From Candidatus Omnitrophota bacterium (GTDB lineage: Bacteria > Omnitrophota > Gorgyraeia > Gygaellales > Profunditerraquicolaceae), in the NCBI GenBank assembly GCA_028718225.1, contig JAQUMI010000006.1, positions 1-48,479 on the forward strand: a stretch of 48,479 nucleotides of DNA, in the 5' to 3' direction. Below the pieces are notes generated by a model, which saw nothing but the letters and a program-made list of their open reading frames with translations, was not told the DNA's origin and ran no database searches. Both the position numbers and the translations under genes were made by a program. This document shows positions 1-48,479 of the stretch, one piece after another (positions within the stretch are counted from its first letter, which is position 1; each line of letters begins with the position of its first letter).

Positions 1-1
1 A

Positions 2-133
2 GCGGATTGGAATAAAAGTAATATAGTAGGCAATGACTTTGTGCTGGGATACGGCGGGAAAGTGCAGACCGTAAGGCTGGTAAAAGGCCTTTCTACTACC
101 AATCTGATTAAGAAGATTGCCCGGAAGTGCTAA
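2..133 (+). CDS. Heptose-1-phosphate nucleotidyltransferase, C-terminal end (partial)
   Basis: Only the last 43 codons and the stop lie in the window. They include GNDFVLGYGGKVQ and end in KGLSTTNLIKKI. This resembles the C-terminal signature of the nucleotidyltransferase that makes ADP-heptose (RfaE domain II, the C-terminal half of HldE), where STTxxIxKI closes the fold. The product would feed heptose into the lipopolysaccharide inner core, so a diderm envelope is implied. Whether the missing upstream part is a fused sugar kinase cannot be seen. The stop lies 17 bases inside the next reading frame, so the thiamine genes are probably on the same transcript. Confidence 0.7.
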   Translation, partial: ADWNKSNIVGNDFVLGYGGKVQTVRLVKGLSTTNLIKKIARKC

Positions 134-557
134 GAGAAGTACAGCCAAGAGAATAATCGACGCCAATATAAACCGCGTAAAGGAGGGGTTGCGTGTCTGC
201 GAGGAAATTACCCGGTTTATATTAAATAACCGCTTGCTTACCCGCGAACTTAAAGAAGTACGCCACCAGATCGATGCGGCGGCAAAGAGTCTAGCCGCGC
301 GCAGCGAATTGCTCCAGGAGAGGCTAAGTGCAAGCGATGTGGGGGAAAATATTTATATCAACGAATTAAAAAGGGATAGCCTCAAGGATATCTTTTTTGC
401 CAATATTCAGAGGGCCAAGGAATCAGTAAGAGTCCTGGAGGAATTCAGCAAGCTGATTAATATAAATTCCAGCCTTAAATTCAAAAAGGTTAGATATAAA
501 ATATATGCGATTGAGAAGAAGGCGTCTGCAAAAATCTCGGCTTTATGCGCTCATTGA
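117..557 (+). CDS. thiD2: ThiD2-type hydroxymethylpyrimidine phosphate kinase domain protein
   Basis: A 146-residue protein opening with RIIDANINRVKEGLRVCEEI. This matches the domain found fused in front of ThiE in cyanobacteria and several other phyla (ThiD2). By family knowledge ThiD2 is a kinase for hydroxymethylpyrimidine phosphate, unrelated to classical ThiD. Here it is a separate, mostly helical protein with a repeated pattern (NINRVKEGLRVCEE near 18-31 and NIQRAKESVRVLEE near 96-109), suggesting an internal duplication. The start is a TTG inside the end of the previous gene, and no in-frame ATG lies before the conserved part. The 3' end overlaps thiE by 53 bases in another frame. Function is by family; the start is less certain. 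Confidence 0.75.
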   Translation: MPGSAKRSTAKRIIDANINRVKEGLRVCEEITRFILNNRLLTRELKEVRHQIDAAAKSLAARSELLQERLSASDVGENIYINELKRDSLKDIFFANIQRAKESVRVLEEFSKLININSSLKFKKVRYKIYAIEKKASAKISALCAH

Positions 558-1146
558 TAAAGATACGATTAAGAAACCTGGTCCGGTATTGGCTAAAAAA
601 TTAGCTGTTTCCGGGGTAGATATCATCCAGCTAAGGGATAAACATTCTTCCCGGGCGAGCATATTAAAAGAAGCTGTTTTGATCAGCCGGGCGCTTAAAA
701 ATAAGAGCATTATTTTTATCGTCAATGATTATCCTGATATAGCGAAATTATCGGGAAGCGACGGATTGCATATCGGGCAATCTGACATATCGCTTAAAAA
801 AGCCAGGAGTATTTTGGGTAAAGACAGGCTGATTGGGGTTTCTTGTTCTAATCTAGAAGAAGCGTTGGAGGCAGAGAAAGCCGGAGCGGATTACCTAGGT
901 CTGGGTCCGGTATTTAAAACTCCGACCAAGGCAGGCGGTAAGCCTATCGGTATAAAAAGCCTTAAGGAATTCACCCGAAGGATCAGGATCCCGGTTTTTG
1001 CCATAGGGAACATAACCCGGGATAACCTGAAAAAAATTACCTCTTGCGGCATCCAGAGGGTAGCGGTATGCCGCGCGATTTTAAAAAGTAGGAACATGCA
1101 AAGGGCTGCGGCATATTTTTCCGTAAAGCTAAAAGAGACGAAATGA
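505..1146 (+). CDS. thiE: Thiamine-phosphate synthase
   Basis: A 213-residue TIM-barrel enzyme joining hydroxymethylpyrimidine diphosphate and thiazole phosphate to give thiamine phosphate in the cytoplasm. Family motifs run in order: QLRDK near 42-46, IVNDYPDIA near 72-80, DGLHIGQSDI near 86-95, IGVSCS near 110, the phosphate and substrate loop GLGPVFKTPTKAGGKPIG near 132-149, AIGNI near 167, and GIQRVAVCRAIL near 182-193. The ATG at 505 gives a basic leader (RLRRRR) before the first strand and lies inside thiD2, 53 bases before its stop. The gene ends in an ATGA overlap with thiC. The close coupling supports one thiamine transcript. Confidence 0.93.
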   Translation: MRLRRRRLQKSRLYALIDKDTIKKPGPVLAKKLAVSGVDIIQLRDKHSSRASILKEAVLISRALKNKSIIFIVNDYPDIAKLSGSDGLHIGQSDISLKKARSILGKDRLIGVSCSNLEEALEAEKAGADYLGLGPVFKTPTKAGGKPIGIKSLKEFTRRIRIPVFAIGNITRDNLKKITSCGIQRVAVCRAILKSRNMQRAAAYFSVKLKETK

Positions 1147-2447
1147 CGCAATTAGAATGCGCTAAAAATAATAAACTCACTTCCTTAATGCGCAAGATCT
1201 GCCAGCAGGAGGGAGTATCTGCCCAAAACCTGCTTAGGTACATAAAAGAAGGCAAGGTAGTCTTACTCAAGAATAGATTCCATAATCTGGCTAAGCCCTG
1301 CGCTGTCGGATTCTCCCTGCGCACTAAGGTAAACTCTAACCTAGGCACCTCAACGGACAAATCCCGCATTAAAGAAGAATTAAAAAAATTAGCTGTTTCT
1401 ATAAGATACGGCGCAGATACAGTGATGGATTTAAGCGTGGGCGGTAACTTAAGGCTAGTCCGTAATCGGATCCTGAAATTTTCCACTATTCCCGTCGGAA
1501 CAGTCCCGGTATATGAGATTGCTGTAAACGCTCAGAGAAAAAAAGGGGATTTCCTTAGTTTTGGGCCGGACGATATACTAGATGTTTTAGAGGCGCAGGC
1601 AGAAGAGGGGGTAGATTTTTTTACCATCCATTCCGGAGTAACCAGGGATAATTTAAGGGTGCTTAAAAAAAACCGGAGAGTGCTGGGGATCGTTTCGAGG
1701 GGAGGAGCAATAATCGCGAATTGGATCAGCAGGCACGGCAGGGAAAATCCGTTTTATGAACATTTTGATGAAATTCTGGATATCGCCTATAAATATGATG
1801 TGGTTTTAAGCCTGGGTGACGGGATGCGCCCCGGCTCTATTCTGGACGCTACGGATAAAACACAGCTTGCCGAGCTCAAAACGTTAGGGGAATTGGCGAA
1901 GCGGGCAAAAAGGAGGAATGTCCAGGTGATGATTGAAGGGCCGGGGCATGTTCCTTTAAATCAAATTGAAAAAAATATAATTTTAGAGAAAAAGCTCTGC
2001 CAGCAGGCACCGTTCTATGTGTTGGGGCCTATTGTGACTGATGTGGCCAGCGGTTATGATCATATTACTGCGGCCATAGGCGGATCCCTGGCCGCTGGTT
2101 TTGGCGCGGATTTTTTGTGTTATGTCACTCCCGCCGAACACCTGAAGCACCCGTCAATAGATGATGTTAGGGATGGGGTTGTCGCTTCCAGGATCGCTGC
2201 CCATGCTGCGGATATAGTAAAAAACAATCGTTCGGCGATAAGGTGGGACAGGGAGATGTCTTTGGCCCGCAAGAAACGTGATTGGCAAAAACAGATCAAG
2301 CTGTCTATAGACCCGCAGAAAGCCAGGGAATACCGGAAATCGTCCCAGCCGCAGAATAACGATGTCTGTACAATGTGCGGGAGGTATTGTTCTATTAAGC
2401 TCATGGATAAATGCCTGCCTGCCGGCAGGCCAGGTATGCGGGCGTAG
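1143..2447 (+). CDS. thiC: Phosphomethylpyrimidine synthase (radical SAM, 4Fe-4S)
   Basis: ThiC rearranges aminoimidazole ribotide into the hydroxymethylpyrimidine phosphate of thiamine. The 434-residue length fits the short ThiC form without the extra N-terminal domain of the E. coli enzyme. Visible motifs: VGTVPVYE near 119, EGVDFFTIHSGV near 155-166, VSRGG near 185, LSLGDGMRPGS near 223-233, MIEGPGHVPL near 264-273, LGPIVTDVASGYDH near 294-307. The C-terminal cluster motif is CTMCGRYC (CX2CX3C), one residue tighter than the CX2CX4C of E. coli. The ATG overlaps the thiE stop. The last nine or so residues come from a palindromic repeat and from the first bases of tRNA-Gly, whose positions 8-10 form the stop codon. 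Confidence 0.93.
   Translation: MTQLECAKNNKLTSLMRKICQQEGVSAQNLLRYIKEGKVVLLKNRFHNLAKPCAVGFSLRTKVNSNLGTSTDKSRIKEELKKLAVSIRYGADTVMDLSVGGNLRLVRNRILKFSTIPVGTVPVYEIAVNAQRKKGDFLSFGPDDILDVLEAQAEEGVDFFTIHSGVTRDNLRVLKKNRRVLGIVSRGGAIIANWISRHGRENPFYEHFDEILDIAYKYDVVLSLGDGMRPGSILDATDKTQLAELKTLGELAKRAKRRNVQVMIEGPGHVPLNQIEKNIILEKKLCQQAPFYVLGPIVTDVASGYDHITAAIGGSLAAGFGADFLCYVTPAEHLKHPSIDDVRDGVVASRIAAHAADIVKNNRSAIRWDREMSLARKKRDWQKQIKLSIDPQKAREYRKSSQPQNNDVCTMCGRYCSIKLMDKCLPAGRPGMRA
2413..2434 (+). repeat. GC-rich palindromic element at the end of thiC
   Basis: Positions 2417-2430 are a perfect 14-bp palindrome, GCCTGCCGGCAGGC, flanked by further CCTG/CAGG copies. It lies inside the last codons of thiC, immediately before tRNA-Gly. 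Similar CCTGCC/GGCAGG palindromes are common as dispersed elements in uncultivated bacterial genomes (recalled, not searched). It could fold as a hairpin in RNA, marking the thiC 3' end or helping to separate the tRNA. Confidence 0.6.
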
Positions 2448-2511
2448 TTCATCGGTAGAACACCAGCTTCCCAAGCTGGATAGGAGGGTTCAATTCCCTT
2501 CGCCCGCTCCA
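2438..2511 (+). tRNA. tRNA-Gly (anticodon CCC)
   Basis: A full cloverleaf can be drawn. The acceptor GCGGGCG (2438-2444) pairs with CGCCCGC (2501-2507). The anticodon stem CCAGC/GCTGG encloses loop TTCCCAA, giving anticodon CCC at 2470-2472, which reads GGG. The T arm is GAGGG/CCCTT around TTCAATT. The discriminator is T2508 and the CCA end is encoded (2509-2511). The first ten bases overlap the thiC reading frame. Confidence 0.93.
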
Positions 2512-2527
2512 GAATACAGCAGGAGAA

Positions 2528-3190
2528 ATGCAGAAGAAATTATTAATAATTTTATTCAGTTTAGGGATATGCGGTTGCGCAACGGCTCCCTATGTACAGC
2601 CTGCCGCGGTCAAGATACCTGCGGGCATGACCGGCACTTATCATAGCATTCAAAAAGGCCAAACCCTTTGGAAGATATCCAGGATTTATGGGGTTGACCT
2701 GGAAGAATTAGCCCGGATAAACCGCATATCTGATGCCACGGCAATAGAAATCGGCCGGCAGATATTTATTCCTAACCGTTTTAAAGTAGAGCCGGCAAGC
2801 GCCAGGTATAGTGATAATGACGATTTTATCTGGCCATTAGCCGGCAGGACAATCGGTTCATTCGGTCAGACGATCAATAATAAAGTCAATAAAGGTATCA
2901 ATATACAACCTTACGGTTCTTTAGAAGTAGCCGCTTCCCGGGGCGGTAAGGTGGTTTTTTTAAGCAGGGATTTCGCGGGATTGGGTAAGACCGTAATTAT
3001 TGAGCATAAAGACGGATTATTTACGGTTTACGCCCGAAATTCCGAGATATTTGTCAGGGCCGGGGATAATGTGCAGAAAGGTTCGGTTATCGCCAGGACA
3101 GGCTCAAGTGGCCGGGATAAGAATACTTACCTGCATTTTGAAATAAGGAAAGGGCATATTCCCCAGAACCCGTTATTTTATTTGCCATGA
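2528..3190 (+). CDS. NlpD-like LysM/LytM lipoprotein, probably without peptidase activity
   Basis: A 220-residue exported protein. A short hydrophobic signal ends in ICGC (Cys 17), a lipoprotein box, so it is probably anchored in a membrane. A LysM repeat (near 38-83, YHSIQKGQTLWKIS) should bind peptidoglycan. A LytM/M23 domain (near 100-220) follows. The zinc ligands of active M23 enzymes are changed: the HxxxD position reads NKGINI, YAHN reads YARN, and the HxH motif reads YLHFEI. E. coli NlpD, an amidase activator, shows the same type of losses, so a regulatory cell-wall role is inferred. AGGAGA sits very close to the ATG. No amidase gene is in the window. It overlaps the next gene by ATGA. 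Confidence 0.8.
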   Translation: MQKKLLIILFSLGICGCATAPYVQPAAVKIPAGMTGTYHSIQKGQTLWKISRIYGVDLEELARINRISDATAIEIGRQIFIPNRFKVEPASARYSDNDDFIWPLAGRTIGSFGQTINNKVNKGINIQPYGSLEVAASRGGKVVFLSRDFAGLGKTVIIEHKDGLFTVYARNSEIFVRAGDNVQKGSVIARTGSSGRDKNTYLHFEIRKGHIPQNPLFYLP

Positions 3191-4779
3191 TTAAAAAAAT
3201 ATTTTTCGGGCGTGAAGCATATTTAGAGCTTTTGGAGAAGCGCGTAAGCGGCTTAAAAGACAATTACCGCCAGAATATCGCTATTATCGGAGATGAGTTG
3301 GTAGGCAAGACTTCCATAATTTTCCGCTTTCTTGAAAAATTCCAGGACAATCGCATTATCATGCTTTATCTTGAGGCCAGGCCCGAATCGCTGGATTCTT
3401 TCGCCAAAAGGTTTAGCGGAGTCCTGCTTTATAATTTCCTGGGCAATAGCGGCATAGATTTGAAGGAAGACCTGGATTTTCTTATACGTAAATCCGAAAA
3501 ATATGCGCCTAAGACAGTGGAAAAAATACGTCTTATCCTGAACAGTTTGAACAGAAGGAAGAAGAAGGATATATTCAGCGAATTGAACCTGCTCTGTGAA
3601 ATAATCTACCAGGAGACAGGCAAGTCTTGCGTGGTAATATTTGACGAATTCCAAAATTTAGAGAGCGTGGGTTTTGCTAACCTCTACCGCGAATGGTCCA
3701 AACTCCTCATCACTAATAAGAACACGATGTATATAATCCTAAGCTCGATGAAATTTAAAGCCAAGAGCGTGCTCTCTAAGAACCTTTCTTTGCTGTTCGG
3801 GAATTTTGAAGTAGTGACAGTTGAACCATTTGACATAAAGGCCAGTGAAGAATATTTGGCTAGCCGGCTTTATGCCGTCAATTTAAGTACGCCATTAAAG
3901 AATTTCATCGTGCATTTTACCGGCGGCTGCCCGATGTATCTTGAAATTATCGCCAATGCCTTATTGGAAAATAAGGGAGTTACGCTTTCAGAAATACTGG
4001 AGAGCCTGCTTTTTGATTCCGCCGGCCTATTAAACCAGAGATTTTCCAGTTATGTCAAAATGTTCCTTGAGCATCCGCACAGTAATGACTGTATATCTAT
4101 CCTTTATTTAGTCTCTAACGGCAGGAACAGGATAAAGGATATCGCTCATATCCTGCATATGCAGAAAAAAGAATTACTTGCCAGGATCAACTATTTGTTA
4201 GAGTTGGATACCCTGGCGCGCAGCGCGGACTTTTTAAAGATCAATGATAGGGTGTTTAGTTTCTGGATAAAATTTGTTTATCAGGAGAAGCTGCATTCCC
4301 TCACTTTTGATGCTAAAAACCAGAAGACCCGGTTCCGCGATAGCCTGCAGGATTTGATCCAGGAATTTATAGCCAATGCCCAAAAGCCGCTTATGGAAAG
4401 GATGAATGAACTGCTTTGCCTGTTTGAAAATGAAATGGTGCAGTTGGAAAGAAAAAAGATCCGCTTGAACCATTTTCGCGAAATAAAACCGCTGCGTTTT
4501 AACAGCCGGATATTAAAAAATGGATTGATCGGCCGTTCTAATGAGAGCCTGTGGATCGTAGCGTTAAAAACGGATTTACTGACCGAGGAGGACGTGTTGG
4601 AATTTTCCCGGGAATGCCGCAGATACCGGCATAAGCTGCAAAGAAAAATTATCATAACCTTAAAGGATATTGATATGAATACCAGGCTCAGGGCGTTAGA
4701 AGAAAAAATCTGGGCCTGGGATATAAATAATTTAAATCAGATCCTGGATTTATATTCGCGGCCGCGGGTAATCGCATGA
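3187..4779 (+). CDS. Archaeal-type AAA/STAND ATPase with a nuclease-like C-terminal region
   Basis: A 530-residue protein of the type called 'ATPase domain predominantly from Archaea'. The Walker A motif GDELVGKT is at 35-42. Walker B, SCVVIFDEFQNL, has its acidic pair at 153-154. A sensor-like strand YIILSS is near 185. A winged-helix-like stretch follows (near 300-360). The last 80 residues (SLWIVALKTD..., KIIITLKDID, KIWAWDINNLNQIL) look like the degenerate restriction-endonuclease fold that ends many of these ATPases; that part is inference. Nothing shows its substrate. The family includes signalling and defence proteins, but here it is translationally coupled to housekeeping genes on both sides. 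No signal peptide is seen. Confidence 0.65.
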   Translation: MIKKIFFGREAYLELLEKRVSGLKDNYRQNIAIIGDELVGKTSIIFRFLEKFQDNRIIMLYLEARPESLDSFAKRFSGVLLYNFLGNSGIDLKEDLDFLIRKSEKYAPKTVEKIRLILNSLNRRKKKDIFSELNLLCEIIYQETGKSCVVIFDEFQNLESVGFANLYREWSKLLITNKNTMYIILSSMKFKAKSVLSKNLSLLFGNFEVVTVEPFDIKASEEYLASRLYAVNLSTPLKNFIVHFTGGCPMYLEIIANALLENKGVTLSEILESLLFDSAGLLNQRFSSYVKMFLEHPHSNDCISILYLVSNGRNRIKDIAHILHMQKKELLARINYLLELDTLARSADFLKINDRVFSFWIKFVYQEKLHSLTFDAKNQKTRFRDSLQDLIQEFIANAQKPLMERMNELLCLFENEMVQLERKKIRLNHFREIKPLRFNSRILKNGLIGRSNESLWIVALKTDLLTEEDVLEFSRECRRYRHKLQRKIIITLKDIDMNTRLRALEEKIWAWDINNLNQILDLYSRPRVIA

Positions 4780-5264
4780 AAATAGTAGTGATTTCGGATA
4801 CGCACATTCATGACCAAGAAGCCAGCCTCCCGGCAAGTTTAGTGGAAGAACTCAGGAGTGCGGATATGGTTATCCACGCAGGAGACTTTGTAAGTATGGG
4901 GATATTTGAAAAGTTAAAGTCCCTGTGCACGGATTTTCGGGCAGTCTGCGGGAATATGGACCCGCAGGAGATCTGCGAAGCCTTGCCGCGAAAAATAATC
5001 TTGAAGGCCGGAAAATTTAAGATCGGAATTATGCACGGTTACGGTGCTCCGAACAACCTCATTGAAGTACTCTCCGGTGAATTCCGGGCCGAAAAGCCGG
5101 ATATAGTCATATTCGGCCACTCACACTCGGCTTGCAACGAAAAGATAGACGGCATTTTATTCTTTAATCCCGGCAGCCTGATGGATAAAGTATTTGCTAA
5201 AACTAATACCTACGGGATCATCGAGATTAATGATAAAATAGAAGCAAAAATAATCGCACTATGA
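4776..5264 (+). CDS. YfcE/MJ0936-family metallophosphoesterase
   Basis: A compact 162-residue calcineurin-like phosphoesterase. All metal-binding blocks are present in order: SDTHIH near 7-12, HAGDF near 34-38, GNMD near 59-62 (usually GNxD/H), MHGYG near 87-91, GHSHS near 114-118, and NPGSLMD near 131-137. The family hydrolyses small phosphodiesters with a two-metal centre; the natural substrate is generally unknown. It starts in an ATGA overlap with the ATPase gene and ends in an overlap with the HIT gene, suggesting a single operon. Confidence 0.85.
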   Translation: MKIVVISDTHIHDQEASLPASLVEELRSADMVIHAGDFVSMGIFEKLKSLCTDFRAVCGNMDPQEICEALPRKIILKAGKFKIGIMHGYGAPNNLIEVLSGEFRAEKPDIVIFGHSHSACNEKIDGILFFNPGSLMDKVFAKTNTYGIIEINDKIEAKIIAL

Positions 5265-5740
5265 AAATGGATAAACTTTGGGCGCCCTGGAGGATTAGCT
5301 ACATAAAAAACATAAAACGTAAAAAGTGTATTTTCTGCCAGTGCTCAAGCAGGAAACCCGGGAGCTATGTAGTATTTAAAACCAGGTATACGTCGGTAAT
5401 TTTGAACATCTTTCCGTACAATAACGGGCATCTTTTGGTTTCGCCGTTAAGGCATGTCAACCGGCTTGAACAGCTACGGGATGAAGAGGTGATGGATTTA
5501 TTTTATGCCTTAAAGAAGGCTAAAAAGCTTTTGGAAAAAGTATTGAAACCCCAGGGGTATAATCTGGGCCTAAACCTTGCTAAGGACGCCGGCGCCGGGA
5601 TAACCGGGCATTTGCATATACACATAGTCCCGAGGTGGAAAGGTGATACCAACTTCATGCCGGTGCTATTTAACACCAAGATAATTTCTCAATCATTGGA
5701 TGAATTGTACAAACAATTAAAAGATGCTCAGGCAAAATAA
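5261..5740 (+). CDS. HIT-family hydrolase / Ap4A phosphorylase-like protein
   Basis: A 159-residue histidine-triad protein. The catalytic triad is GHLHIHIVPRW near 120-130, followed by GDTNFMPV, which is characteristic of the branch including mycobacterial Ap4A phosphorylase. An N-terminal CIFCQC (near 24-29) probably forms half a zinc site. Family members split dinucleoside polyphosphates or nucleotidyl adducts; which reaction applies here cannot be told. The gene overlaps the phosphoesterase before it by 4 bases and the dGTPase-like gene after it by 17 bases, so three nucleotide-processing enzymes are translationally linked. Confidence 0.85.
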   Translation: MKMDKLWAPWRISYIKNIKRKKCIFCQCSSRKPGSYVVFKTRYTSVILNIFPYNNGHLLVSPLRHVNRLEQLRDEEVMDLFYALKKAKKLLEKVLKPQGYNLGLNLAKDAGAGITGHLHIHIVPRWKGDTNFMPVLFNTKIISQSLDELYKQLKDAQAK

Positions 5741-6878
5741 AATTAAAATAGTCGAAAACAGGATACTGGCTCCTTACGCTATGAAGAGCGAATTCAGCAA
5801 AGGAAGGGTATATCCTGAAAAAACCCACCCCTATAGGTCGGATTACCAGCGTGACCGCGACAGAATTGTGCACTCGGCCGCCTTCAGGAGACTCGAATAC
5901 AAGACCCAGGTATTTGTAAACCACGAAGGGGATTATTACCGCACGCGCCTTACGCATACTATCGAAGTGGCCCAGATAGCCCGGACCATTGCCGGTGTTT
6001 TGGGTTTAAATACGGATTTAACCGAAGCAATTGCCCTGGCCCACGATTTAGGGCATACGGCATTCGGCCACTCCGGGGAAGACGCCTTAAATGAACTGAT
6101 GTTTAGATTTGGCGGGTTTAACCATAATTTACAGGGCCTGCGGGTCGTGGATTATCTGGAGGAAAGGTATCCTGACTTTCCCGGGATTAATTTGACCTGG
6201 GAAGTAAGAGAGGGGATAGTTAAGCACTCTACGGTTTTTGATAAATCAATAAAGATAAGGGGGCTGGCGCCCGCAGAAGGCCCGTCGTTAGAAACGCAGG
6301 TTGTGGATATCGCTGATGAGATAGCTTACGATAACCATGACCTTGACGATGGCCTGACTTCGGGATTGATCAGGGAATCGGATTTGGAAAACCTGGCTAT
6401 TTGGGAAAGGATCAATAAGCGTATTGCCAAGAGGTACAGCGGGATATCCCCGGAAAAAAGGAAATATTTGATTATCCGTTCATTGATTGATTTGCAAGTT
6501 ACGGATTTAATAGGGGAAGCGGAGAAAAATATCGTCAAGCTAAAGCTTAAATCCTATAAAGATGCCAAAAATATAGATAAAAAAATTATCACTTTTAGCC
6601 AGGATATGCTAAAATTAAGAAAGCCGCTGCGCGCGTTTCTTATGGCCAGGCTCTATCACCATTACCGCGTAGTGCGCATGAGCACAAAAGCTAAGCGTTT
6701 TATTCAGGAATTGTTCCAGGTTTACGTAGCTAACCCCAGGCAGCTTCCTGAAATAGTCCAGGGGAGGATTGCCCGCGATGGCGTAAGGAGAGCAGTCTGT
6801 GATTACATCGCCGGTATGACTGATAGGTATGCGCTAGATGAATATAAAAAATTATTTGACCCCTACGAAAAGGTATAA
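5724..6878 (+). CDS. dGTPase-like HD-domain triphosphohydrolase
   Basis: A 384-residue member of the deoxyguanosine triphosphate triphosphohydrolase-like family, which releases tripolyphosphate from dNTPs. The N-terminal RILAPYA and the block HPYRSDYQRDRDRIVHSAAF (near 35-54) are family signatures and support the ATG at 5724 over a later ATG at 5781. The HD metal site is RLTHTIEVAQ (His near 78), AHDLGHTAFGH (His-Asp near 107-108) and DIADEIAYDNHDLDDGL near 195-211. Likely role: dNTP pool control. The end overlaps the next gene by 41 bases. Confidence 0.88.
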   Translation: MLRQNKIKIVENRILAPYAMKSEFSKGRVYPEKTHPYRSDYQRDRDRIVHSAAFRRLEYKTQVFVNHEGDYYRTRLTHTIEVAQIARTIAGVLGLNTDLTEAIALAHDLGHTAFGHSGEDALNELMFRFGGFNHNLQGLRVVDYLEERYPDFPGINLTWEVREGIVKHSTVFDKSIKIRGLAPAEGPSLETQVVDIADEIAYDNHDLDDGLTSGLIRESDLENLAIWERINKRIAKRYSGISPEKRKYLIIRSLIDLQVTDLIGEAEKNIVKLKLKSYKDAKNIDKKIITFSQDMLKLRKPLRAFLMARLYHHYRVVRMSTKAKRFIQELFQVYVANPRQLPEIVQGRIARDGVRRAVCDYIAGMTDRYALDEYKKLFDPYEKV

Positions 6879-7914
6879 GACCTTAATTTCCACCATTCAT
6901 AGTATCTACAGGCTGGTTAACTCTACCTATGAGTTAAAGGATCTGATTCCCCGCCTGACCCGGCTTTTCGGCCAGATATTAAACGCCGATTACTGCCAGA
7001 TAACCATGCTTGATGTTACCAAGAAGTATTCGGTTTTAAGATGCTTTGTCCAGGGTAAAAATAAATGTGTTTGCGACAAAAAAACGAGAGTCGTCAACAG
7101 GATAGAAAAAAGAATACTCCGGACCAGTTCAGTAATAATAAAAGGCCGGAGTATGGCTGCTCCCTTAATCTCGGATGACCTGATCGGCATCATTGTCATC
7201 CGGCGTAATAAAAGAGGGCATTCTTTTGAGAGGGCTGACCAGGAAACGCTGATGACTTTGGTGGAGCAGGCGATAATGGGGATTCGTAACCTCCAGCTTT
7301 ATGAGGAACAGCAGAAAATAGTTTTAGGGAGTATAAAATCGCTGGTTACCTTGTTAGATACCCGCGTGCCCCAGGAGTATACCCATTCGCCTTATTTTAG
7401 CCGGTTGGTAACCGCAATAGGTAACCAGATGCACCTTGATGAGAAGCAAATCCAGAGTTTAAAATATGCCAGCCTCCTGCACGATACGGGTAAGGTGGAT
7501 ATCCCTCCGGAGATCCTCACCAAGACCAGCAAGCTTACCGCCAGGGAGTATGACATCATTAAAAAACACCCGGTCAAGGGCGCCCAGATATTACGCCCCC
7601 TCCAGGTGCTCAGGCCGGTTATACCGATTATAGCCCACCACCATGAGAAATATGACGGCACAGGCTATCCTTCAAGATTGAAAAAAAACCAAATCCCGCA
7701 AGGTGCGCGGATTATGGCAGTTGCCGATGCTTTTGAAGCTATGGTTTACGGCAGGCCCTACCGCGAAAGAAAGGGGATTCATTCCGCAATAAAGGAGATC
7801 AAGAAGAAGAGCGGGAGCCAGTTTGACCCCAAGGTGGTGGAGGCGTTTTTAAAGATCATCAAGAAAGTTAACACCAAAATTTATTTAAAACAGGATAACC
7901 CCAGGTCATCTTAA
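6838..7914 (+). CDS. GAF-like sensor with HD-GYP phosphodiesterase domain
   Basis: A 358-residue soluble protein. The first 155 or so residues look like a GAF sensory domain. The rest is a complete HD-GYP domain: LLHDTGKVDIPPEIL (HD near 215-216), EYDIIKKHPVKGAQIL, HHHEKYDGTGYP (GYP near 273-277), IPQGARIMAVADAFEAM, and RPYRERKG. HD-GYP proteins break down cyclic di-GMP; all expected metal ligands are visible, so activity is likely. It has no receiver or membrane domain. The GGDEF protein at 16-17.2 kb could provide the opposing activity. The start ATG lies 41 bases inside the preceding gene; a TTG at 6856 is an alternative. Confidence 0.85.
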   Translation: MNIKNYLTPTKRYKTLISTIHSIYRLVNSTYELKDLIPRLTRLFGQILNADYCQITMLDVTKKYSVLRCFVQGKNKCVCDKKTRVVNRIEKRILRTSSVIIKGRSMAAPLISDDLIGIIVIRRNKRGHSFERADQETLMTLVEQAIMGIRNLQLYEEQQKIVLGSIKSLVTLLDTRVPQEYTHSPYFSRLVTAIGNQMHLDEKQIQSLKYASLLHDTGKVDIPPEILTKTSKLTAREYDIIKKHPVKGAQILRPLQVLRPVIPIIAHHHEKYDGTGYPSRLKKNQIPQGARIMAVADAFEAMVYGRPYRERKGIHSAIKEIKKKSGSQFDPKVVEAFLKIIKKVNTKIYLKQDNPRSS

Positions 7915-7921
7915 GGCCTAA

Positions 7922-8461
7922 ATGGAAAGACAAGATAACCCGCAGTTAGAATTGTTTTCACAAGTAGGCGAGAGCAGGGGGGTGAGCCGCAAGGGGCCTA
8001 ATGCGTTCCTGGCGCGTATCCGGGGCTACGAAAAAACAATTCTTATCATTCTTGCTATATTGGTCACGGGTATTATTGCTTTTTCTTTAGGGGTAGAGAG
8101 AGGTAAGAACATATTTTTTTCCTTGAACAGCCAGAAAAAGAACCTGGAGCTGTTGCAAACGCAAAACACATTACCCCTAGACCGGGTAATAGTCAAAAGG
8201 GAGGAGGCAGTTAAGCCGGTCACTCCCCCGGTTCCCCAAGGGCCAGGCGTTTTCACCATTCAGGTAGCCAGTTTTAAAACCAGGACCAACGCCCAGAAGG
8301 AGGCGGAATTCCTTAAAAGAAAAGGTTTTGCCGCGTTAGTATTCAACAAAGGCGCTTACGTTATCGTATGTGTGGGGAACTTTCCTAATAAAGAATCTGC
8401 GCAGCCTTTATTATCGGAATTAAATAAGCGTTATGGAAGCTGCTTAATAAGGAGGTTATAA
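7922..8461 (+). CDS. Single-pass membrane protein with a SPOR domain
   Basis: A 179-residue protein. A charged N-terminal part (1-38) precedes one membrane helix near 39-58 (TILIILAILVTGIIAF). A linker rich in Pro/Val follows, then a SPOR domain near 105-175 (VFTIQVASFKTRTNAQKEAE, GAYVIVCVGNF). SPOR domains bind peptidoglycan stripped of stem peptides at division septa, so a role in division or wall remodelling is likely. It sits 7 bases after the HD-GYP gene and 5 bases before the small basic protein gene. Confidence 0.82.
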   Translation: MERQDNPQLELFSQVGESRGVSRKGPNAFLARIRGYEKTILIILAILVTGIIAFSLGVERGKNIFFSLNSQKKNLELLQTQNTLPLDRVIVKREEAVKPVTPPVPQGPGVFTIQVASFKTRTNAQKEAEFLKRKGFAALVFNKGAYVIVCVGNFPNKESAQPLLSELNKRYGSCLIRRL

Positions 8462-8466
8462 AAGCC

Positions 8467-8757
8467 ATGTCAATACACCCGTCGTTGGCCATATCGGAAA
8501 GTGATAAAAAACAAAGGTCCGTATTAAAGCGTACGGAACGCATCAGAATGATGCTTGAAAAAGGAAAGTGGAAAGAGGGAGATAAGGTTTACGGCCTGCC
8601 GAAAATTAAAACCGTAAGGATCAAAATCAAGAAAGAAAAGGCTGAAAAAGCTGCGGATACCACCCCGGGCGCTAGCGCCGAAACCGCTTCCGTTGCCCCG
8701 GCCGGAAAAGAAGCCGCATCCGCAAAAGGAGCGTCAAAGGCTCAGGAAAAGAAATAG
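8467..8757 (+). CDS. Small basic protein of the PVC group
   Basis: A 96-residue protein. The first 60 residues (MSIHPSLAISESDKKQRSVL..., KRTERIRMMLEKGKW, VYGLPKIKTVRIKIKK) match what I recall of the 'small basic protein' family conserved in Verrucomicrobia, Planctomycetes and Omnitrophota. The tail (near 60-96) is a low-complexity run of Ala, Lys, Glu, Ser and Pro. The function is unknown; the basic character and strict N-terminal conservation suggest a nucleic-acid or ribosome partner, which is inference. A good AAGGAGG lies about 10 bases upstream of the ATG. It is a useful taxonomic marker. Confidence 0.8.
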   Translation: MSIHPSLAISESDKKQRSVLKRTERIRMMLEKGKWKEGDKVYGLPKIKTVRIKIKKEKAEKAADTTPGASAETASVAPAGKEAASAKGASKAQEKK

Positions 8758-8760
8758 GAT

Positions 8761-9567
8761 ATGAGTTTAAAATACCTTATCGGTATATTGTGTTTAGCCG
8801 CAGCGGCCCTGGCAGTAGGTTTTAGTCCGGCTTATGCCGGAGAGAAGGTACCTTTTTTAGGTGAGATTAACGCTAATAATATCAACTTGCGCCTGGATGC
8901 CACCGCTACCGCGGAAGTCCTAGGTACTTTAAACAAGGGTGAGCGGGTAGAGGTTATCGCCGAATTTTATGGATGGTATAAAGTCAGGCTTCCTAAAAAC
9001 GTGCCTGTTTATATTAAAAAGTCCCTGGCTGCTTGTATCAATCATGCCGGGGAGAGAGCGCTAGCAGAAGAGCCTCTTCAACAACAGTGTTCCAGCGCTA
9101 AAGTATTAAAAGACCGGGTGAATATCCGGTCCAAACCTTCCGAATCCAGCGGTATAGTCGGCATAGCGGATAAGAACATAGTAGTCAATGTCAGTGTTGA
9201 TACCGGCAGTTGGTACGGAATCGAGCCTATCCAAAACAGCTTTGGTTGGGTATATAAGAAATTTATCACTAAAGCTGTGATCCTTCCTGAGGCCGCACCA
9301 TTATCCCAAAACAAAATAACTACTCCTGAAAACCGGCCCGGCGATACCGTGCTTATAGGAACGGTTAAGCCGTACGGCATAGTATTTATGCGCCCGGCCA
9401 CGCATAAACTTATTTCCGTAGACGATAGGATGTTTTTGTTAAAGGGTAACCGTTCCAGCCTTAACGCGCTTAATCATCAGAAGGTAAAAGTTACCGGGAA
9501 AATGCTCAATTCTGTCAAAGGGGAATACCCGGTAGTAGAAGTTAAGAGGATTGAGGTGCTCAGTTGA
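8761..9567 (+). CDS. Secreted protein with two bacterial SH3 domains
   Basis: A 268-residue protein with a Sec signal peptide (hydrophobic 5-22, cleavage likely after AYA near 26). Two SH3b domains follow: near 34-90 (GEINANNINLRLDATATAEV..., GWYKVRLP) and near 114-172 (KDRVNIRSKPSESSGIVG, FGWVYKKFI). The C-terminal part (near 197-268, VLIGTVKPYGIVFMRPATHK) looks like a small beta-rich domain. SH3b domains usually bind cell-wall peptides. Presumed periplasmic. No catalytic domain is seen, so it may be an adaptor. It overlaps the next gene by 4 bases (TTGA). Confidence 0.75.
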   Translation: MSLKYLIGILCLAAAALAVGFSPAYAGEKVPFLGEINANNINLRLDATATAEVLGTLNKGERVEVIAEFYGWYKVRLPKNVPVYIKKSLAACINHAGERALAEEPLQQQCSSAKVLKDRVNIRSKPSESSGIVGIADKNIVVNVSVDTGSWYGIEPIQNSFGWVYKKFITKAVILPEAAPLSQNKITTPENRPGDTVLIGTVKPYGIVFMRPATHKLISVDDRMFLLKGNRSSLNALNHQKVKVTGKMLNSVKGEYPVVEVKRIEVLS

Positions 9568-10181
9568 ACCTGCCGGCTAGGCTTTTTTCTTTCCTTATCC
9601 TATTTGGCCTGTTGATTATTGCGATGAGCGCGCACGAATTCGCTCATGGCCTAACCGCTTATCGATTAGGGGACCCTACGGCAAAATATTCCGGAAGGCT
9701 CACGCTTAATCCTCTGGCGCATATAGACATATTCTGGACGTTTCTTCTGCCGCTTTTTCTTTTTCTTTCTTCCGGTTTTGTCTTTGGTGCGGCCAAACCG
9801 GTCCCTATAAATTACTGGGCATTAAAAAACCCGAAAAGAGACATAATCCTGGTGGGGGCTAGCGGCCCCCTAGCGAATTTTATCCTGGGAGGGCTATTGG
9901 CTGTAATTATAAAAATAATCCCTTTTCCCGCGAGCCTGCTTCCTTTAATCGTAAATTTAATAGTAATAAACGTAATCCTGGGGGTATTTAATCTGGTGCC
10001 TATACCGCCCTTGGACGGTTCACGTATACTCATGGGGTTATTACCCGAGCCCCTTGCTTTGCGGTATGCCCGAATCGAGCCGTACGCTTTCATTATCTTA
10101 ATAATTCTTATCTGGCTGGGGGCTTTAAACTGGATAGTTTGGCCGGCAGTCGGATTTATCCTAAGGCTGATGGGAGTCTAA
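9564..10181 (+). CDS. Site-2 protease (M50) family membrane metalloprotease
   Basis: A 205-residue protein with about five membrane helices. The zinc motif HEFAH is near 24-28 in the first helix, and the third ligand lies in NLVPIPPLDGSRIL near 143-156. There is no PDZ or CBS domain, so it belongs to the minimal group. Such proteases cut membrane-embedded substrates; the substrate here is unknown. The start is TTG, overlapping the stop of the SH3 protein gene, with no ATG before the conserved part. The stop is 2 bases before the aroB ATG. Confidence 0.85.
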   Translation: MNLPARLFSFLILFGLLIIAMSAHEFAHGLTAYRLGDPTAKYSGRLTLNPLAHIDIFWTFLLPLFLFLSSGFVFGAAKPVPINYWALKNPKRDIILVGASGPLANFILGGLLAVIIKIIPFPASLLPLIVNLIVINVILGVFNLVPIPPLDGSRILMGLLPEPLALRYARIEPYAFIILIILIWLGALNWIVWPAVGFILRLMGV

Positions 10182-10183
10182 TA

Positions 10184-11275
10184 ATGCGGATTACACAAGT
10201 AAAGCTGGGTAGGCGTTCTTACGCTATAGCGGTAGGAAATAAAATCATCCGTTCTCTGGATAAAAAGCTTAATAGGCTTAACCTGGGCAACAGCGCATTC
10301 ATCATTACTAATCCTTTAGTCAGGAATAAATGTTCCGGAGAATTGATCAAGGTATTGAAAAAAGCAGGGTTAAATTTTAAAATAAAGGTCGTTCCGGATA
10401 CCGAAAAAAGTAAATCTATAGCGGTATTATCTTCGGTTATCCGGGACCTGGCGAGGTTCGACCTGAAAAAACGCACCTTTATCATTGCTTTGGGCGGCGG
10501 GGTAGTCGGAGACTTAAGCGGCCTGGTCGCCTCCATCTATAAGCGCGGCATTCCTTATATACAAATACCTACTACCTTGCTTGCCCAGGTAGATTCGGCT
10601 ATCGGCGGCAAGACCGCGCTGGACTTAAGCGAAGGTAAAAATTTAATCGGCGCATTCTACCAGCCGCGTTTAGTCTTTAGCGATGTGGCTTTGCTCAAGA
10701 GCTTGGAAGCCAGGCAGTTGCGCACGGGCCTAGCCGAAGTAATCAAATACGGGATAATCAAAGATAAGCGGCTATTTGCCTATTTGGAGAAAAACTGTAA
10801 AGATATACTCCGGTCTAAGACAGAAAAGCTGGCATATATTGTCAATGCCTCCAGCAAAATCAAGGCGGGTATCGTCGGATGCGATGAAAGGGAGGAAAAA
10901 GGCCTGCGCACAGTTTTAAATTTCGGGCATACCCTGGGGCACGCCATTGAATGCGCCTGCGGTTTTAACAAATATAACCACGGCGAAGCAGTTGCTTTAG
11001 GGATGCTTATTGCTTTGGAGATAAGCAAAAGGATGGGCCTGATAAAGGGCTCTTTGCAGAGAAGGATAGAGGGGCTTATAAAAAGGACCGGCCTGCCGCA
11101 TGAGATCAAAGGAATAGCGTTAAAAAACATAATTAAGGCCTATCACCGGGATAAAAAATTCATCGGAAGAAAAAACCGGCTTGTCTTGATTGCGGATTTA
11201 GGCAAAGCCAAAGTCGTAGAAAATGTACCCTTTGGAATTATAGAAGAGGCAGTAAAGAGCTTGTATTCAGCCTAA
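10184..11275 (+). CDS. aroB: 3-dehydroquinate synthase
   Basis: A 363-residue enzyme converting DAHP to 3-dehydroquinate, the second shikimate step. Motifs: the NAD-binding GGGVVGDLSGLVAS, IPTTLLAQVDSAIGGKT, EGKNLIGAFYQP, GLAEVIKYG and the zinc segments LNFGHTLGHAIE and NHGEAVALGM. The frame extends upstream to a TTG at 10139, but the ATG at 10184 is preceded by GGGAG at good spacing and begins with the family-typical strand (RITQVKLGRRSYAIAVG). No other aro gene lies nearby. Confidence 0.93.
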   Translation: MRITQVKLGRRSYAIAVGNKIIRSLDKKLNRLNLGNSAFIITNPLVRNKCSGELIKVLKKAGLNFKIKVVPDTEKSKSIAVLSSVIRDLARFDLKKRTFIIALGGGVVGDLSGLVASIYKRGIPYIQIPTTLLAQVDSAIGGKTALDLSEGKNLIGAFYQPRLVFSDVALLKSLEARQLRTGLAEVIKYGIIKDKRLFAYLEKNCKDILRSKTEKLAYIVNASSKIKAGIVGCDEREEKGLRTVLNFGHTLGHAIECACGFNKYNHGEAVALGMLIALEISKRMGLIKGSLQRRIEGLIKRTGLPHEIKGIALKNIIKAYHRDKKFIGRKNRLVLIADLGKAKVVENVPFGIIEEAVKSLYSA

Positions 11276-11298
11276 ACAAGATAGAAAGGATGTGCCTC

Positions 11299-12372
11299 AT
11301 GCTTAGCTCCAAAAAGTTTTATACTTTCTCTGTAACCCTTCTCCTTTTCTTTATCTCTCCCTGCATTCTCCTGGCTGAAGATACCCTGACCATCACTACC
11401 TACTATCCTTCTCCCTACGGAGTATACCGGGAGATGCGCGCTAAGCGCCTGGCCATAGGTGATAACTATATTGATAACAGTAACTATACCTGGGAGGAAT
11501 CAGACGGAGACGGAGGAGAGATTGACTACTTGGCTGACCTGGTAGTAGAGGGCAACGTCGGCATCGGGACGACGAATCCATATAGTAGAGTAGATGTTTT
11601 AACTACTACTGGTAATAAATATATAACTTTTAGAGCAGATAATGCAGAGCAAAGATTTAAATTTTATGTGGGTGCATCAGGTAACAATCCTGTTTTAACA
11701 ATGTATCAAGATGATGGTACAACTGAGGGAGTAGTATTAGCATCTGTTGGAAATTCTTATTTCAATGGCGGCAACGTGGGCATCGGCACGACCGCCCCCA
11801 GTTCAAGATTAACAGTTCAATCAAGCGGAGGGAGCACCTATCCGATTAAATTCTTAAATTCATCCGGGTACAGGATGGTAGAAGTCCATCAATATGATAC
11901 TGGTGAAGGGCTTTTGGCGCTTAGAGATGGTTCATCTACGGAAGTCTGTAATGTATATCTTAGAGGCAATGGCACAGCGGCTAAGCTTGGCGGAGGTTCC
12001 TGGTCGGATACCTCTGACCTTCGGCTAAAGAAGAATATTTCCGATCTTTCCGGTGCCCTGCAGGCTATTCTTTCTTTGCGTCCTGTTTCTTATGAATGGA
12101 TTAACCCTGAAGAGCACGCCGCAGGAGTGCATGCCGGATTAATTGCTCAAGAAGTAAAAGAAGTTTTTCCGCAATGGGTTACCAAAAATGCTCCTAAAGG
12201 CCCTGATAATAACCTGATCCCTAAAGGGGAGCAAGCCTACGAATTGTATTATCCGAGCGATTTTAATGCTTATCTTATTGGGGCTATCAAAGAACAGCAA
12301 AGCCAGATAGATGGTTTAAAGAAAAAAGTAGCCATATTAGAAGCAAAGCTTAACCCCGAGGAGAAAATATAA
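11299..12372 (+). CDS. Secreted surface protein with TTYYPSPYG segment and S74 intramolecular chaperone tail
   Basis: A 357-residue protein (360 if the ATG at 11290 is used; AGAAAGG at 11283-11289 fits 11299 better). A signal peptide ends near LLAED. Then come TITTYYPSPYGVYREMRAKR and GDNYID, a segment I associate with Omnitrophota exported proteins. The middle has two modules opening with GNVGIGTT. The C-terminal domain begins SDLRLKKNI (Ser near 239, Lys near 244) and continues LRPVSYEW and GLIAQEVKEVFP. This is the Peptidase_S74 chaperone known from phage tail fibres, which helps a trimeric fibre fold and can cut itself before the Ser. A terminal coiled coil (IKEQQSQIDGLKKKVAILEA) fits trimerisation. 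Role: probably a surface fibre or adhesin. Confidence 0.75.
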   Translation: MLSSKKFYTFSVTLLLFFISPCILLAEDTLTITTYYPSPYGVYREMRAKRLAIGDNYIDNSNYTWEESDGDGGEIDYLADLVVEGNVGIGTTNPYSRVDVLTTTGNKYITFRADNAEQRFKFYVGASGNNPVLTMYQDDGTTEGVVLASVGNSYFNGGNVGIGTTAPSSRLTVQSSGGSTYPIKFLNSSGYRMVEVHQYDTGEGLLALRDGSSTEVCNVYLRGNGTAAKLGGGSWSDTSDLRLKKNISDLSGALQAILSLRPVSYEWINPEEHAAGVHAGLIAQEVKEVFPQWVTKNAPKGPDNNLIPKGEQAYELYYPSDFNAYLIGAIKEQQSQIDGLKKKVAILEAKLNPEEKI

Positions 12373-12406
12373 AGCCAGGATAGAGATTTTGCCTCTTCTT
12401 CAAATA

Positions 12407-12426
12407 CCCACTACCACCCACTACCA
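12407..12426 (+). repeat. Tandem 10-bp repeat (two copies)
   Basis: CCCACTACCA occurs twice in a row in the AT-rich gap between the S74 protein gene and the HTH gene. The 12373-12511 gap otherwise shows a T-rich stretch and a second TATAAT (around 12464) without a convincing -35 partner. Confidence 0.6.
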
Positions 12427-12511
12427 TAAATAGTTTTTACCTATTTTCTCATCTTTTAGCAGTATAATAATCAAATCTGTATCTATATGTTAAAGAATGT
12501 AAAGATTTTCC

Positions 12512-12540
12512 TTGACAAATTTTATTTTTTTGTTTATAAT
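12512..12540 (+). promoter_or_regulatory. Consensus sigma-70-type promoter of the HTH gene
   Basis: TTGACA (12512-12517), a 17-base AT-rich spacer, then TATAAT (12535-12540): both hexamers match the consensus exactly. The expected transcription start is about 12547, practically on the ATG at 12548. Confidence 0.85.
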
Positions 12541-12547
12541 GCACCCA

Positions 12548-12727
12548 ATGATTAACAGCGGATTAATGACTATTGAGGATTTAGCGGATTACCTGAAGGT
12601 TACCCGGCGCACTATCTACGATTGGCTCAAGCATAATAAGATACCTGCGCTTAAGCTTGTCGGGCAGTGGCGCTTTAAAAAAGATAAGATTGATGCCTGG
12701 TTAGAAAACCAATCTCAACCTCATTAA
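12548..12727 (+). CDS. Excisionase-type (MerR-like) helix-turn-helix DNA-binding protein
   Basis: A 59-residue protein made of one winged-helix domain of the 'DNA binding domain, excisionase family': MTIEDLADYLKVTRRTIYDW, then IPALKLVGQWRFKKDKIDAW. It has no partner domain. The ATG at 12548 lies 8 bases after the -10 box and would make the message leaderless. An ATG at 12566 is the other candidate; it matches the usual start of the domain and would leave about 19 bases of leader without a clear Shine-Dalgarno site. No integrase or phage gene is nearby, so it is more likely a small regulator, perhaps of smc 42 bases downstream or of itself. Confidence 0.75.
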   Translation: MINSGLMTIEDLADYLKVTRRTIYDWLKHNKIPALKLVGQWRFKKDKIDAWLENQSQPH

Positions 12728-12729
12728 AG

Positions 12730-12749
12730 CCTCGCCTGCTCAGGCAGGC
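12730..12749 (+). repeat. Small GC-rich hairpin element upstream of smc
   Basis: Positions 12734-12739 (GCCTGC) pair with 12744-12749 (GCAGGC) around a 4-base loop. The sequence CCTCGCCTGCTCAGG (12730-12744) recurs, with a two-base insertion, at 47153-47169 between rpsL and rpsG, so it is a dispersed element rather than part of smc. Confidence 0.55.
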
Positions 12750-12768
12750 AGCGGATAGGAGAAAACTT

Positions 12769-15700
12769 ATGTATTTTAAAAAACTCGAGCTTATAGGTTT
12801 TAAATCATTCTGCAACAAGACAACCCTGCACTTTGAGCCCGGAATCACCGCTGTCGTGGGCCCAAATGGCTGCGGAAAGTCCAACATTTTTGATTCCATT
12901 CGTTGGGTCCTGGGAGAACAGTCAGCCAAGTCTTTACGCGGTTCAGAGATGCTGGATGTTATCTTTAACGGCACAGATACTAAGGAGCCGTTAGGCCTGG
13001 CTGAGGTAACCCTGACTTTTGATAACCAGGCGCGTTTTTTTAATTTTGATAATGATGAAGTAGCGATTACCCGCAGGCTATTCCGTTCAGGAGAAAGTGA
13101 GTACCTTTTAAATAAAAATCAGGTACGCCTGAAGGATATTCTGGATCTGCTTTTAGGTACGGGTGTGGGCGCAGAGAGCTATTCGATAATTGCCCAGGGC
13201 AAGATTGATTTGGTTTTAAGCTCCAGACCTGAAGACAGGAGGCTGGTTTTTGATGAGGCCTCCGGGATCACCAAATACAAGGCGCAGAAAAGAGAGACGA
13301 CGCGCAAGCTAGGCGAAACCGAACAGAATCTTCTGCGCGTTAACGATATCGTTACCGAAGTAAAACGCCAGATCGGAAGCTTAGAGCGCCAGGCCAATAA
13401 AGCGCGCAAATACCGGGAGGCCTTTGAGGAGCTTAAGAATAAGGAAATCGCCCAGGCAGTTTTATCCAAAAAAGAGTTTTTAGCCCAAAAGGAAGAAATT
13501 ATAAGTCAATTAAAAGAAATGCAGTCAGCCGAAGAAGCGCTGCTTAAGGTTATTCACGAGCAGGAAGCCAGGATTGCCAGCCGCTCCAGCGAATTAAAGT
13601 CCCTGGAAGAAAGTATTATGTCTATCAAGAATGAAATTATGGCCATAGAAAACCAGGTGGTGCGGAATAATGAACATTTGAATTTCAATAAGGAAAAAAT
13701 CCGGGAATTAGGTGCGTCTAATGTCTACCTGGAGAAGCAGGCCGTAGAAGTAAAAACCAAACTTGGCGTTGACGAGGAGAAACTGAATAAGGTAAAGGAG
13801 GAATATCTTGGTTTAAAGGGCGTGATTGAGTCTAAATCCCTGATTTTAGCCGAGAAAGAAGAGCAGATTAATTTGCTTTCTTTGAATATCAAGAATGCCT
13901 TGAGCAAAATCGTCAACCTGAAAAAAGAAATTATGGAACTGGCCGTCAAAATATCGGCTGCCAGGAACCAGATCTCTGAGTTCGCCTCCCAGGAGCAAGT
14001 TTACCTTGCGCGTAAGAAGAGGCTGGAGATTGATAAAGCTAAAGTTTACGAAGAAAAAGCCATAGCTGAAGAGAGTTTAAATAAGATCACTCAGGAAGCG
14101 GATGCAGTAAAGATAGCCGTGGAGGAGCTACTCCGAAAAATTAACGGCGTAAAGGCAGAGCTGGAAAAGGAGAAGTTTTCTCTAGGGGATATTAACGCAG
14201 AAATTGAGAACCGGGAGAGAGAAAGGCTGACCCTGGGCTCGCACAAAGAATTTTTAGAGAAACTCAAGGCGAAATACCTGGATATAAGCGAGACAATGAA
14301 CGCGGTCGTCTATCTGGACAAACTTCCCGCAGAAAAAGCCAGCGGCCTGGTCATCAAGGTCAGTGATTTTAGCAGTTTAAGCGATGAGGATAAGGCTTAC
14401 CTGCCGGCTAATTTTAAACTCACCGGTGAGGCCAAGCCCATTGAATTAGATACCCAAAAAATTGACGAGAAAATCGCCAGGATCGAGGAGCAGTTGGTTA
14501 GTTTGAAAAATACAAAACAAGCCAAAGAAGCCTGCCTGGAGGAATTGGATAAAAACATCCTTGTCTTACAGGAAGAATTACGCAGCCAGGAGATCTGCTT
14601 AGCAAATAAAGAAACTTCGCGCCTGGCCACATTGGAACAGTTTAATAAAATAAAAGAGGAAGAAGATATTATTGTTCTTGAACTTACCGATACCCAGAAA
14701 GAATTATCCGTCCTGGAGTCCAATATCCAGGCAGCTAAAGATACATTAGCCGGGTTGAATAATGGTCAGCGCCTTGCTGAAGATACCATTCTCAAGGAAG
14801 AAGAAGGGGTCTCTGCGAATAGCAAATTAAGGGAAGAATTGTTAGTGGCAATTACCCAGGTCAAGACAGAATTGGAGTCTTTAAATAAGCGTATCGTATC
14901 GGATGAGGCTACGTTGGGCCTCCTGGAAGATACCTATAACCGCGATAAAACAAGCCTGGAAAATACCGTAAAACAAATGGAAGAAGCAAGCCAAAAGATG
15001 CAGCTGCTCGAGGCCGAGGTTAAAGAGTGCGAGTTTAAAGTCGCCGAGTCAGCCAAGTTTATTGAAACTAAAGCCATCCTGCTGAAAGAGGCGGAAGCGG
15101 ATTACGCGCGGGTTTCTGACGGTTCAAGCGATGTGACGGCTAAAATTGAAGCGGATAGGCAAAAGCTAGACGAGCTTAAGAATAAGCTTTATGAATTACA
15201 AATGCAGGATAAAGATAACGATTACAAGTACGCGTCCATAAAAGAGAGGATGTTCCAGGCCTACAAGGCGGATTTGGAAACGGTTGAACTTATCCCGGAA
15301 GGCCTTAGCGTTGATACATTGCCTCAGGAAATCGCTGAATTAAAGCGCAGGCTGGATTCTTACGGAACAGTAAACCTGGTAGCGATTGAAGAATACGACG
15401 AGTTAAAGAAACGCTATGACTTCCTGATCCAGCAACAGACAGACCTTATAACCGCAAAAGAATCCCTGCACCAGGCGATCTTGAAGATCAACCGTACAAC
15501 CAAGCAGATGTTCATGGAGACATTTGAGAAGGTGCGCGGAGAATTCCGTAATTATTTTCGCCTGCTTTTTAACGGAGGCGACGCGCAGGTTTATTTGGTT
15601 GACGAGCAGGACCCGCTCGAGTCAGGTATTGAGATTATCTGCCGGCCCCCGGGTAAAAAATTGCAGAACGTGCTTTTATTGTCAGGGGGGGAGAAATCCA

Positions 15701-15999
15701 TGTCAGCGATCGCGCTTATCTTCGCCATATTTAAAGTCAAGCCTTCCCCGTTCTGCATTCTGGACGAGATAGATGCGGCGCTGGACGAAGCTAATGTAGA
15801 CCGTTTCTCCAGGGTTTTGCAGGAATTTGCCAAAGGCTCGCAATTCATCGTGATTACTCATAATAAGAAAACCATTGTTAACGCCAATGTTATGTACGGG
15901 ATTACTATGGAGCATTCCGGGATATCCAAGATTGTTTCGGTTAAGTTTGCTAATGAGAAGAAGGATGAAGCGGCCGAAGCAGTAGCTAACCCGGCTTAA
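12769..15999 (+). CDS. smc: Chromosome segregation ATPase SMC with a reduced hinge
   Basis: A 1076-residue SMC protein. The head halves are intact: Walker A GPNGCGKSN at 31-39, the Q-loop region around 85-145, then near the C-terminus the signature LLSGGEKSMSAIAL and Walker B FCILDEIDAALDEANVDRF. Two long coiled coils (about 170-500 and 562-870) join the heads to the centre. The usual hinge of about 150 residues with its glycine-rich signature is missing. Only about 60 residues (near 503-561, containing SGLVIKVSDFSS and LPANFKLTGEAKPIEL) separate the coils, which largely accounts for the protein being some 110 residues short of a typical SMC. Function: chromosome compaction, normally with ScpA/ScpB (not in the window). 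Confidence 0.9.
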   Translation: MYFKKLELIGFKSFCNKTTLHFEPGITAVVGPNGCGKSNIFDSIRWVLGEQSAKSLRGSEMLDVIFNGTDTKEPLGLAEVTLTFDNQARFFNFDNDEVAITRRLFRSGESEYLLNKNQVRLKDILDLLLGTGVGAESYSIIAQGKIDLVLSSRPEDRRLVFDEASGITKYKAQKRETTRKLGETEQNLLRVNDIVTEVKRQIGSLERQANKARKYREAFEELKNKEIAQAVLSKKEFLAQKEEIISQLKEMQSAEEALLKVIHEQEARIASRSSELKSLEESIMSIKNEIMAIENQVVRNNEHLNFNKEKIRELGASNVYLEKQAVEVKTKLGVDEEKLNKVKEEYLGLKGVIESKSLILAEKEEQINLLSLNIKNALSKIVNLKKEIMELAVKISAARNQISEFASQEQVYLARKKRLEIDKAKVYEEKAIAEESLNKITQEADAVKIAVEELLRKINGVKAELEKEKFSLGDINAEIENRERERLTLGSHKEFLEKLKAKYLDISETMNAVVYLDKLPAEKASGLVIKVSDFSSLSDEDKAYLPANFKLTGEAKPIELDTQKIDEKIARIEEQLVSLKNTKQAKEACLEELDKNILVLQEELRSQEICLANKETSRLATLEQFNKIKEEEDIIVLELTDTQKELSVLESNIQAAKDTLAGLNNGQRLAEDTILKEEEGVSANSKLREELLVAITQVKTELESLNKRIVSDEATLGLLEDTYNRDKTSLENTVKQMEEASQKMQLLEAEVKECEFKVAESAKFIETKAILLKEAEADYARVSDGSSDVTAKIEADRQKLDELKNKLYELQMQDKDNDYKYASIKERMFQAYKADLETVELIPEGLSVDTLPQEIAELKRRLDSYGTVNLVAIEEYDELKKRYDFLIQQQTDLITAKESLHQAILKINRTTKQMFMETFEKVRGEFRNYFRLLFNGGDAQVYLVDEQDPLESGIEIICRPPGKKLQNVLLLSGGEKSMSAIALIFAIFKVKPSPFCILDEIDAALDEANVDRFSRVLQEFAKGSQFIVITHNKKTIVNANVMYGITMEHSGISKIVSVKFANEKKDEAAEAVANPA

Positions 16000-17168
16000 C
16001 AGCAGGTAGAGTTACGGCCTTTATGTTTGGCTTGGTATAAGTTTTTATCGGAAGCGGAAATGAGTTCAGCGGGTAGTAAACCGTCTTCGGGGAAAGAAGA
16101 TACCCCGATACTGACGGTAAGCTTCTTAGTGGGAAAGATATCTTCGTTGGTAAAATCATGCTTTTCAATATCCATCCTTAAGCGTTCGGCAATCAAGAAC
16201 GCTTCTTTTTTATCGGCTTGGGGCAGGACCATTGCGAATTCCTCACCGCCATAACGGCAGACAAAATCCATCTTGCGCGACTGATTCTTAAGCAAGGAGG
16301 CTAATTCCCTTAAAATTTTATCTCCTGCCTGGTGGCCCAGGTGGTCGTTATAAACTTTAAAATAATCTATATCCAGCATAATCAGGCTTAAAGGCGATTT
16401 TATGGCCCGGCTTTTCTCCAGTTCTGAGAGCAGGAGATATTGGAAATAACCGTGATTCCAGAGTTCAGTCAGGGAGTCAAGGTTTGCCTGCATAACGGTT
16501 TTTTCATAAAGCTGCGAATTTTCAATAGCCAGCCCTGCCTGGTTGGCGAGCATAGCCAGCACGTGCAGGTCATCTTTGCTGATCGGCTCACGGGTAATAA
16601 AATTATCCGCGACAATTATTCCATTGATCTTGTCTTTGGCCTTAAGGGGCATTAAGACCAATTCTTCGCTTTTTAACATTTGCAGGAGCGGGGTATTGCG
16701 GTAATTCACGATTGTTTCTTTAGTAAGGTGCAGCGGCATTCCTTCCTGCGCTACCAGGCTCAAGAGGTTCTCGTTTTTATCGCTTAAGGCGACCTTTAGA
16801 CTGCGGATTTGCTTGTTAAACCCGGATTCAAATCCGTTATCGGTATTAGCTGAAAATTTATAGGCGCTGATTAGATCATCCAAATCCATTTTCTCGCCTT
16901 CTATCTGGCTCCAGATACGGTTAGCTTCTTCTCCTGAATGCGGGCCGATAGCCATTTTGCCTTCAATTAAACTGTTTTTATCATTAATCAGGAAAAGAAT
17001 GGCCCGGTTAAAGCCCAGTCCGATATGCGCAGTTACTCCGGTAAGGATGATATAAAGGATTTCATCCAGTTTTAAGGTGGTGCGCATAGCATTGGAAATC
17101 TCGTAAAGTATCCCCAGCTCGGTTTTAGCGCGTTCAAGTTCCTGTTTTAATTTAGTAGTTTCTTCCAT
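15996..17168 (-). CDS. GAF-GGDEF diguanylate cyclase
   Basis: A 390-residue soluble protein. A short coiled coil (KLKQELERAKTELGILYEI) precedes a GAF-like sensor (about 30-205). A GGDEF domain follows: DSLTELWNHGYFQ, MLDIDYFKVYNDHLGHQAGD, and the active site RYGGEEFAMVLP. RKMD ends exactly five residues before GGEEF, so the RxxD product-inhibition site is intact. An active, feedback-controlled cyclic-di-GMP synthase is expected. The start was set at the ATG at 17168 (MEETTKLK). The upstream ATG at 17186 falls inside the predicted promoter. The stop overlaps the smc stop by 4 bases, tail to tail. Confidence 0.87.
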   Translation of the reverse strand: MEETTKLKQELERAKTELGILYEISNAMRTTLKLDEILYIILTGVTAHIGLGFNRAILFLINDKNSLIEGKMAIGPHSGEEANRIWSQIEGEKMDLDDLISAYKFSANTDNGFESGFNKQIRSLKVALSDKNENLLSLVAQEGMPLHLTKETIVNYRNTPLLQMLKSEELVLMPLKAKDKINGIIVADNFITREPISKDDLHVLAMLANQAGLAIENSQLYEKTVMQANLDSLTELWNHGYFQYLLLSELEKSRAIKSPLSLIMLDIDYFKVYNDHLGHQAGDKILRELASLLKNQSRKMDFVCRYGGEEFAMVLPQADKKEAFLIAERLRMDIEKHDFTNEDIFPTKKLTVSIGVSSFPEDGLLPAELISASDKNLYQAKHKGRNSTCC

Positions 17169-17176
17169 AAGGGATA

Positions 17177-17205
17177 AATGTAGCATATTTTAGCCTGGCT
17201 GTCAA
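17177..17205 (-). promoter_or_regulatory. Promoter of the diguanylate cyclase gene
   Basis: On the minus strand: TTGACA (17205-17200), 17 bases, then TACATT (17182-17177; 4 of 6 consensus bases). Transcription should start around 17170, leaving 0-2 bases before the ATG at 17168. Confidence 0.6.
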
Positions 17206-17249
17206 TCCCGGCTCTCTATGCAATGTGATAATTTTTAAAAAATTGAGTT

Positions 17250-17681
17250 TTAAGGAGTACAGGTAGAGTAATAGTCAGTCCCCGTGGCCATACAGATGCA
17301 ATAAGTGCATCCATTTGACCGTTTGTAGGCGCACGTGTACCAATCAGGCGTACAAGGTGCCGCTCCTGCTTGGCCCATAGCGTAGTACCAGGTCGGGCAG
17401 CCTGGGTAGGCCTGGCTTGTAATAGTGTCTCCATCAACAATCACGGTAATGGGAAAATCGCTGGTATAAGTGCCATAAACCGCATAAAAGGCCAACTGCG
17501 CCCGTCTTATGGCGTCCAGGTTGCTAAGGGCATGTGATTTTTGAGCCTTAGCTACATTGGTAAAATAGCGGGGTATAGCGACAAGAGCGAGGATACCGAT
17601 AATTACTACAACAATAATCAGTTCAATAAGAGTGAAACCGTGTTTTTTCCCTGAAAGAATATTTTTAGGGGTTAAGGGCAT
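17250..17681 (-). CDS. Type IV pilin-like protein (first copy)
   Basis: A 143-residue prepilin. The leader ends at Gly 15, followed by FTLIELIIVVVIIGILALVA. This is the classic prepilin peptidase site with Glu at mature position 5 and a hydrophobic stalk helix. The globular part carries AVYGTYTSDFPITVIVDGDT and several cysteines, ending STCTP. A related gene with the same plan lies at 35467-35877. Neither is next to pilus assembly genes, so it may be a major pilin-like or pseudopilin subunit assembled by machinery encoded elsewhere. There is no clear Shine-Dalgarno site before the ATG. Confidence 0.85.
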   Translation of the reverse strand: MPLTPKNILSGKKHGFTLIELIIVVVIIGILALVAIPRYFTNVAKAQKSHALSNLDAIRRAQLAFYAVYGTYTSDFPITVIVDGDTITSQAYPGCPTWYYAMGQAGAAPCTPDWYTCAYKRSNGCTYCICMATGTDYYSTCTP

Positions 17682-17701
17682 AGGTTATTCTTTACGTCAA
17701 T

Positions 17702-17729
17702 AGTTTATTCTTACGCTAGGTTTTGTCAA
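17702..17729 (-). promoter_or_regulatory. Possible promoter of the first pilin-like gene
   Basis: On the minus strand: TTGACA (17729-17724), a 16-base spacer and TAAACT (17707-17702). The -10 match is weak. The 198-base gap between this gene and recA also holds the recA promoter in the other direction. Confidence 0.4.
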
Positions 17730-17822
17730 GGAGTTTTGTTTGAGGAAGCGGCTGCTTGTCCGGATTAAGTTAGACTTTTTGGTTTATTACGTCAATTAAG
17801 GCAGAAAGGAGGTATTATTTGT

Positions 17823-17851
17823 TTGACAGTGAGGCGGGTGCAGGATATAAT
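17823..17851 (+). promoter_or_regulatory. Consensus promoter of recA
   Basis: TTGACA (17823-17828), 17 bases, TATAAT (17846-17851). The predicted start near 17858 leaves a leader of about 27 bases that contains CGGAGG before the recA ATG. No LexA-type operator resembling the E. coli or Bacillus box was seen. Confidence 0.85.
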
Positions 17852-17884
17852 ATTAATCTAAAACTATAAAAATCGGAGGCAGTT

Positions 17885-18907
17885 ATGGTTACCAAAGATA
17901 AAAAGGAAGAAACGCAGAACATTTCTGACCGGAGCAAGGCTTTAGAGCTGGCTTTAGCTCAAATTGAGAAACAATTTGGCAAGGGTTCAATAATGAAGCT
18001 CGGGGCGCACACTAAAGCGAATGTAGAGACAATACCCACAGGCGCGCTTACTTTGGATGTTGCTTTAGGAGTCGGCGGCCTGCCTCGCGGCAGGGTAGTT
18101 GAAATATTCGGCCCGGAGGCCTCTGGAAAGACCACTTTGACCTTGACCGCAATAAGAGAGAACCAAAAAAAAGGCGGGGTTGCAGCTTTTATTGACGCCG
18201 AACACGCCTTTGATTCTACTTATGCCAAGTTAATCGGAGTAAACCTGGATGACCTTTTAATTTCCCAGCCGGATACCGGAGAACAGGCATTGGAGATAGC
18301 CGAAACTTTAGTGCGCTCAAATGCCGTGGATTTAGTGGTTATAGATTCAGTCGCCGCGCTTACTCCGCGGGCTGAGATCGAAGGCGAGATGGGTGATTCG
18401 CATATGGGGCTTCAGGCGCGCCTGATGTCGCAGGCCTTGCGTAAATTGACCAGCGCTATCAGTAAATCGAGGACCACTGTAATTTTCATTAATCAGTTAA
18501 GAGAGAAGATCGGCGTGATGTTCGGCTCACCGGAAACTACTCCCGGCGGACGGGCGCTCAAATTTTATTCCTCGGTAAGACTGGATGTGCGCAGGATTGC
18601 TTATTTAAAAGAAGGGGACAGGGTTATCGGTAATCATGTCCGGGTAAGGGTGGTAAAGAATAAGATAGCCCCTCCTTTTCGTGAGGCGGAGTTCGATATC
18701 CTGCATAACGAAGGGATCGCTAAAGTCGCAGCGGTGATCGATGCCGGACTGAACATGGAAGTAATAGCTAAATCCGGGACCTGGCTTTCGTTTAATAATG
18801 AAAAGCTCGGCCAAGGCAGAGATGCGGCGATCAAGGGGTTAAAAGAAAACCCCAAATTGCAGGAGCAGATAGAAAAAGAAGTCAGGAAGAAACTGAGCGT
18901 TGAATAA
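17885..18907 (+). CDS. recA: Recombinase RecA
   Basis: A 340-residue DNA strand-exchange ATPase for homologous recombination and SOS signalling. Visible motifs: [26 protein letters not shown], Walker [20 protein letters not shown], Walker [11 protein letters not shown], the L1/L2 region ([20 protein letters not shown] and [20 protein letters not shown]) and [20 protein letters not shown] stands 5 bases before the ATG. It is followed, with an 8-base overlap, by recX. Confidence 0.97.
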
Positions 18908-19367
18908 ACGGACAGAGTCCTTTGCTAAAGCCCGGGATTACGCCTTCTTTTTGCTGAAGTTCAGGTTGCGCAGCGAGAATGAACTTGCCGGCCGCCTAAA
19001 GCTTAAGAAAATCCCCGCAGAGACGATCAAAGAAGTAATCTCTTTCCTGAAAGAGAAGAGATTTATTGACGATAATGTTTTTGCCAGGGCCTGGATAAAC
19101 TCCCGTTTAAAAAAGCCGTTTGGGTTAAGAAGGATTAAGCAAGAGTTACGGCAAAAAGGCGTGGATAAAGAAATAATTGAGGCTCAAACAGCCAAGTTAG
19201 AAGATTATTCAGAGGGCAAGACAGTTCTGGATTTAGCTAAAGGTAGGTTAAATAGGATAAAAGGGATTGATCAGGTCAGCTCCAAGAGGCGGGTTTACGC
19301 ATATTTAGCGCGCCGCGGATTCTCTCCCGAGGTTATCATCGATACATTAAATCAGCTATGCAGGTAG
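18900..19367 (+). CDS. recX: RecA regulator RecX
   Basis: A 155-residue helical protein of the RecX family, which binds the RecA filament and limits its activity. Typical stretches: [40 protein letters not shown] and [19 protein letters not shown]. Start is a TTG overlapping the recA stop, giving coupled translation. The recA-recX-alaS order is common in bacteria. Confidence 0.9.
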
Positions 19368-21907
19368 ATTCTTTAAGAGAAAAATTCCTCGAGTTTTTTA
19401 AATCCCAAAAACATAAAATCGCAGAGAGCGATTCCTTGGTGCCTAAAGATGACCCTACGGTATTATTTACTCCGGCGGGGATGAACCAGTTTAAAAAGGA
19501 ATTTTTAGGGTTTGATTCCGGATTTAAGCGCGCGGCTACTTCCCAGCGCTGCCTGCGCACCGATGACCTGGATAAGGTCGGTAAAACCTCCAGCCACCAT
19601 ACGTTTTTTGAAATGCTGGGAAATTTTTCCTTTGGCGATTATTTTAAGGACGAGGCGATTAGCTGGGCCTGGGAATTCCTGACTAAAGAATTAAAAATTA
19701 AAGAAGATAAGCTTTGGGTATCGGTCTACAAAGATGATGCTGAGGCCTATAAGATTTGGAAAGATAAAATAGGCATACCGGACAAGAAAATTATTAAGCT
19801 GGGGGATAAGGATAATTTCTGGCCAGCCGAAGCAAAAACAAAAGGCCCCAATGGGCCTTGCGGCCCCTGCTCTGAGATATTTTATGATTTTGGCGCCGAT
19901 GTTGGTTGCGGTGAAAAGATTTGTGATCCTTCCTGCAGCTGCGGCAGGTTTGTGGAGATTTGGAATCTCGTTTTTACCCAGTTTAACCGTAAAGAAGACG
20001 GTTCTTTAGTGCCACTTCCTAATAAGAATATTGATACGGGGATGGGCTTAGAGCGGCTGGCTTCGGTAATGGAGGGCAAGCAGAGTAATTTTGAGACTGA
20101 TCTTTTTGAGCCGATAGTCAAAGAAATAAGAAAACGCATAACGGTTAAAACACCTAAAGAAAATGAATTTGTTTACGCCATAGCAGATCATATTCGCGCG
20201 GTAGTTTTTTGTGTTTATGACGGTGTATTGCCGTCTAATGAAGGCCGCGGTTATGTGGTGAGGAAAATAATCCGTAAAAGCGTCCTGCACTTAAGGGTTT
20301 TGGGGATAGAAGAGCCGCTATTGAATAAACTGGTTCCTTTGATCAGCCAAGTTATGCGCGTTCCTTATCCGGACTTAAAAGACAGGCAGGAAGACATAGC
20401 GTTAGTTATTTCCAATGAAGAAAAGAATTTTATTAATACACTTGAATCAAGCGGGAATCTGTTTTCTAAAATTCTTCTAACAGCTGATGTAACAGAAATA
20501 GGAGAATTTATTTTTAAACTATATGATACATATGGTATACCTCCAGAAGTAACTACAGATAACCTTAAGAAACGGGGTTTTAAAAATTTGGATGCACGAG
20601 TTTACGTGGTTGCAAATAAGAAGCTCGAAGAACAGAAAGAACGCTCAAGGCAGCAAAGCGCGATGAAGGGGGATGTATTTGGCGCCAAAGGCCTGGATAT
20701 CAAAGTCAAAAATAGCAAATTTGCCGGTTATAAGGAAAATTCGGTAGAAGCCGAAATTCTAGCCATATTAAAAGACGGCGAGATTGTTTTAGACCAAACT
20801 CCTTTTTACGCGGAATCCGGCGGACAGGTCGGAGATACCGGAAAATTGACCAAAGGAAAGAGCGTTTTTGAGGTTTTAGATACGCAAAAAAACGAGAATG
20901 TCATTTTACATATCGGAAAGGTTGTCTCGGGCAGTTTTAAAAAAGGCGATAGGGTAAAGGCGCAGATAAATATTGAGCGCAGATTGAACATTACCCGGAA
21001 CCACACTGCTACGCACATATTGCAGGCAGCTTTAAGAAAAGTTTTGGGAACCCATGTCCAGCAACAGGGTTCGCTGGTGGGTGCAGAAAAATTCCGTTTT
21101 GACTTTGCGCATTTTAAAAGCTTATCCAAGGAGGAGATTGCCAGGGTTGAGGAGGTAGCCAATGAGTATGTTTATCAACATGAGGCAGTAAGCTGCAAAG
21201 AAATGCCTTTAAAAGAAGCAAAGAAGGCAGGAGCCCTGGCGTTTTTCGAGGAGAAATATGGCGAGTGCGTACGCGTAGTGAGCATCGGAGGTATCTCTAA
21301 AGAGCTATGCGGCGGGACACACCTGGATAATATCAGTAAGATCGGTTTGATAAAGATAATCAGCGAGGGGTCGGTAGCCAGCGGCATAAGAAGAATTGAA
21401 GGCGCTACCGGAAGTTTTGCTGAGAAGTTTATCAAGGAAGAAGAGCAGAACACTATTGCCGGGGCTAAGAAGAAAGAGCAGTTGAAGCAGCAAAAAGAGC
21501 AGGAGAAGAAGCGTAATTTAGAAGTAAGTGATATCCTTAAAGGTGCAGTCCCAAGGCTGATAAATAAGGGGATAAAAATAAATGGCGTAAACGTAGTATC
21601 TTCGCTGGAGGCTAATTTAGATATGCATGCCTTGCGGCTTCTGGCGGATAAAGTAAAGGCAGAGTTAAAGCAGGGAGTGATTGCTTTGGGTTCGCAGGAT
21701 AATGCCCAAAAGAGAGCTTATCTGGTTATCGCGGTTACCCAGGATTTATTAGCTAAAGGTTTAGACGCGGGTAGATTGATCCGTCAGATCGCTCCGCTTA
21801 TCGGAGGTTCAGGCGGGGGAAGGCCGGATTTCGCGCAGGCCGGCGGGAGTAAGCCGGAAAATTTAGCGCAAGCCTTAGAGGAGTTAAGAAAGGTAATTAA
21901 CCTATGA
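19358..21907 (+). CDS. alaS: Alanyl-tRNA synthetase
   Basis: An 849-residue class II synthetase. The catalytic core has FTPAGMNQFKKEFLG, TSQRCLRTDDLDKVG and FFEMLGNFSFGDYFK. The editing domain has the zinc ligands RNHTATHILQ and CGGTH. The C-terminal C-Ala domain ends GGSGGGRPDFAQAGG. The ATG overlaps the recX stop. A patch around 20440-20600 (KLYDTYGIPPEVTT region) is clearly richer in A+T and in codons such as ACA, ATA and GTA than the rest of the gene, without breaking the frame. Confidence 0.97.
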   Translation: MQVDSLREKFLEFFKSQKHKIAESDSLVPKDDPTVLFTPAGMNQFKKEFLGFDSGFKRAATSQRCLRTDDLDKVGKTSSHHTFFEMLGNFSFGDYFKDEAISWAWEFLTKELKIKEDKLWVSVYKDDAEAYKIWKDKIGIPDKKIIKLGDKDNFWPAEAKTKGPNGPCGPCSEIFYDFGADVGCGEKICDPSCSCGRFVEIWNLVFTQFNRKEDGSLVPLPNKNIDTGMGLERLASVMEGKQSNFETDLFEPIVKEIRKRITVKTPKENEFVYAIADHIRAVVFCVYDGVLPSNEGRGYVVRKIIRKSVLHLRVLGIEEPLLNKLVPLISQVMRVPYPDLKDRQEDIALVISNEEKNFINTLESSGNLFSKILLTADVTEIGEFIFKLYDTYGIPPEVTTDNLKKRGFKNLDARVYVVANKKLEEQKERSRQQSAMKGDVFGAKGLDIKVKNSKFAGYKENSVEAEILAILKDGEIVLDQTPFYAESGGQVGDTGKLTKGKSVFEVLDTQKNENVILHIGKVVSGSFKKGDRVKAQINIERRLNITRNHTATHILQAALRKVLGTHVQQQGSLVGAEKFRFDFAHFKSLSKEEIARVEEVANEYVYQHEAVSCKEMPLKEAKKAGALAFFEEKYGECVRVVSIGGISKELCGGTHLDNISKIGLIKIISEGSVASGIRRIEGATGSFAEKFIKEEEQNTIAGAKKKEQLKQQKEQEKKRNLEVSDILKGAVPRLINKGIKINGVNVVSSLEANLDMHALRLLADKVKAELKQGVIALGSQDNAQKRAYLVIAVTQDLLAKGLDAGRLIRQIAPLIGGSGGGRPDFAQAGGSKPENLAQALEELRKVINL

Positions 21908-23130
21908 AAATAATCCGTTATGGCAGCAAACAACTGGAAAAGATTTACAATCGCGGCGCATTTAAAAAGCCCCGGGTCGAGGATAAAGTAAAAAAGATTA
22001 TCGATGATGTGCGTTCATTCGGCGATGATGCTTTATTGAAATATACCAGGAAGTTTGACGGTGTTAAATTGATACCCAGGCAGCTAAAGGTAGCGGAAAT
22101 CGAGATTAGCGGGGCCTATCAGAATATCAGTCCGAATTTTGTAGCAAGCCTCAAGACCGTAATTGAAAACGTGAACCGTTTTTACCGCAAGACCCTGAAA
22201 AAATCCTGGAGAATGAAGGATAGTGATGGAGTAGTGCTGGGAGAAAACTATTTACCTTTAGAACGCGTGGGAATTTATATTCCTGCCGGAACCGCGCCTT
22301 TGGTCTCTACGGTTTACATGAGCGTGCTTCCGGCCAAGATAGCCGGAGTTAAAAGAATCGCCCTGATCAGCCCGCCCGACAAAAATGGCCGCATCAATCC
22401 GCACATATTGGTAATGGCGGATTTGTTAAAGGTGGATGAGGTCTACCGTGTTGGCGGCGCTCAAGGGATCGCCGCCCTGGCTTATGGGACAAAAACAATT
22501 CCCGCCGTGGATAAGATCATCGGCCCGGGGAATATTTATGTGAGTGAGGCAAAAAGGCAGGTCTTTGGCCAGGTGGATATTGATATGATTGCCGGGCCTA
22601 CGGAGCTGGTGGTTATTGCTAACCGCTTTAGCGACCCGAAGTTTATCGTTGCGGATTTAGCTGCGCAGAAAGAGCACGCCAAAGGTTTAGCGGTGTTAAT
22701 TACCAATTCTAAAGCCCTGGCTCAACAGGTAAAGTCTCAAAGCGGTGACCAGGATGGCTTCATTATTCTAACCAAAAATCTAGAGCAGGCAGTTGAAGCC
22801 AGTAATAGGATTGCGCCGGAGCACCTTGAAATTTTGGTGCAGAACCCCAAGCGGCTGCTTAAGGGGATAAAAAATGCCGGAGCAATATTCTTGGGGCCAT
22901 ACAGCCCGACGGCGGTCGGAGATTATGTTGCCGGGCCAAGCCATGTTTTACCCACAGCCGGCACTGCCAGATTTTTCTCAGGGTTATCCGTCTGTGATTT
23001 TATGAAGAGCAACCATATAATCAGTTATTCCAAAAAAGCCCTGGAAAAAATGCGCGAGCCTCTGGAAAAAATTGCCGGGATTGAAGGATTAACCAAGCAT
23101 TTGGATTCGGTAAAGGCGAGGTTTGAATAA
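21904..23130 (+). CDS. hisD: Histidinol dehydrogenase
   Basis: A 408-residue enzyme for the last two oxidations of histidine synthesis. Motifs: GIYIPAGTAPLVSTVYMS, GGAQGIAALAYGT, GPGNIYVSEAKRQVFG, IAGPTELVVIA, the catalytic pair in APEHLEI and the C-terminal ALGDYVAG-like segment TAVGDYVAGPSHVLPTAGTA. It begins the his block in an ATGA overlap with alaS, so his expression may be partly coupled to recA-alaS transcription. Confidence 0.96.
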   Translation: MKIIRYGSKQLEKIYNRGAFKKPRVEDKVKKIIDDVRSFGDDALLKYTRKFDGVKLIPRQLKVAEIEISGAYQNISPNFVASLKTVIENVNRFYRKTLKKSWRMKDSDGVVLGENYLPLERVGIYIPAGTAPLVSTVYMSVLPAKIAGVKRIALISPPDKNGRINPHILVMADLLKVDEVYRVGGAQGIAALAYGTKTIPAVDKIIGPGNIYVSEAKRQVFGQVDIDMIAGPTELVVIANRFSDPKFIVADLAAQKEHAKGLAVLITNSKALAQQVKSQSGDQDGFIILTKNLEQAVEASNRIAPEHLEILVQNPKRLLKGIKNAGAIFLGPYSPTAVGDYVAGPSHVLPTAGTARFFSGLSVCDFMKSNHIISYSKKALEKMREPLEKIAGIEGLTKHLDSVKARFE

Positions 23131-23139
23131 AGGAGAAAG

Positions 23140-23757
23140 ATGACTCAGAGAATATTTGAAAATACACGGAAGACAAATGAAACAGAAATATTTATTAAGC
23201 TAAATGTTGATGGAACAGAGGAAAGAAAAATCAATACCGGTATCGGTTTCCTTGACCATATGCTTGATCTATTTGCTTATTGGGGTCATTTTGACTTAGA
23301 GGTGATTGTTAAAAAAGGTGATTTTGATATAGATATTCACCATACTAATGAAGATGTAGGTATATTCTTAGGGCAGGCTTTTAAAGTAGCCCTAGGAGAT
23401 AAAAAAGGGATAAATCGTAACGGCAATGCGTCTGTGCCCATGGAAGATGTTACTGCGCATGTGGCTGTTGATATCAGCGGTAGGGGTTCGTTTAAGCTGG
23501 ATTTATTGGGTAAAGCAGTGGCCTATCCTCTTGCCCAAGGCGAAGAAAAATATAAAATGGAGTACGCGGAGCATTTTTTCGAGGCATTTGCCAAACAACT
23601 AGGGATGAACCTGAACATCAGAATAGATAACCCTAATCCGGATTTACATGCTACCTTAGAGCCTGTTTTTAAGGCTTTGGGCAAGGCCTTGGATATAGCT
23701 ACGCAAATTGATTCCCGCAGAAAGGGCATTCCTTCTACAAAAGGGGTAATTGATTAG
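23140..23757 (+). CDS. hisB: Imidazoleglycerol-phosphate dehydratase, with an altered metal motif
   Basis: A 205-residue monofunctional HisB (no phosphatase domain). Conserved parts: GIGFLDHMLDLFAYWGHFDL, the first metal motif HHTNEDVG, AHVAVDISGRGSF, EYAEHFFEAFA and the C-terminal PSTKGVID. The second metal motif, normally HHxxE, reads HATLE (in NPDLHATLEPVFKALGKAL), so one histidine of the pair is Ala. The first half (23140-23400) is AT-rich compared with its neighbours. AAAGGAG lies just before the ATG. The enzyme should still be a dehydratase, but its metal centre deserves a check. Confidence 0.92.
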   Translation: MTQRIFENTRKTNETEIFIKLNVDGTEERKINTGIGFLDHMLDLFAYWGHFDLEVIVKKGDFDIDIHHTNEDVGIFLGQAFKVALGDKKGINRNGNASVPMEDVTAHVAVDISGRGSFKLDLLGKAVAYPLAQGEEKYKMEYAEHFFEAFAKQLGMNLNIRIDNPNPDLHATLEPVFKALGKALDIATQIDSRRKGIPSTKGVID

Positions 23758-24366
23758 ATGATAGCCATAATTGATTACGGTATGGGTAATATTCATAGCG
23801 TAAAAAAGGCCCTGGAGCTTTACGGTGCCAAAACCAAGGTCAGTAATAACCCCAGGGAAATTTCTTCCTGCCGGAAAATAATTTTACCCGGAGTAGGCGC
23901 GTTTGGCGAAGCGGCGCAAGAACTAGAAAAACAGGGTTTAGCTGCTTTGATTAAGGATGAGATTAAAAACAGGAAGCCTTTCCTGGGGATTTGTCTCGGG
24001 ATGCAGCTTTTGTTTGAAAAGAGCGAAGAGGCAAATAAATGCCCCGGGCTGGGGATCATTAGGGGTGAGGTTAAAAAATTCCCGGTTTCTGATTTAAAGG
24101 TCCCCCATATGGGCTGGAACCAGTTAAAACAGGAGATAGATAGCTGTCCTTTATTAAAAGGCATAGCGGGTGGTTCTTATGTTTATTTTTGTCATTCGTA
24201 TTATCCGCAGCCAAAAGAGGCAGCTGTGGTTGCCGCTACTACCGGCTATGGGATGAATTTTGCCTCAATAGTCTGGCAGGATAATGTCTACGGCGCGCAA
24301 TTCCATCCTGAAAAAAGCCAGGGTGTAGGCTTAAAAATGCTCGAAAACTTCGTTAATTTATGTTAA
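23758..24366 (+). CDS. hisH: Imidazole glycerol phosphate synthase, glutaminase subunit
   Basis: A 202-residue class I glutamine amidotransferase that supplies ammonia to HisF. The nucleophile Cys is in LGICLGMQLLFEKSEE. His and Glu of the triad are in GAQFHPEKSQGVG. PGVGAFG and HMGWNQL are also typical. It starts on the base after the hisB stop and overlaps hisA by 7 bases. Confidence 0.95.
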   Translation: MIAIIDYGMGNIHSVKKALELYGAKTKVSNNPREISSCRKIILPGVGAFGEAAQELEKQGLAALIKDEIKNRKPFLGICLGMQLLFEKSEEANKCPGLGIIRGEVKKFPVSDLKVPHMGWNQLKQEIDSCPLLKGIAGGSYVYFCHSYYPQPKEAAVVAATTGYGMNFASIVWQDNVYGAQFHPEKSQGVGLKMLENFVNLC

Positions 24367-25079
24367 TCATTCCGGCTATAGATTTACAGGACGGTTGCGT
24401 CGTAAGGCTTGTCCAGGGCAGGTCGAATAAGAAAATTTATTCCCGGGACCCGCTTAAGGCCGCCAAGTATTGGGTCAGACAGGGCGCGAAATTCCTGCAT
24501 ATTGTGGATTTGGATGGGGCATTTACCGGGATACCGAAGAACCTGGAAATAGTTAAAGAGATTGCCGGGAAAATCAAGGTGCCGGTTGAATTCGGCGGGG
24601 GGGTAAGAAAGCTTGAGACTGTTGATGCCGTGCTTAGCGCCGGAGTAGCCAGAGTTGTTTTAGGCACTAAGGCTGTTGAAGATAGGGATTTTTTGAAGAA
24701 GGCCCGGGGCAGGTTTAAAGATAAAATTATTGTGGGGGTTGACGCTAAAAACGGCAAGGTTATGATCCGGGGCTGGAAAACCGGGCATAATAATACGGAT
24801 GCCGTGCATTTCTGCCTTTACCTAAAAAAACTCGGGTTTAAAGAATTAATTTATACGGATGTCTTAAAAGACGGGACCCTCTTGGGGCCGAATATAAAAG
24901 AAATCAAAAAACTTTTAAAATTAACGGGATTGAAAATTATTGCCTCAGGAGGGATTTCCAGTTTAGAGGATTTAGCTAAACTAAAAACTCTGGAGAAAGA
25001 CGGGGTAAGCGGAATAATCGTGGGCAAGGCTTTATACGAAGGGAAATTCACCTTGCCCCAGGCCTTGAAATTGTCTTAA
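24360..25079 (+). CDS. hisA: Phosphoribosylformimino-AICAR-P isomerase
   Basis: A 239-residue (beta-alpha)8 barrel isomerising ProFAR to PRFAR. Motifs: IIPAIDLQDGCVVRLVQG (catalytic Asp), LHIVDLDGAFTG, VEFGGGVR, VVLGTKAVED, IIVGVDAKNGKV, YTDVLKDGTLLGPN and IIASGGISS. The ATG lies inside the end of hisH. HisF is separated from it by a lipoprotein gene. Confidence 0.95.
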   Translation: MLIIPAIDLQDGCVVRLVQGRSNKKIYSRDPLKAAKYWVRQGAKFLHIVDLDGAFTGIPKNLEIVKEIAGKIKVPVEFGGGVRKLETVDAVLSAGVARVVLGTKAVEDRDFLKKARGRFKDKIIVGVDAKNGKVMIRGWKTGHNNTDAVHFCLYLKKLGFKELIYTDVLKDGTLLGPNIKEIKKLLKLTGLKIIASGGISSLEDLAKLKTLEKDGVSGIIVGKALYEGKFTLPQALKLS

Positions 25080-25098
25080 TCAAAAAAAAGGGGGGGAT

Positions 25099-25521
25099 AT
25101 GTTTAGAAAAGCCTTTGTCTTAGCGTTGCTAGTGGTATTCGCGGTGTCTTTAGCCGGATGCGCTTCCCTGGGCACGGTTAAACAGAAAGACCGGGAGATC
25201 CAGGGGTTAAGGAATCAGATTTCAGTTTTAGAAGTTGAAATTCAAGATAAAGACCAGGAGATTAACGGTTTAAAAGATGCTTTAAGTTTTAAGCAGGTTG
25301 AGCAGGCAAGATTTGAAGAAAAACAGCCTTCGATCAGAGATATCCAGGCTGCTTTAACCAAAGCTGGTTTTGATCCCGGAAAGATTGATGGCCGCCTGGG
25401 TAAAAAGACGCGCCAGGCGCTTAAGGCATTTCAGAAAGCGAATAATTTAAAAGTTAACGGTAAGGCGGACAGAAAAACCTGGGCCCTATTAAGCGAGTAC
25501 CTGTCCCTGAAAACTAAATAA
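25099..25521 (+). CDS. Lipoprotein with coiled coil and peptidoglycan-binding domain
   Basis: A 140-residue exported protein. The signal ends in the lipobox SLAGC (Cys near 21). A coiled coil follows (near 31-66, [20 protein letters not shown]). The C-terminal part (near 78-136) is a peptidoglycan-binding domain of type 1: [35 protein letters not shown]. The layout resembles a wall-anchoring lipoprotein. It lies between hisA and hisF with 19- and 5-base gaps, a position unrelated to histidine synthesis. It has its own G-rich ribosome site (GGGGGG upstream of the ATG). Confidence 0.8.
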
Positions 25522-25526
25522 TATTT

Positions 25527-26282
25527 ATGCTTACTAAACGCATTATTCCCTGCCTGGATATTAAGGACGGCAGAGTGGTAAAGGGCGTAAAATTCTTAGG
25601 ACTTAAGGACGCCGGAGATCCGGTCAGCGTAGCCAAACTTTATGACGCCCAAGCTGCGGATGAACTGACCTTTCTAGATATTACGGCCAGTGTTGAGAAG
25701 CGTAAAACCCTGCTAGAGTTGGTCGAAAGGATAGCCCAGAATATATTTATGCCTTTTACTGTCGGTGGGGGGATAGCTGACCTAACCGATATAAGGAATC
25801 TTTTAAACGCCGGCGCCGAAAAAGTTTCTATAAATACTCAGGCGGTAAAATTTCCGGAATTAATTCAAGACGCCTCCAGAAAATTCGGCAGCCAGTGTAT
25901 TGTTTTGGCCATCGACGCCAAAAAAACGCCAAAAACCTGGGAAGTTTTTATTAACGGAGGCAGGACGCCGACAGGTTTGGATGCTCTGGAGTGGGCGAAA
26001 AAAGGCGCTCAAGCCGGCGCAGGCGAGATTCTTTTGACAAGTATGGATTACGACGGTACCAGAGACGGCTATGACCTGGATTTGACCGAGGCGATCTGCA
26101 AAGCTGTGAATATTCCGGTTATTGCTTCCGGCGGAGCAGGAAAGTTAGAGCATTTTTATGATTGTTTTTCCCGGACAGGCGCGCAGGCGGCTTTGGCTGC
26201 CTCGCTTTTTCATTACGGTGAGTATACCATAAAACAGGTAAAGAGTTATTTAAAAGAGAAGGGGATACCGGTCAGATTATGA
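25527..26282 (+). CDS. hisF: Imidazole glycerol phosphate synthase, cyclase subunit
   Basis: A 251-residue barrel that works with HisH to make imidazole glycerol phosphate and AICAR. Motifs: [19 protein letters not shown] (catalytic Asp), [27 protein letters not shown] (second catalytic Asp), [33 protein letters not shown] and VIASGGAG. It overlaps hisI by ATGA. Confidence 0.95.
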
Positions 26283-26614
26283 GCAAGAAAATAAAAGTAA
26301 GTTTAAATGATTTTAAATTTGATAAAAACGGCTTGCTTCCGGCTATAATTCAAGATTACCGGAATGGCGAAGTGTTGATGCTGGGTTATATGAATAAGGA
26401 AGCTTTGCGCCGGACTATAAAGGGCCCCAAGACTTGTTTTTGGTCGCGCTCGCGCAAGGAATATTGGGTTAAGGGATTAACTAGCGGGCATTTTCAGTTT
26501 GTCAAATCCATTGCTTATGATTGCGATATGGATGCACTCCTGCTTAAAGTGCGCCAGGTGGGCGTGGCCTGCCACACAGGCAAAAGGAGCTGTTTTTTCA
26601 GGAAGATAAAATGA
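26279..26614 (+). CDS. hisI: Phosphoribosyl-AMP cyclohydrolase
   Basis: A 111-residue monofunctional HisI. Metal and substrate motifs: [41 protein letters not shown] and [12 protein letters not shown]. The fused HisE pyrophosphohydrolase found in E. coli is absent. hisE, hisG and hisC are not in the window. It overlaps trpE by ATGA. Confidence 0.95.
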
Positions 26615-28092
26615 TCCATCCTCCGTTAAAAGAATTTATAAGGTTAACCCGCAAAGGCAACGTAATCCCGGTCTATAAGGAAATCAACGCTGACCTGGAA
26701 ACTCCGGTTTCCGCTTTTCTTAAGGTGGCTAAGGGCGACTACGCTTTTCTGCTGGAATCCGTAGAAGGACAGGAGAAGATCGCCCGCTTTTCTTTTTTAG
26801 GAGCTTCTCCCAGCCTGGTGTTTAAGTCCAAGGGCCGCAGAATTGAAATCAGCGAACCGGCTAAAAAAGGCGTTAAAAAATTTATAACCAGGACTAACCC
26901 CATTGATGAAGTAAAGAAAATAATGCGGGATTTTAAGGCAGTGGCAGTTAAGGGGCTGCCGCGTTTCTGCGGAGGGCTGGTTGGCTTCATCGGTTATGAT
27001 ACGGTGAGGTTTTTTGAAGGGTTGCCGGATAAAAACCCCGACGATTTAAAAACTCCGGATACCCTCCTTATGCTGGCGGATACGTTACTGGTTTTTGATC
27101 ACGTAAACCACAATATAAAAATAGTCAGTAATGTAATTTTGCCTAAAGGAAAACTCTCGCCGCCTAAAATTAAAGCCTTTTATAACAAAGCCCGTAAGAG
27201 GATAGGCAAGATTCAGGCCGATTTCAACCGGCAGCTTAATGAAAACGAAGTCTTCGGGCCAGCGCAAAAAATTAAATTCAGTTCCAATTTTAAAAAAAGC
27301 GAATTTGAAGACGCAGTCAGGCAAGCTAAAAGATACATTAAAAAAGGGGATATCATCCAGGTTGTCCCCTCCCAGCGCTTTAAGGTTATTACCGCTAAGG
27401 ACCCGTTTATGGTTTACCGAAAACTGCGCAGCCTCAATCCTTCTCCTTATATGTATTTCCTGCGTTTAAAAGATATGTACCTGGTGGGCGCTTCTCCGGA
27501 AATGCTGGTGCGCTGCGAAGACGGCCTGATCCAGACCCGGCCGATTGCCGGGACCCGGCCCCGCGGCAAGAATGAAGAAGAAGATGTTCGGCTGGCGCGG
27601 GAATTAATCAACGATAAGAAAGAGCGGTCCGAACACCTGATGCTTGTTGATTTAGGCAGGAATGATTTAGGCCGGGTAAGTTCGACCGGCACGGTGGAGG
27701 TAACCGAGTTTATGAACGTGGAAAAATATTCGCATGTTATGCACCTGGTGAGCGAAGTAAAAGGAAAGCTTGACAATAAACGTTATGATATTTATGATGT
27801 GTTGAAAGCCGCCTTCCCCGCGGGCACGGTTTCCGGCAGCCCCAAAATCCGCGCGATGGAAATTATCGACGAATTAGAAAATAGCCGGCGCGGCCCTTAT
27901 GCCGGATGCGTAGGGTATTTTAGCTTTTCGCATAATATGGATACATGTATTAATATAAGGACTATTCTTATTAAGGGTAAGTTTGCCTATATTCAGGCAG
28001 GCGGAGGGGTCGTAGCGGATTCCGTACCGGAAAAAGAATACTTTGAGACAGTGAACAAGGCTAAAGCCTTGATGGAAGCAATTCTAAAATAA
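26611..28092 (+). CDS. trpE: Anthranilate synthase component I
   Basis: A 493-residue chorismate-binding enzyme that makes anthranilate with ammonia from TrpG. The N-terminal feedback site AFLLESVEG (LLES) is present, so tryptophan inhibition is likely. Catalytic blocks: [63 protein letters not shown] and [12 protein letters not shown]. It follows hisI with an ATGA overlap and has no leader-peptide attenuator. TrpG is not in the window. Confidence 0.94.
27770..27798 (+). promoter_or_regulatory. Possible internal promoter inside trpE
   Basis: TTGACA (27770-27775), 17 bases, TATGAT (27793-27798, 5 of 6 consensus bases) inside the 3' part of trpE. It would drive rpsP, yajC and secDF separately from the amino-acid genes. 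Coding constraint makes a chance match possible. Confidence 0.4.
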
Positions 28093-28108
28093 AAAGGAGG
28101 AAATATCA

Positions 28109-28366
28109 ATGGCAGTACATCTTCGTTTAAGGAGAATCGGTAAAAACCCCAAAGGCAAGCCGCATTTTCGTCTTGCCGCTTATGATGAGCGCACCGGGCG
28201 GGACGGGAGGGCCCTAGAAGAACTCGGGTTCTACGTTCCTACAACCGGTGAGGTAAAATTAAAAGCAGAGCGCATCCAGTATTGGATTAAAAACGGCGCT
28301 CAGCTTTCCCAAACTATTAAGAGTTTGCTTAAAAAGGAGAAGAAAAATGCAACCACAGGCAGCTAG
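28109..28366 (+). CDS. rpsP: 30S ribosomal protein S16
   Basis: An 85-residue S16: AVHLRLRRIGKNPKGKPHFR, LAAYDERTGRDGRALEELGF, and AERIQYWIKNGAQLSQTIKSL. A strong AAAAGGAGG precedes the ATG. The usual followers rimM-trmD-rplS are replaced by yajC and secDF. Its end overlaps yajC by 20 bases. Confidence 0.96.
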   Translation: MAVHLRLRRIGKNPKGKPHFRLAAYDERTGRDGRALEELGFYVPTTGEVKLKAERIQYWIKNGAQLSQTIKSLLKKEKKNATTGS

Positions 28367-28637
28367 TCCCATAATAAACCTCGTTCCCCTGGTTCTCATA
28401 TTTGTGATTTTTTATTTTATGCTTATTCGGCCGCAAAGGCAGAAAGAGAAAGAGCACCAGAAGACTTTAAGTAACCTGAATAAAAACGACGAGGTGGTTA
28501 CTTCCAGCGGCATACATGGCACTATCGTCAATGTCAAGGAGAAGACAATAATTTTAAGAATAGACGATAACGTAAAGATTGAGTTGGAAAGGAACTGCGT
28601 AGCATTCGTTAAAAAAGCGATTCATCCGTCAGCCTAG
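28347..28637 (+). CDS. yajC: Preprotein translocase subunit YajC
   Basis: A 96-residue protein with one membrane helix (near 9-26, NLVPLVLIFVIFYFMLIRPQ) followed by the family signature RPQRQKEKEHQKTLSNL and a small domain (GDEVVTSSGIHG-like KNDEVVTSSGIHGTI). It is an accessory part of the Sec holo-translocon with SecDF, the next gene. The start lies inside rpsP, preceded by AAAAGGAGAAG. Confidence 0.93.
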   Translation: MQPQAASPIINLVPLVLIFVIFYFMLIRPQRQKEKEHQKTLSNLNKNDEVVTSSGIHGTIVNVKEKTIILRIDDNVKIELERNCVAFVKKAIHPSA

Positions 28638-28657
28638 CCTAAGGAGAAATAGAAAGA

Positions 28658-30862
28658 GTGGAGAAGAGGCTTGTTTATAAATCTATTTTCATACTGGCAA
28701 CCCTGGGATTGTGCGTATATTTTACCTTTCCTTTAGATAAAAGGATAAACCTTGGTTTGGATTTAAAAGGAGGAATGCACCTTTTGCTTAAGGTTGATAC
28801 CGGTAAAATTCCGGAGAACGCCAGAGAAGATGCGGCTGACCGCGCCATGGAGGTTATCCGCAAGAGGATAGATAGCTACGGTGTGCGCGAACCCCTGATT
28901 CAAAAGCACGGGATTGATGAGATAGTAGTGGAGTTGCCGGGCTTTACGGATAGGGAGCGCGCCCGGGAGCTGATCGGCAAGGTTGCCTTACTGGAATTCA
29001 AGTTAGTTTCTTCCGATCCGGAAGGCTTAAAAGAGGCATTAGCCGGAAAGGTACCTGCCGGTTATGAATTAAAGTATACCCAGGATGATAATACGCCGTT
29101 ATTAGTAGAGAAGAGCGCATCTTTAATAGGGGAGGCATTAACCGATGCCAGCGTGCAGTTTAGCCAGAGCCAGTTTAATGAACCGGTAGTTTCTTTGCGT
29201 TTTAATGCTGAAGGGGCCAAAAAATTTGCCGCGGTCACCGCCGCTAATGTCGGGAAAAGACTGGCTATTGTCCTGGACGGCAGAGTTCAGTCTGCTCCGA
29301 ATATCCGGGAAGCTATCCCTTCGGGCGAGGCGGTAATCAGCGGCAGGTTTAGCGTTGAGAATGCCCAGGATTTGGCCAATGTGTTAAGGTCAGGCGCTCT
29401 GCCTGCCCCGCTTTACATTGAAGAAGAGCGGACTATCGGGCCGCTTTTAGGCCAGGATTCTATCAACAAGGGGGTCCGGGCCACGCTCATCGGCGGAGCG
29501 TTTGTCTTTATCTTTATGGCGGCTTATTACCTTTTGGCGGGCCTGGTCGCTAATATCGCTTTGTTATTCAACTTATTTGTGATCCTGGGAGTATTAGGGG
29601 CCTTACCTTATTTGTTGCCGGAATTTGCAGCTACTTTAACTTTACCGGGTATAGCCGGTATGGTCTTATCTTTAGGTATGGCGGTAGATGCTAATATTTT
29701 AATTGACGAACGTATCCGGGAAGAACTGTCGCTGGGGAGGAATTTACGCGCTGCCATAGCTAACGGTTATTCCAAGGCCTTCAGCGCGATTTTTGACTCT
29801 AATTTAACTACTCTTTTTGCGGCGCTTATTTTAATCTGGCTGGGGACAGGCTCAATAAAGGGCTTTGGTGTGACCCTGACCATAGGTCTAATGGCGAGTA
29901 TGTTTACCGCGATAGTGGTGACCCGCACCATGTTTGAGGTTATGCTAAATTTAGGGTGGCTTAAGAATTCGCTGCCTATGCTTAAATTAATCGGCCAGAC
30001 TAAATTTGACTTTATCGGCAAGCGCCGGATTTTTTACGCTATTTCGCTTATTGTCATCATCATCGGTCTGGCAGTTTATTTTAAAAAAGGGAGCAGCGCT
30101 TACGGTATAGATTTTGCCGGCGGCTCAATGCAGGAGTATAGCTTTAAAGAAACTCCGGACGTGGATAAAATACGCGAGGTATTAAGAAATATAGGCTTAG
30201 GCGACGCTTCTATCCAGCAGTTTAAAGATAACCCTAAAGCGGTTTTAATCCGTACTATTGAAGATAAGAGCGAGATTTTGACCGGTAAATTAAAAGAGGT
30301 TTTTCCCGGACAGGATATCCAAATCTTAAGGATTGAGCGCGTCGGTCCTGTAGCCGGCGAGCATTTAAAAGCAAAAGCCTTTTGGGCCCTAGCCTGGTCA
30401 TTGATTATCATACTGATTTATGTGGCTTTCAGGTTTAAGCATGTGAATTTTGCTATTGCCGGCGTAGTCGCGCTTCTGCATGATGTATTGGTAACGCTGG
30501 GGTTTCTGGTCATTACCGGCCGGCCGATTGACCTCTTGACTATTACCGCTTTTTTGACTATCGCCGGTTTTTCGATTAACGATACAATTGTTATTTACGA
30601 CCGGGTCAGGGAGAATATGCGCCTTTATCAGAAATACAGCCTTTATGAGTTGATTAACCTGAGCGTAAACCAAACGCTCTCCAGAACCATACTCACTTCG
30701 GTAGTAACCTTGCTGGTTGTTCTTGCTATTTTCTTTTTCGGCGGAGAAGTGTTGCATAACTTCGCCTTTGCCCTCTTAGTAGGTTTTATTTCAGGCGTAT
30801 ATTCTACGGTTTATATCGCTTCGCCTTTAGTCCTTGCCTGGGGCCGCAAAAAACCAAGATAG
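28658..30862 (+). CDS. secDF: Fused protein-export membrane protein SecDF
   Basis: A 734-residue protein with twelve expected membrane helices. The SecD half begins near the first helix with INLGLDLKGGMHLLLKVDT, has the periplasmic P1 domain, and the membrane block GMAVDANILIDERIREEL. The SecF half starts near 430 (IGKRRIFYAISLIV) with YGIDFAGGSMQEY and ends with FSINDTIVIYDRVRENM. Both proton-path motifs are visible. It uses the proton gradient to pull exported proteins out of SecYEG. Start is GTG at 28658 with AAGGAGA upstream. Confidence 0.95.
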   Translation: MEKRLVYKSIFILATLGLCVYFTFPLDKRINLGLDLKGGMHLLLKVDTGKIPENAREDAADRAMEVIRKRIDSYGVREPLIQKHGIDEIVVELPGFTDRERARELIGKVALLEFKLVSSDPEGLKEALAGKVPAGYELKYTQDDNTPLLVEKSASLIGEALTDASVQFSQSQFNEPVVSLRFNAEGAKKFAAVTAANVGKRLAIVLDGRVQSAPNIREAIPSGEAVISGRFSVENAQDLANVLRSGALPAPLYIEEERTIGPLLGQDSINKGVRATLIGGAFVFIFMAAYYLLAGLVANIALLFNLFVILGVLGALPYLLPEFAATLTLPGIAGMVLSLGMAVDANILIDERIREELSLGRNLRAAIANGYSKAFSAIFDSNLTTLFAALILIWLGTGSIKGFGVTLTIGLMASMFTAIVVTRTMFEVMLNLGWLKNSLPMLKLIGQTKFDFIGKRRIFYAISLIVIIIGLAVYFKKGSSAYGIDFAGGSMQEYSFKETPDVDKIREVLRNIGLGDASIQQFKDNPKAVLIRTIEDKSEILTGKLKEVFPGQDIQILRIERVGPVAGEHLKAKAFWALAWSLIIILIYVAFRFKHVNFAIAGVVALLHDVLVTLGFLVITGRPIDLLTITAFLTIAGFSINDTIVIYDRVRENMRLYQKYSLYELINLSVNQTLSRTILTSVVTLLVVLAIFFFGGEVLHNFAFALLVGFISGVYSTVYIASPLVLAWGRKKPR

Positions 30863-30868
30863 GTAGCT

Positions 30869-32776
30869 ATGTTTAAATCCCTGAAACTATACTCAGGGTT
30901 AAAGGTTGATCTGGAACAACTGTTGGGCGAGCTGGTTGGTTTTGGCTATAAAAGGCAGGACGCTGTTTTAGCCGAAGGTGATTTTTCCCGCCGCGGCGGT
31001 TTAATCGATATCTTTCCGAATTCCTTTGAATTACCCATCCGCGTAGAGCTAAACGATAATCTAATATCTGCAATTAGGACTTTTAACCCTTCTACGGGCG
31101 AACCGCTTTGGGCCCACCGGATAGTTATTATCCTGCCGGTCAGGAAAACCGGCAGCCTAAAGACCACGCCGATTACCGAAGATTTCCCGCTTTCTAATTT
31201 TCTGGATTTAAATATCGGCGATTATGTCGTGCATAATCAGCATGGCATAGGTAAATTTTTGGGCCTGCATAAAATCAAGATCCAGGATAAATATAAAGAT
31301 CATCTGGTTATTGAGTATGACCGCCAGGAAAAACTTTATGTACCGGTTGAATCAATGCACCTGGTGCAGAAGTATATCGCTTTTCACATCCGGCGGCCAA
31401 AGCTTTACAAGCTGGGGGGCAAGGAGTGGTCCAGAGCCAAGGAACGGGCGCGCAGGGGGATCCAAAAGATGGCCTGGGACTTGTTGAGCTTGCAGGCAAT
31501 GCGTGCCAGCGCCAAGGGTTTTACCTATTCTAAGGATACGGATTGGCAGGTCCAATTTGAAGAGAGCTTTCCTTATAAAGAGACGCCTGACCAGACAAAA
31601 GTTACTTTAGAGGTAAAACAGGATATGGAATCCGGAAAACTGATGGACCGCTTGCTCTGCGGGGACGTAGGTTATGGCAAGACTGAAGTTGCCATGCGCG
31701 CGGCTTTTAAATGCCTGATGGATAATAAGCAGGTTGCTTACCTGGTTCCGACAACAATTTTAGCCGAACAGCACTACCATAATTTCAGTTCCCGGCTTAA
31801 GGATTTTCCAGTCAATATCCAGCTCCTTTGCCGCTTTAAGACCCAGGTTGAACAGAAAAAAATTGTCGAAGGGCTAAAGCAGGGTTCAGTTGACCTGGTT
31901 ATCGGTACGCATAGAATGCTCTCGGATGACGTGTCTTTTAAGGACTTAGGCCTGGTAATTATTGATGAAGAACAGCGTTTCGGAGTAAAACATAAAGAGA
32001 AGCTGAAGAAAATCCGCCTTTTAACCAATGTGCTTACCTTGACGGCAACGCCTATCCCCAGAACTTTATATATGAGCTTGATGGGTGCCCGCGACTTATC
32101 GGTGATTAATACCCCGCCGCAAAATAGGTTGCCTATCAAGACGATTGTGGTAGAATATGACCAAGACTTAGTCCGCCAGGCTATTTTAAGAGAGGTAGAG
32201 AGAGGCGGCCAGGTATTCTTCCTGCATAATCGTATAGAGGATATTGAAAAAGTAAAGGAGAGGCTGGGAAAAGTTTTGCCTCAAGGCTTACGCCTGGCCA
32301 TAGGGCATGGGCAGATGCACCCTAAGGAACTGGAAGCTGTTATGTCCGGATTCCTGGAAGGTAAACTTGATTGCCTGATTTCCACGATGATTATTGAATC
32401 CGGGATTGATATCCCCAACGCCAATACTATAATCGTGGATAATGCGCATACTTTCGGTTTATCGGATTTACACCAGTTGCGCGGGAGGGTAGGCCGGTTT
32501 AACCGGGCTGCCTACGCTTATTTTATGGTCCCCAAAAATTTAGTGTTGGAAAAAGACAGCCGCAAGAGGTTAAACGCTATCCAGGATTATGCCTCGCTTG
32601 GCGCCGGATTTAATATTGCGATGGAGGATTTGGAGATCCGGGGCGCGGGCAACTTGCTGGGGATGCAACAGCATGGTTTTATTGCTACGGTGGGTTTTGA
32701 CCTTTATTGCCGGTTATTAAGAGAAGCAATCGATGCTTTTAAAAAGACAGGAGTATTTAATGAAGCGCACAATTAA
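30869..32776 (+). CDS. mfd: Short Mfd-type DNA translocase (lacks the N-terminal UvrB-like part and the C-terminal domain)
   Basis: A 635-residue protein against about 1150 for usual Mfd. It opens within the Mfd domain 1 region (GYKRQDAVLAEGDFSRRGGL, near 26-45). The RNA-polymerase-binding CarD-like domain is intact (near 113-175, IGDYVVHNQHGIGKFLGL, KLYVPVESMHLVQKY). The RecG-like motor follows: Walker A GDVGYGKTE near 265-273, DEEQRFGVKHKE near 366-377, LTATPIPRTL, TMIIESGIDIPNANT, QLRGRVGR and LEIRGAGNLLGMQQHG. It stops soon after, so domain 7 is missing, as are the UvrA-binding parts of domains 1-3. Six bases separate it from secDF, whose frame is complete, so no upstream remnant exists. 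Confidence 0.85.
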   Translation: MFKSLKLYSGLKVDLEQLLGELVGFGYKRQDAVLAEGDFSRRGGLIDIFPNSFELPIRVELNDNLISAIRTFNPSTGEPLWAHRIVIILPVRKTGSLKTTPITEDFPLSNFLDLNIGDYVVHNQHGIGKFLGLHKIKIQDKYKDHLVIEYDRQEKLYVPVESMHLVQKYIAFHIRRPKLYKLGGKEWSRAKERARRGIQKMAWDLLSLQAMRASAKGFTYSKDTDWQVQFEESFPYKETPDQTKVTLEVKQDMESGKLMDRLLCGDVGYGKTEVAMRAAFKCLMDNKQVAYLVPTTILAEQHYHNFSSRLKDFPVNIQLLCRFKTQVEQKKIVEGLKQGSVDLVIGTHRMLSDDVSFKDLGLVIIDEEQRFGVKHKEKLKKIRLLTNVLTLTATPIPRTLYMSLMGARDLSVINTPPQNRLPIKTIVVEYDQDLVRQAILREVERGGQVFFLHNRIEDIEKVKERLGKVLPQGLRLAIGHGQMHPKELEAVMSGFLEGKLDCLISTMIIESGIDIPNANTIIVDNAHTFGLSDLHQLRGRVGRFNRAAYAYFMVPKNLVLEKDSRKRLNAIQDYASLGAGFNIAMEDLEIRGAGNLLGMQQHGFIATVGFDLYCRLLREAIDAFKKTGVFNEAHN

Positions 32777-33704
32777 CTTAAGGTTTTTCCTGGTAGCTTT
32801 TTTCTTACCTATATATTGCTTATTGAATATTTGGCTTCCGGGAGGCAAAGCCCCCCTGCTCTACGCCCAGGACCAAATAGTGGCTATCGTGAATAATGAA
32901 GTAATCACGCAAAAAGACTTGAATGATTTCCTGCGTTTCATGAGCATGCAATTATCCCGGGAGTATAAAGATAAGGAGCTGGAGGATAAAATCAATTCCA
33001 TTAAATCCGATTTATTGAACCGGTTGATCGAGGACCGTTTGATCCTGCAGGAGGCAAAGAAGGAAAAAATAGACATGGATGAAAACAGGGTAAATGCCAA
33101 GATCAGCGAGATAAAAAAACAATACCGTTCGGATAGCGATTTCCAGGCGGAATTAATGACGCAGGGGCTTACTCAGGCGGATATCGAGAATAAAATCCGG
33201 GAACAATTTCTTATGTTCAGTGTTGTAGAGCGTAAGGTACGCAGCAAGATTACTGTAAAACCTGAAGAAGTGACCGAATTTTATGAAACGCATAAAAATG
33301 ATTTTATCTCTGGGGAAGGAAGAGAGCTGGAAGCCTATTCTCTGGAGAATGAAGATCAGGCAGGGTCATTTTCTTATAACCTCAGGGTAGGTAAGAAACC
33401 GCAAGATTTAGTAACGCGCTATCCCTTTGCGGTAAGTGCGTTTAATGTATACGAAGGCGAGGAGTTAAAGGGCGGAATAGGAGAAGTGGTGTTTAAGCTC
33501 GGGATTAACGAGGTTTCCGGGCCGGTTAAAGTTGAAGATAAATACTATGTGTTCAAGCTGATTAATATAATCCCCGCTAAAGAACTTACTCTCGTTCAGG
33601 TCCAGGGCAGAATTCACAGTTTTTTATTCGACAAGAAGATGCAGGAAGAGTTTGCCAGGTGGTTAAATGAAGTTAAAAAGAAATCCTATATCAAAATCAA
33701 ATAG
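32760..33704 (+). CDS. SurA-like periplasmic chaperone
   Basis: A 314-residue exported protein. Signal peptide about 1-38 (RFFLVAFFLPIYCLLNIWLP, cleavage probably near YAQ). The SurA N-terminal chaperone domain follows: QIVAIVNNEVITQKDLNDF, LLNRLIEDRLILQEAKKEKI. A single parvulin-like region (near 170-285) keeps EVSGPVKVEDKYYVFKL but lacks the start of the active isomerase fold, so isomerase activity is doubtful. The ATG at 32760 has AGGAG at good spacing; an earlier in-frame start at 32733 would lie deeper inside mfd. It precedes pdxA and rsmA as surA does in E. coli. Confidence 0.85.
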   Translation: MKRTINLRFFLVAFFLPIYCLLNIWLPGGKAPLLYAQDQIVAIVNNEVITQKDLNDFLRFMSMQLSREYKDKELEDKINSIKSDLLNRLIEDRLILQEAKKEKIDMDENRVNAKISEIKKQYRSDSDFQAELMTQGLTQADIENKIREQFLMFSVVERKVRSKITVKPEEVTEFYETHKNDFISGEGRELEAYSLENEDQAGSFSYNLRVGKKPQDLVTRYPFAVSAFNVYEGEELKGGIGEVVFKLGINEVSGPVKVEDKYYVFKLINIIPAKELTLVQVQGRIHSFLFDKKMQEEFARWLNEVKKKSYIKIK

Positions 33705-34635
33705 AGTCAGGGTTGGCCTGACCATCGGAGATCCTTCGGGGATCGGCCCGGTAATAACCTTAAAGGCGCTCAGGGAACTAAAAAAGGCGCAAGCGGATTT
33801 TGTAGTTATCGGCGACGCAGGTGTTTTAAAAAAAATACCGGGCGCAAGTATTGTTGACATGAATAATTTGAATTTGCGGGATTTTTCCGTTGGGCAAATA
33901 AAAGCGGAATACGGCAGGGCCTCGGTTGAGTATCTGGATAAAGCTCTGGAGTTACTGAAAGATAAAAAGATTGACTGTCTGGTGACCGCACCCATATCGA
34001 AAGAAGCAATTAATAAAGCCGGCCTTAGGTATGGCGGGCACACGGAATATTTCTGGAAGAAGACCCGGGCGAAAGAAGTTGTGATGTTGCTACTGAATAA
34101 TAAACTAAAATTCAGCCTGGTTACGCGGCATATACCAATAGGAAAAGTACCCGGAGAGCTGACTAAAGAAAAGTTATATACTAGTATTCTTATTACTTAT
34201 AAGTCGCTTAAATACCTTTTTGGAATAAAAAAACCGCGCCTGGTGGTTTGCGGACTTAATCCGCACGCTTCAGATAACGGCGTAATCGGCACGGAAGAAA
34301 ACAGGGTTATTAAACCTGTCTTAAAAAAACTTAAAGATAAGATAAAACTGGATATCGACGGCCCGCTGGCTGCTGACGTAGCGGTTTATCGCGCAGAAAC
34401 AGGTAATTACGATTGCGTGATTGCCATGTACCATGACCAGGCGCTCATTCCCTTAAAACTCACCGGCAGAGATTCCGGCGTAAATATGACCTTAGGCCTT
34501 CCTTTTATCCGGACCTCTCCTTTACACGGGACAGCTTTTGATATTGCCCAGACTCCTGCTTTAGCTGATCCTGCTTCTATGATTGCCGCAATTAAGCTGG
34601 CTATAAAATGCGCATCCAACCTAAAAAAAGCCTAG
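33667..34635 (+). CDS. pdxA: 4-hydroxythreonine-4-phosphate dehydrogenase
   Basis: A 322-residue NAD-dependent enzyme of pyridoxal phosphate synthesis (DXP-dependent route). Motifs: VGLTIGDPSGIGPVITLKA, TAPISKEAINKAG, GHTEYFWKKT, VVCGLNPHASDNGVIGTEE, AMYHDQALIPLKL and TLGLPFIRTSPLHGTAFDIA. Metal-binding histidines are present. It begins 38 bases inside the surA-like gene and overlaps rsmA by 28 bases. Confidence 0.95.
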   Translation: MKLKRNPISKSNRVRVGLTIGDPSGIGPVITLKALRELKKAQADFVVIGDAGVLKKIPGASIVDMNNLNLRDFSVGQIKAEYGRASVEYLDKALELLKDKKIDCLVTAPISKEAINKAGLRYGGHTEYFWKKTRAKEVVMLLLNNKLKFSLVTRHIPIGKVPGELTKEKLYTSILITYKSLKYLFGIKKPRLVVCGLNPHASDNGVIGTEENRVIKPVLKKLKDKIKLDIDGPLAADVAVYRAETGNYDCVIAMYHDQALIPLKLTGRDSGVNMTLGLPFIRTSPLHGTAFDIAQTPALADPASMIAAIKLAIKCASNLKKA

Positions 34636-35405
34636 GCCAGAATTTTCTTATCGACCAGAATATCCGGAATAAGATCATCGCTTCCCTGGATTTAAAAAAG
34701 AATGATGTTGTCCTGGAAATTGGTTCTGGAAAGGGCGAACTAACGCAGGTAATCGCTCAACGGGCAAATAAAGTTTTCGGCCTGGAAATAGACAAGCGTT
34801 TATACAATTTCCTAACTTCAGAATTTGCCGGTACCGGCCCAAACACCGAGATAATTAATAAGGATATCCTAAAACTCGATCTTACCAAATTCCTCAAGGA
34901 AAATAAAATCAAAGGAAGGATTAAGGTTTTCGGCAATATTCCGTATTACATATCCAGCCCGATAATCGAGCATCTTTTAAAATTCCGGGATAGAATTGAA
35001 GCTATATTCATTACCGTGCAGAAAGAATTTGCCGCCAGAGTGGCGGCTTTGCCGGGAGGTAAGGCTTACGGGTCCTTTAGCTGTTTTACGCAGTATTATA
35101 CCTGTCCCAGGATAATTTTTAATATCGGCCGAAATTGTTTTAAGCCTGCACCAAAGGTGGATTCTTCTTTTCTGGAATTAAAGATCCGAAAGGAGCCGGC
35201 GGTTTGCGTGAAAGACGAAGTGTTATTCTTTAAGATAATAAGGGGAGCTTTTAATCAGAGAAGGAAAACCTTAAGGAACAGCCTTGAGGGAATAATTCCA
35301 GCGGTAGTCCTTAATGACCTTTTTGCCCGGTTTGGGATAGATAGAAATATCCGTCCGGAAAACTTAACCTTAGAGAACTTCGCGTTTTTATCCAGCTATA
35401 GATAA
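34608..35405 (+). CDS. rsmA: 16S rRNA dimethyladenosine transferase
   Basis: A 265-residue methyltransferase (KsgA) that dimethylates two adjacent adenines near the 3' end of 16S rRNA, a late 30S assembly checkpoint. Motifs: PKKSLGQNFLIDQNI, SAM site VVLEIGSGKGELTQVIA, GLEIDKRLYNFL, the catalytic NIPYYISSPIIEHLL (usually NLPY), VQKEFAARV and the C-terminal FNQRRKTLRNSL. The start overlaps pdxA. Confidence 0.95.
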   Translation: MRIQPKKSLGQNFLIDQNIRNKIIASLDLKKNDVVLEIGSGKGELTQVIAQRANKVFGLEIDKRLYNFLTSEFAGTGPNTEIINKDILKLDLTKFLKENKIKGRIKVFGNIPYYISSPIIEHLLKFRDRIEAIFITVQKEFAARVAALPGGKAYGSFSCFTQYYTCPRIIFNIGRNCFKPAPKVDSSFLELKIRKEPAVCVKDEVLFFKIIRGAFNQRRKTLRNSLEGIIPAVVLNDLFARFGIDRNIRPENLTLENFAFLSSYR

Positions 35406-35430
35406 TTCCAGTCCCACTCTTTAAAATAAC

Positions 35431-35459
35431 TTGTGATTTTCGAAGACACATATTAATAT
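35431..35459 (+). promoter_or_regulatory. Promoter of the second pilin-like gene
   Basis: TTGTGA (35431-35436), 17 bases, TAATAT (35454-35459); each hexamer matches about four consensus positions. The predicted start, about 35466, falls at the ATG (35467). Confidence 0.5.
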
Positions 35460-35466
35460 AAAGAAG

Positions 35467-35877
35467 ATGAAGTACAAAAATAAAGCTTTTACCTTATTGG
35501 AACTGATCATCGTTATAGCAATCATAGGCGTCCTCACCCTTATCGTCGTCCCCAAGTATTATGGCTTCGTAGCTAAAGCCCAGAGAGCACAGGTATTTAC
35601 TTATCTGGATGATATAAGGCAGGGCTTATTGGCTTATTACGCGGTTTATGGCGTTTATGATTCTTCTTTTCCTATTACAGTGAATCTTGATGGAGATACC
35701 GTTGTAAACGTGCTTAATCCCTCCAATACAAGCTGGGGCTATGAGATGGGGCTATCGGGGCATGTCAATTGTTCACCCAGTTGGTATATAACCGCCCGTA
35801 ATACAAGTTCGGGTTGCCGGTACAATATTTGTGTTGAAACTGGAGGTGAATATGGCGGATCTAGCTGCACCCCGTAA
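35467..35877 (+). CDS. Type IV pilin-like protein (second copy)
   Basis: A 136-residue prepilin related to the gene at 17250-17681. The leader is only seven residues and ends in Ala rather than Gly, followed by FTLLELIIVIAIIGVLTLIV. The shared globular plan is AYYAVYGVYDSSFPITVNLDGDT, then cysteines spaced as NCSP, SGCRYNIC, and a SSCTP end. It stands alone between rsmA and the ribosomal cluster with its own promoter. The Ala at -1 is tolerated by some prepilin peptidases. Likely a surface or pseudopilin subunit. Confidence 0.85.
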   Translation: MKYKNKAFTLLELIIVIAIIGVLTLIVVPKYYGFVAKAQRAQVFTYLDDIRQGLLAYYAVYGVYDSSFPITVNLDGDTVVNVLNPSNTSWGYEMGLSGHVNCSPSWYITARNTSSGCRYNICVETGGEYGGSSCTP

Positions 35878-35935
35878 TATATTCTTTCCTTAAATAGGTA
35901 AAATCGAGAGTGTCCTTAAAAAAATTAAAAAATAC

Positions 35936-35964
35936 TTGACAAACCCGCCGATTTAGTATATATT
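35936..35964 (+). promoter_or_regulatory. Promoter of the tRNA-rpmG-secE-nusG-rpl-rpo cluster
   Basis: TTGACA (35936-35941), 17 bases, TATATT (35959-35964). The expected start near 35971 leaves about 136 bases of leader before tRNA-Thr. No other strong promoter was seen before rpoB. Confidence 0.75.
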
Positions 35965-36028
35965 CTATTGCTTACGTAAATCAAGGCATTATCACAACTT
36001 AAATTTAACTTAGCAAGCAGCAAGAGAG

Positions 36029-36093
36029 AAGAATTTCTAAGAAATTCTTGGGTGGGTTTTTTTTAACTTTAGCGTTACTTCTCCGGCGGAGAA
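36029..36093 (+). promoter_or_regulatory. Leader with two hairpins and a T-run upstream of tRNA-Thr
   Basis: AAGAATTTC (36029-36037) pairs perfectly with GAAATTCTT (36041-36049) around TAA. GGGTGGG and eight T (36057-36064) follow. A second perfect hairpin, TTCTCC/GGAGAA (36079-36084 and 36088-36093), follows 14 bases before the tRNA. The first has an AT-rich stem and a spaced T-run, so it is a poor classical terminator; an attenuator, anti-termination or processing role is possible. Confidence 0.45.
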
Positions 36094-36106
36094 TCTGGCA
36101 AAAAAT

Positions 36107-36179
36107 GCTGGAGTAGCTCAGTCGGCAGAGCACGTCCTTGGTAAGGACGGGGTCAAGGGTTCAATTCCCTTCTCCAGCT
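36107..36179 (+). tRNA. tRNA-Thr (anticodon GGT)
   Basis: The acceptor GCTGGAG (36107-36113) pairs with CTCCAGC (36172-36178). The anticodon stem CGTCC/GGACG encloses TTGGTAA, so the anticodon is GGT (codons ACC and ACT). The T loop is TTCAATT. CCA is not encoded. It lies 10 bases before rpmG. Confidence 0.95.
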
Positions 36180-36189
36180 TAAAAAATAT

Positions 36190-36339
36190 ATGCGCGAAAT
36201 AATTACATTGGAATGTACGGTTTGCAAGAATAGAAATTATACGACGACAAAAAATAAAAAACTGCACCAGGACCGTCTAGAAATTAAGAAATTCTGTAAG
36301 TCCTGTCACAAGCATACCCCGCATAAAGAAATAAAATAA
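36190..36339 (+). CDS. rpmG: 50S ribosomal protein L33
   Basis: A 49-residue protein reading [20 protein letters not shown] at the start and [15 protein letters not shown] at the end. Two CxxC pairs identify the zinc-binding form of L33. It sits between tRNA-Thr and tRNA-Trp with no clear Shine-Dalgarno site in the 10-base gap, so translation may begin on a short leader made by tRNA processing. The tuf gene often found between these tRNAs in other bacteria is absent. Confidence 0.95.
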
Positions 36340-36347
36340 ACGTGCTT

Positions 36348-36418
36348 AGGGGCGTCGGTTAATGGCAAACCAACGGTCTCCAAAACCGTGACTGCAGGTT
36401 CAAGTCCTGCCGCTCCTG
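36348..36418 (+). tRNA. tRNA-Trp (anticodon CCA)
   Basis: The acceptor AGGGGCG (36348-36354) pairs with CGCTCCT (36411-36417), with one G-T wobble. The anticodon stem ACGGT/ACCGT encloses CTCCAAA, giving CCA (codon TGG). Discriminator G36418. CCA is not encoded. It lies 8 bases after rpmG and 32 bases before secE. Confidence 0.95.
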
Positions 36419-36450
36419 TAGTTTTAAAGCGCGGTAGAGAAGCCAAAAAT

Positions 36451-36642
36451 ATGAATATAATTGCAAAACCAGTAAATTTTATAAGAGAGGTAAAGGCAGA
36501 ATTAGGGAAGGTAGCCTGGAGTACGCGCGAAGAATTAATGGCATCGACTATAGTCGTTATCGTAGTTACTACGCTATTGGGCGTTTTTATCGGAGTGCTC
36601 GATATATTCCTCTCCAAACTGTTAAGCCTTTTATTTAAATAA
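36451..36642 (+). CDS. secE: Preprotein translocase subunit SecE
   Basis: A 63-residue protein with the family block FIREVKAELGKVAWSTREEL (near 9-28) and one membrane helix (TIVVIVVTTLLGVFIGVLDI). The single-helix form is typical outside the enteric bacteria. The frame is open upstream into tRNA-Trp, but the ATG at 36451 gives the normal N-terminus. Its stop shares a base with the nusG ATG. Confidence 0.95.
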   Translation: MNIIAKPVNFIREVKAELGKVAWSTREELMASTIVVIVVTTLLGVFIGVLDIFLSKLLSLLFK

Positions 36643-37169
36643 TGAAAAATTGGTACGTAGTCCATACACAAACAGGTTTGGAAGACAAAGTGAAAGTATC
36701 TTTGGAAAATAAAATAAACGCTTCCGGTTTGCAGGATTTAATTTCCAGCGTGGTTATTCCTACCGAGCAGGTTTCCGAGGTACGTTCCGGGAAAAAAAAG
36801 ATATCCCAGAGGAAGTTTTTCCCAGGGTATTTATTAATCGAGATGGAATTGAACGAGAATACCTATTTGTTCGTGAAGAACGCTCCCGGTGTTACCGGGT
36901 TCATTGGTTTAGGCAAGAAGCCGATGCCCCTGCCGCAGAGTGAAGTAGATAATATTTTGAAGAAGACTAAAGATACCCAGGTCAAACCTAGCCCAAAAAT
37001 CGTTTTTGAAAAGGGTGAGCAGGTCAGGGTTACCGAAGGCCCATTCCAGAATTTTAACGGAACGATTGATGAGATACACCCGGAAAAAGGGAAAATAAAA
37101 GTAAGTGTTTCTATTTTTGGACGTTCTACGCCGGTAGAGTTGGAATACTGGCAGGTAGAAAAGATATAA
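36642..37169 (+). CDS. nusG: Transcription termination/antitermination factor NusG
   Basis: A 175-residue Nus[36 protein letters not shown]-like stretch, [24 protein letters not shown] in the N-terminal domain, and the KOW domain [20 protein letters not shown]. It binds RNA polymerase and couples it to Rho or ribosomes. Start TAATG overlap with secE; 2 bases before rplK. Confidence 0.97.
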
Positions 37170-37171
37170 AT

Positions 37172-37600
37172 ATGGCCAAGAAAGCAATTAAAGCTCAAAT
37201 TAAATTACACGTCCCGGCAGCGCAGGCAAACCCGGCTCCTCCGGTTGGGCCGGCTTTAGGCCAGCACGGCGTAAATATTATGCAATTCTGCAAGCAGTTT
37301 AATGACCAGACCAAAGGCAGGGATGGCCTGATTCTACCCGTGGTTATCAGCGTATATGAAGACAGGACTTTTTCTTTTATCATTAAAAGCCCTCCCTCAT
37401 CGGTTCTTTTAAAGCGCGCAGCAAACCTGGCTAAGGCTTCCGGGACAAGCGGTAAGGAAGTTATCGGTAAAGTTACCACCAAACAGGTGGAAGAGATCGC
37501 CAAGCAAAAGATGTCGGATTTAAACACTTTGGATATGGCCCAGGCGATAAAGGTTATTACAGGAACAGCCCGCAGTATGGGTATTGTAGTCGAGGATTAA
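37172..37600 (+). CDS. rplK: 50S ribosomal protein L11
   Basis: A 142-residue L11. [20 protein letters not shown] opens the N-terminal domain, which is the methylation and stringent-response side. The rRNA-binding C-terminal domain has [20 protein letters not shown] and [12 protein letters not shown]. Part of the stalk base with L10 and L7/L12, all in this cluster. Confidence 0.98.
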
Positions 37601-37609
37601 CTTCAAACT

Positions 37610-38290
37610 ATGAAAATACGCAGTAAGAGGTATAAAGAATCGCAAAAAATGCTGGATAGGGATAAACAATACCGGCTTAAGGATGCGATCAGCATTTTAA
37701 AGAAGATGCCAGGGCCAAAGTTTGATAGCGCCGTGGATTTACATTTTCATTTAAGCGTGGATACCAAAAAATCCGACCAGATGGTCCGCGGTACGGTTAT
37801 CCTGCCCCACGGGACAGGGAAAAAGATCCGGGTTGCGGTTTTCTGTAAAGGCGAGCATGAAAAGATCGCCCGGACCGCGAATGCCGATTATGTGGGCGGT
37901 TTGGAGCTTATCGAGAAAGTTACCGGGGGCTTTTTAGATTTTGATTGTGCTATCGCCACTCCGGAAATGATGAAGGACTTAAGTAAAATAGGCAAGGTCC
38001 TGGGGCCGCGGGGCCTGATGCCCAGCCCTAAAACAGGCACGGTTACCAATGATATATTAAAGGCTATTGAAGACGTCAAAAAAGGTAAAGTGGAATTTCG
38101 GGTGGATAAGCAGGGCGGAATGCATCTTTCGGTAGGTAAAGTATCTTTCAGCGAAGATAAATTATATGATAATGCCTCTAAGGTTATTGAAGCAGTCAAT
38201 GAGGCTAAGCCGGCTTCAGTGAAGGGAAAGTTCGTAAAAAGCCTCTCGATCGCCACTTCCATGAACCCCGGACTAATGCTGGTATTATAA
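37610..38290 (+). CDS. rplA: 50S ribosomal protein L1
   Basis: A 226-residue L1 of the E-site stalk. [58 protein letters not shown] and [20 protein letters not shown] are family blocks. In many bacteria L1 represses its own L11-L1 message; a leader site could lie before rplK but none could be drawn with confidence. Confidence 0.98.
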
Positions 38291-38294
38291 ACTT

Positions 38295-38819
38295 ATGAAA
38301 AAAATAAGCTTAATATTCAAGGAGGCATCAGAGGCCCGGATCAAGAATACGCTTAAAACTTCCGACGGCGTATTTATCGTCAAGTACTCCGGAGTATCCA
38401 GCCCTGACCTTTGTTCGCTAAGACTGAGCCTCAAAACATCGCGTGCTTCTTTGTTTGTGGCTAAGAATAGCGTTGCCCGCCGGGCACTTAAGGATTCGGG
38501 GTTAGAGGCTTTATTAAAGAATATTGACGGGCCATGCGGCCTGGTTTTTGTGAAAGACGAGCCAGTTGCCGTATCCCAGGCCTTGTGTAATTTCACGAAA
38601 GACCATGAGCAGTTAAAACTCCAAGGCGGCTCCTTAAATGCTAAGATCATCGAGGGAAAAGATATAGAGTTTATGGCTAAGCTTCCCGCAAAGGAAGTTT
38701 TACGCGCCCAGGTAGTTGGGGCTTTGAATTCGCCGATATCAGGTTTAGTCATTACGTTGAACCAGGTATTGGCGAAATTTGTTTACTGCTTGGATCAGAT
38801 AAAACAAAATAAACATTAA
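38295..38819 (+). CDS. rplJ: 50S ribosomal protein L10
   Basis: A 174-residue stalk protein anchoring L7/L12 dimers to 23S rRNA. Blocks: FIVKYSGVSSPDLCSLRLSL, LFVAKNSVARRALKDSGLE, GPCGLVFV and the C-terminal L7/L12-binding helix. Only four bases separate it from rplA, so the long L10 leader known from enteric bacteria is absent. Confidence 0.95.
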   Translation: MKKISLIFKEASEARIKNTLKTSDGVFIVKYSGVSSPDLCSLRLSLKTSRASLFVAKNSVARRALKDSGLEALLKNIDGPCGLVFVKDEPVAVSQALCNFTKDHEQLKLQGGSLNAKIIEGKDIEFMAKLPAKEVLRAQVVGALNSPISGLVITLNQVLAKFVYCLDQIKQNKH

Positions 38820-38836
38820 GCGGTGATTCAGAAAAA

Positions 38837-38862
38837 TCCTTGCGAACGGAAGTGAGCAAGGA
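38837..38862 (+). promoter_or_regulatory. Hairpin between rplJ and rplL
   Basis: TCCTTGC (38837-38843) pairs perfectly with GCAAGGA (38856-38862) over a 12-base loop. No T-run follows. It lies upstream of the strong AAAGGAGGAAGG site of rplL, where more product is needed than from rplJ, so it may be an RNA-stability or processing structure. Confidence 0.4.
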
Positions 38863-38888
38863 AAAGACAAGTTAAAAGGAGGAAGGAA

Positions 38889-39266
38889 ATGGCAAAATTA
38901 GAAGAGATGATCAAGTCAATCGAGGAGATGACTGTGCTCGAGCTGGCTGATTTAGTCAAGGCCTTGGAAGAAAAATTCGGGGTTAAGGCAAACATGCCGA
39001 TGATGGCCGCTCCCGCAGCAGGTGCAGCAGGTGCCGCTCCCGCAGCTGAAGAGAAGTCTACCTTTACGGTAGTTTTAACCGGCGCAGGCGCTAATAAGAT
39101 CGCGGTCATTAAAGAAGTGCGCACAATTACCAATCTTGGTTTAAAGGAAGCCAAGGATCTGGTTGACGGTGCGCCCAAACCGATTAAAGAAGGCGCGACT
39201 AAAGAAGAGGCCGAAGAGATTAAAAAGAAATTAGAAACAGCCGGTGCAACCGTAGAACTAAAATAA
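38889..39266 (+). CDS. rplL: 50S ribosomal protein L7/L12
   Basis: A 125-residue stalk protein. The N-terminal dimerisation part ([20 protein letters not shown]) is joined by an Ala-rich hinge (near 38-55) to the factor-binding C-terminal domain ([40 protein letters not shown]). It recruits EF-G and EF-Tu. The very strong AAAGGAGGAAGG before the ATG fits its multi-copy status. Confidence 0.98.
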
Positions 39267-39269
39267 TAA

Positions 39270-39336
39270 CCCCTGTTTTTTGGGGACTGTCCCGCGACAA
39301 TATTAATGCTGGAATGGGAGTCCCGCCAAAAAGGGG
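39270..39336 (+). promoter_or_regulatory. Long imperfect stem-loop between rplL and rpoB
   Basis: The left arm 39270-39288 (CCCC, TG, six T, GGGGACT) pairs with the right arm 39319-39336 (AGTCCC, GCC, five A, GGGG). The loop is about 30 bases. It includes GGGGACTGTCCC (39282-39293). Attenuation or RNase III processing occurs between rplL and rpoB in E. coli; a similar role is inferred here. It may derive from a dispersed repeat. Confidence 0.5.
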
Positions 39337-39354
39337 CTTAGAACGCGAGAGAGA

Positions 39355-42300
39355 ATGATTAAACGCAAAAGTTTTGCCAAGTTAAAAGAAGTATATAACA
39401 TACCTAATCTTCTGGATGTTCAGCGGGAGGCTTACCAGGAATTCCTGCAGCTGGATGCCAAGCCCAGTGAAAGGAAGCACCAGGGTTTGCAGGAGGTTTT
39501 CGATGAAATATTTCCTATTGAGAGCCCTAATCGCTCTATAAAGCTGGAATTCATCAGCTATTCTTTGGGTAAGCCGAAGTATAATATCGCTGAGTCCAAG
39601 ATTAGAAGCCTTACCTATGCTTTGCCGCTTAAGGTAAAATTCCGCCTGACCACGCCTAAGGAAACCAAAGAACAGGACGCTTATTTTGGTGAGCTGCCTT
39701 TGATGACCGAGACAGGTACATTTATCATTAACGGCGACGAGCGTGTGGTAGTGAGCCAATTACAGCGCTCGCCCGGCGTTTCCTTTGAAGAAGAGGAACA
39801 TCCTACAGGCAAAAAGATCTTCCACGGCCGGGTTATCCCTTACCGCGGAGCGTGGTTGGAATTTAAATACGACCTTACGGAAACAATTTTAGCTTATGTT
39901 GACCGCCGCCGGAATTTTCCCGCCACCCAGATTTTAAGAATACTCGGTTTTTCCGAAGATAAAGACATTATTGCTGCTTTTGGCAAGGAATATCCGGAGA
40001 TTACTAATACTCTGAAGAAAGACTATACCAAGAACAAAGAAGAAGCTTATATGGATTTTTACCGCAAGATGCGGCCGACCGAGCCGGTGACTAAAGAAGC
40101 GGCAGAGGCTTTATTTTACAGGTTATTCTTTGACCCGGCGCGCTACGACTTGGAGCGGGCAGGCAGGTTTATCTTGAACAGAAAATTAGGGATGAATGTT
40201 TCTCTGGAAAAGAGGATACTTGATTCCGATACTATTATTAAGGTAATCGAATATTTAATTAATCTCAATAGCGGCATTGGTAAGATTGATGATATTGACC
40301 ATCTGGGGAACCGCAGGGTCAAGACTGTCGGCGAGCTGGTGCAGAACCAGGTGCGCATAGGCCTCTCCAGAGTAGAAAGGTCTATCCGCGAGAGGTTAAG
40401 CATATTGAGCGAATTTGATAATATTAACGTGCATTACCTGATTAATTCTAAATTATTGTCCAACCAGATCCGCGATTTCTTTGCCCGCAGCCAGTTATCC
40501 CAGTTTATGGATCAGATTAATCCTTTAGCCGAGATGACCCATAAACGACGCTTGAGCGCCCTCGGCCCGGGAGGTTTATCCCGTGAACGCGCCGGTTTTG
40601 AAGTAAGAGACATCCATCCTTCGCATTATGGCCGGGTTTGCCCCATTGAAACTCCTGAAGGCCCCAATATTGGTTTAATCGCTTCTCTAAGTACATTTGC
40701 CAGAGTAAACTCCCTGGGCCTCATTGAGACGCCTTATAGAGTAGTTGATGACGGCAGAGTAACTAAAAGGATTGACTATTTGACCGCAGATATTGAAGAA
40801 GATAAGATTATTGCCCAGGCTAATGTCCCGTTAGATGAGAGTGGTTATTTCGTGGAAAAAGAAGTTTCTTGCCGTTATAAAAACGATTTTCCCAAAGTTG
40901 CAGGCAAACAGGTCCAATATATGGATGTTTCTCCCAAGCAGCTGGTTTCCGTCGCCGCCTCGCTGATTCCATTTTTAGAGCATGATGATGCTAACCGCGC
41001 GCTGATGGGATCAAATATGCAAAGACAAGGCGTGCCTTTAATGATTACCGAGCCGCCGTTAGTCGGAACACAAATGGAAGAAAAGGTTGCCCGGGATTCC
41101 GGGAATATGGTTATCGCCCAGGAATCCGGCAAGGTTACCAGTATTGATGCCTCTTCTATCACTATCGGTAAAAAAATCTACCATTTAAAGAAATTCTTGC
41201 GCACCAATAATGACACATCTATTAATCAGCGTCCGATTGTAAAACTTGGCGATAAAGTTGAACAAGGTGAGGTGATCGCTGACGGTATCGGCACTAAGGG
41301 CGGCGAATTAGCCTTAGGTAAGAATGTCTTAGTTGCCTTTATGCCCTGGCGAGGATATAACTTTGAAGATGCTATCCTGATCAGTGAAAAATTAGTTGAG
41401 CAGGATGCTTTTACTTCCATTCATATCGAGGAATTTGAAATTGAAGCTACGGAGACCCGTTTAGGTAACGAAGAAATTACCCGCGATATTCCTAATGTCA
41501 GCGAAGAGGCCTTAGCTAACCTGGACGAGAGCGGGATTATCCGTATCGGCGCCGAGGTTGCCCCCGGCGATATATTAGTCGGTAAGATTACGCCGAAGAC
41601 AGATTCCGAGCCTTCTCCCGAAGAGAGGCTTTTAAGGGCGATATTCGGTGAAAAGGCCGGCGATGTGCGTGATACTTCTTTAATCGTGCCTCCAGGCGTT
41701 CAGGGCGTAGTTATAGACGTGCATATTTTTTCGCGTAAGGACCGCGGTAGAAAATCTAAAGAAGAAAAATCCAATGAACTGGCTAAAATCCGCGAGCTGA
41801 AGGCTTATTATAAGCAGGAAGTGGAGTTTGTGCAGACCGAAAAAAATACGCGCTTAGCCCAGCTCCTCGGTATTGATAAGAAAAAGGTAGAAAGATACGA
41901 TTTCAGCGATAATGAAGAAGCCAAGATCCTCGCCGCTTCTTTTGATGAGCAGGTCAGCGAGTTACTTTCTGAACAAGAACAGGAGATTGAGAAGGTCAGG
42001 CGCGGGGATGAGCTTCCGGCCGGAGTATTAAAGAGGGTAGTGGTTTATATTGCGACCAAGCGCCGGCTGGCTGAAGGCGATAAATTAGCCGGCAGACATG
42101 GAAACAAGGGTGTGGTTGCCAGAATTATGCCTGAGGAAGATATGCCTTATTTACCGGATGGGACGCCGGTGGAAGTAGTCTTAAATCCTTTAGGCGTTCC
42201 CAGCCGTATGAATGTAGGGCAAATCTTGGAGTGCCATTTAGGCTGGGCAGCTAAGCTGCTGGGCCTTTATGTCGGTACTCCGGTTTTTGACGGTGCCAGC

Positions 42301-42759
42301 GAGAAGGAAATCAAGGAGATGCTTGAAAAAGCGGGTTTACCCGAGGATGGAAAAATCCAGTTATATGACGGCTATAGCGGTGAACCCTTTGACCATAAGG
42401 TTACCGTAGGTTATATGTACGTAATGAAATTGATCCACCTGGTGGATGAAAAGATACATGCGCGCTCTATCGGGCCATATTCTTTGGTTACTCAGCAACC
42501 TTTGGGCGGTAAAGCCCAGTTTGGCGGCCAGAGATTAGGCGAAATGGAAGTCTGGGCCTTAGAGGCCTATGGCGCGGCATTCAGCTTGCAGGAGATGTTG
42601 ACTGTAAAGAGCGACGATGTTTCCGGCAGGACCAGAATTTATGAAGCGATCGTTAAAGGTGAACAACGTTTGACTCACGGCACGCCGGAGTCATTTAATG
42701 TTTTGATTAAAGAACTTCAAGGCTTAGGTCTGGATATCCGGACAGAAAAGGCGAAATAA
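39355..42759 (+). CDS. rpoB: RNA polymerase beta subunit
   Basis: An 1134-residue RpoB, shorter than the 1342 of E. coli because lineage-specific insertions are absent. Recognised blocks: [13 protein letters not shown], the rifampicin region [20 protein letters not shown] followed by [58 protein letters not shown]-like [14 protein letters not shown] and [20 protein letters not shown]. The main rifampicin-contact residues are wild type; the E. coli N518 position is Ile. The stop shares a base with the rpoC ATG. Confidence 0.98.
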
Positions 42760-45700
42760 TGGAAGAGATAGTTTCTTTTGACAGTATTTCGATTAAAATC
42801 GCTTCTCCCCAGATAATCAAATCCTGGTCTAAAGGCGAAGTCAAGAAGGCGGAGACGATTAACTACCGTACATTAAAGCCCGAAAAGGACGGCCTTTTTT
42901 GCGAAAAGATCTTTGGGCCGGTACGCGATTGGGAGTGTAACTGCGGTAAATACAAAGGCATTAAATTTAAAGGTATAACCTGCGACCGTTGCGGAGTGAC
43001 CGTTGAACGCTCAAGCGTCCGCCGGGAACGTATGGGCCATATTGATTTAGCCACCGCAGTTACCCATATCTGGTTTTTTAAAGCCGTGCCTAGCCGCATG
43101 TCTGCTCTGCTGGATATCGGCTTAAGGGACCTGGAAAAAATAATTTATTACGAGGAATATGTAATTATCGACCCCGGGACCACCCCTTTAAAGAAAAAAG
43201 AGCTTTTAAGCGAAGAGAAATACCAGGAAGCTTTAGCTAAATACGGCGCGAATTTCAAGGCTAAGATCGGCGCAGAAGCGGTCAGGGATCTTTTAAAAGA
43301 GCTGGACTTAGAGGCGCACTGCCGTAAATTAAGGCGTGACCTGGAAAAATCCAAAGATTCTTTAAATAACCGTAAAGGACTAAAGAGCTTAAAGATTGTG
43401 GAAGACTTTAAGAAATCCGGTAATAATCCGGAATGGATGATTTTGGAGATTCTGCCGGTTATCCCTCCGGATTTGAGGCCGCTGGTTCCATTAGACGGAG
43501 GAAGGTTTGCCACATCGGACCTCAATGACTTATATCGCCGGGTAATCAACCGGAATAACCGCTTAAAGAAATTGATGGAACTAAATGCCCCGGAAATCAT
43601 CATTCGCAACGAAAAACGCATGCTTCAGGAGGCAGTAGACGCGCTCCTAGATAACGGCAGGCACGGTAAAGCGGTAATGGGCGCTAATAATCGCCCCTTA
43701 AAAAGCTTATCCGATATGCTCAAAGGCAAGCAGGGGCGCTTTAGGCAGAATCTTTTGGGTAAGCGTGTAGATTATTCCGGGCGTTCAGTTATCGTTGTCG
43801 GGCCGGAATTGAAGCTTCATGAATGTGGTTTGCCTAAACAGATGGCCCTGGAATTATTTGAGCCGTTTATTATCAAAAAACTGAGAGAAAAAGGTTTTGT
43901 GCATACGATCAAGGGCGCCCGCAGGATGGTTGAGCGTGGCAAGATTGAGGTTTGGGATATATTGGATGAGGTGATTAAGGACCATCCGGTATTATTGAAT
44001 CGCGCGCCGACTTTGCACCGTCTGGGTATTCAGGCTTTTCAGCCGCTTTTAATCGAAGGAAAATCCATAAAAATCCATCCGCTGGTGTGTACCGCTTTTA
44101 ACGCCGATTTTGACGGCGACCAGATGGCTGTGCACGTGCCTTTATCTTTGGAATCACAATTAGAAGCTAAGATTTTAATGCTGGCCATCAATAACGTATT
44201 TTCTCCCGCCGACGGACGGCCTATTATTACCCCTACCCAGGATATAATCCTAGGCGTACATTATCTGACCAAGGAAAAATCTGGGTTAAAGGGAGAAGGA
44301 ATGATTTTTGCCGATGCCGGTGAGGTTATTATCGCCCACGAGGATAAAATAGTATCTTTGCATACTAAGATTAAATTAAGAGTGGAGAGCGTTTTTGATT
44401 TGGATGAAAAGAAGATTATTCCCGGAAAGCAGATTATTGCTACTACCGTAGGCAGAGCTATATTCAATCAGGTCCTGCCTAAAGAGTTCGGGTTCGTAAA
44501 CAGAGAATTAAATAAATCCAAGGTTGGAGATATTGTGGTTGATTGTTATAAGAGGTTCGGACATACAGCTTTAATCAACCTGCTTGATGATATTAAAAAG
44601 CTAGGTTTCGAGATGGGCACTCAAGGCGGCATATCCATCGGCATAGATGACCTTCAGGTGCCGCAAGCCAAGCAGGAAGTCTTAAAAGACTCCAAAGAAA
44701 AGGTTTCTAAGGTTGAAGAGCAGTACCGCCGCGGCGTTATTACCGATAGCGAACGAAAATCCAAGATTATTGACATCTGGACGCACGCTACGGATGAAAT
44801 ATCGGATTTATTGTTTAAAGGGATGGATAGCTTCAATCCTATATTCATGATGGCGGATTCAGGCGCAAGAGGTTCACGTTTACAGGTCCGGCAGCTGGCC
44901 GGTATGCGCGGGCTTATGGCCAAGCCTTCAGGAGAAATTATTGAAAGTCCGATTACCGCTAATTTCAGGGAAGGATTAAATGTTTTGGAATATTTTATTT
45001 CTACGCACGGCGCGCGTAAGGGTTTGGCAGATACCGCGCTAAAGACCGCGGATGCCGGCTACTTAACCCGCAGGCTGGTTGATGTAGCCCAGGAGGTTAT
45101 TGTTGCTGAAGAGGATTGCGGAACGCTTAACGGAATTACGGTTTCAGCGATCATTGAAGGCGACGAAGAGGTGGTTTCGCTTAAAGACCGTATTGTGGGG
45201 CGCGTAGCCCTGGATAATATCGTGGATATTATCACCGACGAAGTTATTGTCGCGACCGGCTCGGAGATCCCTGAAGATAAGGCGGAAATGATTGAAACAT
45301 TAGGTATTGAAAAAATCCGTATCCGCAGTGTTTTGACCTGCGAATCGGGAAGGGGCGTCTGTACCAAATGTTATGGCCGTAACCTGGCTACCGGGAGGAT
45401 CGCCGAACTTGGCGAGGCGGTAGGGGTAGTGGCGGCCCAGAGTATCGGCGAGCCCGGAACCCAGCTGACTATGAGGACCTTCCATATCGGAGGCACGGCT
45501 TCCCGTAAGGTAGAGCAGTCTTTTATCAAATCCAAGAACAAGGGTATACTCAAATACCATAATTTAAGAATAGTAGAAAAAAATAAAGAATTCATTGTTT
45601 TAAACCGCAATGGTTCTTTAAGTATCAATGACAAACAGGGTAGGGAATTAGAGCGTTTTCCTGTCCCTCAGGGTGCATTTATTAATGTTGCTGACGGGGG

Positions 45701-46772
45701 CGAAATAGAAAAAGATCTTGCTTTTATCCATTGGGATCCTTATACCCTGCCGGTTTTAACCGAAGTACCCGGAAGCGTAAAATGCGAAGATTTAAAAGAA
45801 GATGTTACTCTAAAGGAAGAGCTTAATCCGGTTACCAAGTTGACCGAGCGCGTAGTAGTCGAACACAAGCAGGAATATCATCCGCAGATTATCATCCTGG
45901 ATGCATCCAAGGAGATTCTGGGGATTTATCCTATTCCGATTGGCGCGCATATTATGGTTAAAGACGGACAGAAAGTCGACGGCGGAGATCTTTTAGCTAA
46001 GATTCCGCGGATGGTCGTTAAGACCAGGGATATTACCGGCGGCCTTCCGCGAGTAGCGGAGTTATTTGAAGCCAGGAGGCCGAAAGACCCGGCAATTATC
46101 AGCGAAATAGACGGTTTTGTGGAATTTGGCGAGACTAAAAAAGGACAGCGGGTGATCATTGTCAAGTCAACTACCGGTATGCAGAGAGAATATGTTATTC
46201 CGCACGGTAAGCATCCTAATGTCTATAAAGGCGATAAAGTTGAGGCCGGCCAGCAGTTGACTGACGGTCCGGTTGTTTTACAGGATATCCTGCGTGTTTG
46301 CGGTGATAAGGTCCTGCAGGAGTATCTGGTGAACGAAGTGCAGGAGGTATATCGACTGCAGGGCGTGCGGATCAATGATAAGCACATTGAGTTGATTATC
46401 CGCCAGATGCTAAAGAAGGTGCGCGTGGAAGACCCGGGTGATACTGAATTTTTAGCCACCCAACAGGTAGATAAATGGACATTTCAGAAAGAAAATTCCC
46501 GGGTAATTAAAAAAGGCGCCAAGCCCGCCGTGGCTACTCCTCTTTTACTGGGTATTACCAAGGCATCCTTGACTACCGAAAGTTTTATTTCGGCAGCCAG
46601 TTTCCAGGAAACTACCCGCGTGTTGACTGAAGCGGCTACCAGCGGAAAACGCGATGAGCTATTCGGTTTAAAAGAAAACGTTATCGTCGGACACCTTATT
46701 CCGGCGGGAACGGGCTTTCGCGGCCATCGTGACATTGAAGTTGTAAAGAACGTAACCGACAAAAAGGAATAA
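42759..46772 (+). CDS. rpoC: RNA polymerase beta' subunit
   Basis: A 1337-residue RpoC. The N-terminal zinc site is CNCGKYKG...CDRCGV (near 67-87). The active site [12 protein letters not shown] holds the Mg-binding aspartates. The second zinc site includes [13 protein letters not shown]. The bridge and trigger region has [16 protein letters not shown]. Between it and [20 protein letters not shown] lies an insertion of about 170 residues resembling the E. coli SI3 domain ([30 protein letters not shown]). That insertion is typical of Gram-negative-type lineages and absent from Firmicutes and Actinobacteria. Confidence 0.98.
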
Positions 46773-46776
46773 ACCT

Positions 46777-47148
46777 ATGCCCACAATTTCGCAGTTGATC
46801 AGATTAGGAAGAATTTCCAAGCATAAAAAGAGTAAGTCCCCCGCTTTAAAGGCTTGTCCGCAGAGGCGCGGCGTATGTTTACAGGTGCGCACCATGACGC
46901 CGAAGAAACCTAACTCTGCTTTGCGCAAGGTCGCCAGGGTCAGGCTTACTACCGGCATAGAAGTTACTGCCTATATCCCGGGGGAAGGGCATAACCTGCA
47001 GGAGCATTCCATAGTTTTAGTCAGGGGGGGGCGCGTTAAGGATTTGCCTGGCGTAAGGTATCATATTGTAAGAGGAACACTGGATGCCGCAGGAGTTAAC
47101 GCCAGGAGAAGAGGGCGTTCAAAATACGGAGCAAAGAGGCCTAAATAA
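46777..47148 (+). CDS. rpsL: 30S ribosomal protein S12
   Basis: A 123-residue S12: [53 protein letters not shown] and [17 protein letters not shown]. The two lysines (in TPKKPNSA and RVKDLPG) that decide streptomycin response are the wild-type, sensitive residues. It follows rpoC by 4 bases, so the str operon is joined directly to the rpoBC operon. Confidence 0.98.
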
Positions 47149-47152
47149 GACC

Positions 47153-47169
47153 CCTCGCCTCTGCTCAGG
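47153..47169 (+). repeat. Second copy of the dispersed CCTCGCC...CTCAGG element
   Basis: CCTCGCCTCTGCTCAGG in the rpsL-rpsG gap differs from the copy at 12730-12744 only by a two-base insertion. Here the strict 6-bp hairpin of the first copy is lost. The rest of the gap contains AAGGAG before the rpsG start. Confidence 0.5.
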
Positions 47170-47214
47170 GTAATCCTTAGGGCAGGGACGGGTTAAATAA
47201 GGAGTAATGGAAGG

Positions 47215-47685
47215 ATGAGAAGAAGAAAAGCTCAAGAGAAAGTAGTATTAGCTGATCCAAAACTTAATAGCAAGGTTGTGGCCAAATTCGTGAATATGGT
47301 TATGCTGGAAGGGAAAAAGGCTACTGCCGAGAAAATAGTCTACGGTGCTTTTGAGATTGTAAAAAGGAATCTTAATGAACAGGATATCTTAAAAGTTTTT
47401 TATAAAGCTCTGGATAATGCCCGTCCGCGCCTGGAGGTTAAACCCCGGCGTGTAGGCGGGGCGACTTATCAGGTGCCGATTGAGGTACGCCAGGAACGCG
47501 GCACATCCATAGCCCTGCGCTGGATAAGAGATTTTGCCCAGAATAAAAAAGGCAAACCTATGGAGCAAAAATTAGCAGAAGAAATTATGGCAGCTTATAA
47601 GGGCGAAGGTTCAGTAATCAAAAAAAGAGACGATACGCACAAAATGGCCGAATCTAACAAGGCCTTTGCCCATTTCAGGTGGTAG
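47215..47685 (+). CDS. rpsG: 30S ribosomal protein S7
   Basis: A 156-residue S7, primary binder of the 3' domain of 16S rRNA. Blocks: MRRRKAQEKVVLADP, FVNMVMLEGKKATAEKIVYG, ARPRLEVKPRRVGGATYQVP, RQERGTSIALRWI and the C-terminal HKMAESNKAFAHFRW. AAGGAGTAATGGAAGG precedes the ATG. It is followed by a 32-base gap (with GAACCGTCCCC) and fusA. Confidence 0.98.
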   Translation: MRRRKAQEKVVLADPKLNSKVVAKFVNMVMLEGKKATAEKIVYGAFEIVKRNLNEQDILKVFYKALDNARPRLEVKPRRVGGATYQVPIEVRQERGTSIALRWIRDFAQNKKGKPMEQKLAEEIMAAYKGEGSVIKKRDDTHKMAESNKAFAHFRW

Positions 47686-47717
47686 AATAGAACCGTCCCC
47701 TTTATTTTAAAGAAAAT

Positions 47718-48479
47718 ATGGAAAGAAAGATACCTTTAGATAAAATCAGGAATATCGGGATAATCGCGCATATTGACGCGGGAAAAACCACAACCAGCGA
47801 GCGCATCCTTTTTTATACGGGAAGAAATTATAAACTGGGAGAGGTGCACGAAGGGACCGCGACCATGGATTGGATGGTCCAGGAGCAGGAACGCGGTATT
47901 ACCATCACTTCCGCGGCAACTACCTGTTCTTGGAAAGATATCCATATCAATTTAATCGATACTCCCGGCCACGTGGACTTTACTATTGAAGTAGAGAGAT
48001 CACTGAAAGTATTAGATGGAGCAGTTGTAATCTTCTGCGGAGTCGGCGGTGTTGAGCCGCAATCCGAAACTGTCTGGCGCCAGGCTGACCGCTATGGCGT
48101 GCCCAGGATTGCTTTTGTGAACAAGATGGATAGAACCGGAAGTAATTTTCTGGAGACAATTGACCAGATGCATAAAAGATTAGGGACTAATGCTGCGCCG
48201 ATCCAGTTGCCTTTCGGTAAGGACGGGGATTTTAAGGGAATCATAGACCTGGTCGAAATGAAGCTTATTTTCTATAAAGATGACCTAGGGAAAGATAGCG
48301 AAGTTAGGGATATTCCGGCGGAATTAATTCCGGAAGTTGAAAAGCAGTATACGGTTATGCTTGAAAGGCTGGCTGAAGTTGATGATAAGATTATGGACGA
48401 TTACCTGCACGGTACAAAAATTACGGTGGAGGAATTAAAAGTTGCAATAAGAAAAGGGGTTATCGCCAATAAATTTGTC
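47718..48479 (+). CDS. fusA: Elongation factor G, N-terminal part (cut by the window end)
   Basis: The first 254 residues of EF-G. GTPase motifs: G1 [15 protein letters not shown], switch I with [21 protein letters not shown]3 [17 protein letters not shown]4 NKMDRTG, followed by the start of the G' insert ([14 protein letters not shown]). EF-G drives translocation and ribosome recycling. It continues the str operon rpsL-rpsG-fusA, so tuf may follow beyond the window. The ATG has only AAAGAAAA upstream. Confidence 0.97.

Follow-up and report, generated by a model that had tools for sequence, protein, structure and literature searches.

The window, the whole stretch of 48,479 nucleotides from an Omnitrophota contig that was analysed, contains a fibre gene on the forward strand encoding a protein of 357 amino acids plus stop. 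The open reading frame was confirmed at 11299-12372 and comprises the parts listed in the sequence-only reading, i.e. a signal peptide, the segment EDTLTITTYYPSPYGVYREMR with the TTYYPSPYG head, two GNVGIGTT modules and a C-terminal S74 domain with the SDxRxK motif (here SDLRLK). An alternative in-frame ATG upstream at 11290 would give a product of 360 amino acids. The start at 11299 (MLSSKK...) is to be preferred, as AAGGA is found 8 nt ahead of it and as in a congener the copy that follows aroB begins with MLRLSK. The predicted signal peptide MLSSKKFYTFSVTLLLFFISPCILLA (11299-11376, forward strand) has a hydrophobic core and a predicted cleavage site before EDT; the Ala at position -1 is at least 90% conserved in alignment A2, and an AlphaFold model shows a helix at residues 7-27 of the N-terminus. 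The conserved head EDTLTITTYYPSPYGVYREMRAK (11377-11445, forward strand) follows at the predicted mature N-terminus, where also EDTLTITTYYPSPYGVY sits; the peptide EDTLTITTYYPSPYGVYR is the beginning of the predicted mature protein, and TITTYYPSPYGVYREMR is located at 11389-11439. The capping-loop motif of the stalk, VGIGTTxPxxxL, is present in two copies (VGIGTTNPYSRV and VGIGTTAPSSRL), the corresponding stalk modules being GNVGIGTTNPYSRVDV (11551-11598) and GNVGIGTTAPSSRLTV (11767-11814), both on the forward strand.

The protein ends with an S74 intramolecular chaperone of 119 amino acids (12013-12369, forward strand), identified both by its fold and by its match to Pfam PF13884 (E=4e-18, 65.9 bits against a curated cut-off of 22). 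SDLRLK occupies 12013-12030, the catalytic Ser being the first residue of the S74 domain and the Lys lying five residues on, and self-cleavage of the protein is predicted to occur just before 12013. Both residues are retained in 32 of the 32 S74 relatives which could be aligned using our own S74 profile (one further match, lacking the catalytic part of the alignment, falls outside the 32); the catalytic pair has not been lost in these relatives. In the AlphaFold model, built as a monomer on the 32-sequence alignment, the S74 domain has a pLDDT of about 84-97 over the greater part of its length, with one dip to 61-70, while the stalk is of low confidence (about 42-70). Foldseek matches the model to the MyRF ICA (7dc3_B of 7dc3; E=2.1e-5, TMt 0.72) and to the endosialidase-type chaperone 3gw6 (E=4e-4).

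The fibre gene starts 23 nt behind aroB and is followed by an excisionase-like HTH gene and then by SMC. No phage structural genes were found among the flanking genes checked (aroB, M50 protease, SH3, SPOR, SMC, GGDEF, RecA, alaS, SecDF and others), in agreement with the earlier observation that no phage gene is nearby. The HTH gene, at 12512-12727 (forward strand), encodes a short HTH_17/excisionase-like protein. Elsewhere in the window, a 635-aa protein with UvrB-interaction, CarD/RID and helicase domains (30869-32776, forward strand) resembles the transcription-repair coupling factor Mfd, and a type IV pilin-like protein with an N-terminal methylation motif is encoded at 17250-17681 (reverse strand).

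As the sequence-only reading had proposed, Omnitrophota were searched for the head and the attached domains were recorded. A 74-aa head query matched in 193 of 384 Omnitrophota genomes, with up to 17 matches in a single genome. Different tips follow the head in its family, namely S74, C1q, Gp34-type, Hint or unrecognised ones. The window's own genome contains a second copy (contig C39), its head being 86% identical and S74 lacking. A DNA pattern for TTYYP[SA]P[YF]G was also run against the GTDB genome collection and matched at least 113 stretches; among the matches listed, counted by hand, 80 are Omnitrophota (including Aceula), 25 are Elusimicrobia/Elusimicrobiota and eight have no phylum name. 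The head can therefore not be regarded as a motif of one phylum, as had been supposed, since Elusimicrobiota carry it too. It is, as far as the matches listed go, neither spread over unrelated phyla nor found at varying positions: all named carriers are Omnitrophota or Elusimicrobiota, and in all 127 motif-bearing open reading frames the motif follows a hydrophobic leader close to the N-terminus. As the collection holds at least 113 stretches, other phyla may include rare carriers beyond the matches listed. The pattern holds about 37 bits, by which some four random matches are estimated for 2 x 257 Gb; compared with at least 113 stretches and 127 reading frames, all N-terminal with a leader, this excludes chance. 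Flanking positions which the search did not fix are likewise conserved among 176 distinct sequences (E/D at -6, T at -3, Y at +9 and L/M at +12), and the consensus of the family is E-[TS]-[IL]-T-[IL]-T-T-Y-Y-P-[SA]-P-[YF]-G-x-Y-x-x-[LM].

The modules behind the head are diverse. A Pfam scan of 139 members recognised S74 in 33, C1q in two, a glycine-rich tip in two and Gp34_trimer, Peptidase_G2 and Hint/intein in one each, the remainder having no recognised tip, and the full stalk motif VGI[GN]xxxPxxxL is found in 99 of the 139. The Hint/intein-splicing match, in one head protein of alignment A1, represents a different self-processing module, and in L034, L080, L083, L113 and others an EF-hand-like or dockerin-like segment follows the head (e.g. 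GVGDNNGNGVLDSGDVP). Within the genus, an S74 domain is part of a head gene in every case in which the start is on the contig; two S74 copies (G104 C3 and G310 C40) are situated near contig ends, and heads are not seen there. A head gene is present behind aroB in G310 as well, encoding 212 aa and no S74, so that the tips of the copies at this position differ between G310 and the window species, whose copy carries S74. No head gene was found behind aroB in G102, G104, G216, G369 and G081. In G104, heads identical in DNA are attached to different tails (100% over 121 bp and over 86 bp), suggesting that they have recombined or were copied recently.

As the head is the only segment common to all members, it most likely constitutes the base of the fibre or a sorting or anchoring element, and its position and conservation make a role as a sorting or anchoring signal plausible. 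Neither a lipobox cysteine (0 of 139) nor a Pfam match to a C-terminal YadA-type anchor was found in the 139 members, by which the head was rejected as part of a lipobox or of a trimeric autotransporter. Neither an outer-membrane anchor nor a dedicated exporter came to light, and surface display is accordingly a prediction. Literature searches returned no paper containing the head motif.

In relatives belonging to the genus and order of the window species, many head genes carry tracts of (CT)7-18 between the start codon and the signal-peptide core. Tracts of (CT)7 or more occur at six places in G104 (UBA6233), three in G310, one in G349 and seven in G407 (STD1_202), and 17 of 17 coincide with the start of a head gene: in 12 cases the contig includes the head, and the other five are at contig ends, where the start region matches. 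Three of the latter (G407) run on into the same signal-peptide sequence, while those on G104 C16 and C18 end inside the tract, following the same Shine-Dalgarno and start layout. As the sequence on G104 C16 corresponds to the upstream half of the gene on C38, the 17 places represent at most 16 genes. For a rough chance figure, 17 heads x 200 bp correspond to 0.2% of the G104 genome. Nine of the CT genes have a clear Shine-Dalgarno sequence and start: eight are out of frame, with both wrong frames represented, and one (L064) is in frame. Where an out-of-frame tail is complete, its reading frame stays free of stops over some 340-560 aa; S74 is encoded in several of these genes. The tract of one orthologous locus, whose flanks are 88% identical over 4.7 kb, is (CT)15 in STD1_202 and (CT)10 in UBA6233; the length differs at a second orthologous locus too, though there a contig end cuts one of the tracts. 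A poly-C8 gene in G173 is likewise out of frame, and in the assemblies almost every tract gene is in the off state. The sequences themselves show the tracts, the out-of-frame starts followed by open frames and the length difference between orthologues, and the simplest account of the tracts in the relatives would be slipped-strand mispairing as in Opa.

The window gene itself contains no repeat tract, so any switching concerns its relatives. No CT7 tract was found in the window genome (G000), although this genome is 83% complete and assemblies are prone to break at genes with such tracts. CT tracts were rejected as a general feature of the family, as three of the four genomes of the family outside the genus which have a (CT)8 tract carry it away from head genes; the link between tract and head is therefore specific to some lineages. 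A head gene of another genus of the family (L249, G386:C20) has (CT)8 together with a T7 run, the frame breaking near T7. Seven to nine G are found near the head-gene start codons of L124, L136 and L143 (Elusimicrobiota or without phylum name) and of L085 (Omnitrophota), possibly affecting translation. Such poly-T and poly-G runs near head-gene starts were set aside as evidence. Literature searches returned no report of phase variation in Omnitrophota.

The sequence-only reading, which knew of no described system built in this way, had overlooked a precedent in the mosaic adhesive trimer (MAT) fibres of Bdellovibrio bacteriovorus (PMC10769870). MAT fibres are exported, stalked, S74-processed and cellular, and S74 autoproteolysis has been demonstrated for one of them, Bd3182 (PMC10769870). 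They work in a similar way and demonstrate that cells do possess exported S74 fibres. The likeness extends to the signal peptide, the capping-loop beta-helix stalk and the C-terminal S74 (SDxxxK) or other tips; alternative MAT tips include C1q/TNF-like domains, and the head family has S74 in 33 and C1q in two of 139 members. A stretch similar to the stalk motif of the window protein is found in MAT bd2133 and in MyRF. The MyRF ICA (7dc3) shares the S74 fold and a capping loop, VGINTxxPxxxL, ahead of S74, but belongs to a eukaryotic membrane-bound transcription factor. Phage S74 fibres and chaperones (endosialidase 3gw6, the T5 L-shaped fibre) have in common with the window protein the S74 fold, the arrangement of Ser and Lys and the stalk motif, and lack its signal peptide and head. 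As for the tracts, CTCTT repeats in the signal-peptide codons of Neisseria opa genes shift the reading frame (PMC3960869), and the relatives resemble Opa in having multi-copy, putatively surface-exposed proteins with frame-altering repeats in signal-peptide codons, by which switching would be possible. They differ in that the repeats are CT dinucleotides and the fold is unrelated, and the window copy has no tract.

The order shared with MAT fibres (signal peptide, N-terminal part, capping-loop beta-helix stalk, S74 or other tips), together with the predation linked to both groups, raises the question whether the window protein is a direct member of the Bdellovibrio family, in which case its head would be a shortened MAT N-domain. 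With a length of about 1000 aa, MATs have a conserved beta-rich domain of ~130 aa directly behind the signal peptide (PMC10769870), whereas the window protein comprises 357 aa, begins with a short TTYYPSPYG head and has only about 58 residues ahead of its first stalk motif. The available part of the MAT description mentions neither Omnitrophota nor CT-tract switching. Lacking the ~130 aa N-terminal domain, the protein is not claimed as a MAT member, and we regard direct membership as unlikely. A cytoplasmically assembled tail fibre, domesticated or surviving as a remnant from a phage or contractile injection system, would be suggested by the resemblance of S74 and stalk to tail fibres (best match phrog_5668, E=3.5e-22; 245 phage records match, below 60% identity). 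However, every member has a leader peptide and an N-terminal head, many paralogues are spread across chromosomes, the neighbours checked include no phage structural genes and the head motif is absent from IMG/VR. On account of the last two findings a phage origin of the gene was rejected, and the tail-fibre explanation as a whole is largely refuted and very improbable.

Two further explanations concern the parts which are new here. The alternating Thr/Ile-Leu pattern of the head (T-[IL]-T-[IL]-T-T-Y-Y) would suit an edge strand, and, no anchor having been identified, the head could be structural only, e.g. joining subunits or nucleating the stalk, and no signal at all, the proteins being periplasmic or freely secreted. 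This deserves some weight but is rather unlikely, as every member carries the head at its predicted mature N-terminus and the modules that follow differ greatly. The CT tracts, for their part, could be assembly artefacts or marks of decaying genes, given that they are often at contig ends and that eight of the nine resolvable genes are out of frame. Yet they recur in independent assemblies (UBA6233, STD1_202, G310 and G349), in these assemblies at one position and in one gene family only, the downstream frames stay open across hundreds of codons, both wrong frames occur and one gene is in frame; that the tracts are something other than switches is accordingly quite doubtful.

The reading that we prefer, and hold to be probable, is that the window gene encodes a short exported trimeric fibre, self-trimmed by S74, of a cellular family defined by the TYYP head, and that many paralogues in the genus and order would be switchable. 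Of the earlier proposal of a cellular trimeric fibre maturing after export, the cellular, exported and fibre-like character and the intact chaperone find support, while trimerisation and cleavage are predictions. Removal of a Sec signal peptide would make the strand EDTLTITTYYPSPYGVY the N-terminus, the middle part would fold as a trimeric beta-helix, a short stalk with VGIGTTxPxxxL loops as its caps, and S74 would guide trimerisation and then cut itself off before its own Ser, exposing a tip whose target is probably another cell or surface. Across the family the head would be constant and the tip interchangeable. Many paralogues of the genus and order have (CT)n in their signal-peptide codons, where slipped-strand changes would turn fibres individually on or off; the window copy, having no tract, would be constitutive. 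The head, the leader-like N-terminus, the stalk motifs, the intact S74 and the variety of tips are seen in the sequences; the route of export, anchoring, the trimer, its surface location and adhesion are what we infer. The wider proposition, that TxTTYYP[SA]PYGxY marks a new export or anchoring class with many tips in Omnitrophota and Elusimicrobiota, and that some Omnitrophota repertoires are CT phase-variable, strikes us as evenly balanced.

The plan of an exported S74 fibre is thus already known, and what is new is the head across two phyla and the CT tracts in relatives. A large head family with interchangeable tips, and close relatives which appear phase-variable via CT tracts, had been missed in the sequence-only reading. 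Omnitrophota are uncultured and very small, and many are suspected to be predators or parasites of other cells (PMC10066038), which makes adhesion a reasonable function for TYYP-head fibres. Head-tagged fibres with exchangeable tips, present in about half of the sampled genomes, are concrete candidates for attachment in Omnitrophota. If switching is true, the CT tracts would allow single cells to display different fibres and thereby a changeable attachment set, i.e. an Opa-like switching of phage-type fibres in a phylum suspected of predation, and this can be checked in existing metagenome reads without cultivation.
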